A stretch of 64,000 nt of DNA from assembly GCF_003946085.1 (NCBI RefSeq), contig NZ_RHOB01000007.1, positions 62,001-126,000 of the forward strand, given 5' to 3'. This DNA is from Levilactobacillus angrenensis. Its GTDB lineage: Bacteria; Bacillota; Bacilli; Lactobacillales; Lactobacillaceae. Positions 1 through 64,000 of this stretch are shown here, piece by piece; positions within the stretch are counted from its first letter, which is position 1; each line of letters opens with the position of its first letter. A model generated the notes under the pieces. That model was not told the DNA's origin, searched no databases, and worked only from the letters and a program-made list of their open reading frames with translations. The position numbers were made by a program, and so were the translations under genes.

Positions 1-39
1 GCCAGGCTTAATCGTTGCAATAAAAATGTGTTTGATCAT
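1..39 (-). CDS. 5' end of a divergent gene, product unknown (truncated by window edge)
   Basis: Only the first 13 codons are inside the window, reading MIKHIFIATIKPG on the minus strand. The ATG is preceded at good spacing by GGAGGA (plus strand TCCTCC at 48-53), so a true start is likely. It is divergent from the LysR gene, the classic layout in which a LysR regulator controls its neighbour. The short N-terminus resembles the first strand of small alpha/beta-barrel proteins (Dabb or monooxygenase type), but 13 residues cannot establish this. Confidence 0.6.
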   Translation of the reverse strand, partial: MIKHIFIATIKPG

Positions 40-69
40 GATTGATTCCTCCAAGTTTAGGGTTAGTTG

Positions 70-165
70 TTAAGCATTGCCATTAGTTTAAACGAAAAGC
101 CATTAAGTTGAAAATGCTTAATTTCTTAGATTAGTTATTTGTATTTTGCATATCTATGCTAAAAT
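70..165 (+). promoter_or_regulatory. Divergent promoter region with 9-bp inverted repeat and extended -10
   Basis: The AT-rich intergenic region holds an inverted repeat TTAAGCATT (70-78) / AATGCTTAA (113-121). An extended -10, TGC-TAAAAT, lies at 157-165 and would serve the LysR gene. An inverted repeat between divergent genes is a plausible LysR binding site, but which regulator binds it is inferred. Confidence 0.45.
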
Positions 166-199
166 ATGGCTAATTAACCCATGAAGGACGTGAGGATGA

Positions 200-1066
200 A
201 TGGATATTCGGGTGCTCAATTACTTTTTAATTACGGCGCGTGAAGAAAATGTGACGCGGGCGGCGGCCTTACTTCATATGACCCAACCGACCTTGTCGCG
301 ACAATTAAAGGGATTAGAAGCTGAGCTGCAAGTCGACTTGTTTCGCCGGAGTAATCATAGTATTTATCTAACGCGGGAAGGCTTGCTCTTTCGCCGGCGG
401 GCCCAGGATATGGTGAATATTCTAGAACGGGCCCGAGACGAGCTACAAGAAAAGCAGGAACTTGCGGGGACGATTGCCATTGGCTGTAGTGAACTTCATA
501 GTATGGCGGAAGTCGCGAAATTAATTGATGCGTTTCAGGAGCAGCATCCCCAAGTCAAATTTAACTTGAGAAGCGGTAATAATGACGACATTAAAGGTTG
601 GATTGAACAGGGTGTTTTAGACTTGGGGTTACTCATCGAACCGGTTGAGATTGGTAAATATGACTTTGTTCGTCTGGAGAGTCAAGAAGAGTGGGGAATC
701 TTAGCGCATCAGGACTCAAAATTTGCGAGCTATGATGCCATTCGCCCGGGCGATCTGGTTGGGACTCGCGTCATCACGATTGCCGATCGGGTGGTTCAAA
801 ATGAACTCGTCAGCTGGTCGGGAGATTACGCGGTAAAGATGCGAAATAAGGCCCGTTATAATCTGCTTTACAGTGCGGCGATGCTGGCGCAACAAAATCA
901 CGGGGTCGTGATTTGTTTAAAGCTCAATCAGACCTTTGACCACTTAACCTTTGTGCCATTAGAGCCGGCACTAAAATTAGATTCGGTATTAGCCTGGCGA
1001 GGTCAGCAGCCACATTCGGCGGCAACAAAAGCATTTATTGAATTTGTCCGGCAAGAAAAAAACTAA
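200..1066 (+). CDS. LysR family transcriptional regulator
   Basis: This 288-residue protein has the usual LysR length. The N-terminal winged helix-turn-helix (about residues 1-60) contains the typical AREENVTRAAALLHMTQPTL segment followed by LSRQLKGLEAEL. A substrate-binding effector domain follows (about 90-288). I chose the ATG at 200; an ATG at 196 is in another frame and stops after 15 codons. The gene is divergent from the truncated gene at 1-39, which is its likeliest target. The effector is unknown. A redox or aldehyde signal could be guessed from the downstream oxidoreductases, but they appear to be a separate unit with their own MerR-like regulator. Confidence 0.9.
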   Translation: MDIRVLNYFLITAREENVTRAAALLHMTQPTLSRQLKGLEAELQVDLFRRSNHSIYLTREGLLFRRRAQDMVNILERARDELQEKQELAGTIAIGCSELHSMAEVAKLIDAFQEQHPQVKFNLRSGNNDDIKGWIEQGVLDLGLLIEPVEIGKYDFVRLESQEEWGILAHQDSKFASYDAIRPGDLVGTRVITIADRVVQNELVSWSGDYAVKMRNKARYNLLYSAAMLAQQNHGVVICLKLNQTFDHLTFVPLEPALKLDSVLAWRGQQPHSAATKAFIEFVRQEKN

Positions 1067-1077
1067 AGGTGACGCGA

Positions 1078-1166
1078 AAGCGCCTGGGCGGTTTTATCCC
1101 AGGCGCTTCGACTATTTAAGAACAGACGTCAAGCGACCCGGGATAAGACATCCCAGGCCGCTTTTT
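1078..1166 (+). terminator. Two tandem related hairpins, the second a rho-independent terminator
   Basis: The first hairpin is a perfect 11-bp stem, AAGCGCCTGGG (1078-1088) with CCCAGGCGCTT (1098-1108). The second pairs 1131-1144 with 1150-1163 (12 of 14 pairs) and runs into a T tract (1162-1166). The 3' arms are nearly identical (CCCAGGCGCTT and CCCAGGCCGCTT), so the first 5' arm could also pair with the second 3' arm. The hairpins lie just after the LysR stop codon. Confidence 0.75.
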
Positions 1167-1175
1167 AGATATTTA

Positions 1176-1187
1176 AAATACGTATTT
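1176..1187. promoter_or_regulatory. 12-bp perfect palindrome upstream of the MerR-like gene
   Basis: The sequence AAATACGTATTT is a perfect palindrome in the AT-rich stretch between the terminator and the MerR-like gene. It could be an operator for the downstream redox cluster, but AT-rich palindromes also arise by chance. Confidence 0.25.
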
Positions 1188-1322
1188 CTAATCAGTCAAA
1201 ATAGGCATTTAACATATCTAAAAAATCGCGATACACTACAGTCATCGATTAGCAAGGGCATCACCACTGATGGTTTTACTAAGCGAGAAAATTTTGAGCA
1301 ATTGGTTGTTCAGGAGAAAGCG

Positions 1323-1676
1323 GTGAGATTAGTGAACCGAGACGATGTTCAGGCCAAGTATCATTTTCCCAGTCAACTTTTATCGGATTATGAATCCTGG
1401 CGAGTGAAGCAGTTTGCAGGTCAGCTCACGCCGGCAACCTATACGTTGGCTGATATCGAAGCGTTGCGGCTGATGATCCGGCTACAACAAATTGGATTTT
1501 CTTCAAATGAAATTGAAGATTTTTTAGCGCTTAATCTGCGGAAACAGGGGCCGCCTGTCAAGCTGATTGCGATGCTAACCCAGCATCGGCAAGAACGGTT
1601 AGCCGCAATTCACCAATACGAGCGACAGATTGCTGGGATTGACTATTTAAGATTTCAACTGACAGAAAGCCACTAA
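1323..1676 (+). CDS. Small MerR-family-like transcriptional regulator
   Basis: The reading frame is open from 1038, but the first part crosses the terminator hairpins and does not look coding. A GTG at 1323 is preceded by AGGAGA at 1312-1317 and gives 117 residues. The segment TLADIEALRLMIRLQQIGF then SSNEIEDFL matches the second half of the MerR winged-helix domain, and the C-terminal part (HRQERLAAIHQYERQI) looks like the short dimerising helix. The first helix is atypical, so family membership is probable rather than certain. It lies 14 bp upstream of an aldo/keto reductase, a partnership often seen for MerR regulators of aldehyde or electrophile stress. Confidence 0.7.
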   Translation: MRLVNRDDVQAKYHFPSQLLSDYESWRVKQFAGQLTPATYTLADIEALRLMIRLQQIGFSSNEIEDFLALNLRKQGPPVKLIAMLTQHRQERLAAIHQYERQIAGIDYLRFQLTESH

Positions 1677-1690
1677 AGGAGATTATTAAA

Positions 1691-2548
1691 ATGGAATTTA
1701 CAACTTTAAACAATGGGATCAAAATGCCTAAGTTAGGCTTAGGCGTCTTTCGGGTAACGGATTTGGCCGAAGCCGAGGAGGCCGTTTATCAAGCCATTAA
1801 GTTGGGCTACCGGTTGATTGATACAGCTGCCGCGTATGGCAATGAACAGGCGGTTGGGCGTGCCATCAAGCGTAGTAGGGTTGACCGGTCGGAACTCTTC
1901 GTGACATCAAAGCTGTGGCTGACCGACAACTCCTATGAGGGGGCCCAACGAGGTCTTGAACGGTCTTTGACTAATTTAGGCTTGGATTACTTAGATTTGT
2001 ATTTAATCCATCAACCGGTAAGCGATTATTATGGTGCTTGGCGCTACCTGAGTGAAGCCTATCGTGCCGGCAAGGTTCGGGCCATTGGGGTCGACAATTT
2101 CACCCAACAAAAGCTGGTTGATCTCATTAATTTCACGGACGTTAAGCCAGCCGTGAACATGATTGAAGCCAACGTCTTTAACCAACGTGAGGCGGACCAA
2201 CAAGCCATGATCGATTATGATGTTCAAATGGAAGCCTGGGCACCATTCTCTTCGGGCAATCATCAGGTATTTGAGCTACCAGAATTAAAGGAAATTGCGC
2301 AAGCTCACGGTAAATCGACGGCCCAAGTGATTCTTCGTTGGTTGATGCAACGCGACATCGTTGCCATTCCCAAGAGCGTCCACGTTAACCGGCTGAAGGA
2401 AAATCTGGCTATCTTTGATTTCGAGTTACGCGATGATGAAATGGCTAAAATCGCGACATTGAATACGGGCAACGGGTTCAACATGCCAGAAGATGCCAAG
2501 GATTTTCAAGCCATGTTAGACATGTCAAAGCAATTTTCAGTAGAATAG
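1691..2548 (+). CDS. Aldo/keto reductase
   Basis: This 285-residue TIM-barrel NAD(P)H-dependent oxidoreductase reduces aldehydes or ketones to alcohols. The catalytic tetrad is visible: Asp44 (RLIDTA), Tyr49 (AAYGNE), Lys74 (TSKLW) and His107 (LIHQP). The C-terminal IPKSVHVNRLKEN segment matches the cofactor-binding region. The RBS AAAGGAG precedes the ATG. It is the first of two paralogous reductases 9 bp apart, with a MerR-like regulator upstream and a nitroreductase downstream. The substrate cannot be read from sequence. Confidence 0.93.
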   Translation: MEFTTLNNGIKMPKLGLGVFRVTDLAEAEEAVYQAIKLGYRLIDTAAAYGNEQAVGRAIKRSRVDRSELFVTSKLWLTDNSYEGAQRGLERSLTNLGLDYLDLYLIHQPVSDYYGAWRYLSEAYRAGKVRAIGVDNFTQQKLVDLINFTDVKPAVNMIEANVFNQREADQQAMIDYDVQMEAWAPFSSGNHQVFELPELKEIAQAHGKSTAQVILRWLMQRDIVAIPKSVHVNRLKENLAIFDFELRDDEMAKIATLNTGNGFNMPEDAKDFQAMLDMSKQFSVE

Positions 2549-2557
2549 GAGCGAATA

Positions 2558-3424
2558 ATGATGGATATGACTTCAACTTATACGTTAAACAATGGTTACG
2601 AGGTCCCAGTAGTCGGCTTTGGTACGATTATTCCGGACGGCCAAGAGACCGTGACGGCGGTTAAAAAGGCGATTAAAAATGGGTATCGGCTGATCGATAC
2701 GGCTGAAATCTACGGCAATGAAGTGAGTGTGGGTCAGGGGATTCGTGAAGCAATGGCCGAAAACAACCTCAAACGAGAAGATGTTTTGGTTAGTACGAAA
2801 GCCTGGCACAGTCATCGGGGCTATCAGCAGACGCTACAGGCCTTCAATGCGTCGCTGGACAAGTTAGGGTTGGACTATGTTGATATTTACCTCATTCACT
2901 GGCCGGCCAATGCCAAGTGGCATGACGATTGGCGCGAACTAAACGCCGATACTTGGCGTGCCTTGGAAGAGCTGTATCGTGCTGGTAAGATCAAAGCCAT
3001 TGGCGTTTCTAACTTTTTGGCGCATCATCTGAAGGCACTGGTCGAGGATAGTGAGATCAAGCCCATGCTGAATCAAATCGAATATCACCCGGGCTTTGCC
3101 CAAACGGCAGCGGCTGAGTACGCTCAGTCCCAGGATATTCAGGTCGAAGCTTGGAGTCCCTTCGGTGGGCCGGACAGCAACGTCTTACAAGACGCGACGG
3201 TTAACGAGATCGCCCAAAAATATGGCAAGCAACCCTCACAAGTGATTTTGCGGTGGCTGATTCAAAAGAACATTATCCCTTTGGCCAAGTCGACGAGTGA
3301 CGCACATATGCAGGCTAACTTGGATGATTTTGATTTTGCGTTGACGTCGGCTGAGATGCAAGTCATCGACGAAGCCCCGTACAGTGGCGGATTTCAATTT
3401 GATCCGGACACGGCCAGATCATAA
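2558..3424 (+). CDS. Aldo/keto reductase, second paralogue
   Basis: This 288-residue protein is homologous to its upstream neighbour. The tetrad is Asp47 (RLIDTA), Tyr52 (EIYGNE), Lys81 (STKAW) and His114 (LIHWP). The start is ATGATG at 2558 or 2561; TAGGAG upstream fits either. The two copies differ widely in sequence, so this is an old duplication or two independent members rather than a recent tandem copy. It is probably cotranscribed with the first reductase. Substrate unknown. Confidence 0.92.
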   Translation: MMDMTSTYTLNNGYEVPVVGFGTIIPDGQETVTAVKKAIKNGYRLIDTAEIYGNEVSVGQGIREAMAENNLKREDVLVSTKAWHSHRGYQQTLQAFNASLDKLGLDYVDIYLIHWPANAKWHDDWRELNADTWRALEELYRAGKIKAIGVSNFLAHHLKALVEDSEIKPMLNQIEYHPGFAQTAAAEYAQSQDIQVEAWSPFGGPDSNVLQDATVNEIAQKYGKQPSQVILRWLIQKNIIPLAKSTSDAHMQANLDDFDFALTSAEMQVIDEAPYSGGFQFDPDTARS

Positions 3425-3500
3425 GTATTCAGGCCAGCAGAAACCAGGGTCACAGTGGTACAGTAAACCTAAGAAAAACTGGATGTTAGGAGATAATTGA

Positions 3501-4154
3501 ATGGATGTCTATCAAGCTTTAAATGAGCGTCACGCAACGCGGTGGTTTACGGATCAACAAATTCCCAAGGCCACGCTGGAGAAAATTATTTCTGCGGCGG
3601 AAGAGGCCCCATCTTGGGTGAACTCGCAACCTTATCAGGCCCACGTGGTTACGGGTGAGACGCTGCAAAGTATTCGTCAAGAGCATCAACACCTGGGGGA
3701 TGTCGGCGAAAATGGTCATGCCGATCTACCCGTAATGGCGCGGTCGGATTGGTCTGCTCAAGCGCAGAATAATATGCAGGCGTGGTCCGACGGGATTGCC
3801 CAGTCGGTTGGCCCCGATTGGCAGAAGATTATGGGGGATGCCGCGGGCAAACTCTACAATGCCCAGGCCATCGTTTACCTGACATTACCTGAAGGATACT
3901 CAGAGTGGTCCCTATACGACTTGGGGGCATTTGGCATGGCACTGATGTTGGCAGCTAAGGATGCCGGGATTGATTCCATGCCCGCCTATCAATTTGTTAG
4001 CTTTCCAGAGGAAGTTCGGCACAATATTCAGCTGGAAAATGACGAGAAGCTTATCATGGGGATTGGGTTAGGGTATCATGATACGAAGGCAGCGGTTAAC
4101 CGGATTACGTCTACGCGATTACCGATTGATCAGATGACGACTTTTCATGACTAG
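3501..4154 (+). CDS. Nitroreductase family protein
   Basis: This 217-residue protein has the family's N-terminal signature ERHATRWFTDQQIP, the active-site-loop-like EEAPSWVNSQPYQAHVV, and a C-terminal MGIGLGYHD segment typical of FMN-dependent nitroreductases. These enzymes use NAD(P)H and FMN to reduce nitro compounds, quinones or enones. It lies 76 bp after the second aldo/keto reductase with RBS TTAGGAGA, and likely belongs to the same redox cluster. The physiological substrate is unknown. Confidence 0.9.
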   Translation: MDVYQALNERHATRWFTDQQIPKATLEKIISAAEEAPSWVNSQPYQAHVVTGETLQSIRQEHQHLGDVGENGHADLPVMARSDWSAQAQNNMQAWSDGIAQSVGPDWQKIMGDAAGKLYNAQAIVYLTLPEGYSEWSLYDLGAFGMALMLAAKDAGIDSMPAYQFVSFPEEVRHNIQLENDEKLIMGIGLGYHDTKAAVNRITSTRLPIDQMTTFHD

Positions 4155-4208
4155 CCATCTGAGCGCATTAGCCTTTCTACCCCATGAACAGTAAGATCCA
4201 GTTAAATA

Positions 4209-4260
4209 AACCAGTCTATTAAGACCGGTTGGCAGTGACTTATTTGCCGCCGGTCTTTTG
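4209..4260 (+). terminator. Terminator overlapping a mutually exclusive hairpin
   Basis: AAGACCGG (4221-4228) pairs with CCGGTCTT (4250-4257), extended by GGCA/TGCC inside, and runs into TTTTG. The 5' arm also pairs with AACCAGTCT (4209-4217; 8 of 9 pairs with 4222-4230), so the two folds exclude each other. This is an attenuator-like layout between the nitroreductase and the SDR gene. A TATACT -10-like hexamer (4264-4269) lies just downstream without a good -35. Confidence 0.6.
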
Positions 4261-4290
4261 CTGTATACTGACCCCAAAGGAGTGAGCGTT

Positions 4291-5007
4291 ATGGGTAGAT
4301 TAGAAAACAAAGTTGCGGTCGTCACGGGTGGCTCGTCAGGCATTGGGCTGGCAACCGTGCAAAAAATGGCGGCTGAAGGTGCCGTCGCCATTTCGGCCGA
4401 TGTTAGTGCGCCAGACGATGCCCGCGTGTCCTTCATCGAAACCGACGTGACGGATGAGCAATCGCTACAAGGCATGGTGGACCAAGTGGTCAGTCAGTAC
4501 GGCCACTTAGATATCTTGGTCGCTAACGCCGGGGTCGCCGAGAAAAAGGCCGGCGTCGCGAATATTGATGTGGCTAACTGGAATAAGGTCATTGCTATTG
4601 ACCTGACCGGCGTCATGTTGACCAACAAGGTTGCCGTCGCGCAGATGGTCAAGCAGGGCAGTGGTAGCGTCATCAACATGAGTTCGATTCTAGGCGTCGT
4701 GGGTGCGGCGAACTCGCAAGCCTATTCAGCAGCTAAGGCTGGGGTCGCCAACTATACCAAATCGCAAGCGGTGACCTACGCGGCCCAAGGGATTCGCTTT
4801 AACGCGGTCGCTCCCGGCTATGTCGCAACGCCACTTTTGAAAACGCTACCACCAGAAGTGACCGGGCCGATGGTCAGCAAGATGCCAATTGGCCGCCTAG
4901 CGCAGCCGGAAGAAATCGCCAACGTCATTGCCTTTGTGGCCAGCGATGAGGCGTCGTTTGTGACGGGGGCCACGATCAACGTTGACGGTGGTTACACGGC
5001 ACTTTAG
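4291..5007 (+). CDS. Short-chain dehydrogenase/reductase (SDR), Rossmann fold
   Basis: The frame is open from 4258, but the ATG at 4291 has AAAGGAG at the right distance and gives 238 residues starting MGRLENKVAVVTGG. The cofactor motif is TGGSSGIG (residues 12-19). The NAG motif is at about 79-81 and the catalytic triad is Ser132, Tyr145 and Lys149 (YSAAK). The C-terminus SFVTGATINVDGGYTAL is typical of classical SDRs. It probably reduces a ketone or oxidises a secondary alcohol with NAD(H). The substrate is not evident. Confidence 0.92.
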   Translation: MGRLENKVAVVTGGSSGIGLATVQKMAAEGAVAISADVSAPDDARVSFIETDVTDEQSLQGMVDQVVSQYGHLDILVANAGVAEKKAGVANIDVANWNKVIAIDLTGVMLTNKVAVAQMVKQGSGSVINMSSILGVVGAANSQAYSAAKAGVANYTKSQAVTYAAQGIRFNAVAPGYVATPLLKTLPPEVTGPMVSKMPIGRLAQPEEIANVIAFVASDEASFVTGATINVDGGYTAL

Positions 5008-5019
5008 CTCAAAAAACTT

Positions 5020-5145
5020 ACTAAGGACTGCAAGTAGCATTAACGCGGTAGTTCCCGGAACGACAGTATTCTGCTCACTAGTTCTGGTGGACAAAACGCT
5101 GTCGCTCCGGGAGTCAAGACATTAATTCAGCTTTCAACCTTTAGT
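5020..5145. repeat. 126-bp palindromic (foldback) copy of the dispersed intergenic repeat
   Basis: It begins ACTAAGGACTGCAAG and ends CTTTCAACCTTTAGT. The left half is the inverted counterpart of the right half over about 55-60 bp, with shared blocks such as CCCGGAACGACAGTATTCTG on the left and CGACAGCGTTTTG (reverse complement) on the right, meeting near CACTAGTTCTGGTGG. Both halves correspond to the right end of the 640-bp element found at 16834 and 54181. It lies between the convergent SDR and ABC-F genes. Confidence 0.8.
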
Positions 5146-5155
5146 TGTCACACAA

Positions 5156-5204
5156 AAATACCCCTGAACTAGCAGTCGTCGTGCTAGCTCAGGGGTATTT
5201 GATT
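5156..5204. terminator. Bidirectional terminator between the SDR and ABC-F genes
   Basis: AAATACCCCTGA (5156-5167) pairs with TCAGGGGTATTT (5189-5200). After one A-C mismatch the stem continues with CTAGCA (5169-5174) / TGCTAG (5182-5187). T tracts lie on both strands. It serves the minus-strand ABC-F gene and probably the plus-strand SDR. Confidence 0.9.
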
Positions 5205-5236
5205 TTGTTTTCGTTGTCAGATTATTCCGGCATCAA

Positions 5237-7189
5237 TTAATCCGCAAAGTCTTCCAGCGCCAAACTCTTTTCGGTCCATTCTTCTTCAGTTGCGTCCAGC
5301 TCGGTGGTGACCGCTGTTAGTTGTTCTTGCAAATCAGCCAGTTTGCCGGCGTCATTGAAGTTTTCAGGAGAACTCATAGCCGTCTCGACCGTGGTCTTTT
5401 GCGTCTCCAGTTCACCCAATTTGGTTTCCAGCGCATCGACTTGGCGGCTGAGCTTGCGTTTCGCCTTGGCCTGTTCTTTTTGCTGTTGATAGTCGACCTG
5501 CGTTTGCTTCGGCGTCTCCACGGTAGGGTGGGCAGCTTCGGCTTCGGCGGCTTCCTTGGCGGCGTAGGCGTCTTGTTCGGCTTTCTTTTCCACGTAGTAA
5601 TCGTAATTCCCCAGGTAGCGCGTCGTCCCAGTAGGCGCTAGTTCAACGACTTGGGTGGCCACTTGGTTGATGAAATACCGGTCATGGGAGACGAACAGAA
5701 TCGTACCGTCAAACTCGTTCAACGCGTTTTCCAGCACTTCGCGGCTGTCAATGTCCAAATGGTTCGTGGGTTCGTCCAGCATCAAGAAGTTGTCGTGGCG
5801 CAGAGCCAATTTGGTCAGCAGCAGGCGGGCCCGTTCGCCCCCACTGAGGCTGTGGACGGTCTTGTCGACGTCGCTACCCGTAAACAGGAAGCTACCCAGA
5901 ATTGAGCGAATATCGCCTTCAGGAGTCGTGGGATGGTCGTCCCACAGTTCGTGAAGTACCGTTTTCTTTTCGTGCAACGTGGCCTGGTCCTGGTCGTAGT
6001 AGCCGGTGTCAACGCCGGTGCCAAAGATGATTTGTCCTTGAATGGCGGGAATCCGCCCGAGAATCGTCTTCAACAGGGTTGATTTACCAATACCGTTAGG
6101 ACCGACGATGGCCACGGCCTGATGCTTCTTGATATCCAGGTTGACGGGCGCACAGAGCACCTGATCATCGTAGCCGACCGCACCGTTGACCACGTCCAGC
6201 ACCACGTTACCGCTTTGCCGGTGGGGCTTAAACGTGAAGCGAGCCACTTTTTCATCGCCTTCAGGTTTGGCCATGCGGTCCATCTTTTCCAGTTGTTTAC
6301 GCCGTGCTTGGGCCCGTTTGGTGGTCGAAGCACGCACGATATTTTTATTCACGAAATCTTCGAGCTTACTGATCTCGGTTTGCTGCTTATCATATTCCTT
6401 CCACTCGCGCTTGAGCCGCTCGGCCTTGGCGTCGATGTAGTGAGAATAGTTACCAGGGTAGTGGTCCAGCCCGCCGTGCGCCATGTCGTAAACGTCATTG
6501 ACCACGTGGTCTAAGAAATACCGGTCATGGGAAACAACGAGAATCGCGCCAGCGTAGCCCTGTAGATAGCCTTCCAACCAGGTGAGCGTCTCCACGTCCA
6601 AGTGGTTAGTCGGTTCGTCGAGGATCAACAAGTCAGGCTTCTCTAACAACAGCTTGGCGAGGGCCAGTTGGGTTCGCTGCCCACCGGAAAGTTCATTGAT
6701 GGGTTTGTCGTAGTACTCCTCGCCAAATTCAAATCCGTGGAGCACGCCCCGAATTTCGGCTTGATAGCCGTAGCCATTGTGGTCGCTGAAATCTTGTTGC
6801 AGCTGGTCATAGGTCGCGCTGACCTGTTGAAATTGTTCCGTGTCCGCAATCACGGCGGGGTCGCTCATCTGCTGTTCCAGTTCATGGATGCGTTTTTCAG
6901 TGGCGCGGACCTCCGCGAAGACGTCGAGCATTTCGTTCCAAACGGTCTTGGCTGACGCCAGGCCGGAGTTTTGCGCCTGGTAGCCCATCGTCAGCCCCCG
7001 TTTAGTGGTAATCTGGCCGACGTCCGGGGTGGTTTCGCCGGCAATCATTTTAAGTAAGGTGGATTTCCCGGCACCGTTGCGGCCAACCAGCGCCACGCGG
7101 CCATGCTCGGGGACGTCCATGGTGACATTTTCAAATAAGACGGTCGCTCCGAAACGCCGGGTAACCTGTTGGACTTGTAAAAGAATCAC
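5237..7189 (-). CDS. ydiF: ABC-F family ATP-binding protein (YdiF-like)
   Basis: This 650-residue protein has two ABC domains and no membrane segment, the mark of ribosome-associated ABC-F translation factors. Walker A motifs are GRNGAGKST and GPNGIGKST. Signatures are LSGGQ and LSGGE, each followed by LDEPTNHLD, and a charged linker sits between the domains. A C-terminal coiled coil (about 560-650, rich in Glu, Lys and Gln) resembles that of YdiF/Uup. Translation starts at GTG (7187-7189) with AGGAGG seven bases upstream. The neighbourhood ydiF-rex-groES-groEL matches B. subtilis. The exact role, stalled-ribosome rescue or drug protection, cannot be assigned, and the housekeeping context argues against a resistance gene. 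Confidence 0.93.
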   Translation of the reverse strand: MILLQVQQVTRRFGATVLFENVTMDVPEHGRVALVGRNGAGKSTLLKMIAGETTPDVGQITTKRGLTMGYQAQNSGLASAKTVWNEMLDVFAEVRATEKRIHELEQQMSDPAVIADTEQFQQVSATYDQLQQDFSDHNGYGYQAEIRGVLHGFEFGEEYYDKPINELSGGQRTQLALAKLLLEKPDLLILDEPTNHLDVETLTWLEGYLQGYAGAILVVSHDRYFLDHVVNDVYDMAHGGLDHYPGNYSHYIDAKAERLKREWKEYDKQQTEISKLEDFVNKNIVRASTTKRAQARRKQLEKMDRMAKPEGDEKVARFTFKPHRQSGNVVLDVVNGAVGYDDQVLCAPVNLDIKKHQAVAIVGPNGIGKSTLLKTILGRIPAIQGQIIFGTGVDTGYYDQDQATLHEKKTVLHELWDDHPTTPEGDIRSILGSFLFTGSDVDKTVHSLSGGERARLLLTKLALRHDNFLMLDEPTNHLDIDSREVLENALNEFDGTILFVSHDRYFINQVATQVVELAPTGTTRYLGNYDYYVEKKAEQDAYAAKEAAEAEAAHPTVETPKQTQVDYQQQKEQAKAKRKLSRQVDALETKLGELETQKTTVETAMSSPENFNDAGKLADLQEQLTAVTTELDATEEEWTEKSLALEDFAD

Positions 7190-7353
7190 GGTATGGCCTC
7201 CTTGAGAAATTAAATTATTTTTAGGAAATACTTCAGGAGTCGTGATGCGTCCTGAAAATCTTTGGTCTTTGCGGCAGTAAGGGTACCTCTTAGCCGAAAC
7301 CTCAGTAGGTCTATTTTAGCATATTCTGCAATTAGACCGAAATTCCTAAAAAA

Positions 7354-7405
7354 TTGTGAAAAATACTTGCAATTTCTTTCACAAGGCGGGTGGTTATGCT
7401 ATAAT
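7354..7405 (+). promoter_or_regulatory. rex promoter with candidate Rex operator (autoregulation)
   Basis: The -10 TATAAT is at 7400-7405 with an extended TG at 7397-7398, and TTTCAC (7377-7382) is the -35 at 17 bp. TTGCAATTTCTTTCACAA (7367-7384) overlaps the -35. Its right half is a perfect Rex half-site (TTCACAA) and its left half matches 4 of 7. A second perfect half-site TTGTGAA is at 7354-7360. Rex operators have the form TTGTGAA-N4-TTCACAA. Autoregulation is inferred. Confidence 0.65.
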
Positions 7406-7501
7406 TTGTAAGAAAGTAAATTTCACAATCAGGTTGTCATTTAGAGAAATGGTTATTGCGGTTCGGCAGTGACCAGCAAGATTGATTAGGAGGTCTCGTT
7501 T

Positions 7502-8140
7502 TTGACAGAACAAAAGATTCCCCGCGCCACAGCGAAGCGGCTCCCCATTTACTACCGCTACTTAAACATCCTGTTGGACGCGGACAAGACGCGTGTTTCC
7601 TCGACTGAATTATCTGAGGCGGTCAAAGTTGACTCTGCCACCATTCGCCGGGACTTTTCATACTTCGGTGCCCTGGGTAAGCGGGGGTACGGCTATGACG
7701 TTGAAAGTTTAATTAAGTTCTTTAAGAAGATTCTGAACCAAGATCGGCTGACCAACGTGGCTTTGATTGGGGTCGGAAATTTGGGCCATGCCCTGTTGAA
7801 CTTCAACTTCCACCAAGACGGTAACGTCCGGATCAGTGCGGCATTTGACGTGAACGCAGATATTGCCAACACGATTCAAAGTGGCGTGCCGATTTACCCG
7901 ATGACGGAACTGCGGACGCAGCTGGAAGAACAACAGATTCAAGTGGCCATCTTGACGGTACCCTCTGATGTCGCCCAATCCGTTACGGACGACGCCGTTG
8001 CCGGTGGCGTGAAGGGGATTTTAAACTTCACACCACTGCGGGTCACGGTACCCAAGGACGTTCGGGTGCAAAACGTGGACCTGACCAACGAGTTACAAAC
8101 GTTGATCTACTTCCTGGAACACTACAACAGCAAAGAATAG
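7502..8140 (+). CDS. rex: Redox-sensing transcriptional repressor Rex
   Basis: This 212-residue protein senses the NADH/NAD+ ratio and represses fermentation and NADH-oxidising genes when NADH is low. The N-terminal winged helix (about 1-80) carries the conserved [10 protein letters not shown] and the recognition region [21 protein letters not shown]. The Rossmann domain has [18 protein letters not shown]-terminal swapped helix, IYFLEHY, follows. The start is TTG at 7502, eight bases after AGGAGG (7488-7493). Its promoter carries Rex-like half-sites. Confidence 0.96.
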
Positions 8141-8146
8141 AACGGG

Positions 8147-8175
8147 GTCGTAATCTTTTGGGATTACGACTTTTT
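8147..8175 (+). terminator. rex terminator
   Basis: GTCGTAATC (8147-8155) pairs perfectly with GATTACGAC (8162-8170), followed by TTTTT. Confidence 0.92.
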
Positions 8176-8640
8176 GCTTGACCTTTTGTGAAACCGCCAC
8201 CATTAAAGCTGGCTCTGGAGTCGGTAAATTGCCTTCACAAATTAGACTTGTGAAAGTTCAGCCATAAACAACGGGCTGAATTAGTTGGTGAGCAATCGAA
8301 GTGGGTAAGTGATTAGCGTTGTGGCTACGCAAATTAGATAGACAATGGTTTGCGTGCGTATGCTAGTAATGCCAACTTATGTTTCCGTGACTATTAAAAG
8401 CGGGCTGGCATTAACTGGAGACGTTTGACGGTTAGTGAATACTATTAGAAGTGAATCTAGTGTGGCTGGGTCGGCATGAAAAATCTTTCAGTAGATGATT
8501 TCTGGATAGCCGGTTTTAGCATTAATGGTGGTGGGGCTAACGCCAACAGCACGGCTATTCCACACCGTAGCCGAGAGTGAAGCGAAATCTGGGCTCAGCC
8601 GGGGAATTTAGCAGTGGGTTTTGCTGCTAAATTGGTGACT
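8176..8640. other. Long non-coding stretch with several inverted repeats
   Basis: I see no gene here on either strand. Visible structures are TTCACAA (8234-8240) and TTGTGAA (8248-8254) in outward orientation, GGATAGCCG (8504-8512) against CGGCTATTCC (8552-8561) enclosing TTAGC/GCTAA, and a perfect 10-bp stem AATTTAGCAG (8605-8614) / CTGCTAAATT (8624-8633). This could be a structured leader or RNA, or remains of repeats. No function can be assigned. Confidence 0.4.
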
Positions 8641-8760
8641 TTGAGACGTGGTCCGTCGGCTCAAAGCAAGCTCCGAGACCGGGTTGGGGCTCGGGGCGTC
8701 CTTCCCCAGCGTTCCGGCCCAGAATTTCGCGCAACGGCAGGCGGTCAAGTCAATACTATC
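8636..8760 (-). repeat. Degenerate fragment of the dispersed repeat, inverted
   Basis: CTTTGAGACG, CGGCTCAAAGC and CTCCGAGACCG in this order are the reverse complement of the left-arm core of the 640-bp element (CGGTCTCGG, GCTTTGAGCCG, CGTCTCAAAG). The flanks are strongly diverged, so the limits are approximate. Confidence 0.6.
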
Positions 8761-8888
8761 TAGTTGAGCGTCACCCTGACTAACGCAACCGGATATTAGA
8801 AAAATCATACAATGAAGGATTTCGCTTAGAGCCGCAAGGGCTAGGCGAACCGGGCCGTTAGCACTCGACAAATTGTTTGCCAAATTCC

Positions 8889-8955
8889 TTGATTTTTAGA
8901 ACGAAAAACCATATATTAGATATTGTGATTAGCACTTATGTTAGTCAAGTGCTAA
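8889..8955 (+). promoter_or_regulatory. groES promoter and CIRCE operator (HrcA site)
   Basis: The promoter is TTGATT (8889-8894), 17 bp, TATATT (8912-8917). Just downstream lies TTAGCACTT (8929-8937), nine bases, AAGTGCTAA (8947-8955), the CIRCE arrangement bound by HrcA. This implies heat-shock derepression of groESL. A lone half-element TTAGCACTC (8858-8866) lies upstream of the promoter. Confidence 0.95.
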
Positions 8956-8990
8956 CAGTGCTAAAAAGTAAGTTTATTGGAGGGATTCAA

Positions 8991-9275
8991 GTGTTAAAAC
9001 CATTAGGAGACCGCGTCATTTTGGATCAACCACAAGAAGAAGAAACTACGGTTGGCGGCATTGTTTTAGCAAGTAATGCGCAGGAAAAGCCTTCAACGGC
9101 TAACGTTGTTGCTGTGAGTGATGGCCGTGTGTTAGACAATGGCGATAAGGTAGCCCCAGCTGTTAAAGTTGGCGACAAGGTATTGTTCGACAAGTACGCC
9201 GGTACAGAAGTTAAGTATGACGACAAGACTTACCTTGTTTTACACGAAAAGGACTTAGTCGCTGTCATCGACTAA
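8991..9275 (+). CDS. groES: Co-chaperonin GroES
   Basis: The frame is open from 8877, but the start is GTG at 8991, after GGAGGGATTCAA and downstream of CIRCE, giving 94 residues. The protein begins [13 protein letters not shown]. It carries the mobile-loop region [19 protein letters not shown] and ends with the DLVAVID beta strand. It caps the GroEL ring and forms an operon with groEL 60 bp downstream. Confidence 0.98.
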
Positions 9276-9332
9276 TGACTTTCCCACTAATACGAGAGAC
9301 TATTTAAAAAATTTAGTATGAGGTGAATGTAG

Positions 9333-10961
<1,629 letters not shown>

Positions 10962-10988
10962 GCTGCATCTAATTAAAAATGGTTTACG

Positions 10989-11024
10989 AGAAGTCTGGAC
11001 TTTCGGGTTCAGGCTTCTTTTTTT
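10989..11024 (+). terminator. groEL terminator
   Basis: AGAAGTCTGGA (10989-10999) pairs with TTCAGGCTTCT (11008-11018) using some G-U pairs, followed by six more T residues. Confidence 0.9.
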
Positions 11025-11029
11025 GCTCG

Positions 11030-11180
11030 GTTCATGCCGCTTAGACAACTGGCGTCTTTGAGACGCGATTTCCGGCTCAAAGCGAGCCTGAGGGACGGTC
11101 CCGGTCCGTTCAACCCCATAGTTGGCGGCCAGCCCTCACCACGAAGCTGTAAACGACTCTTCCTAGCGTGACGAGTCGCC
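11030..11180 (-). repeat. Partial copy of the dispersed repeat, inverted (left part)
   Basis: Read on the minus strand this segment has GCTTCGTGGTGAGGGCTGGC, then TATGGGGTTGAACGG, a truncated GCCTGAG region, CGCTTTGAGCCGG, CGTCTCAAAGACGCC and TTGTCTAAGCGGCATGAACC. These match 16910-17060 in order. The segment equivalent to GCGGTGGGCGG is missing. Confidence 0.75.
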
Positions 11181-11569
11181 TGGTGGTAATGTTTCTAGTC
11201 AGTCCTTACTTGGTAAATTTCAGGTGAAGCGGACACAAGTCATCTTTAGCTTGAAAGTAGGGGGACTTAGCGTTAGAATCAGGCATTGTCGCTAAAATAA
11301 GGCAGCCATTTCCTATTGTCTTGACGCTAAAACCAAGATAATTGGGTAGCAACAAAATTTAGCAAAAAGAAAGTCTTTATTTCTGCCAGACTTTGCCGGA
11401 TAATGGATAAGTTCGCTAAGCAATTCTACGGTTGCTAACTGCTGGAATTGTGGTAATGTGGAGCTAGTTGTAGTAGACTTACTGCACGTTGAGCTTTGAC
11501 AGAAACAAGCTATTATTTAACGGGCCGAGTCCCGTTTTCATTATTTCTGGAGATAAGGAGTAAATAGTC
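11181..11569. other. Non-coding leader region upstream of kimA
   Basis: No gene is visible. The repeated word CGCTAAAA occurs at about 11290 and 11334. A small hairpin AACGGG/CCCGTT lies just before the kimA RBS, followed by TTTCATTATTT. B. subtilis kimA has a c-di-AMP riboswitch. I could not recognise its core here, although a diverged one cannot be excluded by eye. Confidence 0.35.
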
Positions 11570-13405
11570 ATGTGGCGTTATTTAAAGCGGGTTTTAATTG
11601 GAAAACCCCTCAAGACCATGGACGAAGGCGGTCAGGCGCTAACCAAGTTTAAAGCGTTAGCCTTGTTGTCGTCTGATGCGTTATCCTCTGTGGCTTATGG
11701 TACTGAGCAAATTACGACAGTCCTGATTACCTTATCAGCAGCCGCCTTGATGTATCAGTTGTGGGCTGCGGCTTTGGTCTTAGTTCTGTTATTTGCGATC
11801 ACGCTTTCATACCAGCAAATCATTCACGCCTATCCTTCCGGGGGTGGCGCGTATGTGGTTGCTAGCACCAACTGGGGCCAATCGGCCGGGTTAGTTGCTG
11901 GGGGCTCACTGCTGGTTGATTATATGCTGACCGTGGCGGTTTCAACGACTTCCGGGACCGAGGCGATTACCTCGGCGATTCCGGCGCTGTATCCGTATTC
12001 CGTGTTGGTATCGGTTTTAATTGTCATTGGCATTATGTTACTAAACTTACGGGGGATGCGCGAATCAGCGGCGTTCTTGACGGTGCCAGTTTATCTCTTC
12101 ATCATCATGATTATTTTGATGGTGGGGGTCGGGCTCTACAACATCGTGAGTGGTAACATTACTTATCACGCATCGGCATCTTTAGGCCAACCCGTTCAGG
12201 GCATGACCTTGTTACTGTTCTTCCGGGCATTCTCATCCGGGTCATCTTCACTGACTGGGGTCGAAGCCATCAGTAACGCGGTGCCCAACTTCAAGGAGCC
12301 TAAGCGGCACAACGCGGCGGCAACCTTGGCCATCATGGCCTGCATCTTGGCGGTCTTCTTCGCCGGCATCACCTACCTGAGTTACTACATGGGGATTCGG
12401 CCGCAGAGTAGCCAAACGGTCCTGTCACAAATCGGGGTCGGCGTATTTGGTCATGGTGTACTCTACTATTTATTACAATTGTCAACGGCCTTGATTTTAG
12501 CCGTTGCCGCCAACACCGGGTTCTCAGCCTTCCCAATTCTGGCTTACAACCTGGCTAAGGATAAATTTTTACCGCACGCTTACCTGGACCGGGGCGACCG
12601 GTTAGGGTACTCGAACGGTATCATTTCCTTAGCGGTGGGGGCCATCGTGCTGATCTTCATTTTCCACGGGCAAACGACCTTACTGATTCCGCTGTATGCG
12701 GTCGGGGTATTCGTGCCATTTACGCTGTCGCAATCCGGGATGATCATTCACTGGTTCCGGGTCCGCGAAGGCTGGTGGATTGGCAAGTCATTAATCAACT
12801 TACTAGGGGCCTTGATGTCGCTGGTACTGGTGGTTTCCTTGATGCTACTCCGCTTCCCTAACGTCTGGCCTTATCTGATTATCATGCCGTTGATCCTGTT
12901 GCTGTTCTATCGCATCAATGGCCATTATCACAATGTGGCTAAACAGCTGCGGGTCGCGGAAAAAGAGCGGGCTGACATCCACGAGTATGACGGGGCGACC
13001 GTTATCGTGCTGGTCAGCAACATTACCCGGGTGACGTCCGGAGCGATTAACTATGCCCGGTCGATTGGGGATTACGTTATCGCGATGCACGTGTCCTTTG
13101 ATGAGAATCCAGAAAAGGAGCACAAGACGGCTCAGGAGTTCAAGGAGGAGTTCCCGGACATCCGGTTCGTGGATATCCACTCGTCCTACCGCTCCATTGC
13201 CACGCCAACGCTGCGGTTCTGTGATGTGATTGCCAAACGTGCGGCGGAACGTAACTTTACGACGACCGTCCTGGTCCCGCAATTCGTTCCCCGGCATCCT
13301 TGGCAAAACGTCTTGCATAACCAAACGGCGTTGCGCTTACGGACCATCTTAAACTCACGGGAAAACATTATTGTTTCCACGTATAACTATCACTTGAAAA
13401 AATAA
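11570..13405 (+). CDS. kimA: KimA-type potassium/proton symporter (APC superfamily)
   Basis: This 611-residue protein closely follows B. subtilis KimA (YdaO). It begins with LIGKPLKTMDEGGQALTKFK, followed by SSDALSSVAYGTEQI, YPSGGGAYVV and ANTGFSAFPILAYNLA. About 12 membrane segments are followed by a soluble C-terminal domain (about 470-611) resembling a universal-stress-protein fold. KimA imports K+ with protons at high affinity and is inhibited by c-di-AMP. The RBS is AGATAAGGAG. It has no operon partner. A generic amino-acid permease is the alternative, but the N-terminal motif and the C-terminal domain favour KimA. Confidence 0.88.
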   Translation: MWRYLKRVLIGKPLKTMDEGGQALTKFKALALLSSDALSSVAYGTEQITTVLITLSAAALMYQLWAAALVLVLLFAITLSYQQIIHAYPSGGGAYVVASTNWGQSAGLVAGGSLLVDYMLTVAVSTTSGTEAITSAIPALYPYSVLVSVLIVIGIMLLNLRGMRESAAFLTVPVYLFIIMIILMVGVGLYNIVSGNITYHASASLGQPVQGMTLLLFFRAFSSGSSSLTGVEAISNAVPNFKEPKRHNAAATLAIMACILAVFFAGITYLSYYMGIRPQSSQTVLSQIGVGVFGHGVLYYLLQLSTALILAVAANTGFSAFPILAYNLAKDKFLPHAYLDRGDRLGYSNGIISLAVGAIVLIFIFHGQTTLLIPLYAVGVFVPFTLSQSGMIIHWFRVREGWWIGKSLINLLGALMSLVLVVSLMLLRFPNVWPYLIIMPLILLLFYRINGHYHNVAKQLRVAEKERADIHEYDGATVIVLVSNITRVTSGAINYARSIGDYVIAMHVSFDENPEKEHKTAQEFKEEFPDIRFVDIHSSYRSIATPTLRFCDVIAKRAAERNFTTTVLVPQFVPRHPWQNVLHNQTALRLRTILNSRENIIVSTYNYHLKK

Positions 13406-13412
13406 ATTAAGT

Positions 13413-13446
13413 AAGGCGACTTTCCTGAAGGTGAGCCGTCTTTTTT
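13413..13446 (+). terminator. kimA terminator
   Basis: An imperfect stem pairs AAGGCGAC (from 13413) with GAGCCGTCTT (to 13442), with a TGAA loop in the middle and a T tract at 13441-13446. Confidence 0.8.
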
Positions 13447-13639
13447 AGTGGAAAAATAGTTTGGGTCCACTATTAGTTGTGAAGCGGGTTAGAGGTTAAA
13501 TAGGGGGTCACGAAATTTGCCTTATTTCGACCGTTCTTAGCTATTCCGGGTGGTACTGGTAAACTTACCTGTGACAGTAAAGAAACGGCTACTATGATGT
13601 GTAGACGGGCAAATAACGGGGTAGATATGAGAAAGCGCA

Positions 13640-13870
13640 ATGTCCGGGAATGACAGTGTTCTGTTCAGTAAAATTAGTGAAACCAGAAGCCTGTGTCAAC
13701 CAGAGATTCCGCCTGAGAAACTGGCTTCCGGTTCGCTTTGAAGCCTGGCAAAGCCCGCCAGTTTCCAAAATCGGCCCGCGCTGTAGGCTGAGACCGCTTC
13801 TCGGGATCGGTCCGCCCATCGCGTTCCAACCCATAAGTTGGCGGACGGTAGGCGGCCAGTTTCCACTAGG
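13640..13870 (-). repeat. Internally deleted inverted copy of the dispersed repeat
   Basis: On the minus strand this copy reads from the left-arm region (GGCGGCCTACCGTCC, AACTTATGGGTTGG, GGGCGGACCG) directly into right-arm sequence (CTCAGCCTACAGCG, GCTTCAAAGCGAACCGG). It then ends with the right-end block CAGAACACTGTCATTCCCGG. The centre, about 300 bp in full copies, is missing. The join lies at the shared word GGCTGAGA/CCGAGACC. It sits between the convergent kimA and lrgB genes. Confidence 0.8.
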
Positions 13871-13904
13871 ATGTTGTACCCGACAGTACCCAACAAATTT
13901 GGAC

Positions 13905-13942
13905 AACAAAAAAACACCGAACCCACAATAGATTCGGTGTTT
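13905..13942 (-). terminator. lrgB terminator (minus strand)
   Basis: AAACACCGAA (13912-13921) pairs with TTCGGTGTTT (13933-13942). On the minus strand the stem runs into a T tract (plus strand A tract 13905-13915). Confidence 0.9.
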
Positions 13943-13957
13943 AAGTTGATAGCTGTT

Positions 13958-14764
13958 TTAGATCAAGCCCATCATAGAAGCAAATGGTGGTACAACGATA
14001 TCAACAACGATTGAGATAACAACAACGGCGATAGAAGCCATGGACCCTTGGATAGAACCAAGTTGTAAGGCCTTAGCTGAACCAACCGTGTGTCCCGCAG
14101 TACCTAAACCAAGACCGGCACCGATTGGGTCGCTGTTAACACGGAAGAACTTAACGAGCCAGTCACCCAAGGCGTAAATGATAACGGCGTTGAGGATGCA
14201 GGCCATCGCAGTAACGGCTGAGTTACCACCGATAGCAGTCGCAATAGGCATCGCGATGGCAGTCGTGGCAGCTTGTGGCATCATGGAAGCAATACCAACG
14301 TTGTCCAAGCCGATAAGCTTTGAGACGTAGTAGATAACGAACAGGGAAATGATCAACCCAACGATCAGGGAAAGGATAATTTCCAACCAGAACTTCTTAA
14401 CAACGTCATTCCGACGGTACAGTGGAATAGCGAAGGCGATAGTAGCTGGGTTCAAGAACCAGAAGATAATGTTACCACCTGGTAAGTATGCGGACTTGTA
14501 GAAAGTAGCCGTGTCTGTACCGAATGCCTTAGCAAACAGGAACAGAATGAAGATCCCTAAGACCATCCCAACGAACAGAGGTTGGAATAAGAAGAAACCT
14601 TTACCGATCTTGAATAACCATTGACCGAATAAGTAAACAATTAATGATAGAAAAATACCAAATAAGGCGTTACCGGCAGAAGCACCAGCGGCGTTAGTCC
14701 CTAACGCATCACCGAGCCATTTGCCCCAAACTGCCATATGGGCGGTTCCAGTTAATGTAATCAT
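13958..14764 (-). CDS. lrgB: LrgB/CidB family membrane protein (putative pyruvate exchange component)
   Basis: This hydrophobic 268-residue protein has about seven membrane segments and the conserved LrgB glycine-rich region GAGLGLGTAGHTVGSAKALQ with nearby SIQGSMASIAVV. LrgAB-type pairs were first described as antiholin-like; in B. subtilis the homologous PftAB transports pyruvate. lrgA lies 44 bp upstream on the same strand and the two form an operon. The RBS AAAGGATG precedes the ATG. Whether it moves pyruvate or modulates autolysis here is not decided by sequence. Confidence 0.9.
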   Translation of the reverse strand: MITLTGTAHMAVWGKWLGDALGTNAAGASAGNALFGIFLSLIVYLFGQWLFKIGKGFFLFQPLFVGMVLGIFILFLFAKAFGTDTATFYKSAYLPGGNIIFWFLNPATIAFAIPLYRRNDVVKKFWLEIILSLIVGLIISLFVIYYVSKLIGLDNVGIASMMPQAATTAIAMPIATAIGGNSAVTAMACILNAVIIYALGDWLVKFFRVNSDPIGAGLGLGTAGHTVGSAKALQLGSIQGSMASIAVVVISIVVDIVVPPFASMMGLI

Positions 14765-14808
14765 AAATTTTCATCCTTTTCTAGTGAAAGTAGTAGCAGT
14801 CGACGAAA

Positions 14809-15249
14809 TTATTCTTCGACGTTAACGTCACGATGGAAGACGTTCTTCCGAAGCCAGATGAATCCGGCAGTCGTGTAAGCCACAACAACCAGCAGGACAA
14901 TCGTTGCAATTAAAATAACAACAACCAGTTGAACCCCTTGGGCCTTTAAGATGTCCAGGCTAGCAGCCAATTGGATACCTGAAGGAACGAACAAGAACGC
15001 GATCAAACTGATCATGAAGTCCCCAAACTTTTCAACGTTGCGTAACTTAACGATATGGGAAGCCAATAAGACGTAAAGGATTACCAAACCGATAACCGGC
15101 GTTGGAACTGGGAATGTTGCTGGGAACAACGGGGAAATTAGGCTGGAAACAAACAGGATTGCGGCGAAGATCCCCATTTGAATTAAGATGGGTGAAGCTT
15201 GTTCTTCTTTAGCCGTTTCTGTCTTTGTTGCTTTATCATTAGCAGCCAA
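14809..15249 (-). CDS. lrgA: LrgA/CidA family holin-like membrane protein
   Basis: The frame is open from 15336, but a TTG at 15249 has AAAGGAG nine bases upstream and gives 146 residues, the family's usual size. The N-terminus is a soluble Lys/Glu/Thr-rich tail of about 20 residues. Four hydrophobic segments follow, including ILIQMGIFAAILFVSSLI and the conserved PFPVPTPVIGL-like block (here TFPVPTPVIGLVILY). It is the partner of LrgB downstream. The upstream region is unusually rich in repeats of TTGTG-type half-sites and has a near-consensus cre site. Confidence 0.87.
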   Translation of the reverse strand: MAANDKATKTETAKEEQASPILIQMGIFAAILFVSSLISPLFPATFPVPTPVIGLVILYVLLASHIVKLRNVEKFGDFMISLIAFLFVPSGIQLAASLDILKAQGVQLVVVILIATIVLLVVVAYTTAGFIWLRKNVFHRDVNVEE

Positions 15250-15297
15250 TAGAAAAATCTCCTTTCGAAATACAAACCAATAGTGACGGACGACTGG

Positions 15298-15540
15298 AAA
15301 GGTTTCACAAGGAAATAGGATAAATAGCTTGGACACAAATGAAATGTGAAACCTTTCTCAATGGCACAAATCTATTATATGGCTTTTGCGCGATTTGCAC
15401 AAGATAAATCTGTGGATTTTAGGCTTTTGTCTGTATACTTGTGCACGAAATCACCTAATTGGCTAGAAAGGAAACGCTTACACAAAGTTTATGAATTATT
15501 TTTTTATTCACAAGGGGATCAGGTGATCGCTTGTGAATTA
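15298..15540 (-). promoter_or_regulatory. lrgAB control region: inverted repeats, TTGTG half-sites and a cre-like site
   Basis: AAAGGTTTCACA (15298-15309) and TGTGAAACCTTT (15345-15356) form a perfect 12-bp inverted repeat. ATTCACAAG (15506-15514) and CTTGTGAAT (15530-15538) form a second, enclosing GATCAGGTGATC. Further half-sites are GACACAA (15332), GGCACAA (15363), TGCACAA (15396), TTGTGCA (15439) and TACACAA (15479). AAGGAAACGCTTACA (15468-15482) matches the CcpA cre consensus with one mismatch. Rex or a CRP-type factor could bind the half-sites; this is inferred. Confidence 0.55.
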
Positions 15541-15659
15541 TCCTGGGCGGTCAAGCAAAGCTTGTTTTTCACTAACGACTCAGAAATCGCGGTTGTGTTT
15601 AATTTCAGAGATTTGTATAATTAGCAAAAGAGTTGTAATGAAAGAAAGAGGACACTTCA

Positions 15660-16754
15660 ATGAAATTTGAGATTATTGTTAGCTTATTTGCTACCATGAT
15701 TATCTCCGCGGTCCTAACCCCGTTTGTACGCCGCTTTGCGTTTCAAATTGGTGCGGTGGATAAACCTAATCAGCGGCGGGTCAACAAGATCCCCATGCCG
15801 ACGCTGGGTGGCCTAGCTATCTTCATAGCGTTTACCTTTTCAACCATGTTCTTATTGCGCGACCAGATGCCAACGCAACAGCTGTGGGGGCTGTTCGGAG
15901 GCGAGTGTATCATCGTGGCAGAAGGCATGATTGACGATGTCTTTGAATTGAAACCGAGACAAAAGATTCTGGGGCAACTACTCGCGGCCTTAGAAGTTTA
16001 CTTCGTGGCTGGCGTGCGGATGCGGTATTTGACGCTGCCGTTCGTCGGTGTCTGGCATTTTGGCTGGCTGTCATTACCGATTACGTTGCTATGGATCGTC
16101 GCCATCGTCAATGCCATCAACCTGATTGATGGACTGGATGGTCTGGCGACCGGGGTCTCCATCATCGCGTTGACCACGACGGGGATTACCGGGCTGTTTT
16201 TCTTAAACGTTGCCAATACCTGGGTGGCCATCATGATTTTCGCGTTGGTCGCTGCCATGGTCGGCTTCTTACCCTATAACTTCTTCCCAGCACGCATCTA
16301 CTTGGGGGACACTGGGGCGCAGTTCATCGGCTTCATGATTGCCTGCTTCTCCCTGTATGGGCTGAAGAACGTGACCTTTATTTCCGTGATTATCCCCGTC
16401 ATCATTCTGGGGGTACCCATCACGGATACGGTCTACGCTATGATTCGGCGGATTTTAAATCGGCAGCCGATTTCCCACGCGGACAAACACCACTTGCATC
16501 ACCGTTTGATGCAGCTGGGGCTGACTCACCGGCAAACGGTGCTGGTCATCTACGGTATCGCGTTGATTTTCTCGTTCATTTCCTTACTGTACCCACTATC
16601 AACCATTTGGGGCTCCGTCCTATTGACGATTGCCATCTTGATTGGGCTGGAACTGTTCGTGGAGGCCATCGGGTTGGTCGGGTCGAACCGCCAGCCATTG
16701 TTGCACTGGATCAATCGCATCGTGCAAAAACTAACATCTAAGAATTCGGATTAA
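15660..16754 (+). CDS. tagO: Undecaprenyl-phosphate GlcNAc-1-phosphate transferase (TagO/WecA family)
   Basis: This 364-residue integral membrane enzyme transfers GlcNAc-1-P from UDP-GlcNAc to undecaprenyl phosphate, the first step of wall teichoic acid and related glycopolymer synthesis. About 11 membrane segments carry the family motifs: DKPNQRRVNKIPMPTLGG, the catalytic NLIDGLDGLATG, FNFFP-like YNFFPARIYLGDTGAQF, and the HADKHHLHHRLMQLG loop. The position of the Asp-rich GMIDDVFEL motif (replacing GLLDD) is conserved. It is monocistronic, with GAAAGAGGA as the RBS. Confidence 0.95.
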   Translation: MKFEIIVSLFATMIISAVLTPFVRRFAFQIGAVDKPNQRRVNKIPMPTLGGLAIFIAFTFSTMFLLRDQMPTQQLWGLFGGECIIVAEGMIDDVFELKPRQKILGQLLAALEVYFVAGVRMRYLTLPFVGVWHFGWLSLPITLLWIVAIVNAINLIDGLDGLATGVSIIALTTTGITGLFFLNVANTWVAIMIFALVAAMVGFLPYNFFPARIYLGDTGAQFIGFMIACFSLYGLKNVTFISVIIPVIILGVPITDTVYAMIRRILNRQPISHADKHHLHHRLMQLGLTHRQTVLVIYGIALIFSFISLLYPLSTIWGSVLLTIAILIGLELFVEAIGLVGSNRQPLLHWINRIVQKLTSKNSD

Positions 16755-16784
16755 TTGTGTCTTGGGTTTAGACGCACAAAAGAA

Positions 16785-16826
16785 CGCCTGTCAGGTTGCT
16801 GAGCGCAATCTGGTAGGCGCTTTTTT
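16785..16826 (+). terminator. tagO terminator
   Basis: ACGCCTGTCAGGTTGC pairs with GCAATCTGGTAGGCGC around a TGAGC loop, followed by TTTTTT (16821-16826). The dispersed repeat begins 8 bp later. Confidence 0.9.
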
Positions 16827-16833
16827 GTGGGTG

Positions 16834-17474
16834 ATTAAAGGTTGAAAGATGAAAATCAGCCAGAAACATTGTCGCCACGCAACTGATGGCGTAAAAATTA
16901 GCCGTTACAGTTTCGTAGTTCGCACTGGCCGCCTACCGTCCGCCAAATATGGGTTGGAACGCGGTGGGCGGACCGGACCGAGCCTGAGGGACGGTCTCGG
17001 CCTCGCTTTGAGCCGAAGGTCACGTCTCAAAGACGCCAGTTGTCTAAGCGGCATGAACCGCGCCGCTAAGGCAACTCCCACGACTGAACCCATATTTGGC
17101 GGACTCTCGGCTACAAGAGTGTTTGCCAGTAAAAGTCGGCTTAGCCCCAGCTAACAGCTGATTTGACAACTAGTCTTTCATTAAGACAAGGTCACTGATC
17201 ATCGCCAACTCGCCGGAGGCAGACAGAGGTGGAGCCAGCTGTGTCGACGGTGTTGGCTGAGGTCTTTTCTCAGCCTACAGCGTGGGGCGACTTGAGAGAC
17301 TGGCGAACTTTGCCAGTCTTTCAAGCGAACCGGAAGACCGCCCCTCAGGCTGGAGGTGTCCCCCATAGCAGGTGGAATCTCTGGCTGACGCAGGCTATTG
17401 GTTTCACTTATTTTAGTGGACAGAACACTGTCGTTCCAGGGACTATTGCGTTAATGCTAATTTCAACCTTTAGT
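16834..17474 (+). repeat. Full-length 641-bp dispersed repeat element, copy A
   Basis: The left end ATTAAAGGTTGAAAG and right end TTTCAACCTTTAGT are inverted repeats (13 of 14). Inside are a perfect 18-bp inverted repeat (16938-16955 with 17087-17104) and hairpins ACTCT/AGAGT (17103-17120), GGCTGAG/CTCAGCC (17255-17275) and AGACTGGC/GCCAGTCT (17297-17319). The copy is colinear with that at 54181-54823 over its whole length. No open frame is conserved between copies as a protein. It lies between the convergent tagO and yigZ genes; three bases separate it from the yigZ stop codon. Confidence 0.88.
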
Positions 17475-17476
17475 TG

Positions 17477-18139
17477 TCAGTCGTCGCTGCGGCTGCTGGC
17501 GTTGATTTCGACCGGGACTTCGTTGTAGGCGATGTCGCCGAGCTGAAGTGTCAGCCGGTCGCTGAGCAGATTGGTAATGGCGGTCTGCGTCGCGGCGACG
17601 TCCGCCAGGTCCACAGCAATCGTGACGGCGACCTGATCGGTATAGCTGGTATCTAAGATGGCGATGTTATTTTCCGTCAGGTAGTGGTTGAGTCGGTCAA
17701 AGTTGGGGTAGTCCACAGTCAACGTCATGGCTTGTTGGCGAACCAATTTGACCACGCCAACGGCCTCAATCGCCGTGGAGGTACTGTTGCTGTAAGCCCG
17801 AATCAACCCGCCGGCACCCAGCTTGATGCCGCCGAAGTACCGGGTGACCACGGCGATGACGTTGTGCAAATGATTACGCTGCAGCACCGTCAAAATGGGG
17901 ACCCCCGCAGTCCCAGAGGGTTCACCGTTGTCGCTTTCCCGCTGAATCTCGTCGTGTTCACCGATCAGGTAGGCCCAGCAATGATGCGTCGCCTTGGGCT
18001 CTCGAGCAGTGACGGCGGCGATGAAGGCCTTGGCTTCGTCCTCAGACGTCACGCGACCCAGATCACCAATGAAGCGTGATTTTTTAATTTCCAGCTCATG
18101 ATTGCCGCTGGCACGGATGGTTAAGTAATCAGTTTCCAT
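17477..18139 (-). CDS. yigZ: YigZ/IMPACT family protein (YvyE-like)
   Basis: This 220-residue protein has the N-terminal UPF0029 (IMPACT) domain, with KKSRFIGDLGRV, the conserved HHCWAYLIG, the DNGEPSGTAG motif and TRYFGGIKLGAGGLIRAY. A C-terminal ferredoxin-like DUF1949-type domain follows. Members are linked to translation or ribosome quality control, and the biochemical role is not settled. It is divergent from comFA, with only 77 bp between. Its stop codon abuts the right end of repeat copy A. Confidence 0.93.
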   Translation of the reverse strand: METDYLTIRASGNHELEIKKSRFIGDLGRVTSEDEAKAFIAAVTAREPKATHHCWAYLIGEHDEIQRESDNGEPSGTAGVPILTVLQRNHLHNVIAVVTRYFGGIKLGAGGLIRAYSNSTSTAIEAVGVVKLVRQQAMTLTVDYPNFDRLNHYLTENNIAILDTSYTDQVAVTIAVDLADVAATQTAITNLLSDRLTLQLGDIAYNEVPVEINASSRSDD

Positions 18140-18216
18140 TTAAAAACACCTTTCAAAAAAATATCGGCCCGCTGTTACGGAGTTATCTATAGAGACACCT
18201 TGGAGGAGGAAGATGG

Positions 18217-19533
18217 ATGACAAATGATGAAGCGTTTTTTGGTCGGCAACTCCCGTTTCAAACGGCACCGGCCCCTGATTTGACGGCGACGCCCGCACTC
18301 AAGGCGATGGGGTCGCGGCTGCAATGTCAACGGTGTGGACACTGGCTGGGTCCGCAAGACCAGCTCGCCAATCAGGCGTGGTACTGCCGGCAGTGTCTAC
18401 AGTTGGGGCGTTTGACTTCTCAGCATAAATTATACACTATTCCCGAGCCGAATCAGTTGCCAAAGTTACCCGATGGCGGACTGACTTGGCAGGGCGAATT
18501 GAGTGCGCAACAACAAGTGGCGGCACAGTCTGTGTTGGCCCACGTGCAGTCGCAGACCAATCATTTGTTGTGGGCGGTCACCGGTGCCGGGAAAACAGAG
18601 ATCGTCTATCCCGCACTGGTGTGGGCGCTGAGTCAGGGCTGGCGAGTCGCGTGGACCTCACCACGAGTTGACGTGTGCCTGGAATTGGCGCCGCGCTTGC
18701 AAGCGGCCTTTGCAAACGTCGCCCAGACGGTACTGTACGGGGACCAGCCGCAGCCTTACCAATATTGCCCGCTGACGATTTGCACGACCCATCAACTGCT
18801 GCGGTTTCAGGCGGCCTTTGATTTAATCGTGGTCGATGAGGTCGATGCCTTTCCGCTGGCGACCAGCCCCATGTTAAAACGGGCCGTTGACCACGCGCAA
18901 AAGCCCACGGGGTGTCACTTACTGTTGACGGCGACACCTGGGGAGGGCTTACAGCGGCGCGTGGCTCGCAAGGAGTTGGCGGTGACCTACGTGCCATTAC
19001 GTTATCACGGCCATTTATTGCCTCAAATTGACTTGCAAATTGCCTGGCGCTGGCGGGAAAAACTTCGGCATGGCCACTTGCCAGTCCGATTGATTCGGCA
19101 ATTACGCGCTTACTGCCAGGCAGGTCAGCGGTTCTTGTTGTTCGTGCCCCACGTGGCGGATTTGCCGTTGGTCGACCGCGCCCTACATTTGGCTGGAATC
19201 ACCGGTGGCGTGACGGTCCATGCCGCCGATGAGGCGCGACAGGAGAAGGTCCAAGCGATGCGCGACCGGCGAGTGGCCTTTCTGGTGACCACAACCATCT
19301 TGGAACGTGGGGTGACCTTTCCCAACGTAGCGGTCGTGATTCTCGGTGGGGATGATCCCGTTTTTTCCACGGCGGCGTTGGTCCAGATCGCCGGTCGGGT
19401 TGGCCGAAGCGCCCAATTTCCCACGGGCGACGTGACTTGCTACTGTCACAGCTATGCGCGTCGGGTACGACTAGCTAGGGGGATGATTGCCCGTTTGAAC
19501 CTGCAAGGACGGCGGCAGGGTGGTCGGCCATGA
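18217..19533 (+). CDS. comFA: Competence DNA-uptake helicase ComFA
   Basis: This 438-residue DEAD-box-type ATPase drives single-stranded DNA import during transformation. The N-terminal four-Cys zinc site is CQRCGHWLG...CRQC (about 37-64). Motor motifs are AVTGAGKTEI (Walker A), VVDEVDAF (Walker B), LTATPG (motif III) and QIAGRVGRS (motif VI). The start is ATG 18217, seven bases after AGGAGG. An ATG at 18213 would stop after four codons. It overlaps comFC by four bases (ATGA), so the two are translationally coupled. Confidence 0.95.
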   Translation: MTNDEAFFGRQLPFQTAPAPDLTATPALKAMGSRLQCQRCGHWLGPQDQLANQAWYCRQCLQLGRLTSQHKLYTIPEPNQLPKLPDGGLTWQGELSAQQQVAAQSVLAHVQSQTNHLLWAVTGAGKTEIVYPALVWALSQGWRVAWTSPRVDVCLELAPRLQAAFANVAQTVLYGDQPQPYQYCPLTICTTHQLLRFQAAFDLIVVDEVDAFPLATSPMLKRAVDHAQKPTGCHLLLTATPGEGLQRRVARKELAVTYVPLRYHGHLLPQIDLQIAWRWREKLRHGHLPVRLIRQLRAYCQAGQRFLLFVPHVADLPLVDRALHLAGITGGVTVHAADEARQEKVQAMRDRRVAFLVTTTILERGVTFPNVAVVILGGDDPVFSTAALVQIAGRVGRSAQFPTGDVTCYCHSYARRVRLARGMIARLNLQGRRQGGRP

Positions 19534-20207
19534 ACGCTTGCGTGTGGTGTGGTCGCCGATTAAGCGGCGTGGTGACGGTCAGTCAGCTTTGGCGGTGGGG
19601 CCCCTTGGTCAAGACGGACGTCTGTCAGGATTGCCAAACGCGCTTGACGCCCATTTCCAGTCAGCACTGTCCGCAGTGTGGGCGTCAGCAAACGGATGAG
19701 ACGGTCTGTCACGACTGTCAGCGGTGGGCGGGCCAGCCCTTGGTGAATCACGCCCTGTACGTTTACGATGCGGCGATGAAGGCCTACATGCAACAGTATA
19801 AATTCCAGGGAGATTACGCGCTGCGACGGGTGTTGCAAGAGCCATTGCGGTTGGCCCTGGCCCGTGAGTCCTATGACATCTTGGTGCCGATTCCGGTGGA
19901 TCAAGCGACCTGGCAGCAGCGAGGCTTTAATCAGGTCACGGGCTGGCTGCAGACTCAGCCTTTTCAACAGGCATTACTGGTCCAAGCCACGCACAAGGAC
20001 CAGCCACAATCGGCTAAGGACCGGGCCGCTCGCCTCCGGACCCAGCAGCCGTTCACGTTGGCACTCAATGCGGCCGATATTTTACGTGACCAGCGCGTGT
20101 TACTGCTGGATGATGTCTATACGACGGGACGAACGCTGCGTCATGCCGCTGAGCAAATTTATTTGGGCGGGGCGAAAGCGGTTACCAGCTTGACATTAGC
20201 GCGTTAG
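19530..20207 (+). CDS. comFC: Competence protein ComFC (phosphoribosyltransferase-like)
   Basis: This 225-residue protein has an N-terminal zinc ribbon (CVWCGRRL, CQDCQ, CPQCGRQ, CHDCQRW) and a C-terminal type I phosphoribosyltransferase fold with VLLLDDVYTTGRTLRHAAE, the PRPP-binding loop. It partners ComFA in DNA uptake. Its start overlaps the comFA stop. No terminator is obvious before hpf, but hpf has a strong promoter of its own. Confidence 0.95.
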   Translation: MNACVWCGRRLSGVVTVSQLWRWGPLVKTDVCQDCQTRLTPISSQHCPQCGRQQTDETVCHDCQRWAGQPLVNHALYVYDAAMKAYMQQYKFQGDYALRRVLQEPLRLALARESYDILVPIPVDQATWQQRGFNQVTGWLQTQPFQQALLVQATHKDQPQSAKDRAARLRTQQPFTLALNAADILRDQRVLLLDDVYTTGRTLRHAAEQIYLGGAKAVTSLTLAR

Positions 20208-20233
20208 TTGCCCCAAAAAAATAATTAGATTAA

Positions 20234-20330
20234 TTGTTTCTGGTAGGGCTTTCTATTATAATAAATGTAAGCAAAGCATATTAGAAGAGTGGTCCTTCTA
20301 ATGCTGAGCAAGCCAAGGGATTTCTTGGCT
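20234..20330 (+). promoter_or_regulatory. hpf promoter and structured leader
   Basis: The promoter is TTGTTT (20234-20239), 17 bp, TATAAT (20257-20262). The leader carries two clean hairpins, ATTAGAAG/CTTCTAAT (20280-20302) and AGCCAAG/CTTGGCT (20311-20330), directly before the RBS GAAGGGAGAG. They may stabilise the mRNA or gate translation. Confidence 0.8.
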
Positions 20331-20347
20331 GAAGGGAGAGAAGTTTT

Positions 20348-20905
20348 ATGCTCACATTTAATATTCGTGGTGAAAACATCGAAGTTACTGACGCAATACG
20401 GGATTACGTTGAAAAGCGTATCAGCAAGTTGGAGAAATATTTCGACAACAATGTTGAGGCAATTGCGCATGTCAACCTGAAGGTCTACCAAAACAAGACA
20501 GCGAAGGTTGAAGTAACAATCCCACTCCCATACTTGACATTACGGGCAGAGGAAACCTCTCCGGACTTATATGCAAGTGTTGACTTGGTTACGGACAAGC
20601 TGGAACGTCAAATTCGCAAGTACAAGACCAAGGTCAACCGTAAGTCACGGGAGAAGGGATACAAGAATCTCGACTTCTCACCAGATACTGACAGTGACCA
20701 AACAGCTGACAGTAACGAATTAGAAGTTGTCCGCACCAAGCGTGTTTCATTGAAGCCAATGGATAATGAAGAAGCCGTCTTACAAATGGACATGTTAGGC
20801 CATGACTTCTTTATCTACGAAGATGCCGAAACCAATGGTATCAGCATCGTTTACCGTCGGAATGACGGTCGCTATGGCTTGATTGAGGCCGATGATCAAG
20901 ATTAA
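20348..20905 (+). CDS. hpf: Long-form ribosome hibernation promoting factor HPF
   Basis: This 185-residue protein has the N-terminal S30AE domain (about 1-100, MLTFNIRGENIEVTDAIRDY) that occupies the mRNA/tRNA channel. A linker (about 100-125) and a C-terminal dimerisation domain (VRTKRVSLKPMDNEEAVLQM, FFIYEDAETNGISIVYRR) follow; the latter joins two ribosomes into 100S dimers. Length fits the long form typical of Firmicutes. The hpf-secA-prfB order is conserved in this phylum. Confidence 0.97.
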   Translation: MLTFNIRGENIEVTDAIRDYVEKRISKLEKYFDNNVEAIAHVNLKVYQNKTAKVEVTIPLPYLTLRAEETSPDLYASVDLVTDKLERQIRKYKTKVNRKSREKGYKNLDFSPDTDSDQTADSNELEVVRTKRVSLKPMDNEEAVLQMDMLGHDFFIYEDAETNGISIVYRRNDGRYGLIEADDQD

Positions 20906-20922
20906 GTAAGTTTAATTGACGA

Positions 20923-20951
20923 AGCGCCGCGTGTCTGCGGTGCTTTTTTTA
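20923..20951 (+). terminator. hpf terminator
   Basis: AGCGCCGC (20923-20930) pairs with GCGGTGCT (20937-20944), followed by a long T tract. Confidence 0.9.
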
Positions 20952-21158
20952 TGGCCTGTGGTACGCTACAGGTAGGTGACACCGCGATTTAATCTCCGTG
21001 CAATCCTGGGGCAATCGCCAGCTGTTATCCTAGAGGAGTCGTCACTTTGCGGCAAAAAGCCGAAATAAATTAAACGTTAAACTAATTTTGTTAACCCCAT
21101 TTGTAGTTGCTATACCGCCAAAGAAACCGCTTCACTGCGCGAGAGCTGTGGAGATTTG
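20952..21158. other. Non-coding spacer between hpf and secA
   Basis: No gene is visible. Small hairpins CCTGT/ACAGG (near 20955-20972) and GCGGC-AAAAA-GCCG (near 21050) are present. No clear match to the dispersed repeat. Confidence 0.4.
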
Positions 21159-21187
21159 TTTCATCTTGGCCGGGATAGTGGTAAAAT
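21159..21187 (+). promoter_or_regulatory. secA promoter
   Basis: TTTCAT (21159-21164), 17 bp, extended -10 TGG-TAAAAT (-10 at 21182-21187). Confidence 0.65.
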
Positions 21188-21259
21188 GTAGGTTGATTTA
21201 TTGCAAATAAATGGGTAACTTTAAATAGACTTACTAAATGTACTGAAGGGAATTCTCAC

Positions 21260-23623
21260 ATGGCAAATATTTTGAAACGATGGGTCGAAAGTGATCGCCG
21301 GACTTTACGACGCCTCAGTAAATTAGCGGATCAAGTTGGCGCATACGCTGACGAGTACGCGGAACTTTCAGACGACGATTTGAAAGCTAAAACGCCTGAA
21401 TTTAAGAAGCGTTATCAAGACGGCGAAACGTTGGACGATTTACTGCCTGAGGCTTTCGCGGCTATCCGTGAAGGTGCCAAGCGGGTCCTCGGTCTCTATC
21501 CTTTCCACGTGCAGATCATGGGGGGAATTGTGCTTCATGAAGGGAACATTTCCGAAATGAAGACCGGTGAAGGGAAGACCTTGACCGCCACGATGCCCGT
21601 GTACCTGAATGCCTTAGCGGGTAAAGGGGTTCACGTGGTTACGGTTAACGAATACCTGTCTGCACGGGACGCAACTGAAATGGGTGAACTGTATACTTGG
21701 ATGGGCTTAACAGTTGGGTTAAACTCCGCTGAAAAGTCACCTGAAGAAAAGCGCGAAGCCTACAATGCCGACATCACCTACTCAACCAACGGGGAAATCG
21801 GGTTCGATTACCTGCGGGATAACATGGTGGTCTACAAAGAAGACATGGTCCAACGGCCATTGAACTTTGCGATTGTCGATGAAGTTGACTCCATCTTAAT
21901 TGATGAAGCCCGGACGCCATTGATCATTTCTGGCCAATCCGAAGGGACGAGTGCCCTGTATCAACGCGTTGACCGGTTCGCCAAGACGTTACACGAAAAA
22001 GATGACTTTAAGATCGACCTGGAATCCAAGACGGTGGCATTGACTGACACTGGGATTGAAAAGGCCGAGAAGTACTTCAACTTAAAGAACCTGTATGACA
22101 CGGACAACACGGCCTTGACCCACCACATGGACCAAGCGCTGCGGGCCAACTTTATCATGCTGCGTGATAAGGACTACGTGGTTCAAGATGGTGAAGTCTT
22201 GATCGTTGATTCCTTTACTGGGCGGGTCATGGACGGTCGTCGTTACTCTGACGGTCTGCACCAGGCCATTGAAGCCAAGGAAGGCGTCGAGATTCAAGAA
22301 GAAACTAAGACCATGGCCAACATTACGTACCAAAACTTGTTCCGGATGTACAAGAAACTCTCCGGGATGACAGGGACGGCCAAGACCGAAGCGGAAGAAT
22401 TCCGGGAAATCTACAACATGGAAGTTATCACCGTGCCGACCAACAAACCGGTCGTCCGGGTCGATCAACCTGACCTGTTGTACCCAACCTTGGAATCTAA
22501 GTTCAACGCGGTTGTTAAGGAAATCAAGACGTTACACGCTAAGGGACAACCGATGTTAATCGGGACCGTGGCCGTGGAAACGTCCGAATACCTGTCACAA
22601 CGGTTGGACCAAGAAAACATTCCGCACGTAGTCTTGAACGCCAAGAACCACGCCAAGGAAGCCGACATTATTCAAAATGCTGGTCAAAAGGGTGCCGTTA
22701 CCATCGCCACCAACATGGCCGGGCGGGGGACTGATATCAAATTAGGACCCGGCGTGGTTGAAATTGGTGGGTTAGCCGTTATCGGGACTGAACGTCACGA
22801 ATCGCGGCGGATTGATAACCAGCTTCGTGGACGTTCCGGTCGTCAAGGGGACCCTGGTATGACGCAATTCTACCTGTCCCTGGAAGATGATTTGATGCGG
22901 CGATTCGGTTCTGACCGGGTCAAGGCATTCTTGGAACGGATGAACGTGGATGGCGAAGATGCCGTTATCCGGAGTCGCATGATCACCAAGCAAGTGGAAT
23001 CCGCCCAAAAGCGGGTCGAAGGGAACAACTACGATTCCCGGAAGAACGTCTTGCAATATGATGATGTTATGCGTCAACAACGGGACGTCATTTATGGCGA
23101 ACGGAACCAAGTCATTAACCAAGACAAGTCCCTGAAGTGGGTCTTGATGCCAATGATCCAACGGACCGTTGACCGGGTCGTTAACTTGCACACGCAAGGG
23201 GATCAATCCGACTGGGACTTGGATACCTTACTGGACTTCGGGATTTCTGCCATGGTTTCACCAGATAAGATCAGTTTAGATGATCTGAAGGGCAAGACCG
23301 CTGACGAAATCAAGGCCTTCTTCATGGGCTTAGCCGAAGACGTTTACGCTGAAAAGCAAAAGCAACTGTACGATCCAGCTCAAATGCTCGAATTCGAAAA
23401 GGTTGTGCTCTTGCGTTGCGTGGACTCTCACTGGACCGACCACATTGATGCCATGGATCAATTACGGCAATCAATTGGGTTACGGGGTTATGGTCAGTTG
23501 AACCCACTGGTTGAATACCAACAAGATGGATTCCGGATGTTCGGGGAAATGATCTCCGACATCGACTACGACGCCACGCGCCTGTTCATGAAGTCTGAAA
23601 TTCGACAAAATATTACCCGATAA
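21260..23623 (+). CDS. secA: Preprotein translocase ATPase SecA
   Basis: This 787-residue motor drives secretory proteins through SecYEG. Visible are [20 protein letters not shown] (Walker A), [20 protein letters not shown] (DEAD-like box), [14 protein letters not shown] and [11 protein letters not shown] (second motor domain). The protein ends at [10 protein letters not shown] and so lacks the Cys-rich zinc-binding tail found in E. coli and B. subtilis SecA. Absence of the tail is usual in lactobacilli. It is followed by its own terminator. Confidence 0.98.
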
Positions 23624-23633
23624 ACGGGAACGG

Positions 23634-23666
23634 ACGAGGCGGAAGAGATTCTTTCGCCTCGTTTTT
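23634..23666 (+). terminator. secA terminator
   Basis: ACGAGGCGGAAGA (from 23634) pairs with TCTTTCGCCTCGT (to 23662), followed by TTTTT. Confidence 0.92.
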
Positions 23667-23689
23667 GTAATAAGAGTGTGACCAAAGGC

Positions 23690-24005
23690 GGTTAACCAGT
23701 GCCTGTTGGCGCACGTTTCGGCTATGTTGCCTGGCGACACGTATAGGGGCTTGCCTGCCTTACCGTTCACTAGATATGGCTTGGCCCGGCGCCCTCAGCG
23801 TTTCAGCGTATAGCTAGTGAACTCTCGGCTATGGTAGTGGTTATTAACCGCTAGCTTAACCACCGTGCATGATAACCATTGCGGTTCGTCTCGCTGGACA
23901 TCTGCTAGGGTGCACGGTAATAATAAAGTAGTCGCTGATGGTCATCTTAAGTCAGTGTTTATGAGGAGGGCTACGTTCGCCGGCATCCCTGGCTGACGTA
24001 GGCAT
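23690..24005 (+). repeat. Diverged relative of the dispersed repeat, copy K
   Basis: TGCCTGTTGGCGCACGTTTC then GGCTATG matches, as reverse complement, the tail of the partial copy at 34591-34730. AACTCTCGGCTA matches the hairpin region of full copies, and CCCTGGCTGACGTAGG near 23988 matches their right part. The inverted repeat GTTCACTAG/CTAGTGAAC (about 23768-23823) replaces the 18-bp stem of copy A. It is probably a second subtype or a mosaic. Limits are approximate. Confidence 0.55.
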
Positions 24006-24054
24006 CTGGTTTAACCAATCAAAAAACAAATAACTTAAAAAGGAGCCAACAAAC

Positions 24055-25171
24055 ATGGAATTAAGCGATGCAAAACGCGAAATTACTGCCATGAAAGAAC
24101 AACTCACCGGCTTTAGGGGGTCACTTTGACTTTGATGCCCTGAACGAAAGCATCAGTGTCAATGAAGGCCAAATGGCCCAACCAGGCTTTTGGGACAACG
24201 CCCAGGCCGCGCAGAAGCTGATCGATGAGACCAACGAAATGAAGAAAAAGGTCGAGGAGTACCAGAAACTCTCTGATCAAGTGGATGACCTGGAAGTCGC
24301 GCTGGAATTGTTACAAGCAGAACCGGACGCTGATATGCAAGCCGAATTTGAAACGGATTTTGCGGCGGCGAAGAAAGCTCTACAACAATATAGTCTGAAC
24401 ATGTTGCTCAACCAAAAATACGACCGCAACAATGCCATTTTGGAAATTCATCCGGGAGCCGGGGGGACTGAATCCCAGGACTGGGGTGAGATGTTGATGC
24501 GGATGTATACGCGTTGGGCCGACCAACATCAGTTTAAGGTCACCGTCTTGGATTACCAAGCTGGCGATGTGGCTGGCTTGAGCAGTGCGACGTTGTTGAT
24601 TGCTGGGCACAATGCTTACGGCTACTTGCGCTCCGAAAAGGGTGTGCACCGGCTAGTCCGCATTTCGCCGTTCGATTCGGCTGGGCGGCGACACACGTCC
24701 TTTGCGTCGGTGGATGTCTTGCCTGAGCTGGATGACTCCGTTGATGTAGAAATCAATCCGGCTGATTTGAAGGTCGACGTTTACCGGGCTTCTGGGGCGG
24801 GGGGCCAACACGTCAATAAGACGTCATCGGCCGTTCGGATCACCCACTTGCCTACGGGTATCGTGACCCAAAGTCAAGCGCAACGGTCGCAGCTGCAAAA
24901 CCGGCAGACGGCCTTGGGGATGTTACGGGCCAAATTGTATGAACGTGAAGAAGAAAAGAAGGCGGCGGAAAAGGCCAAGCTCGAAGGCGACCAGATGGAT
25001 ATCGGCTGGGGCTCGCAAATCCGCTCCTACGTCTTCCATCCGTACACCATGGTCAAAGATCACCGGACCAACTACGAAACGGGCAACGGGCAAGCTGTCA
25101 TGGATGGCGACCTCGATCCGTTCATTGATGCCTATCTGCAATGGCAGTTGAGTCAGAAGAATCCCGATTAA
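24055..25171 (+). CDS. prfB: Peptide chain release factor 2 (programmed +1 frameshift)
   Basis: RF2 releases peptides at UGA and UAA. The ATG at 24055 follows AAGGAG, and the first 24 codons end at an in-frame TGA (24127-24129). A +1 shift at CTT-TGA-C continues in the frame of GAC (24128) for 347 residues, giving 371 in total, the normal RF2 size. The GGQ motif (SGAGGQHVNKTSSAVRI) and the SPF anticodon-like tripeptide (RISPFDSAGRRHTSF) are present. Coordinates span both frames. The upstream position after secA is conserved. Confidence 0.97.
24115..24130 (+). promoter_or_regulatory. RF2 autoregulatory +1 frameshift site
   Basis: The site reads AGGGGG-TCA-CTT-TGA-C. The internal Shine-Dalgarno-like AGGGGG sits three bases before the slippery CTT and the UGA stop is followed by C, the known weak context. 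Low RF2 increases slippage and restores synthesis. Confidence 0.97.
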
Positions 25172-25185
25172 GCTGGGGTGTGATC

Positions 25186-25788
25186 ACTGTCACCGCGCGA
25201 CTTTTCGCGTTAAAATTAGTCAATTACAGCTTCGTAGTTAGAACTGGCCGCCTACCGTGCGCCAACTATGGGTTGGAACGCGGTGGGCGGACGGGCCGAG
25301 CCTAAGAAGCGGTCTCGGCCTCGCTTTGAGCCGAAGGTCACGTCTCAAAGACGCCAGTTTTCTAAGCGGCGAGAATCGCACCGCTAAGTAAACTCCCACG
25401 GCTGAACCCATATTTGGCGAACTCTCGGCTACAAGAGTGCGTACCAATAACAATCGGCTTAGTCCCAGGTGGCAGTTGATCTAGCGACTAGTTTCTAACA
25501 TAGCATTGCTGATAATCACCAACCCGCCGGAGGCAGCCAGAGGTGGAGCCAGCTGTGACGACGGTGTAGGCTGAGGTCTTTTCTCAGCCTACAGCGTGGG
25601 ACGACTGGGAAGACTGGCCGGTTTTACCAGGCTTCAAAGCGAACCGGAAGCCCGCTCCTCAGGCTGGAGGTGTTCCCCATAGCAGGCGGAATCTCTGGCT
25701 GACGTAGGATCCTGTTTTCACTAACTTTAGTGGACAGAACACTGTCGTTTCGGGAATTGCCGCGTTAGCGCTACTTTCAACCTTTAAT
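25186..25788 (+). repeat. Dispersed repeat element, copy B (left end truncated)
   Basis: It is colinear with copies A and C from their TGTCACC block to the right end CTTTCAACCTTTAAT. About 40 bp of the left end, including the terminal repeat, are missing. It keeps GTAGGCTGAG/CTCAGCCTAC (perfect 10 bp), ACTCT/AGAGT (25421-25438) and AGACTGG/CCAGGCT (25611-25633). It lies between prfB and a terminator 22 bp further on, so it may be transcribed as the 3' end of the prfB mRNA. Confidence 0.87.
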
Positions 25789-25810
25789 TGATTATTAAAA
25801 TAATGATTGC

Positions 25811-25846
25811 ATGGGTAACGCGAATGTCGTGTTACCCATTTTTGTT
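25811..25846 (+). terminator. Terminator downstream of repeat copy B
   Basis: ATGGGTAAC (25811-25819) pairs perfectly with GTTACCCAT (25831-25839), followed by TTTTTG. It is the first terminator after prfB. Confidence 0.9.
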
Positions 25847-25849
25847 TCA

Positions 25850-25858
25850 TGATATACT
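25850..25858 (+). promoter_or_regulatory. Extended -10 promoter of the PDZ-phoPR operon
   Basis: TGA-TATACT (-10 at 25853-25858) with no good -35. It lies 37 bp upstream of the PDZ-protein start. Confidence 0.5.
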
Positions 25859-25894
25859 GAGAACAGTTATCTTTTCAGGAAAGGTGTCGATTTC

Positions 25895-27049
25895 ATGCGG
25901 ACATTTATTGCTTGTAGCACGTACCTGCTACAGCCGCTGGTTTGGCTGGCGATTTTACGCGTTTGGCTGACCAGTCGCGCCCGGATCAAATCCGAGCGTC
26001 ATGATTTTGGGAGTGCCGTCTACAGCGACCACTTCGAATTGCGTCATCTGTTGACTCAGGGCGTTGTCTTGGGCCTGGGTCTGTCAGTGATTAATCTAGT
26101 CGTGGGCTTTAGCCTGCCGCTATTATGGATCATCATTTACGAAGGTTTGGCCATCATCACACTGGTGGTCTTGCCGACGACGATTTTGCCGTTGACCCTG
26201 ATGGTGGTGACCACGGTATTGACGGTCTTTGGGGGACCTTACATAACGGGAAAACCGGATCTTTCGGCGATTGGCCTCAACTGGTCGACGGTTTCTGGAA
26301 CCAACTATTTGTGGTTAGCCGTGGTTTTCTTTCTCTTGTTGGGACACTGGGTGGCACATTATGGCGGCCGCTTTGCGAGCCCCAAAATTTACGCCAAACA
26401 GCGGGGGAAGCGCATCGCGGGTTATCCGTGGCGTGAATTTCTAGTCTTGCCGATGGTGACCTTGGTGCCCGGGGATTGGTTGACCAGCCAGTGGGCGTTT
26501 TGGCCAGTCTTTCATTTTCAAGGCAAGAGCTTTGCTATCTTGGTTATCCCGTTGATTTTAGGCCTGCGTTTAACCATTTTTCGGCAGGCACCGCGCTTGG
26601 TTTACCGGCGGCTGGCGAAGCAGTTCGTTTGGCTAGCCGTTGCGGCGGCGGTCTTATGCGGGTGGGCGGCAGTTCGCCCCCAAGATTCGCCCTACCTATT
26701 AATCGTTCTGTTAGTTGGTTATGCGGTTATCCTATGGCGAGCTAAACGCTATGATGAACGACAACAATTCTGGTATTCTCAGGTCGACGATGGTGTACGT
26801 GTACTAGCGATTCGCCCGCAAACGCCAGCGGTAAAAATGGATCTGGCGGCCGGCGATATCATTTTGGAGTGCAACCACCGTCCCGTAAACAGTGAAACGA
26901 GTTTTTATGAGGCCCTCCTTGCCAATCCGGCGTATTGTCATTTACGCGTTCGGGACATGAATGGCGAGTTAAAGATGACGGAAACAGCGATTTATTCTGG
27001 GGCACCGCACGAAATCGGCATCGTTTTATTCAGAGATCAGGAGGGGTAA
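25895..27049 (+). CDS. Multi-spanning membrane protein with C-terminal PDZ domain
   Basis: This 384-residue protein has about eight hydrophobic segments (between residues 1 and 280) followed by a PDZ domain (about 300-384). The domain is visible in GVRVLAIRPQTPAVKMDLAA, GDIILECNHRPVNSETSFYE and LRVRDMNGE. PDZ domains bind C-terminal or exposed peptides. It ends 4 bp before phoP, so it is the first gene of a PDZ-phoP-phoR operon. A role in signal input or envelope proteolysis linked to PhoPR is inferred from position only. No protease motif is visible. Confidence 0.85.
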   Translation: MRTFIACSTYLLQPLVWLAILRVWLTSRARIKSERHDFGSAVYSDHFELRHLLTQGVVLGLGLSVINLVVGFSLPLLWIIIYEGLAIITLVVLPTTILPLTLMVVTTVLTVFGGPYITGKPDLSAIGLNWSTVSGTNYLWLAVVFFLLLGHWVAHYGGRFASPKIYAKQRGKRIAGYPWREFLVLPMVTLVPGDWLTSQWAFWPVFHFQGKSFAILVIPLILGLRLTIFRQAPRLVYRRLAKQFVWLAVAAAVLCGWAAVRPQDSPYLLIVLLVGYAVILWRAKRYDERQQFWYSQVDDGVRVLAIRPQTPAVKMDLAAGDIILECNHRPVNSETSFYEALLANPAYCHLRVRDMNGELKMTETAIYSGAPHEIGIVLFRDQEG

Positions 27050-27053
27050 ATCT

Positions 27054-27761
27054 ATGAATCGAGTCCTAGTCGTCGATGACGAGCCCGCAATTGTCACGTT
27101 GTTGCAGTACAACTTGGAACAAGCAGATTTTCAAGTTGTGACCGCAATCGACGGTGAGCAGGCGTTAAATTTAGCGTTACACGAAAAGTTTGATGTTATT
27201 CTGTTGGATTTAATGTTGCCCAAATTGGATGGCGTGGAGGTGACGAAACGCCTACGCCAAGAGAAAATTAAGACACCCATCATCATGGTCACGGCTAAGA
27301 CTGGTGAATTCGATACGGTCTTTGGCTTGGAACTCGGCGCGGATGATTACATTACCAAGCCGTTTAGTCCCAGAGAGGTGATTGCCCGGATGAAGGCCGT
27401 TATGCGGCGGTATCACGAGGATGAACCGCAAGAGCAAGCGCCCAACAAGGTGGATCATCGCTTACAGGTCGGGGATTTGACCATCGACCAAGATAAGTTT
27501 CAAGTAAAACGGGGCGACAAACCCATCGAGTTGACGCCTAAGGAATTTGAATTACTGTTGTTCTTCGCTAAACGTCCCGGTAAGGTATGGAGTCGAGAAC
27601 AGCTGCTGGAAGGCGTTTGGGGATTTGACTATAGCGGGCAAACGCGGATGGTCGACATTCACGTGTCCCACTTGCGAGAAAAAATCGAACTGGACCCCAA
27701 GCATCCCGTATTATTAAAGACGGTGCGCGGCTTCGGTTACACGTTTGAGGCCCAGTCATGA
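27054..27761 (+). CDS. phoP: Response regulator PhoP (OmpR family)
   Basis: This 235-residue protein has a receiver domain with phospho-acceptor Asp52 (VILLDLMLPK) and Lys (MVTAKTG), and a C-terminal winged helix (EFELLLFFAKRPGKVWSREQ, HVSHLREKIE, KTVRGFGYTFE). It is coupled to phoR by a 4-bp overlap. A Pho box with four 11-bp repeats and the pst operon lie directly downstream, which identifies it as the phosphate regulator rather than WalR or another paralogue. Confidence 0.95.
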   Translation: MNRVLVVDDEPAIVTLLQYNLEQADFQVVTAIDGEQALNLALHEKFDVILLDLMLPKLDGVEVTKRLRQEKIKTPIIMVTAKTGEFDTVFGLELGADDYITKPFSPREVIARMKAVMRRYHEDEPQEQAPNKVDHRLQVGDLTIDQDKFQVKRGDKPIELTPKEFELLLFFAKRPGKVWSREQLLEGVWGFDYSGQTRMVDIHVSHLREKIELDPKHPVLLKTVRGFGYTFEAQS

Positions 27762-29101
27762 TCCGGCAATTAGCCGTGGCGTTTGTGGGTCTTGGGGTGG
27801 TGAATACGCTACTGGTCTGGTGCGTCCGTGCGCCCCACGTGGCGCTGGCAACGCTGGTCGCGTGGTCAGTGGCCTTGCTGGAAACGGTACTACTCAGCGT
27901 CGTTTACCGGTGGCTCGAGCAGCGGATTGCAATTTTGACCAAGAAGGTCGAGGGAATCCGCCACGAGGAGACACCAGCCCACGTACTGTTGTCACCGCAT
28001 GACCCCTTCCAGCAATTGGCCTTACAGATCAATTATCTGCAAACCCAACAGCGGAAGGCCCGGCGTGACATGGCCAGTCAAAATCAGGAATTTGCGACGT
28101 TGCTGGATTACCTGCCGATTGGGGTCATGGTCATTGACCGGTACCGCAAAGTCGAGTTGGCTAACCCCGCGATGGAACAATTCTTACAGCGAAAAATTTC
28201 GCCGCGCCGGCACCCGTTTACTCAAGACGTCCAGCAGTTTGAGTTGGCTAGTCTGATCAATGCGGCGTTAAATGACCGCCAGACGCAGCACAAGACACTG
28301 AAACTACCGGGGGTGGTCAAGGAACGAACGGTCGACGTGCGGGCGATTTACACGGCGACCTCGCAGGATTATTTTCAGGTGTTGGTCTTGCTCTACGACG
28401 TCACGGAGGTGTACGCCGTGGAACAGATGCAGATGGACTTCGTGTCCAACGCCTCGCATGAGCTGAAGACGCCGGTCACGGCCATTTCGGGCTTCGCCAA
28501 GACGTTGTTGGCGGGGGCTAAGGATGACCCAGAGAAATCAGTCGAGTTCTTGAAGATCATTGACCAACAGAGTGAACGACTGGTCGAGCTGATCAACGAC
28601 GTCTTGACGATTTCTCACATCGAATCAGGCAATGCCGTGGAGGTCGCCGAGGTGCCCGTCGGCCAGATGATTGCCAGTCAGGTGGCGCTGTTAGCTCCGC
28701 TGGCGGCGGTCAATGCCGTGACGCTCATCAACCAGGTTCCCAGTGGCTTGATGGCCGTCACCGACCAGCGTAAGTTCGATCAGATTTTGAAAAATGTGTT
28801 GAGCAACGCCATCAAATACAATCGACCGCAAGGCACCGTCACGTTGACCAGTCAGGAAACGCCGCAAGCGTGGGCACTAACGATTGCGGATACGGGAATC
28901 GGCATCGCGCCGCAAGACCAATTGCGGGTCTTCGAACGGTTCTACCGGGCAGATGTCTCGCATTCCAATCAGTTGGTCAGCGGTAGCGGGCTAGGCCTCG
29001 CCATCGTGCGGGAACTGGTGCAGTCGCTCAACGGTAAGATTGATTTGCAAAGTACCCCCGACGTCGGCACCCAGGTCACCATGACCTTCCCGGTGGCGTA
29101 A
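27758..29101 (+). CDS. phoR: Phosphate sensor histidine kinase PhoR
   Basis: This 447-residue kinase has two N-terminal membrane helices with only a very short outside loop (residues 1-55), so it has no extracellular sensor domain. A HAMP-like/linker coil and a PAS domain (about 110-220) follow. The HisKA box is FVSNASHELKTPVTAISGF with His234, and the ATPase domain has NAIKYN, DTGIGIAP and GSGLGLAIV. Lack of a periplasmic domain fits sensing through the Pst transporter and PhoU. It overlaps phoP by 4 bp. Confidence 0.95.
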   Translation: MIRQLAVAFVGLGVVNTLLVWCVRAPHVALATLVAWSVALLETVLLSVVYRWLEQRIAILTKKVEGIRHEETPAHVLLSPHDPFQQLALQINYLQTQQRKARRDMASQNQEFATLLDYLPIGVMVIDRYRKVELANPAMEQFLQRKISPRRHPFTQDVQQFELASLINAALNDRQTQHKTLKLPGVVKERTVDVRAIYTATSQDYFQVLVLLYDVTEVYAVEQMQMDFVSNASHELKTPVTAISGFAKTLLAGAKDDPEKSVEFLKIIDQQSERLVELINDVLTISHIESGNAVEVAEVPVGQMIASQVALLAPLAAVNAVTLINQVPSGLMAVTDQRKFDQILKNVLSNAIKYNRPQGTVTLTSQETPQAWALTIADTGIGIAPQDQLRVFERFYRADVSHSNQLVSGSGLGLAIVRELVQSLNGKIDLQSTPDVGTQVTMTFPVA

Positions 29102-29128
29102 TCAGCGATATTAAAATTTAAAACCATC

Positions 29129-29160
29129 AGGACGTAGTCAGGGGATGACTGCGTCCTTTT
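29129..29160 (+). terminator. phoPR operon terminator
   Basis: AGGACGTAGTCA (29129-29140) pairs with TGACTGCGTCCT (29146-29157) with one mismatch, followed by TTTT. Confidence 0.9.
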
Positions 29161-29164
29161 GCTT

Positions 29165-29315
29165 AGATTGGGCAGTTTCCGGCTCAAAGCGGAGCCGAGG
29201 CCGTCACTCAAACCCTACTATCGCGTTCCAATCTATATTCGGTGGGACAGTGGGCGGCCAATTCAAACGATGTCCTATTACCGTCAATTCACCCTGAAAA
29301 GGTGGGCGGCCAGCA
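29165..29315 (-). repeat. Degenerate partial copy of the dispersed repeat, inverted
   Basis: CCGGCTCAAAGCGGAGCCGAG, then CGCGTTCCAATCTATATTCGG and GGGCGGCC, follow the reverse complement of the left arm of copy A in order. GGTGGGCGGCCAGC recurs at 29300. Limits are approximate. Confidence 0.65.
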
Positions 29316-29350
29316 TGATTTCGCTAAAAATTAGCCTAGGTCGGGATATA

Positions 29351-29404
29351 TTTACACAACCTTTACAATACGTCTACATGACATTTACATTGATTCGGTA
29401 TACT
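29351..29404 (+). promoter_or_regulatory. Pho box (PhoP binding repeats) and pst promoter
   Basis: Four direct repeats lie at exact 11-bp spacing: TTTACA (29351), TTTACA (29362), TCTACA (29373) and TTTACA (29384). They precede TATACT (29399-29404). There is no separate -35, as expected for a PhoP-activated promoter. This matches the TT(A/T/C)ACA direct-repeat Pho box of B. subtilis. Confidence 0.95.
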
Positions 29405-29457
29405 AAATTTTGAAATGGTTGGGCCAAAGACGCGCAACCGATTTAGGAGGTTACGGT

Positions 29458-30339
29458 ATGTCGAAAAAACGCTGGGTGCAGGGCCTGGTCTTGGTGGTGC
29501 TGGTAGCGCTAGGAGTTTTTGCCTACCAGACACGGCAGGTCAGTCATGCGGGAGAATCAATCACCGCAGTGGGCTCTACTGCGCTCCAACCCTTAGTTGA
29601 AGCCGCTGGCGAACAGTATACGGGCGAACACCTGGGCACGTTTATTAACGTCCAAGGTGGGGGAACGGGGACTGGTCTCAGTCAAATTCAAGAGGGCGCC
29701 GTGCAGATTGGGGATTCCGACCTGTTTGCCGCTGAACAAAAGGGGATTCGGGCCAATGAACTGGTCGATCACCGGGTGGCGGTCGTGGGTATCACCCCCA
29801 TCGTGAATAAGCGGGTGGGCGTGCAAAATCTCTCGACGCACCAACTGATTCAGGTCTTTACGGGTCAAGTGACCAACTGGAAACAAGTTGGCGGCGCTGA
29901 CCTCCCCATCGTTTTGATCAACCGGGCGCAAGGTAGCGGGACCCGCGCGACCTTTGAACAATTTGGGCTGATGAAACACCGCTCTAAAACAGCGCAAGAA
30001 CAAGACTCTTCCGGTATGGTCCGCTCAATCGTGGCGACCACGCCGGGGGCCATTAGTTACGTGGCGTTTTCTTACGTGGACCGGACCGTGCAGGATGTTT
30101 CCTTGAACCACGTCGCCCCTACGGAAGACAACGTCACCACGAATAAATGGCCTATCTGGTCTTATGAACATTTATATACCAAAGGCCAGCCCACGGGCTT
30201 AACCAAAGCCTTTATCGCCTACGTCCAGTCTCCCGCGATTCAAAAAACATTGGTCCGCCAATTGGGGTACTTGTCCCCCAACCAAATGACGGTGGAACGC
30301 AATGCAACGGGACACATTACCCAGACGGGAGGCGCGTAG
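29458..30339 (+). CDS. pstS: Phosphate ABC transporter substrate-binding protein PstS
   Basis: The frame opens at 29410, but ATG 29458 has AGGAGG (29445-29450) seven bases upstream, giving 293 residues. A Lys/Arg start and hydrophobic helix (about 6-23) form a signal peptide or anchor. The mature domain begins ITAVGSTALQPLVEAAGEQY and has GGGTGTGLSQI and RAQGSGTRATFEQF, the phosphate-binding loops. There is no Cys after the helix, so it is not a standard lipoprotein. First gene of pstS-C-A-B-B-phoU under the Pho box. Confidence 0.95.
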   Translation: MSKKRWVQGLVLVVLVALGVFAYQTRQVSHAGESITAVGSTALQPLVEAAGEQYTGEHLGTFINVQGGGTGTGLSQIQEGAVQIGDSDLFAAEQKGIRANELVDHRVAVVGITPIVNKRVGVQNLSTHQLIQVFTGQVTNWKQVGGADLPIVLINRAQGSGTRATFEQFGLMKHRSKTAQEQDSSGMVRSIVATTPGAISYVAFSYVDRTVQDVSLNHVAPTEDNVTTNKWPIWSYEHLYTKGQPTGLTKAFIAYVQSPAIQKTLVRQLGYLSPNQMTVERNATGHITQTGGA

Positions 30340-30340
30340 A

Positions 30341-31270
30341 ATGAAGAGTACCCAACAATTAGAACGACAATTAAAGCGGCGCTCCAAGGCCGCCAAACTA
30401 GAAATCTGGGGCCGACTGATCAGCTTAACGGCGCTCCTGCTCATCGTGGCAGTGGTCGTGGGCATCATCGGTTTTGTGGCCTCAAAGGGGATCGCGACGT
30501 TCACCAGCAACCACGTTAACCTGTGGGACTTCCTGTCGGGCAAAAACTGGAATCCTGGTATCACGGATGCTCACGGTAAGCCAGAAGTGGGCGCGTTACC
30601 GATGATCGTCGGGTCCTTCCTGATTACGATTTTATCTGCCATCGTGGCAACACCGTTTGCCATTGGCACGGCGGTCTTTATGAATGAAATTTCCCCGAAT
30701 AAGGGAGCGAAGATTTTACAACCCGTGACGGAACTACTGGTGGGGATTCCTTCAGTTGTGTACGGGTTCATCGGGCTGTCCGTCGTGGTCCCAACCACGC
30801 GGGCCCTCTTCGGCGGCAGTGGGTTTGGGATTCTGTCCGGGACCTGCGTGCTGTTCGTGATGATTTTACCGACCGTCACGTCCATGAGTGCCGACGCCCT
30901 GCGCGCCGTGCCGCGGTATTACCGGGAAGCCTCACTGGCCTTAGGGGCGACTCAGTGGCAGACCATTTACAAGGTCGTGTTACGAGCTGCCACACCGGGC
31001 TTGATGACGGCCGTGGTTTTCGGGATGGCGCGGGCCTTCGGTGAAGCCTTAGCCGTTCAAATGGTGATTGGGAACGCCGCGTTGATGCCAAACAGTCTGG
31101 TATCGCCGTCGTCCACGCTGACGTCAGTGCTGACCACGGGAATTGGGAACACGGTCATGGGGTCACTGCAAAACAATGCGCTGTGGTCACTGGCCCTCGT
31201 ACTCTTACTGATGTCATTAGTCTTTAACTTAATTATTCGCTTGATTGGTCGAAAGGGGCGTTTGCAATAA
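30341..31270 (+). CDS. pstC: Phosphate ABC transporter permease PstC
   Basis: The frame opens at 30302, but the ATG at 30341, one base after the pstS stop and with GGGAGG upstream, gives 309 residues. Six membrane helices are visible. The ABC permease coupling loop reads LALGATQWQTIYKVVLRAATPG, typical EAA-type. It pairs with PstA to form the channel. Confidence 0.95.
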   Translation: MKSTQQLERQLKRRSKAAKLEIWGRLISLTALLLIVAVVVGIIGFVASKGIATFTSNHVNLWDFLSGKNWNPGITDAHGKPEVGALPMIVGSFLITILSAIVATPFAIGTAVFMNEISPNKGAKILQPVTELLVGIPSVVYGFIGLSVVVPTTRALFGGSGFGILSGTCVLFVMILPTVTSMSADALRAVPRYYREASLALGATQWQTIYKVVLRAATPGLMTAVVFGMARAFGEALAVQMVIGNAALMPNSLVSPSSTLTSVLTTGIGNTVMGSLQNNALWSLALVLLLMSLVFNLIIRLIGRKGRLQ

Positions 31271-32154
31271 TGAATTCGAAAACGCAAAACAAGGTGGCCA
31301 TTGGCGGCCTGTATGGGATCGCCGGTTTCGTGGTTCTCATCTTGCTGGCCCTGCTCGGCTTCATCCTGGTGAGTGGGGTGCCACAGTTGAGCTGGCATTT
31401 TCTGACCGCACCGGGCAAAGCCTTCCTGAAAGGTGGGGGTGTGGGCGTTCAGCTCTTTAACTCCTTCTATCTGCTAATTCTCGCCATGCTGATTTCCTTT
31501 CCAATTGCCCTGGGCGCAGCGATTTATCTGTATGAATACGCCAAGGACAATTGGCTGACGACCACGATTCGCACGGCGATTGAAATTCTGAGTTCGTTGC
31601 CATCCGTGGTCGTCGGACTCTTCGGCTTTCTGTTCTTCGTGGTCAAATTACACCTGGGCTTCTCGATTCTCTCCGGGGCCTTTGCCCTGACGTTCTTCAA
31701 CCTGCCCCTGCTGACGCGGAGCATTGAAGACTCGCTGCGGACCATTAGTGATGTCCAACGCGAAGGGGGCCTGGCACTGGGCTTATCACGTTGGGAGACC
31801 GTTTCGCGGGTGATTTTACCCGCCGCGGTGCCCAGCATTTTAACCGGGGTCATCCTCAGTGCCGGTCGGGTCTTTGGCGAAGCGGCCGCGTTGATTTACA
31901 CGGCCGGCCAAAGCGCGCCAGCCCTGAACTTTGCCGACTGGAACCCGTTCAATATTTCCAGTCCGTTGAACCCGATGCGACCTGCCGAAACGTTGGCAGT
32001 CCACATTTGGAAGATTAATTCTGAAGGCATCATGCCGGACGCCAAGGCCATCTCATCCGGGTCGTCGGCCGTGTTGGTGATTGCCATCTTACTATTTAAC
32101 TTTGCCGCCCGGTATTTGGGCAAACGCTTGTACAAACGCCTGACGTCGGCGTAG
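31270..32154 (+). CDS. pstA: Phosphate ABC transporter permease PstA
   Basis: This 294-residue permease overlaps pstC by one base (TAATG). Six helices are visible, with the coupling loop REGGLALGLSRWETVSRVILP then AAVPSILTG. The segment EILSSLPSVVVGLFGFLFFV is typical of PstA. It forms the inner-membrane channel with PstC. Confidence 0.95.
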   Translation: MNSKTQNKVAIGGLYGIAGFVVLILLALLGFILVSGVPQLSWHFLTAPGKAFLKGGGVGVQLFNSFYLLILAMLISFPIALGAAIYLYEYAKDNWLTTTIRTAIEILSSLPSVVVGLFGFLFFVVKLHLGFSILSGAFALTFFNLPLLTRSIEDSLRTISDVQREGGLALGLSRWETVSRVILPAAVPSILTGVILSAGRVFGEAAALIYTAGQSAPALNFADWNPFNISSPLNPMRPAETLAVHIWKINSEGIMPDAKAISSGSSAVLVIAILLFNFAARYLGKRLYKRLTSA

Positions 32155-32167
32155 AGGAGGTTAGCCC

Positions 32168-32992
32168 ATGTTTGTCAATAACGATGTGACCAATGCCATG
32201 GCCAAAGAAGACCGGCACGTCATCAAATTAACTGACCCGGAGCATCCGGTGATCTTGTCAACGGAAGGCCTCCACGTGTATTACGGCAAGAAGGAAGCCC
32301 TGTTTGAAGGGGACTTGCAATTTGCCAGTAACCAGATTACCGCATTGATTGGACCATCCGGTTCCGGTAAGTCCACGTACTTGCGGTCGTTGAATCGGAT
32401 GAATGACCGCATCGCCACAGTGACGGGCAAAATCATGTACCGTGGGGTGGACATCAACCAGCCAGACATCGACGTCTACGAGATGCGGCGGCGAGTGGGG
32501 ATGGTGTTTCAACGACCGAATCCATTTGCCAAATCCATCTACGATAACATTGCCTTTGCCTTGCGCTTACGTGGGGTCACGGATAAGCATCAACTGGATG
32601 AAATCGTGGAGACGTCGTTGAAACAAGCCGCGCTTTGGGAGCAGGTCAAAGATGACCTGAACAAGAGCGCCTTAGCGCTATCTGGTGGGCAGGCCCAGCG
32701 GCTGTGTATTGCCCGAGCCATCGCCATCAAGCCAGATATCTTATTGCTAGACGAGCCGGCCAGTGCGCTGGATCCGGTGTCGACCGGGCAACTGGAAGAC
32801 ACGTTGTTGTCGCTCAAGGCGCATTACACCATTATCATTGTGACCCACAACATGCAACAGGCCGCGCGGATCAGTGAATATACGGCATTTTTCAACCAGG
32901 GGCGGGTGTTGGAGTACGACACCACGAGCCATATTTTTACCAATCCGTCGGTTCAGGTGACCAGTGATTATGTTTCGGGGAACTTCGGTTAA
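32168..32992 (+). CDS. pstB: Phosphate ABC transporter ATPase PstB (first copy)
   Basis: This 274-residue protein has Walker [10 protein letters not shown], signature [15 protein letters not shown], Walker [17 protein letters not shown] and the PstB-specific LNRMNDRI. The N-terminal extension of about 25 residues is longer than in the second copy. The RBS GAGGAGG lies after pstA. Tandem pstB genes are common in Firmicutes. The divergence between the copies suggests an old duplication. Confidence 0.95.
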
Positions 32993-33006
32993 GAGGAGGA
33001 AGAATA

Positions 33007-33765
33007 ATGAAAGAAGAAATTTTGACGACGCAGGACCTGCATTTGTACTACGGGGACAAAGAAGCGCTGAAGGGCATCAATCTGAACTTCGATGAGAAGG
33101 GCATCACCGCACTGATTGGCCCTTCCGGTTGTGGCAAGTCCACGTATTTGCGGACGCTGAACCGGATGAATGATTTGATTCCCAACGTCACGATTACTGG
33201 GACCATCAAATTCAAGGGAAGCGACTTGTACGCGCCCAATGCGGACACCGTTCAGATTCGTAAGGAAATCGGCATGGTCTTCCAGCAACCGAATCCCTTC
33301 CCATTCTCCATTTATGACAATGTCATCTACGGACTACGGATTGCCGGGGAAAAGGACAAGGAAAAGCTGGATGCCGTCGTTGAAAAATCCCTGCGCCAAG
33401 CGGCCGTGTGGGACGAAGTAAAGGACCATTTACACGAAAGTGCCTTGGCCTTGTCTGGTGGGCAACAGCAACGGGTCTGCATCGCGCGGGTCTTAGCCGT
33501 TTCCCCCGAAATTATTCTACTGGACGAACCAACCAGTGCTTTGGATCCCGTTTCCAGTAGTCAAATTGAAGCAACTCTCTTGAATTTACGCCACGATTAT
33601 ACGATTATTATTGTGACCCACAACCTCCAGCAGGCTTCGCGAATTGCGGACCGGACCGCGTTCTTTATGAACGGGGAGCTGATTGAAGTGGATCAGACCA
33701 AGAACATTTTTATGAACCCAGCCAACAAGCAAACTGAAGATTACATTAGCGGTCGCTTTGGGTAA
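33007..33765 (+). CDS. pstB: Phosphate ABC transporter ATPase PstB (second copy)
   Basis: This 252-residue protein has Walker [10 protein letters not shown], signature [15 protein letters not shown], Walker [17 protein letters not shown] and the conserved LNRMNDLI. It lies 14 bp after the first pstB with RBS AAGAGGAGG. It probably shares the PstCA channel with the first copy, as either homodimers or a mixed dimer; this is not decided by sequence. Confidence 0.95.
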
Positions 33766-33776
33766 GGAGGAAGTCT

Positions 33777-34457
33777 ATGCGCAGATTATTTGATGATGAG
33801 CTAGCGGATTTAGACGCAGATTTTACGGAAATGGGGATGCTCGTCAGCGAGACCATCGAACAGGCGGTGAACGCGTTCACCAATCGCGATGCTGTCGCTG
33901 CCCAGCGTTTGATCGATCATGACCATAAAATCAATGAGCGGGAAATCGCGTTAGAGAAAAAGACGTTTGAAATGATTGCATTGTACCAACCCGTGACGAC
34001 GGATCTACGCGAAATCGTCACGATTCTAAAGGCAGTTTCTGAATTGGAACGGGCCGGCGACCACGCGCGAAACATTGCGCACGCCGCAATTAAGTTTGGC
34101 ACGAAGCAAAAGATTCCCGTGCTCGAGCAGCTCATGAATCAAATGGGACAAATGACCACGCAAATGGTCAAAGACGTGTTGACGGCGTACGTCAACAAAG
34201 ACGAGCATCAAGCCCGGCAGTTGGCCGACGTTGACCGTCAGCTTGACCAATTGAATCACCAGGTACGCGCCAATAGTTATGAGCAAATGCGCCTGGACCC
34301 CGCGTTTGAGACGGGGGCGTCCATCTACTTGAATGTGGCACAGGACCTCAGCCGCATCGGGGATTACGTGACCAACGTCTGTGAATGGGTGGTCTACCTG
34401 AAGTCAGGGCAGATCATTGAGTTGAATACGGCGAGTCAGGATAGTCCTAGCGAATAG
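33777..34457 (+). CDS. phoU: Phosphate signalling/transport regulator PhoU
   Basis: This 226-residue all-helical protein consists of two PhoU three-helix bundles. Both carry the metal-binding ExxxD signature (SELERAGDHARNIAH and AQDLSRIGDYVTNVCEWV). PhoU links Pst transport to PhoR activity and prevents phosphate toxicity. It is the last gene of the operon, 11 bp after pstB. Confidence 0.96.
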   Translation: MRRLFDDELADLDADFTEMGMLVSETIEQAVNAFTNRDAVAAQRLIDHDHKINEREIALEKKTFEMIALYQPVTTDLREIVTILKAVSELERAGDHARNIAHAAIKFGTKQKIPVLEQLMNQMGQMTTQMVKDVLTAYVNKDEHQARQLADVDRQLDQLNHQVRANSYEQMRLDPAFETGASIYLNVAQDLSRIGDYVTNVCEWVVYLKSGQIIELNTASQDSPSE

Positions 34458-34510
34458 GCATAGCTGATTTCGCCCGGAGAAGTTTAATCTAAATTGAAGA
34501 TTTACCCGAA

Positions 34511-34544
34511 CGGCCACTGAAGACTTGCTTTCAGTGGCCGCTTT
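34511..34544 (+). terminator. pst-phoU operon terminator
   Basis: CGGCCACTGA (34511-34520) pairs perfectly with TCAGTGGCCG (34531-34540). The following CTTT is a weak T tract. Confidence 0.75.
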
Positions 34545-34590
34545 GGGTATTCTTGCCCTAGCGAGTGTCTTTGGGCTGGTTACGTTGTTG

Positions 34591-34735
34591 GGCCGGCCGC
34601 CTATCGTCCGCCAACTATGGGTTGGAACGCGGTGGGCGGACCGGACCGAGCCTGAGAAACGGTCTCGGCCTCGCTTTGAGCCGATGGCCCACGTCTCTGG
34701 CCTCATAGCCGAAACGTGTACCAACAGGCAACTGT
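34591..34735 (+). repeat. Partial copy of the dispersed repeat (left arm)
   Basis: GGCCGCCTATCGTCCGCCAA, then GGTTGGAACGCGGTGGGCGG, CTGAGAAACGGTCTCGGCC and TCGCTTTGAGCCG are nearly identical to the left arm of copy C. After ACGTCTC the sequence leaves copy C and continues as CATAGCCGAAACGTGTACC and AACAGGCA. That tail matches copy K at 23700 as reverse complement. Confidence 0.8.
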
Positions 34736-34835
34736 CACGAGATTTTGACCAGAACCAGGGTGATTACTGGATTTACCCCTGGTCTTTCGGATATGATAGA
34801 AACACTAAAACTTACTTTCAAAGGAGTGTCCGCCT

Positions 34836-35168
34836 ATGGCAGAGAAAAAACGTTTAGTCCGTTCCCGCACGAACCGCTTAGTCGGCGGGGTATTGGGCGG
34901 CTTTGCAGAATATTTTAATTGGAATGCCAATTTATTACGCTTGATTTACGTCCTGGTGTCCTTAGCGATTCCGACCCACGGGGTGCTGGGCTTACTGGTG
35001 TACGTGGTGGTCATGACCTTCATGCCGCTGGACGATTCACGGCCCAACACGCCTAACTTCCGTGACTTATTTCGAGGAGGCTCTGCGTCACCGCAGGAAC
35101 CGGATCGTAAGGTCATTCACGATGTCACGGAACAAGATGTGAAGGACCATCACAAGGACGGTGAGTAG
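34836..35168 (+). CDS. PspC domain-containing membrane protein (YvlC-like)
   Basis: This 110-residue protein has an N-terminal PspC domain (KKRLVRSRTNRLVGGVLGGF, AEYFNWNANLLRLIYVL) with one or two membrane helices, followed by a charged tail rich in Asp, His and Lys. PspC-type proteins respond to envelope stress. It overlaps or abuts the YvlD-like gene, as in the B. subtilis yvlCD pair, and sits before hprK. RBS AAAGGAG. Confidence 0.88.
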   Translation: MAEKKRLVRSRTNRLVGGVLGGFAEYFNWNANLLRLIYVLVSLAIPTHGVLGLLVYVVVMTFMPLDDSRPNTPNFRDLFRGGSASPQEPDRKVIHDVTEQDVKDHHKDGE

Positions 35169-35169
35169 C

Positions 35170-35541
35170 ATGCGGTTTTGGCCGAGAATTTTTGTGAATG
35201 CTTTTATCTTTTTGGCCCTAGCCGGCTTTTTCCAGAGTTCGCTAGCCGGTGGGTTTCAAAATAGCTTCTACGTCTCCAGCGTCTGGATCGCACTGCTGGC
35301 CAGCTTCGTGTTGGCATTGCTAAATGCCGTGGTGAAGCCGATTCTGTTTGTGTTGTCGTTGCCAATTACGATTCTCACGTTGGGCTTGTTCAGCGTGGTG
35401 CTTAACGCCATCATGCTGGAGTTGACCTCGTGGTTTGTGGGCAGTAACTTTGCCTTCAGTTCATTTGGCACGACGTTGATCATTGCTATCATCATGTCAC
35501 TGTGCAACGCGATTATCAGTGACCACTTTGCGCGAGCGTAA
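35170..35541 (+). CDS. YvlD-like small membrane protein (phage-holin-4 superfamily-like)
   Basis: The ATG at 35170 gives 123 residues; a GTG at 35161 that overlaps the upstream stop is an alternative. Four hydrophobic segments include LLNAVVKPILFVLSLPITIL and TLGLFSVVLNAIMLEL, the conserved family core. The family is found next to PspC-type proteins and is linked to envelope stress. No enzymatic motif. Confidence 0.85.
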   Translation: MRFWPRIFVNAFIFLALAGFFQSSLAGGFQNSFYVSSVWIALLASFVLALLNAVVKPILFVLSLPITILTLGLFSVVLNAIMLELTSWFVGSNFAFSSFGTTLIIAIIMSLCNAIISDHFARA

Positions 35542-35576
35542 AACCGGTTTAATTTGGTGGGAGTTCCCACGTGAAA

Positions 35577-35586
35577 GTGCTAAAAT
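35577..35586 (+). promoter_or_regulatory. Extended -10 promoter of the hprK operon
   Basis: TGC-TAAAAT (-10 at 35581-35586) lies upstream of AAGGAGG and the hprK start. No convincing -35 at 17 bp. Confidence 0.45.
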
Positions 35587-35621
35587 TAGAGTAGTTTACT
35601 ATGCAGTAAGGAGGAGCGCCC

Positions 35622-36557
35622 ATGACAGAAAGTGTCACGGTGGCCGAGCTCGTCAAAGCCAACCGCTTAGATGTGTATTCCGGCGAAGAAAATCTGAATC
35701 GGCAGATTACGACCAGTGATATTTCCCGACCAGGTTTGGAATTAACCGGTTATTTTAACTATTATCCAGCAAAACGGGTTCAACTGCTGGGAATTACCGA
35801 AACGTCCTTTGCAAAGGGCATGAGTCATAAGAAGTTACTCGACGTGATGCGGAAGATGTGTCAGCCGGAGACCCCGGCATTTGTGATTTCGACGCAGCTG
35901 GATCCGCCCGAGGAATTGAAACAATCCGCTGATGAGGCGGGGATCCCTATCTTGGGGACCAAGCTGACCACGTCGCGGGTCCTCAGTAACATGACCAACT
36001 TCTTGGAAGGCAAACTCGCGGAACGTCAGTCCGTTCACGGGGTCTTGGTCGACATCTATGGGGTCGGCGTTATGATTACCGGCGATTCTGGTGTCGGTAA
36101 GAGTGAAACGGCCTTGGAGCTGGTTAAACGGGGGCACCGACTGATTGCCGATGACCGGGTCGAAGTTTACCAGCAAGATGAACAGACCTTGGTCGGCGCT
36201 GCGCCAGCCATCTTGAGTCACCTGCTAGAAATTCGGGGGATTGGGATCATCGATGTCATGAACCTGTTTGGGGCTGGTGCGGTCCGCAGTGAAACGGATA
36301 TCGACTTGATCGTGCACCTGGAGCTGTGGAAGGATGACAACCATTTCGATCGGCTGGGCAACAATGACGAATCGCAACGGTTTTTCGATGTGGTCGTCCC
36401 GAAAATCAGCATTCCCGTCAAGACTGGGCGTAACCTGGCCATCATCATTGAAGCCGCGGCCATGAACTTCCGCGCCCGCTCAATGGGGTATGATGCCACC
36501 AAAGTCTTTGACGAAAACTTAAAGCGCTTAATTAAGCAAAACGGAAATAAATCATAA
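35622..36557 (+). CDS. hprK: HPr kinase/phosphorylase
   Basis: This 311-residue bifunctional enzyme phosphorylates HPr at Ser46 and reverses it, controlling CcpA-mediated catabolite repression. The P-loop [19 protein letters not shown] (about 153-171) is followed by LIADDRVEV, and the HprK signature [20 protein letters not shown] is present. It heads the hprK-lgt-gpsA-galU-trxB operon, an order conserved in Lactobacillaceae. Confidence 0.97.
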
Positions 36558-36562
36558 GGGAG

Positions 36563-37426
36563 ATGGGCGTTATCTTTTCACCTATTGTGGCGGCGCTTAA
36601 CCCCATCGCCATTCATCTGGGGCCGATTGCGGTCCACTGGTACGGCGTCATCATTGCGACCGGGGTCATCATTGCGGTGACCTTGGCCGTTCGTGAGGGT
36701 AACCGGCGCGGTATCAAATCTGACGACATTTACGACATGATTCTGTGGGCCTTGCCAGCAGCCTTGATTGCGGCGCGAGCCTATTACGTCATCTTTCAGT
36801 GGCCGTATTATCAGCAGCATCCGGGCGAGATTATTGCCATCTGGGATGGCGGAATCGCCATCTATGGCTCGCTGATTGGGGCCGGATTGGTAGTGTACTT
36901 TTTCTGTCGCTCCCGGTTCATCCCGGTCTGGTTGATGCTCGACGTGGCCGCACCAACGGTCATCTTGGGTCAAGCCATCGGTCGCTGGGGAAACTTTATG
37001 AATCAAGAAGCCTTCGGGCGGGTCACCAGTCTGGCCTTCTTGCAGGGCTTACATTTGCCTAACTGGATTATCAATCAAATGCTGATCAACGGGGCTTATC
37101 GCCAGCCGACCTTCTTGTACGAGTCGACCTGGAGCTTGATGGGCTTCGTGGTGTTGATGAGTCTGCGGCATTATCCGGGGCTGTTCAAGCAAGGCGAGGT
37201 CTTCTTAGCCTACGTCATGTGGTATTCGTTTGGCCGCTTCTTCATCGAGGGGATGCGGACGGACAGCCTGATGTTGTTCAGCGTTATTCGGGTGTCACAA
37301 CTGTTGTCAGTCGTCTTGTTCGTGGGGGCCTTGATCATTTGGTTCACGCGGCGCCGGTCAGCCACGCCGCCCATTGCCTACCTAGACGGCAATCCGTTCC
37401 AAGAAAAAACTAATCTTTCTAAATAA
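36563..37426 (+). CDS. lgt: Prolipoprotein diacylglyceryl transferase Lgt
   Basis: This 287-residue membrane enzyme transfers diacylglycerol from phosphatidylglycerol to the lipobox Cys. Seven helices are present, with [12 protein letters not shown], the catalytic-site [15 protein letters not shown], the Lgt signature [13 protein letters not shown], and [10 protein letters not shown]. The ATG at 36563 directly follows AAGGGAG, too close for normal initiation, so the true start may be a nearby non-ATG codon. The homologous part begins by [10 protein letters not shown]. Confidence 0.94.
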
Positions 37427-37441
37427 GGAGAATCCATTACT

Positions 37442-38455
37442 ATGTCAGAGAAAATTGCAGTACTCGGTGCCGGTTCATGGGGATCAATCTTAGCGAGCGT
37501 TTTGGACGAAAATGGTCATGACGTCCGCCTGTGGTCGTACAATCCTAAGCAAGTTGAGGAATTAAATACGCAGCACACGAACACGCATTACATCAAAGAC
37601 TTTACGTTTTCTCCGTCGTTAGTGGCTTACTCCGACTTGGCGAGTGCCCTCGACAACGTGGATGCCATCTTGTTCGTGGTACCAACCAAGGCTATTCGTT
37701 CCGTGGCGGCGCAAGTGGCGACGATTTTAAAGGAAAAGAACTTGCAGCCGGAACTGATCCATGCCAGCAAGGGGATTGAACAAAAGACTTACAAGCGCTT
37801 GTCACAAGTCTTGGAAGAAGAGATTCCGGCAGAAAACCGCAAGGCCGTGACGGTCGTTTCGGGGCCGAGCCATGCTGAAGACGTTGCCCGCAAGGATATC
37901 ACCTTGGTAACGGCGGCTAGCTTGAGCCCAGACGCAGCGAAATACGCACAAAAATTATTCATGACATCTTACTTCCGGGTCTACACCAACCCCGACATCA
38001 TTGGGGTCGAAATTGGGGCTGCGTTGAAGAACATCATTGCACTGGGAGCCGGGGCCTTACACGGATTGGGCTACGGCGACAATGCTAAGGCGGCCTTGAT
38101 GACCCGGGGCTTGGCCGAGATTTCACGGTTAGGGACTTCGTTTGGGGCGGATCCCATGACCTTTATCGGCCTGTCTGGTGTCGGCGATATCATCGTGACC
38201 GCTACCAGTGCCAACTCACGGAACTGGCGCGCCGGTGACGAACTGGGTCGCGGCGAGAAGCTCGACGATGTCATCAGCCATATGGGCATGGTGATCGAAG
38301 GGTTGGCCACGACGAAGGCTGCCTACGAACTTTCGCGTGAACGGGGCGTTTCCATGCCAATCACGGAAGCCATTTACCAAGTGATCTATGAGGGCAAAGA
38401 CATTCGTACGGCCATTTCTGAGCTGATGCAACGTGAAGGTCGCTCTGAGTTTTAA
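37442..38455 (+). CDS. gpsA: NAD(P)-dependent glycerol-3-phosphate dehydrogenase GpsA
   Basis: This 337-residue enzyme makes sn-glycerol-3-phosphate for phospholipid synthesis. The N-terminal Rossmann motif is [12 protein letters not shown]. The catalytic-lysine region reads [20 protein letters not shown] followed by [26 protein letters not shown]. It follows lgt by 15 bp. Confidence 0.97.
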
Positions 38456-38490
38456 AATTTTCTGGGGATACGAGGAAGGATAGTTTACTT

Positions 38491-39396
38491 ATGAGAAAAG
38501 TTAGAAAAGCTGTGATTCCAGCCGCGGGTTTAGGGACGCGTTTCTTACCGGCCACCAAGGCGCTGGCCAAGGAAATGTTACCGATCGTAGACAAGCCGAC
38601 GATTCAATTCATCGTTGAGGAAGCGCGGAAATCAGGAATCGAAGACATCGTCATCGTTGATGGCAAGTCCAAACGGTCCATCGAAGACCATTTCGATTCC
38701 AATCCGGAACTGGAAGCCAACCTGGAAGCCAAGCACAAGGACGAACTCTTGCGGCAAGTCCAAGAAACCACGGGGATGAACTTGTACTTCATCCGGCAAC
38801 CGTACCCCCGCGGCTTGGGGGATGCGGTCTTGACTGCTAAGGCCTTCATTGGTGACGAACCGTTCGTTGTCATGCTAGGTGATGACATGACCGACAGTAA
38901 GGTGCCGCTGACCAAGCAATTGATGGACCGGTATGAACAGACGGGGGCCTCAACGCTGGCCGTTATGCGGGTCCCACACAAGGATACGGCTAAGTACGGG
39001 GTCATCAACCCGTCTGAAGAGACCGCTCCTGGTCTGTACAACGTCACGAACTTTGTGGAAAAGCCACAACCTGACGAAGCCCCGAGCGATTTGGCTATCA
39101 TTGGCCGCTACCTGTTTACACCAGAGATTTTTGAAGCGCTGGAAAACACGCCGGTCGGCTTGGGCAACGAATTACAGTTGACCGATGCCATTGATAACCT
39201 GAACAAGACGCAACGTGTGTTTGCCCACGAGTATACGGGCAAGCGGTTTGACGTCGGCAATAAGTTCGGCTGGATCCAAACGAACATTGAATATGGTTTG
39301 AATCATCCGGAAACCAAAGACCAACTGCGGGCCTACATTAAAGAGCTGGGTGCCAAGCTCAGCAAGGCCGATGAAAAAACTGCCAAGGCAAAATAG
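38491..39396 (+). CDS. galU: UTP-glucose-1-phosphate uridylyltransferase GalU
   Basis: This 301-residue enzyme makes UDP-glucose for glycolipids, teichoic acid decoration and polysaccharides. The nucleotide-binding signature is [20 protein letters not shown] (about 9-28), with [24 protein letters not shown] and VMLGDDM downstream. RBS GAGGAAGGA. Part of the hprK-trxB cluster. Confidence 0.97.
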
Positions 39397-39466
39397 GTGA
39401 CAAACTTACTTTTTAATAGTAAAGTGGACGTTATCATCAAGGCATGAGTGGAAGGGAGCGTTACGC

Positions 39467-40402
39467 TTGAAGAATTATGATGTAATCGTGATTGGTGCTG
39501 GCCCCGGTGGTATGACGGGCGCACTGTACGCTTCACGGGCAAACTTATCCGTTTTAATGTTGGACCGCGGGATTTATGGCGGCCAAATGAACAACACGGC
39601 GGCAATTGAGAACTACCCAGGCTTCAAGTCCGTCCTCGGACCCGACTTGGCTAAGGACATGTACGAAGGCTCAACGCAATTTGGCGCTGAATTTGCTTAC
39701 GGCAGTGTCGAAGCAATCGAAGACCACGGCGACCACAAGGTTGTTAAGACCGACGACGGTGATTACGCTGCCAAGGCCGTTATCATCGGCACGGGTTCCG
39801 AGTACAAGAAGCTCGGCGTACCTGGCGAAGATAAATTTGGTGGCCGGGGTGTATCCTACTGCGCGGTCTGCGATGGCGCGTTCTTTAAGAACCGGGAAGT
39901 CGCAGTCGTTGGTGGCGGGGACTCCGCGGTTGAAGAAAGTCTTTACCTGGCTGGGTTAGCTTCCAAGGTCACGGTCTTTGTTCGGCGCGACCAATTACGG
40001 GCCCAAAAGATCTTACAGGACCGAGCATTTGCCAATGACAAGATTGAATTCGTTTGGAACACGAACGTTACGGAAATCTTGGGCGACGACATGAAGGTCA
40101 CGGGTGTGGCCATCAAGAACAACCAAACTGGCGAGACCGGTGAAAAGGCTGTGAGTGGGGTCTTCATTTACGTGGGGAACCTGCCAATGACGGACGCCTT
40201 CAAGGACCTGGGCATCACTGACGATGCCGGCTGGATTAAGACGGACGAACACATGCAAACGGCTGTTGCTGGCATCTTCGCCATCGGTGACGTGCGGCAA
40301 AAGGATTTGCGGCAAATCACGACGGCGGTTGGCGACGGTGGTATCGCGGGCCAACAAGCCTTCAGCTACATCGAAGACTTAAAGGCTGCGGCCGCAAAAT
40401 AA
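39467..40402 (+). CDS. trxB: Thioredoxin-disulfide reductase TrxB
   Basis: This 311-residue FAD enzyme reduces thioredoxin with NADPH. It has the FAD motif VIVIGAGPGGMTGALYASRA, redox-active Cys pair CAVCDG (about 134-139), NADPH motif VAVVGGGDSAVEESLYLA and the C-terminal FAIGDVRQKDLRQITTAVGD. The start is TTG at 39467, nine bases after GAAGGGAGC. Last gene of its operon. Confidence 0.97.
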   Translation: MKNYDVIVIGAGPGGMTGALYASRANLSVLMLDRGIYGGQMNNTAAIENYPGFKSVLGPDLAKDMYEGSTQFGAEFAYGSVEAIEDHGDHKVVKTDDGDYAAKAVIIGTGSEYKKLGVPGEDKFGGRGVSYCAVCDGAFFKNREVAVVGGGDSAVEESLYLAGLASKVTVFVRRDQLRAQKILQDRAFANDKIEFVWNTNVTEILGDDMKVTGVAIKNNQTGETGEKAVSGVFIYVGNLPMTDAFKDLGITDDAGWIKTDEHMQTAVAGIFAIGDVRQKDLRQITTAVGDGGIAGQQAFSYIEDLKAAAAK

Positions 40403-40415
40403 TTGAGTTGAACGA

Positions 40416-40455
40416 ATGGCAATTGCTGGGGTTTCCTGGCAGTTGCCATTTTTTT
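40416..40455 (+). terminator. trxB terminator
   Basis: ATGGCAATTGC (from 40416) pairs with GCAGTTGCCAT (40439-40449), with GGG/TCC extending inside, followed by a seven-T tract. Confidence 0.92.
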
Positions 40456-40482
40456 ACGCTCAAAGGATAGTGTTTTTGACTG

Positions 40483-40610
40483 CTGAGAGACTCGTGAGTT
40501 TTACGAGGCTTTCAAGCGAACCGGAAGCCCGTCCCTTAGGCTGGAGGTGTCCCGCAGAGCAGGCGGAACCCCTAACAGCCGTAGGCGCTGGTTTGTGTTA
40601 TCTTCAGGCA
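40483..40610 (+). repeat. Partial copy of the dispersed repeat (right arm)
   Basis: TTTCAAGCGAACCGGAAGCC, then TTAGGCTGGAGGTGTCCC, CAGGCGGAA and CCGTAGGCGCTGGTTT follow the right part of copy A in order. It keeps the hairpin at the left of this block in changed sequence: CTCGT (40491-40495) with ACGAG (40503-40507). The terminal repeat is missing. Confidence 0.78.
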
Positions 40611-40716
40611 ATGATTTGTGTTAAGAATGCAGGGGAGAATAGATGAATTCGACCGGGGAAAAGTGGTAAGCTGAAAGCAATCAATTAACACGAAAACAAA
40701 GGAGCTGACGTGAACC

Positions 40717-41355
40717 ATGGGAATGAACCAATTTTTGCAAAGCTTGAGTGATTTGGAAACGATTGACCGGGCCCCCGGTTACTTTAAGTTTGAACAACAC
40801 TCGGTGGCCGCCCACTCATTTAAGGTGGCGGAAGTTGCCCAATTCTTGGGGGATGTCGAGGAGCAAGATGGCCACGAGGTCAATTGGCGCTTGCTTTACG
40901 AGAAGGCTTTGAATCACGACTACACGGAGCGGTTTATCGGCGACATCAAGACGCCAGTCAAGTACGCGACGCCCCAACTCCGCCAGATGTTGGCTGACGT
41001 GGAAACGTCACTGACGGCTAACTTCATTAAGAATGAAATTCCCGAACAGTTCCAAGCCGCCTACACCCGGCGGTTGGGTGAAGGGAAAGACGACACTTTG
41101 GAGGGGCAGATTCTCTCCGTTGCTGATAAGGTCGACCTGTTGTACGAATCCTTTGGTGAGATTCAAAAGGGCAATCCAGAACCCGTCTTTACCGAGATCT
41201 ATCGGGAGAGCCTCAGCACGATTTTGAAATTTAAGCAGATGGCCTGTGTACAATATTTCTTGTCGGCCGTCTTACCCGAAATGCTGTCGGCGGACTTCAG
41301 TGACCGGCAGAAACTGGCCGAGTTAACGGATCAGCTATTGGAGGCTAAACAGTGA
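40717..41355 (+). CDS. HD-domain hydrolase (YfbR-type 5'-nucleotidase-like)
   Basis: This 212-residue all-helical protein has an HD-superfamily metal-binding pattern: QHSVAAHSFKVAEVA (His), KALNHDYTERF (His-Asp) and VADKVDLLYES (distal Asp). The arrangement resembles YfbR-like phosphohydrolases acting on deoxynucleoside monophosphates. The start is ATG 40717 or 40723. It overlaps the next gene by four bases (GTGA). The substrate is not assigned. Confidence 0.82.
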   Translation: MGMNQFLQSLSDLETIDRAPGYFKFEQHSVAAHSFKVAEVAQFLGDVEEQDGHEVNWRLLYEKALNHDYTERFIGDIKTPVKYATPQLRQMLADVETSLTANFIKNEIPEQFQAAYTRRLGEGKDDTLEGQILSVADKVDLLYESFGEIQKGNPEPVFTEIYRESLSTILKFKQMACVQYFLSAVLPEMLSADFSDRQKLAELTDQLLEAKQ

Positions 41356-41873
41356 AATTAGCAGAAGTATGGAATCAACATCTGAGTGGCGCCACGGTGC
41401 GGCCCTTAACGCATGCTGATGACGATTTGATCTATCAGTTTCAAGCGGCGCATCCGGCCTACTTTGCCCATTTTCAAGACCATCCCGTGACTCGGCAAGA
41501 AGCCATTCAAGACGTGACCGACGTGCCGTTGAACGCCTTACCAGAGCAAAAGGCCTACCTGGGCATTTTCCGCGATGACCAATTGGTCGTGTTAGTCGAC
41601 CTGATTATTGACTACCCGTTGCCTAGTCTGGTGTGGTTGGGCATGTGGCTACCGGCCAAAACATTGTCCACGGCTGATTCCGCGACCTTTTACGCGAGCT
41701 TAGTGGCAACGCTCAAGGAAGCCCAAGCCGTCCAACTGCAGCTGAGCGTCTTCATGGGCGACCGGCAGATGCAACAATTTTGGACCGACCAAGGCCTGAC
41801 CGCGATGCAGACCACGGCTGTTGTGCGTGGCGAACGGGTCGCCAACGTGACGATTTACCAAGATAAATTTTAA
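41352..41873 (+). CDS. GNAT-like N-acetyltransferase, function unknown
   Basis: This 173-residue protein starts at GTG 41352 inside the stop of the HD gene. It has a GNAT-like order of elements: VRPLTHADDDLIYQF, YLGIFRDDQLVVLVDLIIDYP, LVWLGMWLP in the beta-4 position, and QQFWTDQGLTAM near the C-terminus, like the usual FYekxGF motif. The acetyl-CoA loop (Q/RxxGxG/A) is not clear, so the family call is tentative. Translational coupling suggests a linked role with the HD hydrolase. Confidence 0.65.
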   Translation: MKLAEVWNQHLSGATVRPLTHADDDLIYQFQAAHPAYFAHFQDHPVTRQEAIQDVTDVPLNALPEQKAYLGIFRDDQLVVLVDLIIDYPLPSLVWLGMWLPAKTLSTADSATFYASLVATLKEAQAVQLQLSVFMGDRQMQQFWTDQGLTAMQTTAVVRGERVANVTIYQDKF

Positions 41874-41929
41874 GTAGGTCGTCAAACTGGCGAAAGTATG
41901 TTCGGTATGGTAGAATATTTGAGCGTGAT

Positions 41930-41958
41930 GAGTTTGGATTTACGTCCAGACTCTTTTT
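41930..41958 (+). terminator. Terminator before uvrB
   Basis: GAGTTTGGA (41930-41938) pairs with TCCAGACTC (41945-41953) with one G-U pair, followed by TTTTT. Confidence 0.9.
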
Positions 41959-42046
41959 GCGATTGACGCCGATTTGAGCTTAACGGCTGGAATTTGGCAT
42001 AAAAAAATTTCTAAGTGTAAACGGTACAGTAGGGAGGTTACCATGC

Positions 42047-44053
42047 ATGATTGATCGACAAACGGACCGCAAGTTTGAGCTGGTTTCTAAATACAAGCCT
42101 ACCGGCGACCAGCCGCAAGCCATCAAGCAATTGACTGATGGTATTGAAAGCGGCGAGAAGGCCCAGATCCTGTTGGGAGCCACGGGGACTGGGAAGACGT
42201 TCACCATTTCTAACGTGATTAAAAATGTGAACAAGCCCACATTGGTCTTGTCCCATAACAAAACGCTGGCGGGTCAACTTTACGGGGAGTTCAAACAATT
42301 CTTCCCCAACAATGCGGTGGAGTACTTTGTGAGTTACTACGATTATTATCAACCGGAAGCTTACGTGCCTTCGAGTGATACTTACATCGAAAAGGACTCG
42401 TCGATTAACGATGAAATCGATAAATTGCGCCACTCCGCGACCAGCTCCTTGCTGGAACGTAACGACGTCATCGTCGTGGCCTCCGTTTCCTCTATCTTTG
42501 GGTTAGGGGACCCTACGGAATATAAAAATCACGTGGTCTCACTACGGGTCGGCCAGGAAATCGAACGTGACGCGCTGCTGCGAAAATTGGTCAACATTCA
42601 ATTCGAACGCAACGACTACGATTTTCAACGGGGCCGTTTCCGGGTTCACGGCGATGTCGTGGAAATCTTCCCCGCTTCACGGGACGAACGCGCGCTGCGA
42701 ATCGAGTTCTTTGGCGACGAAATCGACCGGATTCGCGAAGTCGATGCGTTGACTGGCGAAATCGTTGGCGACCGCGAACACGTGGCCATTTTCCCGGCGA
42801 CCCACTTTATGACTAACGATGACATCATGGCCAAGGCCACGGCGGGCATCGAAGGCGAACTGAAGGACCGCGTGGCGGAATTGGAAAATAGTGGCAAGTT
42901 GTTGGAAGCCCAACGACTCAAGCAACGGACTACCTATGACCTGGAAATGATGCGGGAAATGGGCTACACCAGCGGGATTGAAAACTATTCGCGGTGGATG
43001 GACGGTCGTAAAGCGGGCGAGCCACCGTACACGTTATTGGACTTCTTCCCCAAGGACTTCTTGCTAGTCGTCGATGAGTCTCACGTGACGATGCCACAGG
43101 TCCGGGGGATGTACAACGGTGACCGGGCCCGGAAGCAACAGTTGATCGACTACGGCTTCCGCCTGCCTAGCGCGCTGGACAACCGGCCCTTAAAGTTAAA
43201 TGAAGTGGAAGACCACATCAATCAAGTCGTCTACATGTCGGCAACCCCTGGCCCTTACGAAGAGGCCCAAACGGATCACGTGGTGCAACAGATCATTCGG
43301 CCGACCGGCTTGTTGGATCCCACCATTGAGGTGCGGCCAATCATGGGTCAAATGGATGACCTGGTAGGCGAAATCAATGCGCGTGTCGAGAAAAATGAAC
43401 GGACCTTTGTCACGACACTGACCAAGAAGATGGCCGAAGACTTGACGGATTACCTCAAAGATCTGGGCATCAAGGTGGCCTATTTGCACTCGGATATCAA
43501 GACGTTGGAGCGAACGGAGATCATGCGTGACTTGCGATTAGGTAAGTACGACGTCTTGGTCGGCATCAACTTGTTGCGGGAAGGCATCGATATTCCTGAA
43601 GTTTCCTTGATTGCCATTTTGGATGCCGACAAGGAAGGATTCTTGCGTAACGAACGGTCGCTGATTCAAACGATTGGTCGGGCGGCGCGGAACTCACACG
43701 GGCACGTCATCATGTACGCAGATACGGTCACGGAATCGATGCAAGCGGCGATGGATGAAACGGCACGGCGGCGGAAGGTTCAAATTGCTTATAACCAGGA
43801 ACACGGGATTACGCCAACCACCATCATCAAGCCAATTCGGGACTTAATTGCGGTCACGAAGAAGAACGATGATACCGATGAGAAGGATGACTTCGTGGCG
43901 AGTGATTTTGAGGACATGGATAAGCCAGACCAAGAAAAGCTGATTGCCCGGTTGGAAGACGAAATGCGGGCGGCAGCCAAGAAGTTAGACTTCGAACAGG
44001 CCGCGTCATTGCGGGATACGATTATGGATATGAAGACCGAGATCGGTGATTAG
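42047..44053 (+). CDS. uvrB: Excinuclease ABC subunit UvrB
   Basis: This 668-residue helicase-like subunit loads at damage and recruits UvrC in nucleotide excision repair. It has Walker [17 protein letters not shown], the beta-hairpin [20 protein letters not shown], motif [26 protein letters not shown], and a C-terminal UVR domain (about 625-668). The ATG at 42047 is nine bases after GGGAGG; an ATG at 42043 stops after three codons. uvrA follows 20 bp downstream. Confidence 0.98.
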
Positions 44054-44073
44054 GGAAGTAAGGAGATTTCAAT

Positions 44074-46956
44074 TTGGTAAACGATAAAATCGTGATTCAC
44101 GGGGCTCGCGCCCATAACTTAAAAAATATTGACGTGACGATCCCCAAGAATAAATTGGTCGTCATCAGTGGCCTGTCGGGTTCTGGGAAGAGCTCACTGG
44201 CGTTTGACACGCTGTACGCGGAAGGCCAACGCCGTTACGTGGAGAGCTTGTCGTCTTATGCCCGCCAGTTCTTGGGGCAAATGGATAAGCCGGACGTCGA
44301 CTCCATTGATGGGTTGAGTCCCGCTATTTCTATCGACCAGAAGACGACTTCTAAGAACCCGCGGTCAACCGTGGGGACGGTCACGGAGATCAACGACTAC
44401 CTGCGCCTGTTGTGGGCCCGGGTCGGCACACCAATCTGTCCCAATGACGGCACTAAGATCACCAGTCAAAGTGTGGAACAGATGGTCGACCAGGTCTTGG
44501 CGCTGCCCGAACGGACGAAGATGCAGATCTTGTCGCCCATCGTGCGGGCCAAGAAGGGCCAACACAAGAAGATTTTTGAAAAGATTCAACGGGAAGGCTT
44601 CGTTCGGGTTCGGGTCGATGGCGAGACCATGGACATCAGTGAAGTTCCCGAACTCAACAAGAATCAAAACCATGATATTGCTATCGTCATTGACCGGGTC
44701 GTGGTCAAGAAGGGCATTCGTTCACGGTTATTTGATTCCTTCGAAGCGGCTTTGCGCTTGAGTGGCGGTTATGCCATCGCGGATTTGATCGATGGCGACC
44801 CCATGATTTTCTCCGAACACTACGCTTGCCCCGTTTGTGGGTTCACAGTGGGTGAATTGGAACCGCGGCTGTTCTCCTTTAACGCGCCCTTTGGTGCCTG
44901 CCCGGATTGTGATGGCTTAGGTGTGAAATTGGAAGTCGACTTGGACCTGGTCGTTCCAGACAAGACCAAGACGTTGCGTGAAGGGGCCTTAGAGCCTTGG
45001 AACCCGATCAGTTCGCAATACTACCCAGCCTTGCTTGAACAGGCTTGTGCCGCCTTTAACGTCGACATGGATACCCCCTTTGAGCAGCTGTCTAAGACTG
45101 ACCAAGCCTTGGTCCTCTATGGGTCACAAGGCAAGGAATTCCATTTCCACTACGAAAATGACTTCGGTGGGGTCCGCGACGTGGACGTTGAATTCGAAGG
45201 GGTCATTCCCAACGTCAACCGGCGTTACCACGAAACCAACAGCGACTTCACCCGCGATGTCATGCGCAAATACATGACCGAGTTGACTTGTCAGACCTGC
45301 CACGGCTTCCGGTTGAACCGTCAGGCCTTGAGTGTCAAAATCAACCACCAACACATCGGTGAGGTCTCTGACTTGCCGGTCGAAAAGGAATTGGCCTTCT
45401 TCCAGGACTTGAGTTTTGGCGAACAAGATGCCGTCATTGCCCAACCCATTTTGAAGGAAATTCGCGACCGGTTGACGTTCTTACGCAACGTGGGTCTGGA
45501 CTACCTGACGCTGAGTCGTTCGGCGCGGACGCTATCTGGTGGGGAAGCGCAACGGATTCGGCTGGCCACGCAAATCGGCTCTAATCTGTCCGGGGTATTG
45601 TACATCTTGGATGAACCCTCGATTGGGCTACATCAACGGGACAATGACCGGTTGATTGCGTCCTTGAAGCAGATGCGGGACCTCGGTAACACCCTGATCG
45701 TCGTTGAACATGACGAGGATACCATGCGGGCTGCCGACTACATCGTTGACATCGGCCCGGGTGCCGGGGAAAACGGTGGTCACGTGATGGCTGCCGGGAC
45801 GCCTAAGCAGGTCATGCGGTCACGTAAGTCCTTGACGGGCCAGTATTTGGCCGGAAAGAAATACATTCCGGTCCCACTGGAACGGCGGACTGGTAATGGT
45901 AAGGAGATTCGCATCACGGGCGCAGCGGAAAACAATTTGAAAGACATCACGGTTGATTTCCCATTGGGCGAATTCGTGGTGGTCACTGGGGTCTCTGGTT
46001 CCGGGAAGTCGACGCTGGTCAACACCATTTTGAAACGGGCGTTGGCACAGAAGTTGAATCACAATTCGGAAAAACCCGGGAAATATAAGTCGATTGCTGG
46101 CGTGAAGAACATTGAACGACTAGTCGACATCGACCAAAGCCCCATCGGCCGGACGCCACGGAGTAACCCGGCGACCTATACGGGGGTCTTTGATGATGTG
46201 CGGACGCTCTTCGCCCAAACCAACGATGCCAAGCTACGGGGCTACCAAAAGGGGCGGTTCAGTTTCAACACCAAGGGTGGTCGGTGTGAAGCCTGCCACG
46301 GTGACGGGATTTTGAAGATTGAAATGAACTTCTTGCCCGACGTTTACGTGCCTTGCGAAGTTTGTCACGGCACGCGGTACAATTCCGAGACGTTGGAAGT
46401 GGAATACAAGGGTAAGAATATCTCTGACGTGTTGAACATGACGGTCAGCGAAGCCCTGAAGTTCTTCGAAGCCATTCCCAAAATCACCCGGAAGCTCCAG
46501 ACGATTCAAGACGTCGGCTTGGGCTACGTGAAGTTGGGCCAACCTGCCACGACTTTGTCCGGTGGGGAAGCCCAACGGATGAAGTTGGCTTCCGAACTGC
46601 ACAAGCAACAGAACGGGAAGAACTTCTACATCCTGGACGAACCGACGACGGGGCTGCACACGGATGATATCAAACGCCTGTTGACGGTGCTCCACCGGTT
46701 GGTCGATAAGGGCAACACGGTGTTGGTCATCGAACATAACTTAGATGTGATCAAGACGGCGGACCACCTGATCGACTTAGGTCCTGAAGGTGGGGAAGCC
46801 GGCGGAAACGTGGTCGCCACGGGCACGCCAGAAGAATTGGCGGAGGTCGCCGAGAGTTACACGGGTCAATACCTGAAGCCGATTTTGGAACGCGATACCG
46901 CGCGAACCAAGGAAGACCAGGCTACGACCAAGGCGAAACCAGCCAAGACCAAGTAA
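44074..46956 (+). CDS. uvrA: Excinuclease ABC subunit UvrA
   Basis: This 960-residue damage-recognition ATPase has two ABC-type modules. Walker A motifs are [20 protein letters not shown] and [14 protein letters not shown]. Signatures are [14 protein letters not shown] and [14 protein letters not shown]. Zinc sites are CPVCGF...CPDCDG and CEACHGDG...CEVCHG. The start is TTG 44074, eight bases after AAGGAG (44060-44065). The C-terminal tail is Lys/Thr/Ala-rich and low-complexity. It forms an operon with uvrB. Confidence 0.98.
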
Positions 46957-46971
46957 ACTAATTGTAAATTT

Positions 46972-47014
46972 AGCGGCAAACGACTACCTGCGGGTGGTGG
47001 TGCGCCGCTTTTTT
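46972..47014 (+). terminator. uvrBA terminator
   Basis: AGCGGC (46972-46977) pairs with GCCGCT (47004-47009), enclosing an inner ACTACC/GGGTGGT stem, followed by TTTTTT. Confidence 0.82.
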
Positions 47015-47064
47015 GGTACGATGACTAGGGGGGGAAGATAGCCAGAGGAACAGCTGGTTAACGA

Positions 47065-47165
47065 AAGATTGAAAGTAGCATTAATGCGACAATTCCCGAA
47101 ATGACAGCATCTTGTTCACTAAAATTAGCTAAACCAGGAGCCTGAGTTCACTAATTTAATGAACA
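47065..47165 (-). repeat. Partial copy of the dispersed repeat, inverted (right end)
   Basis: AGATTGAAAGTAGCATTAA then CGACAATTCCCGAAATGACAG and AAACCAGGAGCCTGAG match the reverse complement of the right end of copy B (GGTTGAAAGTAGCGCTAACG, CGGCAATTCCCGAAACGACA). TGTTCA/TGAACA (about 47112 and 47159) flank the inner part. Confidence 0.7.
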
Positions 47166-47260
47166 GCCAGGTCAGAAATGCGGCCAGTCATCAAAATGTC
47201 ACAGACGGGTGGTAGCGTTGATGGTTCACGGTTTAACGGCCGCGTGATTGTACCCCGAAC

Positions 47261-47289
47261 TTGTCGCGGCGTTGAAAAACCAGTACAAT
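47261..47289 (+). promoter_or_regulatory. Promoter of the DUF308 gene
   Basis: TTGTCG (47261-47266), 17 bp, TACAAT (47284-47289). A small hairpin ACCAG/CTGGT follows in the leader. Confidence 0.65.
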
Positions 47290-47338
47290 GGTTGAAAACC
47301 AGTCAGCACATGGCTGGTGTTGTGAGGAGATTTTGCCA

Positions 47339-47884
47339 ATGTTTAATATGAATCGTGCCCGTTGGGGATTTGACTGGGGCGAGTTCATTCTCGGTATCCT
47401 ATTTATCGTTGCCGCGGTTGGACTGTTGCGCTCCCCGAAGATTGGCCTGACAGGGTTAGCTATTATTTTTGCGTTCATGGCTCTCTTAAGTGGGTTGACC
47501 ACGATTGCCGGGTATAAGAAATTGCATGAAGCGACGGGGATTCGGGCGAACTTCGCTCTGGTCTTTGGGATTTTAGATATCCTGATCGCCGTCGTGTTCT
47601 TCTTTGACATGAACAGTGCCATCGTGACGTTAGGTTACCTATTTGCTCTGTGGTTCATCTTTGATTCCGTGGAACGTCTATTGGTGGCCAGTCATTTACG
47701 GGACTTCGGTGGCCTGTGGTTCTGGCTGTCCGTGATTTTGGACGTCATCAGTCTGATCATCGGGATTATGTTGTTCATTCACCCGGTGGCCGCAGCCTTG
47801 TCACTGAACGTGTTGATTGCGTTTTTCTTCGTCATCTTTGGCATCAACGCCATTTGGATTGCGATTGCGCGCAGTCGGTCTTAA
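47339..47884 (+). CDS. DUF308 / HdeD-like membrane protein
   Basis: The frame opens at 47288, but the ATG at 47339 has GAGGAG upstream and gives 181 residues. Six hydrophobic segments are arranged as three similar helical pairs (for example WGEFILGILFIVAAVGLLRS and LALVFGILDILIAVVFFF-like blocks), the DUF308 pattern seen in HdeD. The molecular role is unknown; E. coli HdeD is linked to acid resistance at high density, which need not apply here. It is monocistronic. Confidence 0.85.
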   Translation: MFNMNRARWGFDWGEFILGILFIVAAVGLLRSPKIGLTGLAIIFAFMALLSGLTTIAGYKKLHEATGIRANFALVFGILDILIAVVFFFDMNSAIVTLGYLFALWFIFDSVERLLVASHLRDFGGLWFWLSVILDVISLIIGIMLFIHPVAAALSLNVLIAFFFVIFGINAIWIAIARSRS

Positions 47885-47897
47885 TTCAGAATTTTGT

Positions 47898-47931
47898 AGC
47901 AGTTGTGGCTTAGGTCATGGCTGTTTTTTTG
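47898..47931 (+). terminator. Terminator of the DUF308 gene
   Basis: AGCAGTTGTGG pairs with TCATGGCTGTT using several G-U pairs, followed by seven T residues. Confidence 0.75.
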
Positions 47932-48101
47932 TTGGCTAAGATTGGGTGTGCTCAGCCCTTCTAGCCACCTTTTAGAGGGAATAGAAAGTAGCAGTGAAAA
48001 GTATTCGGAACGATGAGGACCTGGAATACCAGGAAAATAGCCAATCAGATAGTAATAAAATTATGTTGAAAATTTATTTAATAATATCAACGTTTTACCT
48101 T
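47932..48101. other. AT-rich spacer upstream of the lipoprotein gene
   Basis: No gene or recognisable copy of the dispersed repeat is visible. From about 48040 the sequence becomes clearly more AT-rich than the surrounding chromosome, with TTGAAAATTTATTTAATAAT and ATCAA forming a weak foldback. Confidence 0.4.
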
Positions 48102-48130
48102 TTGACCATTGCTGCTTGATTTAGTATGCT
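48102..48130 (+). promoter_or_regulatory. Promoter of the lipoprotein gene
   Basis: TTGACC (48102-48107), 17 bp, TATGCT (48125-48130). It predicts a leader of about 75 bases. Confidence 0.7.
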
Positions 48131-48212
48131 GGTAGCAATCGCGTAATCCGGGCATGTCGCTGGGGGCGCACTAACGGTTTCGTTAAATAATGCGTGTCGG
48201 AGGGGTGGAATA

Positions 48213-49238
48213 ATGCAGAAGCGTTATCTGGTAGTTATAGCATTACTAGTGCTGACAGTTACCATCACTGGGTGTGGAACGGCCAATGAGAATAATAAAG
48301 TAGTGGGACCTTATGAAACAAAGATTGCGACAATCAATCGGCAGGCTAGGGCAATTAAAACTGAAGGTTCCATTCAGAAACAAGTGGCGGCTTTGAAGAA
48401 GCTTGAGAGGGCGTCAACAAAATATCAACGAGGTCAGAAAAAAACGCAGCAAGTGACGCTGGTCTATCAAAACACGATTAAAGAAATCAAACAGCTAATC
48501 CAAACTGAGAACTTACAAAGATTAAAACGACAAAGTCCAGCGAGATTCGACAAAGAAACCCCAGACAGTCTTGAAAGAAAAAATGCGGCGCTCAAAGACC
48601 TGAAATCCGCGTTGATTGCCCAACGGGGTGTGGTTTATACGGCATCGGCCTTGAAGAAACTTATTGTGCGGGTTGATAAACAAATCCTCAAGAATCGATT
48701 GCGGGCTAAGGTCCATGGTGAAGGGCATCGAAAGCCAGTAGCAGGTGAATCTAGTAGAAAATCCGCTGATTTACGCACGATGAATTTTCATCAACTTAAA
48801 GCCGGTGATTACTCGTCACTAATGGGGTCATGGAAAGAGGTTGGCGAAGGGTTTAATGCATCAGATGGCAAGGGTCCTCGCTGGCGATCGAGACCATCCG
48901 GGGTAAAGTTAACGGTGTCAAACGCGTCATTGAGTGACGGGACTGTCCTTCTTCGCCCCGTCGGAAATGGGCGTGCGACACTGACAGAAATCGATGCTCC
49001 CGAAGAGACCGTTGGGAAACCAGGTAAGATGGAACTTCAAGATAATCAGGATTTTACCAAGGGCGATGTGTTAACGGTCGAGGAAAGCTTAGGGGTGAAT
49101 AGTTGGACGATAGACTTTTTCCCTAGAGGTTCATATGAAAAAGACTGGCCAAGTTATATTAATCCTAATAAAGAACATATTCAGATGGGGCATACGCATT
49201 TTTGGGAAGTCTTTGAACGGGAGTGGGCAGGAAAGTGA
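48213..49238 (+). CDS. Secreted lipoprotein with helical stalk and DUF6287-like C-terminal region
   Basis: This 341-residue protein has a signal peptide with lipobox ITGC (Cys21), so it is lipid-anchored outside the membrane through Lgt. Residues about 30-150 are charged and helical (coiled-coil-like, Lys/Gln/Glu rich). The segment RTMNFHQLKAGDYSSLMGSW (about 190-210) resembles the start of DUF6287 domains of Gram-positive lipoproteins. The rest of the C-terminal half is beta-rich. The gene is visibly more AT-rich and less codon-biased than its neighbours, which suggests acquisition. It has its own promoter. Function unknown. Confidence 0.75.
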   Translation: MQKRYLVVIALLVLTVTITGCGTANENNKVVGPYETKIATINRQARAIKTEGSIQKQVAALKKLERASTKYQRGQKKTQQVTLVYQNTIKEIKQLIQTENLQRLKRQSPARFDKETPDSLERKNAALKDLKSALIAQRGVVYTASALKKLIVRVDKQILKNRLRAKVHGEGHRKPVAGESSRKSADLRTMNFHQLKAGDYSSLMGSWKEVGEGFNASDGKGPRWRSRPSGVKLTVSNASLSDGTVLLRPVGNGRATLTEIDAPEETVGKPGKMELQDNQDFTKGDVLTVEESLGVNSWTIDFFPRGSYEKDWPSYINPNKEHIQMGHTHFWEVFEREWAGK

Positions 49239-49321
49239 ACCACGGTAAAGTAGGATTGCGGCCTGCTTCGTTGACCACAGAAAGTGTTACCCCCAAAAAA
49301 GCAATTTGCCGGGTAAATTAG

Positions 49322-49349
49322 TTGCGTCCCACTTGGACCGGTATATACT
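49322..49349 (+). promoter_or_regulatory. Promoter of the CoA-disulfide reductase gene
   Basis: TTGCGT (49322-49327), 16 bp, TATACT (49344-49349), followed at 49382 by the RBS AAAGGAG. Confidence 0.6.
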
Positions 49350-49394
49350 GAATGGCATAACGTTCTAGATGTGCATTATGAAAGGAGCTTGGTC

Positions 49395-51050
49395 ATGAAA
49401 GTTGTGATTGTCGGGGGCGTCGCGGGTGGTATGTCTGCGGCCACGCGGTTACGCCGGTTAGATGAAACGGCTGAGATCATCGTGTTGGAGCAGGGGCCGT
49501 ATGTGTCGTTTGCTAACTGTGGGTTGCCATACTATCTTAGCGGGGAAATTCAGGATCGTGCTGACCTGATTGTTCAGACGCCAGCAAAACTCAAGCAGCG
49601 TTTCAATATTGACGTGCGTGTCAATCAACGGGTCACCGCGGTGGCCCCCGACCAGCACCAACTCAGTGTGCAGGTTGCCGGCCAAACGGTCACGGAGACT
49701 TACGACAAGCTCATTTTAGCTCCCGGAGCCGTGCCAATCGTGCCGCCACTACCTGGACTGGCTACGGCGAAAAATGTCGCGACTTTGCGGAACATTCCCG
49801 ATTTGGACCACATCATGGCCCAACTAAACGAAACGGCGGCGCGGACGGTCACGCTGGTGGGCGGTGGTTTCATCAGCTTGGAGATGGCCGAGGCCTTGCG
49901 TCAGCGTGGATTAGCCGTGACGGTGGTGGAACAAGCCACGCACATTTTGCCACCGCTAGACGAAGAGATGGCAGCTTACGTGCAACAAACGCTAGCACAC
50001 CATGACGTCCGGGTCATTACTGGCCAAGCCGTAACGGCCATTAAAGCTGCAGGACGGAAGTTGATTTTGAGCGATCAAACACAGTTACAAACAGACCTGA
50101 CGATTCTGGCCGTGGGCGTGCGGCCAGCGACAGATTTTCTAGCAGATAGCGGCCTCAAATTGGGTTTGCACGGTGGCATCGAAGTGGATGACACGTATCA
50201 GACTAGCGCGGCGGATGTTTATGCCGTGGGGGATGCCATCGTGGTTCGCAATCAGGTATCCGGTCAACCAGATTTGATTTCGCTGGCTTCACCGGCCAAT
50301 CGGCAGGGCCGTCAAGTGGCGGACAACATTGCCGGTTTACCGCATCACAATCGAGGAAGCGTCGGCACCGCCATCGTCCGGGTATTTGATATGGCCGCTG
50401 CCATGACGGGACTAAATGAGGCCGCTTTACAGGCCCAACACTTACCTTACAAAGCCGTTCATTACCGCGGCAGTGACCACGCTGACTACTTCCCTGGGGC
50501 CCAAACGTTGGTACTCAAACTGTTGTTTAATCCGCAATCCGGGGAACTTTATGGCGCTCAGGCGGTGGGCCATGGTGTCGCTAAACGCATCGACGTTTTG
50601 GCAACCGCCATCAAGGGACACCTGACCGTCGCGGACCTGCCAGAACTGGAATTAAGTTACGCGCCGCCGTTTGGTTCAGCTAAGGATCCCGTGAATCTGG
50701 TCGGTGACATGGCCCAAAATATCGTGGATGGCCTGAGCAACAATCTGCAGTGGTCGGAACTACCGGCTGCGACAGTTGCTGGACGGCAATTGCTTGACGT
50801 TCGTAATCCCGACGAACTAGTCGCCGGTCGGTTTCCCGAGGCCATCAACATCCCCCTGGACCAATTACGGCAGCGACTCGCTGAACTGGATACCAATCAG
50901 CCGTACATCGTTAGCTGTCAAAGTGGCCACCGTAGCTATGTGGCCGAACGCATCTTGAAACAACACGGCTTTGACGTCATCAATCTCGACGGCGGTTTTT
51001 CACTGTACCACACGGTTCGCCCGGACGAATTGTTGTATGACGAACAGTAG
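49395..51050 (+). CDS. CoA-disulfide reductase with C-terminal rhodanese domain
   Basis: The ATG at 49395 has AAAGGAG upstream and gives 551 residues. The FAD motif is VVIVGGVAGGMSAATRLRRL, and the single redox Cys lies in VSFANCGLPYYLSG (Cys43), as in CoA-disulfide reductases and NADH oxidases. The NAD(P)H motif is VTLVGGGFISLEMAEAL. A rhodanese domain (about 455-551) has the active-site YIVSCQSGHRSYVAERI. The fusion is known as CoADR-RHD and acts on CoA disulfide, persulfides or polysulfides. No operon partner. Confidence 0.92.
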   Translation: MKVVIVGGVAGGMSAATRLRRLDETAEIIVLEQGPYVSFANCGLPYYLSGEIQDRADLIVQTPAKLKQRFNIDVRVNQRVTAVAPDQHQLSVQVAGQTVTETYDKLILAPGAVPIVPPLPGLATAKNVATLRNIPDLDHIMAQLNETAARTVTLVGGGFISLEMAEALRQRGLAVTVVEQATHILPPLDEEMAAYVQQTLAHHDVRVITGQAVTAIKAAGRKLILSDQTQLQTDLTILAVGVRPATDFLADSGLKLGLHGGIEVDDTYQTSAADVYAVGDAIVVRNQVSGQPDLISLASPANRQGRQVADNIAGLPHHNRGSVGTAIVRVFDMAAAMTGLNEAALQAQHLPYKAVHYRGSDHADYFPGAQTLVLKLLFNPQSGELYGAQAVGHGVAKRIDVLATAIKGHLTVADLPELELSYAPPFGSAKDPVNLVGDMAQNIVDGLSNNLQWSELPAATVAGRQLLDVRNPDELVAGRFPEAINIPLDQLRQRLAELDTNQPYIVSCQSGHRSYVAERILKQHGFDVINLDGGFSLYHTVRPDELLYDEQ

Positions 51051-51233
51051 GTGACCAGTGCCGACACTTATACGAACGAAATCCAATCGCTAGTTGTGAC
51101 CCCCAAATCCGTGAACTTTAAACTTTCTTAGGAACTAAGCAGGGTAACGCCGAAGGTCTCGTGGACCTGACCAGCAAATTCAACGGCCAAACCGACCAAA
51201 ATTGACTTAATTTAAGAGAATTGTTAGGAAAAG

Positions 51234-51254
51234 ACACACCCGGTGTGTTATACT
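51234..51254 (+). promoter_or_regulatory. rapZ promoter with 15-bp palindrome
   Basis: ACACACC-C-GGTGTGT (51234-51248) is a perfect palindrome directly upstream of the -10 TATACT (51249-51254), which is extended by TG (51246-51247). A bound regulator would cover the spacer. The regulator is unknown. It is upstream of the rapZ-yvcK-whiA operon. Confidence 0.6.
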
Positions 51255-51291
51255 GCTTAAAGATTGTTTTCGAAAGGAGCGGAGAAGAGCC

Positions 51292-52176
51292 ATGACTGAA
51301 GATATTCGGTTGGTGATCATTACCGGGATGAGTGGTGCCGGCAAGACCGTCGCCATGCAAAGTTTTGAAGATTTAGGCTACTTTTGTATTGATAACATGC
51401 CCCCTTCGCTACTACCCAAGTTTTGGGACTTGGTGCGGGAATCGGGTAAATTATCTAAGATTGCCTTAGTGATCGATTTACGTTCGCGTGCCTTTTACGA
51501 CGAAATCGTCCGCATGCTCAATGATGTGGCGGTGCATGGCACCATGAACGCCCAGGTCCTCTTCCTGGACGCATCGGATGAAGAGCTGGTGTCGCGTTAC
51601 AAGGAGACCCGGCGTTCACACCCCTTGGCCCGCAACGGTCGGGTGATGGAGGGGATTCAGCGCGAGCGGAAATTGCTGTCGCCGATTCGGCAGGCGGCTC
51701 AGCTGGTGTTGGATACGACCAACCTCAGTCCGCGTAAGCTCCGTGAAGAGATTTTCCACAATTACGAAACAGAAACGACGAATTCCTTTCACATTGAGGT
51801 GATGTCGTTTGGGTTTAAATACGGGCTACCGATCGATGCCGATATCGTCATGGATGTGCGGTTCTTACCGAACCCGTACTATCTGCCAGAATTACGCGAA
51901 CAGACTGGCTTAGACCAACCCGTTTACGATTACGTGATGAATCAGCCGCAGACCGAGGAATTTTACCAGCAATTCTTGGGGTTGTTACAGACCATCGTGC
52001 CGGGCTATAAAAAAGAGGGAAAGTCTAGCCTGACGGTGGCTATTGGCTGTACCGGGGGGCAACACCGGTCCGTTGCGTTAGCACAGCGCATTGGTAAGGC
52101 CTTAGGGGACACCTATCCTGTCCACGTGACCCATCGTGACATCAACAAGCGAAAGGAGTCCGCTAACCGATCATGA
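51292..52176 (+). CDS. rapZ: RNase adapter/nucleotide-binding protein RapZ (YvcJ)
   Basis: This 294-residue P-loop protein has [20 protein letters not shown] (Walker A), [10 protein letters not shown], and the C-terminal [19 protein letters not shown] domain typical of the family (here [19 protein letters not shown]). In E. coli RapZ directs RNase E to GlmZ; B. subtilis YvcJ hydrolyses nucleotides and affects competence. The rapZ-yvcK-whiA order is conserved in Firmicutes. It overlaps yvcK by four bases. Confidence 0.97.
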
Positions 52177-53186
52177 GAGAACTAAATAATAGCCGCCGCC
52201 CCAAAATCGTGGTCATTGGCGGTGGTACCGGACTCCCGGTCATTTTACGCAACCTGCGCGACCAAGACGTCGACATCACGGCGGTGGTCACGGTTGCCGA
52301 TGACGGGGGTTCTTCCGGCATCATTCGGCATTACGTTAACGTGGTGCCGCCTGGTGATATTCGTAACGTCATGGTGGCGTTGGCGGAAGTGCCAGACATT
52401 TATAAAGACCTGTTCCAGTACCGGTTTGAAACGACGGATGATTTCTTTGCGGGTCACGCGATTGGCAATCTGATCATTGCCGCCTTGTCGGAAATGAAGG
52501 GCGGTATTTTTGATGCCGTTCAGGAGTTATCACAACTGATGCGGGTCAACGGGCACATTTTCCCGGCCGCAGACGAACCACTGGAACTCCACGCCCAGTT
52601 CGCGGATGGCAGTACCCTGAGCGGCGAGTCGGAAATCACGGCCGCCCACAAGCTCATCAAACGGGTATGGGTCGAGACTAGCGACCATCACCAACAGCCG
52701 CAAGCGGTTCAGCCAGTGATCGACGCCATCATGAATGCCGACCAAATCGTCTTGGGACCAGGAAGCCTGTTTACCAGCATCCTGCCCAATCTGATGATTG
52801 AAAGTGTCGGTAACGCGGTCAAGGAGACGTCGGCGGAAGTCGTTTACATCTGCAATATCATGACGCAGAAAGGTGAAACGGAAAACTTCACCGATGCCGA
52901 CCACGTTCGCGTCTTGAATCAGCATTTAAACACGAATTTTATTGACACAGTCTTGGTCAACACCCGTAAGGTGCCTGACCAATACATTGATTACCAACGC
53001 TGGGACGAAATGTCTCAACCGGTGCGGCATGACTTTCAGGGACTCCGTGATCAGGGGTGCCGGGTCATTTCGACCGACTTTTTACAATTACGCGATAATG
53101 GGGCTTTCCACAATGGGCAAGAGGTCGTGCATGAACTCTTGAACTTGATTGGCCAGCCACGTTACCGGATGAAACGGAGGCCTTAA
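52173..53186 (+). CDS. yvcK: YvcK/GlmR family uridine-diphosphate-sugar-binding regulator
   Basis: This 337-residue CofD-like protein has [19 protein letters not shown] and [14 protein letters not shown], the family's substrate-binding loops, and [14 protein letters not shown]. YvcK/GlmR binds UDP-GlcNAc and promotes glucosamine-6-phosphate synthesis and cell-wall metabolism in gluconeogenic conditions. Translationally coupled to rapZ (4-bp overlap). Confidence 0.96.
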
Positions 53187-53188
53187 CG

Positions 53189-54127
53189 GTGTCGTATGCC
53201 AGTGAAGTCAAAAAAGAATTAACCACCCTGGAGGTCCATCGAGACAACGCCAAGGCTGAATTAGTCGCCTTGATCCGGATGAACGGGGCCCTTGGGTTAG
53301 CCAATCACCACTTTGTCTTGAATGTCCAAACGGAAAATCCGGCGATTGCTCGGCGGATGTATCAGTTACTCAAACAATTTTACGATTTGGAAAGTGAGTT
53401 GCTGGTGCGGCGCAAGATGAAGCTCAAGAAAAATAACCTGTACATTGTGCGGGTCAAGACCGGTGTGACGGAAGTCCTATCCGACCTGGGCATCTTTGAC
53501 GGGATGCAGCTGTTAGAGTCCGTTCCGGATGAAATCTTAAACGATGACATGCGGGTGCGCTCCTATCTGCGTGGGGCCTTTTTGGCTGGGGGATCCGTCA
53601 ACAACCCCGAGACCAGCCGCTACCACCTGGAAATCTACTCCCTATACGAGGAGCACAACCAGATGATTGCGGAAATGATGAACCGCTACGACCTGAACGC
53701 ACGGACCATCGTGCGCCGGAGTGGCTACATCACGTACTTGAAGGGGGCCGAAAAGATTGCCGACTTCTTGTCCTTGATTGGCGCCACCACGGCCATGTTG
53801 CGGTTTGAAGACGTCCGTATCATGCGGGACATGCGTAACTCGGTCAACCGGCTGGTGAACTGCGAGAACGCTAATTTGGACAAGGTCGCTAACGCCTCGA
53901 CGCGGCAGATCGATAACATTCAGTTTATCGCGGCCACGGTCGGCTTAGGCCAATTACCAATCAAGTTGCGCGAGGTCGCCGAGGCCCGGATGGCCCACAA
54001 AGAAGTGAGCTTAAAGGAACTGGGCGACTTGGTTCCCGGCGGCCCCATTTCCAAGTCCGGGATCAATCACCGCTTACGAAAAATCAACGACTACGCCAAA
54101 CAGCTTCGTGAGGAAGCCACGGCGTAA
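53189..54127 (+). CDS. whiA: Sporulation/division regulator-type protein WhiA
   Basis: This 312-residue protein has an N-terminal LAGLIDADG-homing-endonuclease-like fold ([20 protein letters not shown]) that has lost catalysis, and a C-terminal helix-turn-helix ([20 protein letters not shown]). In B. subtilis it affects cell division and chromosome segregation. The start is GTG 53189 with CGGAGG upstream (53175-53180). Last gene of the operon. Confidence 0.97.
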
Positions 54128-54132
54128 AGTCA

Positions 54133-54172
54133 AAGCGACGCTCAGCCATTGGTGCTGGGAGCCGCTTTTTTT
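54133..54172 (+). terminator. rapZ-yvcK-whiA terminator
   Basis: AAGCG...CTCAGC pairs with GCTGGGAGCCGCTT around CATTGGT, followed by TTTTTTT. Repeat copy C starts at 54181. Confidence 0.88.
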
Positions 54173-54180
54173 GTAAAAAA

Positions 54181-54823
54181 ACTGAAGGTTGAAAGATGAA
54201 GATCAGCTAGAAGTATTGTCACCACGCGACTCATGGCGTAATAATTAGTCGTTTACAGCTTCGTAGTTTGAGCTGGCCGCCTACCGTCCGCCAACTATGG
54301 GTTGGAACGCGGTGGGCGGACCGGACCGAGCCTGAGAAGCGGTCTCGGCCTCGCTTTGAGCCGGAAAACCACGTCTCAAAGACGCCAGTTTGCTAAGCGG
54401 TGAGAGTCGCACCGCTAAGTAAACTCCCACGGCTGAACCCATATTTGGCGGACTCCCGGCTACAGGAGTGCTTGCTAGTAACAGTTGGTTTAGCCACAGG
54501 CAGCGGCTGATTTGACAACTAGTCTTCAACTAAGACAATGGTGCTGATAACCATCAACCCGCCGGAGGCAGTCAGGGATGGAGCCAGCTGTGGCGACGGT
54601 GTTGGCTGAGGTTTTTTCTCAGCCTACAGCGTGGGACGACTTTGGAGATTTGCGGTTTCGGCAAGGCTTCAAAGCGAACCGGAAGCCCGTTCCTCAGGCT
54701 GGAGGTGTTCCCCATAGCAGGCGGAATCCCTGACTGACGCAGGCTCCTGGTTTCACTAGTTCTGGTGGGCAAAACGCTGTCGCTTCGGGAGTCAAGACAT
54801 TAATTCAACTTTCAACCTTTAGT
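54181..54823 (+). repeat. Full-length 643-bp dispersed repeat element, copy C
   Basis: The left end ACTGAAGGTTGAAAGATGAA and the reverse complement of the right end, ACTAAAGGTTGAAAGTTGAA, match at 18 of 20 positions. Internal landmarks repeat those of copy A: GTCCGCCAACTATGGGTT (about 54288) with AACCCATATTTGGCGGAC (about 54436), ACTCC/GGAGT (54452-54469) and AGATTTGC/GCAAGGCT (54646-54668). The left arm 54330-54362 and the right arm 54665-54699 are imperfect inverted copies of each other. It is inserted exactly between the whiA terminator and the clpP terminator, with A-runs on both sides. Confidence 0.9.
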
Positions 54824-54828
54824 AAAAA

Positions 54829-54861
54829 AATAACACCAACCCAAGCCGGGTCGGTGTTATT
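54829..54861 (-). terminator. clpP terminator (minus strand)
   Basis: AATAACACC (54829-54837) pairs with GGTGTTATT (54853-54861), with ACCC/GGGT inside. On the minus strand it runs into a T tract (plus strand A 54824-54830). Confidence 0.9.
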
Positions 54862-54874
54862 TTTAATTAGTGGA

Positions 54875-55471
54875 TTACTTCTTTTGTTCGCTACTGTTGG
54901 TCATGATGTGGTCGATCAAACCATAATCAACGGCTTCTTGCGCACTCAAGTAGTTGTCCCGTTCAGTGTCTTGGTTCAGACGTTCAACGGGTTGACCGGA
55001 GTTTTCAGCCAAAATCTTGTTGATCAATTCACGCGTCTTCAAGATTTCACGCGCGGCAATTTCAATTTCAGTTTGTTGCCCTTGTGCACCACCGGATGGT
55101 TGGTGAATCATGACTTGGGCGTGTGGCAATGCAAAACGCTTGCCCTTAGTCCCGGATGAAGCCAAGACACTGGCCATGGAAGCTGCCATCCCTAACGTAA
55201 TCGTTTGGACGTCGGATTGGATGAAGTTCATGGTATCGTAAATGGCCAAGCCGGAAGAAACCACACCACCTGGTGAGTTGATGTACAGCGAAATGTCCTT
55301 AGTGGAGTCTTGAGCGTCCAAGAAGAGCAATTGCGCAATGATGGCGTTTGCCATGTCATCTTCGATTGGGCCAGATAACATAATGATCCGGTCTTTTAAG
55401 AGTCGTGAATAGATATCATAGGCCCGTTCGCCACGGGATGATTGTTCAATAACTGTTGGTACTAAATTCAT
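54875..55471 (-). CDS. clpP: ATP-dependent Clp protease proteolytic subunit ClpP
   Basis: This 198-residue serine protease forms the ClpXP/ClpCP chamber. It has [20 protein letters not shown], the oxyanion-hole [14 protein letters not shown], catalytic Ser in [17 protein letters not shown], catalytic His in [11 protein letters not shown], and a conserved Asp further on. The RBS GGGAGG precedes the ATG. A CtsR operator lies 72 bp upstream, implying heat and stress induction. Confidence 0.98.
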
Positions 55472-55542
55472 GACTAGATAGCCTCCCTTATTAACTATTG
55501 AATGGCTAGCGTTTCGCTAACATGTTGTTAGTGTACCGCTAT

Positions 55543-55559
55543 GGTCAAAGTAGGTCAAA
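55543..55559 (-). promoter_or_regulatory. CtsR operator upstream of clpP
   Basis: GGTCAAA-GTA-GGTCAAA is the direct heptad repeat with 3-bp spacing recognised by CtsR. It lies between clpP and its probable promoter (minus strand TTGGTT, 17 bp, TCATAT). The palindrome GTTTGGCCAAAC (55614-55625) is further upstream. Confidence 0.93.
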
Positions 55560-55639
55560 CAATATGACTTACCATTTAGGCCAGAACCAATTAACTAAAA
55601 CCATCATAACAGAGTTTGGCCAAACGTCACGTATTCTGT

Positions 55640-55940
55640 CAGTCGAATGGGGAGAGTGCTAAGTCAATGGATGCTACTGGAAATGATGTGAGGTAGGTGC
55701 GGGCGTTAAAAATAAAATTAAAAAGCGCTAGTGATCGGCCTACCCACCGGGTGCCAGTCCCCTAGGCGGTGAACGACAGGCGGCCAGTCCAGCCCTGTCA
55801 GTGGATGCGTTTCAGCCGGTCAAAAAGTTTGTTCACCCAACTTAGGCGACCACTTACGCTGGTTAGCTGACCAGTCACGTCAGCGATATTTATTTTTGCC
55901 AGCGGGTATGGTTTACTTAGAACAACGAAAGGGGGTGGCG
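55640..55940. other. Spacer between clpP and the LytTR gene, with a weak repeat remnant
   Basis: No gene is visible. GGCCTACCCACCGGGTGCCAG and ACAGGCGGCCAGTCC (about 55738-55795) loosely recall the left end of the dispersed repeat, but the match is too short to be sure. Confidence 0.35.
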
Positions 55941-55942
55941 AT

Positions 55943-56389
55943 TTGAAAATCCAGGTGGAAGTTGACGAAACGGCGGTCGAGCCGGAGGTGACCATTCGCG
56001 CGGCAGCCAATACGGACGTGAGTCAATTGGTGGCGGCGCTAGAAGCAGTCAGTGTGGCGGCTAAGCGCTTAACATTGCGACAGCGCGGGCAAAGCTATCA
56101 GGTGGTCGTCGGCAGCATTTTATTTCTGGAAGCGGCTGATCACCAGGTCATGGTCCACACGGCCGATGAGGTGTACGTGACGCGGCAGCCGTTGTACGAG
56201 CTGGCCGACGCGTTACCCACGACCTTCCAACGGGTTTCCAAGTCTGCCATTCTCAATCGCGAGCAGATTTTATCGTTGACCAAGTCCGTCACGGGGAATC
56301 TGGTAAAATTTCAAAACTCACACAAGCAACTCTACGTGTCGCGGCGCTACTACAAGGCGCTCAGGGAGGCACTAGAACGAGAGGGGTAA
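55943..56389 (+). CDS. Small LytTR-domain DNA-binding regulator
   Basis: This 148-residue protein has no receiver domain. The C-terminal LytTR domain (about 50-148) shows GSILFLEAADHQVMVHTADE, LADALPTTFQRVSKSAILNR and LYVSRRYYKALREAL, the beta-rich DNA-binding core. The start is TTG 55943 after GAAAGGGGGTGG. It lies 5 bp before a LiaF-like membrane protein gene. Small LytTR regulators are often paired with a membrane protein that inhibits them, so the neighbour may be the signal partner. Confidence 0.88.
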   Translation: MKIQVEVDETAVEPEVTIRAAANTDVSQLVAALEAVSVAAKRLTLRQRGQSYQVVVGSILFLEAADHQVMVHTADEVYVTRQPLYELADALPTTFQRVSKSAILNREQILSLTKSVTGNLVKFQNSHKQLYVSRRYYKALREALEREG

Positions 56390-56394
56390 GACAA

Positions 56395-57138
56395 ATGTAT
56401 CGAAATTGGTTTTGGGGTGTCTTCCTGGTTTTGGCGGCCGGTATTTTAATTACGAGCCAACTGGGAATCTTCACCTATCACATTGGTTTTTGGACCTTAT
56501 TGCTGGCAATGTTTTTAGTGGCCGCCTTTGTGGAGAGTCTGATTCACGTCGCGGTAGGCGGGATGGTGTTCTCGCTGGCATTTTTGGCTATCATCTTCGC
56601 TAAACCGCTGGGAATCGCCACCTTGGCGCCCTGGACAATTCTCGGGGCGGCGGTGTTACTGACGGCCGGTCTGTCGTTGATCATCAAGCCGCGCTGGCGT
56701 TGGCACCACCGTGGTCCGCGGGTCATCGTCAACGGTCAGGACTGGCATCATCGCAAGTGGCACGACTACGACTGGGAGGAAGAGGACGTACAAGACCTGG
56801 ACGCGTCCGAAATTCTGGTCAACGTGAACAAGAGCAGTAGTATTCGTTACTTGCAATCGCCAGACTTCAAACGCGCCGTGATCAAGGTCTACATGGGCAG
56901 CGCCAAGGTCTACTTTGACAACGTCACGGTCAATCCTGATGGTGCTGAAATCGTGGTCGATGATTCTTTCGGTGGCACGGAACTGTTCATTCCGAAGCAC
57001 TGGAACGTACACCACAACATCAACGCGGGCTTTGGGACAATCGAAGAAAAAGGCACCGCTGAGCCTGACCAGACGGCACCCCAGGTCACGATTCACGGCA
57101 ACGTTTCCTTCGGTGGGGTGACACTGATTTACGTTTAA
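56395..57138 (+). CDS. LiaF-like membrane protein (cell-envelope stress type)
   Basis: This 247-residue protein has four N-terminal membrane helices (about 5-100). A charged His/Trp/Asp-rich linker (about 105-130, WRWHHRGP, WHHRKWHDYDWEEED) and a C-terminal repetitive beta domain (about 140-247, VNPDGAEIVVDDSFGGTELF, VTIHGNVSFGGVTLIYV) follow; the last resembles the LiaF C-terminal domain. It probably senses envelope state and controls the LytTR regulator 5 bp upstream. That link is inferred from pairing. Confidence 0.82.
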   Translation: MYRNWFWGVFLVLAAGILITSQLGIFTYHIGFWTLLLAMFLVAAFVESLIHVAVGGMVFSLAFLAIIFAKPLGIATLAPWTILGAAVLLTAGLSLIIKPRWRWHHRGPRVIVNGQDWHHRKWHDYDWEEEDVQDLDASEILVNVNKSSSIRYLQSPDFKRAVIKVYMGSAKVYFDNVTVNPDGAEIVVDDSFGGTELFIPKHWNVHHNINAGFGTIEEKGTAEPDQTAPQVTIHGNVSFGGVTLIYV

Positions 57139-57163
57139 GCGAGAAGAAATTTGCGGCGACCCC

Positions 57164-57192
57164 TTGAATTTATATTCAGCATCAGGTATAGT
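57164..57192 (+). promoter_or_regulatory. Promoter of first tRNA-Arg
   Basis: TTGAAT (57164-57169), 17 bp, TATAGT (57187-57192), 32 bp before the tRNA. Confidence 0.8.
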
Positions 57193-57224
57193 AATTAGGT
57201 GCTCAAAAATACTGATGCTGATTT

Positions 57225-57296
57225 GCGCCCGTAGTGTAATGGATCGCACGTAAGATTCCGGTTCTTGAAATGGGGGTTCGATTCCCTCCGGGCGCA
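57225..57296 (+). tRNA. tRNA-Arg (CCG), copy 1
   Basis: A 72-nt cloverleaf: acceptor GCGCCCG/CGGGCGC, D stem GTGT/GCAC, anticodon stem TAAGA/TCTTG with loop TTCCGGT (anticodon CCG, reading CGG), T stem GGGGG/CCCTC with loop TTCGATT, and discriminator A. The 3' CCA is not encoded (ATCA follows). It is identical to the copy at 58144. Confidence 0.97.
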
Positions 57297-57302
57297 TCAG
57301 AT

Positions 57303-57332
57303 AGTCGTAACCGTTGTGGTTGCGGCTTTTTT
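57303..57332 (+). terminator. Terminator of first tRNA-Arg
   Basis: AGTCGTAACC (57303-57312) pairs with GGTTGCGGCT (57318-57327) with G-U pairs, followed by TTTTTT. Confidence 0.9.
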
Positions 57333-57413
57333 CGTACAAAAAATGCGTTCACAAGTAGCGTGAGCGCAGGGATTTTCGTGGTTAAATGATGTGGGGTGTT
57401 GTCCAAGTGAGCA

Positions 57414-58013
57414 CTAAGCCTTGAGTCGGTCCCAACGATTACGCAGGGGCCGAGCGATCAGTGGTGCGACCAGAATATCTAAAATAAATTCCGGAATCCC
57501 GTTGGTCAGCAACGAAATCATCAAGACGTAACCCAAGGTCTGGTTACCCTTAGCGCCAAAAGCAGTGGCAACGGCTGGCGTTTGGTAGAAGAAAAAGACC
57601 AGTCCCAGAACTAAGAGGGTGTTGACCAGTGCAGCGCAACCAGCGGCGACTTGCATGGCACGACGTTGCGACCAGTGGCGGTTGCGACCCCAAGTGTAAA
57701 GCCCACCGGCAGCCAGGCCCATGAGTAGGCGAGGTAAAATTGAAATCAGCGGGTTGGTAAAAATCAGCGGGGCGACCGGACTAGACGGCCAGGTAAAGGC
57801 GCGGACAAAGGTGATCAGCCCCCAAAAGCCGCCAATGACCAGGCCATCTTTAGGTCCCAGGGCGGTCCCAGCAACGATGACGGTCAAGCCAATTAAGGTC
57901 ATGCTGAAGGGCCCCAGGGGGACGTAGCCGAGAAAGGGAATAATATTTTGAAGCAAAACAATCGCCATTAATAATGCGTCAACGACCAGGCGAAAAGTCT
58001 TATGTCGCGTCAT
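57414..58013 (-). CDS. ECF transporter substrate-binding (S) component
   Basis: This 199-residue membrane protein has about six hydrophobic helices. Typical S-component features are the N-terminal LLMAIVLLQNIIPFLGYVPL, LGPFSMTLIGLTVIVAGTAL, GPKDGLVIGGFWGLITFVRAF and NPLISILPRLLMG. S components capture a vitamin or other micronutrient and dock on the shared EcfAA'T module, which is not in this window. The ligand cannot be assigned. The gene is enclosed by two identical tRNA-Arg genes and runs opposite to them. A possible RBS, CTGGAGG, precedes the ATG at 58013. Confidence 0.85.
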   Translation of the reverse strand: MTRHKTFRLVVDALLMAIVLLQNIIPFLGYVPLGPFSMTLIGLTVIVAGTALGPKDGLVIGGFWGLITFVRAFTWPSSPVAPLIFTNPLISILPRLLMGLAAGGLYTWGRNRHWSQRRAMQVAAGCAALVNTLLVLGLVFFFYQTPAVATAFGAKGNQTLGYVLMISLLTNGIPEFILDILVAPLIARPLRNRWDRLKA

Positions 58014-58084
58014 TGCGGAAACCTCCAGGAAAAGTTAATGTCGTTATTATAGCATGAATGTTCGCGTAAAAATGAAAAACTGCC

Positions 58085-58113
58085 TTGTATTTTTATTCAA
58101 AATCAGTTATAGT
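58085..58113 (+). promoter_or_regulatory. Promoter of second tRNA-Arg
   Basis: TTGTAT (58085-58090), 17 bp, TATAGT (58108-58113). The surrounding 40 bp resemble the promoter of the first copy, so the duplicated segment includes the promoter. Confidence 0.8.
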
Positions 58114-58143
58114 AGTCAAGGTGTTGTTCATAACAAGTTTTAT

Positions 58144-58215
58144 GCGCCCGTAGTGTAATGGATCGCACGTAAGATTCCGGTTCTTGAAATGGGGGTTCGA
58201 TTCCCTCCGGGCGCA
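58144..58215 (+). tRNA. tRNA-Arg (CCG), copy 2
   Basis: Identical over all 72 nt to copy 1, 919 bp away in the same orientation. Its own promoter and terminator are present. Confidence 0.97.
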
Positions 58216-58234
58216 TCAAATAAAAGCAAAGAAG

Positions 58235-58272
58235 TCGTCGTCCACGGGTAACCGTGTGGCGGCGATTTTTTT
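58235..58272 (+). terminator. Terminator of second tRNA-Arg
   Basis: TCGTCG (58235-58240) pairs with CGGCGA (58260-58265) around an inner CCAC/GTGG stem, followed by a T tract. Confidence 0.85.
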
Positions 58273-58478
58273 GCGCTCACGGCGCGGCCTCGAAACCGTA
58301 CTGTGGTCAGCTCCTTGCCATTTGCCCCCAGCGAGCAACGCCCATTTGGCAAGCGGCAGGTGGCCGGTTCAAAGTCAGAGCGCAGTCCCCCAATAACCAA
58401 GCAACTGCTGGTCCAGTGACCTTAACGTTTCAGTTTCTTCTATTGTAAGGGCTTACATAAATTAACGGTCTGAATTAC
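58273..58478. other. Spacer before cggR with possible repeat remnant
   Basis: No gene is visible. CTTGCCATTTG (about 58313) and CCCATTTGGCAAGC (about 58348) form a foldback, and GGTGGCCGG recalls the dispersed repeat weakly. Confidence 0.35.
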
Positions 58479-58507
58479 TTGCTAAAGGACGAGCATGGGC
58501 TTATACT
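58479..58507 (+). promoter_or_regulatory. cggR operon promoter
   Basis: TTGCTA (58479-58484), 17 bp, TATACT (58502-58507). The leader of about 100 bases contains the foldback CTGGT...ACCAG, a plausible place for CggR binding. No textbook CggR operator was recognised. Confidence 0.75.
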
Positions 58508-58612
58508 ATTAATCGTAAAAGGTTGGCTCTGGTTGGCCTTAAATTTTTTGACCAGGGTGGGCGTTTATCAGCCACCTTAGGTCGGTTATCGTCCCACTAG
58601 GAGGTAAGCAGG

Positions 58613-59641
58613 ATGCATGAAGATTGGCAGTGGGTGGATGCAATTATGCCCCAGATGGTCGGGAAACTGACCAGCCGCTTCCGTGTTCTGCAGGGTGTTG
58701 CCCGCCTCCAACCCGTGGGGCGGCGGACGTTAGCCACCAAGCTAGCGTGCTCCGAACGAACGGTCCGCACGACCACGGATGCCTTGGCAGATCTCGGATT
58801 TATCCAAATGTCTGTCCGGGGGATGCAGATTACGGCCGCTGGACAGCGGGTCTTGCGCGGCTTGACACCAGTCATGAATGATTTGGCTGGGCGACAGCAG
58901 CAAGAACGGGAACTGGCACAACGGTTGGGCATTGCCCATTGTACGATTGTACCGGGTGATAGTACTGCCACCAACGGGTCGTTAGATGCCTTGGCTCAGG
59001 CTGCTGGGCAGGTGTTGATGGACCAGATACCGAGTGGCCGCAGTACGGTCGCCGTCATGGGTGGGCACACGTTGGCCACCGTCGCGGATGCGTTGACACC
59101 AGCCTTGGCGGCGAACCGGGAGCTGTTGTTCGTGCCTGCCCGTGGTGGGGTCGGTGAATCACCCGCCATTCAGGCCAACACGGTCGCGGCCACGATGGCG
59201 GAACGTACCAACAGCGCGTTTCGACAATTGTATGTGCCGGAGCAGCTAAACAGTGCCACCTACAAATCGTTATTCGCGGAACCAGCGATTCATGAAGTTT
59301 TACAGCTGATTGCGCAGAGTAACGTGGTCATTCACGGTATCGGTCAGGCATTTGTCATGGCCGAACGGCGCCACATGGATCCACATGTGATTGCCGATTT
59401 ATCGGCCGCCCATGCCGTGGGTGAGGCCTTTGGTTATTTCTATGATGATCAGGGCCACGTCGTCAGCAAGTTCCCCCGAATCGGGCTGGAAATTGGCGAC
59501 TTAGCCGCTAAACAATTAGTCATCGCCGTTGCCGGTGGTGCCGAAAAGGGAGCTGCGATTGCGGCTTACATGCGTTTAGCGCCAGCACAGACTTGGTTAA
59601 TAACTGATGAAGGTGCTGCTGACTTTGTTTTAAAAAAGTGA
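58613..59641 (+). CDS. cggR: Central glycolytic genes regulator CggR (SorC family)
   Basis: This 342-residue repressor has an N-terminal helix-turn-helix (RTLATKLACSERTVRTTTDA) and a SorC-type sugar-phosphate-binding domain (VAVMGGHTLATVADAL, FVPARGGVGE, VVIHGIGQAFVMAERRHM, AVAGGAEKGAAIAAYMRL). In B. subtilis it binds fructose-1,6-bisphosphate and controls the gapA operon. It lies directly upstream of gap-pgk-tpi-eno, as expected. RBS AGGAGGT. Confidence 0.96.
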   Translation: MHEDWQWVDAIMPQMVGKLTSRFRVLQGVARLQPVGRRTLATKLACSERTVRTTTDALADLGFIQMSVRGMQITAAGQRVLRGLTPVMNDLAGRQQQERELAQRLGIAHCTIVPGDSTATNGSLDALAQAAGQVLMDQIPSGRSTVAVMGGHTLATVADALTPALAANRELLFVPARGGVGESPAIQANTVAATMAERTNSAFRQLYVPEQLNSATYKSLFAEPAIHEVLQLIAQSNVVIHGIGQAFVMAERRHMDPHVIADLSAAHAVGEAFGYFYDDQGHVVSKFPRIGLEIGDLAAKQLVIAVAGGAEKGAAIAAYMRLAPAQTWLITDEGAADFVLKK

Positions 59642-59647
59642 TACAAT
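59619..59647 (+). promoter_or_regulatory. Possible gap promoter
   Basis: CTGACT (59619-59624), 17 bp, TACAAT (59642-59647), overlapping the end of cggR. It could give the extra gap transcription typical of this operon. Confidence 0.55.
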
Positions 59648-59709
59648 GAACATGTATTGCTTTTTAAAAAAATTATCTTTGTTTGCTTCCTGAAGGAGGA
59701 AATCACAGT

Positions 59710-60720
59710 ATGACTGTAAAGATTGGTATTAATGGTTTCGGACGTATCGGCCGTTTGGCTTTCAAGCGGATTCACGAACTCCACTCAAGTGACATCGAAG
59801 TTGTTGCCATCAACGATTTGACGACACCTTCAATGTTAGCTTACCTGTTGAAGTATGACTCAACTCATGGCCGTTTCCCTGGCGAAGTTTCCGCTACGGA
59901 CAAGGGCATCGTGGTTGACGGTAAGGAATACCCTGTTTACGCTGAACCAAAGGCTCAAGACATTCCTTGGGTTAAGAATGACGGTGTTGACTTCGTTCTC
60001 GAATGTACCGGTTTCTACACTTCCGAAGAAAAGGCTCACGCCCACATCGATGCTGGTGTTAAGCGGGTATTAGTATCTGCTCCAGCCGGTGCCGTTACGA
60101 CGGTTGTGCCTGGTGTTAACTTGGATGCCTTAAGCAAGGACGATGTAATCGTTTCTGCTGGTTCTTGCACCACGAACTGCTTGGCACCAATGGCTTACTT
60201 CATGAACAAGGAATTCGGTATCAAGGCTGGTACGATGACCACTATTCATGCCTTCACTGCTACCCAACAAATCTTGGATGGCCCTCGTGGCAAGAAGATG
60301 CGGAACAACCGTACTGCCAGTGTTAACACGATTCCTCACTCAACTGGTGCCGCTAAGGCTATCGGTTTAGTTATCCCTGACTTGAAGGGTAAGTTACAAG
60401 GCCACGCACAACGTGTTCCTTTGACTGACGGTTCTTTAACTGAATTAGTGACTGTTCTGGACAAGAAGGTTACTGCTGACGAAATCAACGACGCTATGAA
60501 GAAGCACACTGAAGGTAACGAAGCCTTCGGTTACAACGCCGACGAAATCGTTTCTTCAGACATCATCGATGATGATCACGGTTCTGTCTTTGACCCAACC
60601 CAAACTGAAGTTACGACTAACGGTGACACCCAACTTGTCAAGACTGTTGCTTGGTACGACAACGAATGGGGCTTCACTTGCAACATGGTTCGGACGTTAT
60701 TGCACTTCGCAACTCTTTAA
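59710..60720 (+). CDS. gap: Glyceraldehyde-3-phosphate dehydrogenase (type I, NAD)
   Basis: The ATG at 59710 after GAAGGAGG gives 336 residues; the frame opens at 59683. NAD motif [15 protein letters not shown]; catalytic Cys153 in [15 protein letters not shown]; phosphate-site region [15 protein letters not shown]-terminal [16 protein letters not shown]. It catalyses the glycolytic oxidation of G3P with phosphate. Strong codon bias indicates very high expression. Confidence 0.99.
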
Positions 60721-60756
60721 TCCGACAGTTGCCACAAGCTTTTAAATAGACTCACG

Positions 60757-60794
60757 AACGCGGCGGAGGGAGGAATTTCTTCGCTGCGTTTTTT
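60757..60794 (+). terminator. gap terminator
   Basis: AACGCGGCGGA (60757-60767) pairs with TTCGCTGCGTT (60780-60790), followed by TTTTT. Confidence 0.9.
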
Positions 60795-60815
60795 GTAAAA
60801 AATTGCATAAGTCCT

Positions 60816-60844
60816 TTGAAATTCAGAGGTAAGTGCTGTATATT
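60816..60844 (+). promoter_or_regulatory. pgk promoter
   Basis: TTGAAA (60816-60821), 17 bp, TATATT (60839-60844). A strong match, so pgk is transcribed independently of gap. Confidence 0.85.
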
Positions 60845-60890
60845 GTGAAAGTAATCTTTTAATAGATATTACTCAAGGAGGATTTCAGAA

Positions 60891-62093
60891 TTGGCTAAAT
60901 TAACAGTTTCTGATTTAGACTTAAAGGGCAAAAAAGTCCTGATGCGGGTCGACTTTAACGTCCCAATCAAAGACGGTGTGATTGGTAACGATAACCGTAT
61001 CGTTGCGGCATTACCAACGATCAAGTACGTAATCGAACATGGTGGCAAGGCCATCCTCTTATCTCACTTAGGTCGGATCAAGAAGGAAGACGACAAGCCA
61101 GGTTTGTCCATGCGCCCAGTCGCAGAACGTCTGTCCAACTTGTTAAACAAGCCAGTTACATTCGTTCCAACCACTGAAGGCAAGCAGCTTGAAGATGCCA
61201 TTGATGGCTTGAACGACGGCGATGTCTTGGTAATGGAAAACACCCGTTACGAAGATGTTAAAGACGGCGAATACGTTAAGCGTGAATCCGGTAACGACCC
61301 TGAATTGGGCAAGTACTGGGCTTCATTGGGTGATGTCTTCGTTAACGATGCCTTCGGGACGGCTCACCGTTCTCACGCATCTAACGCCGGAATCGCTGCC
61401 AACATGGCCCAAACGGCTGCTGGCTTCTTGATGGAAAAGGAAATCAAGTTCATCGGGGGTGCCGTTGACAACCCTGAACACCCATTCGTTGCTATCTTGG
61501 GTGGTGCTAAGGTTTCTGACAAGATCGGTGTGATCGATAACCTGTTAGCCAAGGCTGACAAGATCCTTATCGGTGGTGGGATGACTTACACGTTCTACGC
61601 TGCTAAGGGCATCAAGATTGGGAACTCCCTGGTCGAAAAAGACAAGATCGACTTAGCCAAGGAAATCTTGGACAAGGCCGGCGACAAGTTAGTCTTGCCA
61701 GTGGACTCCGTTGTTGCTGAAAAGTTTGACAATGATGCCCCTCACAAGACGGTCGAAGGCGACGTTCCTGATGGCTACATGGCCTTAGATATCGGACCAA
61801 AGTCCATTGCCGAATTTGAAGACGTTTTGAAGTCTGCTAAGACGGTTGTTTGGAACGGCCCAATGGGTGTCTTTGAAATGAGCAACTACGCCGAAGGTAC
61901 CTTGGAAATCGGTAAGTTCTTAGGAACTTTGACTGAAGCCAAGACGATTGTCGGTGGTGGTGACTCAACTGCCGCTGTCCAACAACTGGGTGTGGCTGAC
62001 AAATTGTCCCACATTTCTACTGGTGGTGGTGCTTCTCTTGAATACCTTGAAGGGAAGACCTTACCAGGAATTGCCGCAATTTCTGATAAGTAA
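60891..62093 (+). CDS. pgk: Phosphoglycerate kinase
   Basis: This 400-residue ATP-generating glycolytic enzyme starts at TTG 60891 after AAGGAGG. Signature [19 protein letters not shown], substrate loop [28 protein letters not shown], and the C-terminal nucleotide/phosphate motif [20 protein letters not shown] then [16 protein letters not shown]. It sits between terminator-bounded gap and tpi. Confidence 0.98.
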
Positions 62094-62103
62094 ATTTGTA
62101 AAG

Positions 62104-62132
62104 AGCTGTGGTGGTCGTCATCACAGCTTTTT
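62104..62132 (+). terminator. pgk terminator
   Basis: AGCTGTGGTG (62104-62113) pairs with CATCACAGCT (62119-62128), followed by TTTTT. Confidence 0.88.
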
Positions 62133-62236
62133 ATGCTTAAGCTCGTCAATCGGTAAGGGTTTTCGCTGGCTAATCTAGTGGGAATTCGGTAAGATGATGA
62201 GCGTAGTCAATTTATTTTTAGAAAGGGTGGATTAGG

Positions 62237-62995
62237 TTGCGGATACCACTCATTGCTGGTAACTGGAAAATGAACAAAACGGTAACGGAAGCGCGTAGTT
62301 TCGTGGAAGCTGTGCAGGGCAAGTTACCGGCTGCGGACGTCGTGGAAACGGCGATTGCCGCGCCAGCGTTATTTTTACAGACCATGTTGGATGCCAACCA
62401 GGAAAATGTCCTGAGAATTGGCGCAGAGGCTTGTTACTACGAAGATGAAGGAGCTTACACGGGCGAGACCAGCCCCAAGGCCCTTCATGCGATGGGGATT
62501 CCTTACACCATCGTGGGCCACTCCGAACGGCGGCGTTACTTCAACGAAACGGACGATGTCATTAACCGGAAAGTCCAAGCGGTTTTCCGCAATGGCATGA
62601 CGCCCATCGTTTGTTGTGACGAAACCATGGGGCGGCGTGAATCCGGTGAAAAAATTCACTGGGTCGTCAACCAAGTTTCAGCAGCGCTTAAGGGCGTTAG
62701 TTCAGCCGATGCGGCCAAGATTGTGATTGCCTATGAACCCAGCTGGGCGATTGGCAGTGGCACGTCGGCATCGACGGACCAAGCCGAAGAGGGCTGTTAC
62801 CTGATCCGCCAGACGTTAGCTGATATCTATTCAGATGAATTGGCTAACGGCGTCCGGATTTTGTATGGTGGTAGCGTGAAACCTGACAATATTGCCGGCT
62901 TAATGGCCAAGGACAACGTTGATGGGGTGCTCGCTGGCGGGTCTAGTTTGGATGAAAACTCTTTCATTCAGCTCGCGAACTATCAAAATTTGTAA
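62237..62995 (+). CDS. tpiA: Triosephosphate isomerase
   Basis: This 252-residue TIM barrel interconverts DHAP and G3P. It has GNWKMNKT (catalytic Lys), [12 protein letters not shown] (catalytic His), [16 protein letters not shown] (catalytic Glu) and [11 protein letters not shown]. The start is TTG 62237 after AAAGGGTGGA. No terminator separates it clearly from eno, but eno has its own promoter. Confidence 0.98.
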
Positions 62996-63011
62996 TTCGG
63001 GCAAAATATAA

Positions 63012-63040
63012 TTGAAAGTTCAATGTTAAACTTATAGAAT
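63012..63040 (+). promoter_or_regulatory. eno promoter
   Basis: TTGAAA (63012-63017), 17 bp, TAGAAT (63035-63040). The leader contains CATGGGA...TCCCGTG (about 63045-63069), a small hairpin. Confidence 0.7.
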
Positions 63041-63102
63041 AAAGCATGGGATTGTTGTTTGTTCCCGTGAAGCCAAACACTCATAAGGAGAGAATACAAA
63101 AA

Positions 63103-64000
63103 ATGTCTATTATTTCTGATATTTACGCACGCGAAGTCTTAGATTCTCGTGGTAACCCAACTGTTGAAGTTGAACTTTACACTGAAGCCGGTGCTATGGG
63201 CAGGGGAATCGTTCCTTCTGGTGCCTCAACCGGTGAACACGAAGCCGTTGAACTTCGTGATGGCGACAAGAGTCGTTTCATGGGTAAGGGTGTTACTAAG
63301 GCTGTTGACAACGTAAACAACATCATCGCCAAGGAAATCGTTGGCTACGATGTTACCGACCAACGGGCCATTGACCAAGCCATGATCGACTTGGACGGTA
63401 CGCCAAACAAGGGTAAGTTAGGTGCTAACGCTATCTTAGGTGTTTCCTTAGCTGCTGCCCGGGCTGCTGCTGACGAATTAGGCCAACCTCTGTACAACTA
63501 CTTAGGCGGCTTCAACGGCCACGTCCTTCCTACGCCAATGATGAACGTTATCAACGGTGGGAAGCACGCCAACAACAAGGTTGATTTCCAAGAATTCATG
63601 ATTATGCCTGTTGGTGCCAAGACTGTCAAGGAAGCTATCCGGATGGGTTCAGAAACGTTCCACAACTTGAAGAACTTGTTGAACGAAAAGGGCTACTCCA
63701 CGGCCGTTGGTGATGAAGGTGGGTTTGCACCTGACCTGAAGAACAACGAAGAACCATTCGAAATCTTAGTTGAAGCTATCAAGAACGCCGGCTACGTACC
63801 TGGTAAGGACGTTGCTATCGCCTTTGACTGTGCCTCATCAGAATTCTACAATGCCGACACCAAGAAGTACGAACTTAAGGGTGACGGTAAGGAATACACT
63901 GCCGAAGAATTTGTTAGCTTGCTGGAAAGCATCGTTGACAAGTACCCAGTTGTTTCCATCGAAGATCCTCTGGACGAAAACGAATGGGAAGACTGGCAAA
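63103..64000 (+). CDS. eno: Enolase (3' end beyond window)
   Basis: The start ATG at 63103 follows AAGGAGAG, and the frame stays open to the window end (299 codons seen of about 440 usual). It reads [20 protein letters not shown], then [39 protein letters not shown], the catalytic-loop [11 protein letters not shown] and the metal-site region [14 protein letters not shown]. It converts 2-phosphoglycerate to PEP. Very strong codon bias, as in gap and pgk. Confidence 0.98.

Follow-up and report, generated by a model that had tools for sequence, protein, structure and literature searches.

The window, by which we mean the whole stretch of 64,000 nucleotides analysed from Levilactobacillus angrenensis, contains an element with terminal inverted repeats (TIRs) of 14 bp: copies A and C are full, copy B is nearly so, and eight more are partial or rearranged. 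A sequence-only reading of this DNA had reported two colinear copies of nearly equal length, which our results confirmed: A and C align from end to end with 84% identity (blastn) and both are bounded by TIRs. Copy B, whose 5′ TIR was not recognisable, was not named in that finding. The copies are listed below; R1 is a covariance model of the folded unit U described further on.

5021..5144, no strand: short palindromic fold-back derivative, two element 3′ ends head to head, with one clear TIR
8532..8759, minus strand: partial copy, element positions 83-317 (profile search)
11024..11204, minus strand: partial copy, element positions 21-232 (profile search)
13632..13884, minus strand: internally deleted copy, positions 68-170 joined to 436-620 (R1 40.8 bits at 13689-13817)
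16835..17473, plus strand: element copy A, 639 bp from TIR to TIR (nhmmer 3-641 of 642; blastn identity to C 84%)
16835..16848, plus strand: 5′ TIR of A, TTAAAGGTTGAAAG
17460..17473, minus strand: 3′ TIR of A, CTAAAGGTTGAAAT on the minus strand
about 25166..25787, plus strand: near-full element copy B (nhmmer 15-640 of 642), 3′ TIR at 25774-25787
29175..29283, minus strand: partial copy, element positions 70-188 (profile search)
34584..34697, plus strand: partial copy, element positions 83-196 (profile search)
40414..40601, plus strand: partial copy with one U (R1 61.2 bits at 40414-40586; nhmmer 40484-40601)
47063..47147, minus strand: partial copy, element positions 556-640 (profile search)
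54174..54181, no strand: left copy of the target duplication of C, TAAAAAAA
54182..54822, plus strand: element copy C, 641 bp from TIR to TIR (blastn, nhmmer)
54182..54195, plus strand: 5′ TIR of C, CTGAAGGTTGAAAG
54809..54822, minus strand: 3′ TIR of C, CTAAAGGTTGAAAG
54823..54830, no strand: right copy of the target duplication of C, TAAAAAAA

The window also holds two tRNA genes (57225-57296 and 58144-58215), 919 bp apart and within an 80-nt repeat of 99% identity.

The fixed TIR ends claimed for A and C proved real, except that the outermost A and T assigned to them belong to the flank or the target duplication; the element itself starts at the C of CTRAAGG and stops at the G of CTTYAG (16835-17473 in A, 54182-54822 in C), and the left end of copy A reads TTAAAGG, not CTAAAGG. 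With up to two mismatches allowed, the TIR 14-mer CTRAAGGTTGAAAG occurs eight times in the window against 0.98 expected, a count reached in none of 100 shuffles; one of the eight, at 52791, lies outside any element. Exact matches in the genome number 83, compared with none for the reversed control. Elements complete from TIR to TIR number 32 in the own genome, including six shorter variants (281-470 bp), and 14 of the 32 are flanked by a perfect target duplication of 7 or 8 bp (20 with at most one mismatch). Copy C has the perfect duplication TAAAAAAA, and no duplication is visible at copy A. Identity between the flanking direct repeats peaked at 7 bp (0.61, against a control mean of 0.38 and a maximum of 0.487 in 2,000 shuffles) and at 8 bp (0.55, shuffle maximum 0.457), and at 9 bp it was barely above the shuffle maximum (0.368 and 0.365). 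The flanks are AT-rich (0.75, compared with 0.49 for the window). Both the fixed ends with TIRs and the target duplication expected of a miniature inverted-repeat transposable element (MITE) are thus present.

The genome (2.8 Mb in 62 contigs) yielded at least 40 element matches of 531 bp or more among the best 40 of 282 candidates. Nine chosen 20-kb stretches contain element pieces at 17 places, covering ~2% of their bases, with no full-length copy among these 17. Since 29 aligned own copies average 0.849 identity and the closest pair reaches only 0.970, we take the family to be old. By blastn, the element matches 28 of 35 genomes of the genus and none of 23 outside it. Among named genomes, the exact element pattern matched Levilactobacillus brevis CD0817, whose flanks are ~90% identical to the window's genome, and Lactobacillus sp. 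HBUAS51381, a 3.6-kb stretch of which is identical to a locus of another genome of the window's genus (G018). At two own loci, L022 and L025, the 14-bp flanks nearly match in opposite orientation, and one of these flanks is shared with L013; a larger duplicated segment may surround the three.

Orthologous sites were compared in two relatives, G003 and G033, for six sites joined across the element. At L004 and L009 the alignment with both relatives continues colinearly across the insertion point, where each relative has one target copy and lacks the element. The L010 site is element-free with a single target copy in G003, and in G033 the match extends a mere 5 bases beyond the junction. The L018 site has no element in either relative, with a small gap in G003 and about 50 additional bases in G033. 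L016 stays undecided because the match in the relatives begins at the duplication. At the L017 junction both relatives carry element pieces (L209 in G033, 1664-1982; L210 in G003, 1427-1502), which points to a site used more than once or to an insertion that is older and shared; the insertions are therefore not all lineage-specific. The spacer between whiA and clpP was followed in 30 of the 35 genomes, five of which lacked whiA; among the 25 with both genes, only the own genome has a TIR-to-TIR copy, five have pieces and 19 have none. In G033, with the most similar WhiA (99%), this spacer measures 175 bp. The L008 site lacks the element in L. brevis CD0817, where the spacers are too different to define a clean empty site. 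Four of the six joined sites are therefore element-free in a related species, as a MITE would be expected to leave them, and together with the whiA-clpP spacers they exclude that all relatives are filled at the same sites. Copies without fixed ends or a lack of empty sites would have refuted the mobile-unit reading; with the single exception of L017, neither was found.

Next, we looked for a partner transposase. In contig C30 of the own genome the end of a truncated transposase gene adjoins an orphan TIR, and matches to its 124-aa product piece were found in 12 of the 35 genomes of the genus, with one in the own genome; this search recovered no intact partner in the own draft genome, only the truncated one. 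The relic is of IS4 type and lies next to that TIR within 1992-3089 of L061, its frame stopping shortly before another transposase-like frame (2628-3089) that we presume to be IS5-like. A complete insertion sequence of 1,559 bp was present in another species of the genus (G019, locus L082), with exact element TIRs at both ends and an 8-bp target duplication, CTGATTAA. Its open frame of 489 codons, stop to stop, scores 469.9 bits with the NCBIfam IS4 model NF049925 (cut-off 250) and contains a single YREK motif, YARRWQIEGYFKVAK, at 368. The 3′ end of the element shares 20 of 21 bases with an end of this insertion sequence. On the side where the transposase starts, the TIR of the insertion sequence is followed inwards by a long palindrome (near 2920-2961, TTGTACAGTAAAGGCCCGGC...). 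A second, distant IS4-type insertion sequence with 47-48% protein identity to the searched piece and related ends, CTGAAACTTGAAAG, occurs in other genomes of the genus (L086 and L091, with shorter matches in L087 and L088).

The accessible text on the ISPepr1 subgroup of the IS4 family gives lengths of 1500-1600 bp, ends of the form YT-AA-YTT---A and duplications of 7-8 bp (PMC2266710). The insertion sequence of L082 agrees with that description in size, 5′-CT ends, the consensus positions of AA and TT, the YREK motif and its 8-bp duplication, and the AT-rich targets of our element also fit it (PMC2266710). One mismatch separates its end, CTAAAGGTTGAAA, from the published consensus, at position 7, which is G instead of Y in the text at hand (PMC2266710). 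Having the YREK transposase, size, ends and duplication of the subgroup, it matches an ISPepr1-like IS4-family insertion sequence, an assignment made without a transposase tree. The element itself differs from the subgroup in encoding no transposase. The proposal that the element is a non-autonomous, MITE-like mobile unit thus stands on its fixed TIR ends, 7-8 bp duplications, empty sites and the existence of an insertion sequence that shares those ends.

What the sequence-only reading did not notice is the nature of the interior. In other species, two domains of ~170-190 nt (D1 and D2) can be aligned, whereas alignment mostly fails in the spacer and at the ends. D1 is similar to D2 in reverse complement, and because the minus-strand sequence of D1 and the plus-strand sequence of D2 align as a single unit of ~185 nt, which we call U, the interior is a pair of folded units on opposite strands that face outward: a minus-strand U, a spacer of ~100 nt and a plus-strand U. 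GC content is 0.60-0.62 in the U units of A, B and C.

16931..17112, minus strand: left U (D1) of A, R1 53.6 bits
17211..17395, plus strand: right U (D2) of A, R1 194.7 bits
25250..25430, minus strand: left U of B, R1 55.1 bits
25525..25709, plus strand: right U of B, R1 187.3 bits
54279..54461, minus strand: left U (D1) of C, R1 58.6 bits
54462..54559, no strand: spacer between the U units of C, low conservation (mean pairwise identity 0.751 in 29 own copies, computed with the spacer as 54466-54559)
54560..54744, plus strand: right U (D2) of C, R1 205.8 bits

Folding of the element exceeded that of 20 shuffles on the plus strand (z -10.1), on the minus strand (z -8.5) and as DNA (z -8.7). Whole-element folds place D1 and D2 on one strand, which blurred the strand signal; separate folds resolved it in part. 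The consensus folds (kcal/mol, plus/minus) were -69.7/-76.1 for D1 and -76.3/-61.1 for D2 in own copies, -60.7/-82.7 and -52.3/-28.2 in the G002/G019/G010 clade, and -63.7/-72.8 and -80.1/-61.4 in G015, where the incomplete D1 of L096 was left out. All three clades therefore prefer the outward strand, minus for D1 and plus for D2. Single copies of D1 folded better on the minus strand in 17/29 own, 60/61 G002-clade and 12/12 G015 cases, and single copies of D2 on the plus strand in 28/29, 38/48 and 13/13. Across helices common to both strand folds, G-U against A-C cells stood at 188 to 74 for the outward strands. Over the union of helices D2 again agreed with the outward strand, and the D1 counts for and against were 185:167 in own copies, 204:208 in the G002 clade and 31:64 in G015. 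The strand signal is thus mixed and cannot separate RNA from single-stranded DNA.

Covariation was measured in an alignment (A2) of 24 D2 sequences out of 90 collected; of ten drawn from G002/G019/G010, two truncated or most diverged rows (L175 and L108:3806-3981) were left out. Pairing is possible in 97.4% of cells, compared with 87.3% after shuffling, and double-sided changes occur at 24 of 51 pairs. None of 500 shuffles reached any of five measures, and slid versions of the structure pair at only 32-43%. Helix 6 keeps an A-G mismatch between covarying pairs in 23 of the 24 rows. Among 35 matches from other genera, of which two are weak and antisense, both partners vary in 42 of the 51 pairs (388 such cells, 98 when shuffled), in an alignment that leans to the model because the model made it.

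In the 29 own copies, D1 and D2 are better conserved (mean identity 0.917 and 0.902) than the TIRs with flanks (0.735-0.794) or the spacer. In G002 and G019, 14 D1 copies lie beside a missing or decayed D2; at two of them, L154 and L155, a TIR remnant could be seen by eye near the expected distance. A set of 61 D1 copies has a mean identity of 0.893. Six of ten G002/G019 pairs were kept as orthologs, the other four being rejected because their flanks are only ~40% alike. The six D1 pairs are identical at 929 of 993 positions, and in the five with all parts identity was 776/827 for D1, 786/922 for D2 and 392/525 for the spacer (D1 0.94 against spacer 0.75, p 5e-23). Changes at base pairs of these six D1 pairs kept pairing in 19 cases and broke it in 3, where random placement gives 15.6 and 13.2 and never fewer than 9 broken in 2,000 placements; 8 of the 19 kept changes come from a single pair, L112/L126. 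In four of the six pairs the D1 orthologs are not each other's best match, an outcome that would equally follow from gene conversion. In genus g41, U conservation slightly exceeds that of the spacer in one ortholog pair (0.962 and 0.961 against 0.919) and shows no excess in a second (0.963 and 0.978 against 0.977). Selection on U at its resident sites is, on this comparative evidence, likely but not demonstrated: the support comes from one species pair and gene conversion is not excluded.

R1 found U in 34 of the 35 genomes of the genus, 19 of them with at least 75 matches each, and also in genomes with no blastn match to the element; these counts may include a weak antisense match to the same copy, as in 3 of 13 matches in the window. 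In a sample of the family (best 17 candidates per genome, strict filters) U occurs in at least 28 of 151 genomes and at least 8 of 40 genera, own genus included. A sample of the order (148 genomes, same-family ones included) gave three matching genomes: our own, a second from its family, and a third from a different family with a weak match (E 5e-5; covariance-model E-values are rough). As far as such searches can tell, U is more widespread than the transposon. In 20 stretches from four genomes, each of a different other genus, two strong U matches on opposite strands occur at 11 places, always as outward pairs, and one stretch carries two same-strand U separated by 1.1 kb. No oriented IS4-like TIR pair was found around these 11 pairs, so IS4 transposition may not explain them; isolated partial TIR matches occur in 8 of the 20 stretches. 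Plasmids searched with three U-type queries gave no match for two of them and five records for the third, with a U relative on plasmids of Pediococcus damnosus and Loigolactobacillus backii. On two of these beer-bacteria plasmids (L262 and L263, both at 2501-2693) the relative lies ~19 bp past a MerR-family gene, between tandem genes and under no listed feature.

Using simple ORFs as gene calls, we placed 32 own elements in 18 convergent, 13 tandem and 1 divergent site, and 129 control gaps in 20, 92 and 17. The convergent excess is strong (p 6e-6), and the deficit of divergent sites among own elements is not significant (p 0.13). Two-domain copies in G002/G019 lie mostly in tandem sites (21/27), where the genes are on the element's minus strand in 17 cases and on the plus strand in 4 (p 0.007). 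Tandem sites of own copies (7 and 6) and of the 14 D1-only copies (5 and 3) show no such bias.

The absence of a conserved protein, asserted in the sequence-only reading, held with a qualification: A and C do contain short open frames that overlap by position (e.g. the minus-strand frames of 62 aa at 16905-17093 in A and of 82 aa at 54281-54529 in C), with protein identity (56-72%) under the DNA identity of 84%. The five frames of C with at least 60 codons are each kept in only 11 to 22 of the 28 other own copies, in which no excess of third-codon-position changes was seen, and a coding element was rejected on these grounds. We take the element to be non-coding, a status inferred from its frames, and it fits the definition of a MITE in lacking a transposase gene or conserved protein. 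Rfam at gathering score recognised only the two tRNAs in the window and nothing at nine further loci; at E up to 10 there were only weak matches far under the gathering scores, so U is no known Rfam RNA. Copy C has no blastn match in phage or plasmid collections, and an origin from either was set aside. Among the open-licence PubMed Central papers listed, no title or abstract start describes the element or U. The earlier remark that the element was not recognised as a named family therefore holds for Rfam and for those papers.

Together, these results very probably describe an IS4-type (ISPepr1-like) MITE that carries an outward pair of U units, with a role of U as an mRNA-end element only inferred. 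An IS4-type transposase would have moved the element in trans, as its anatomy supports in the absence of a transposition experiment, presumably inserting it mostly into AT-rich DNA past gene ends. The family is probably inactive now in its own genome, given that only a truncated transposase gene was found there. Transcription of neighbouring genes through U could then let it act as RNA, putatively a structured mRNA-end element that serves as a barrier to decay or read-through; copies keeping U would be tolerated or useful if it acts there, and would thereby outlive the transposon ends. That role is inferred from position, a partial strand preference and precedents in the consulted parts of work on bcr and BOX repeats (PMC3446304, PMC3049150). 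Because there are no expression data, action of U as RNA at mRNA ends is not demonstrated, and we regard it as possible rather than probable. A broader proposal, that U is a new structured-RNA family of the Lactobacillaceae with tens to probably hundreds of copies per genome, its fold selected at many sites, spread in Levilactobacillus by the IS4-type MITE, we advance tentatively, at somewhat short of even chances.

The same observations could come from an ordinary MITE with a passive structured filler, whose U copies are alike through spread and gene conversion and have no resident function. This is a serious contender, even if we would not bet on it: MITE transcripts commonly fold, according to the available portion of one source (PMC10969869), most of the six D1 orthologs are not mutual best matches, one g41 pair lacks any excess conservation of U, and the placement is compatible with simple avoidance of harm. 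A passive filler does not readily account for U outlasting the TIRs and spacer in own copies, nor for the G002/G019 copies that, by eye, keep U where D2 and the TIRs have decayed; the excess of kept over broken base pairs also speaks against it, with the reservation that L112/L126 contributes so many of the kept changes. The element might also be a simple internal-deletion derivative of an IS4 insertion sequence, as the common TIRs would allow. Past the 14-21 terminal bases, however, there is no convincing interior match (a single one of 26 bases, E 0.035), and the element profile does not match the insertion sequence at E up to 10; the interior is unrelated beyond those ends, and we rejected this origin as highly improbable.

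That U recurs in at least 8 of the 40 sampled genera, own included, in outward pairs at 11 of 11 opposite-strand places of other genera without flanking oriented IS4-like ends, and on plasmids of beer bacteria, would also fit a REPIN-like mobile unit with its own enzyme, captured between IS4 ends in the Levilactobacillus lineage. We consider this unlikely, though worth keeping in mind: no second enzyme is known here, U alone has no established ends or duplications, and TIRs in other genera may simply have decayed. Somewhat less likely still is that U works not as RNA but as folded DNA, a cruciform or single strand bound by a host or transposase protein. The excess folding as DNA over 20 shuffles, the resemblance of inverted outward pairs to binding-site pairs, the tolerance of single-stranded DNA for G-T pairs and the mixed D1 strand signal are all in its favour, but the A-G mismatch conserved within a covarying helix fits single-strand or RNA folding and not duplex recognition, and the D2 strand preference points the same way.

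Within the MITE reading with a U pair, the cargo is what stands out: a motif without an Rfam entry that covaries across several genera of an industrially important family. A folded RNA does not usually reach such a copy number. Should U prove active where it sits, it would directly test whether transposon cargo can become a genome-wide regulatory or mRNA-end system in bacteria; should it prove inactive, it would cleanly exemplify structure that conversion or spread alone has maintained. Were the new-RNA-family proposal true, a transposon would have seeded genome-wide RNA elements at gene ends.

Finally, we compared the element with known repeat systems. REPIN and BIME units are arranged in inverted pairs, and the element resembles them in consisting of high-copy intergenic units in inverted pairs. 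It does not qualify as a REPIN, which is built from short REP hairpins: U measures ~185 nt, in contrast to 20-40 bp for REPs in the accessible part of one source (PMC3733652), and in Levilactobacillus the element has classical TIRs and duplications, whereas REPs go with TnpA-REP, described in the available text as unlike classical transposases (PMC8266576). The repeats bcr1-bcr18 of the Bacillus cereus group are likewise intergenic, some MITE-like and some with conserved structure; they are often part of mRNA ends, and bcr3 correlates with mRNA half-life, to go by the excerpted text, which describes no outward pair with an IS4 partner (PMC3446304). BOX of Streptococcus pneumoniae likewise consists of modular intergenic repeats predicted to fold as RNA, and pneumococcal repeats are overrepresented between convergent genes, as stated in the part of the paper at our disposal (PMC3049150). 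Unlike BOX, for which the same partial text states no insertion-sequence partner, the element has no boxA-B-C modules and carries an outward inverted pair (PMC3049150).

Close counterparts are also bacterial MITEs with an insertion-sequence partner, such as RUP with IS630-Spn1 and Nezha with an ISNpu3-like sequence, which in the available portions of the sources are likewise non-coding, with TIRs, duplications, ends shared with the insertion sequence and intergenic sites (PMC3049150, PMC10969869). At 641 bp the element exceeds the typical limit of ~500 bp, as the sequence-only reading had rightly remarked, and with its GC-rich cargo it is not AT-rich in the usual way; both properties are typical of MITEs and not defining, as far as the consulted excerpt goes (PMC10969869). 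Beyond length and GC content, the element differs from RUP- and Nezha-type MITEs in an interior made of an inverted covarying pair that is better conserved than the TIRs and spans genera.
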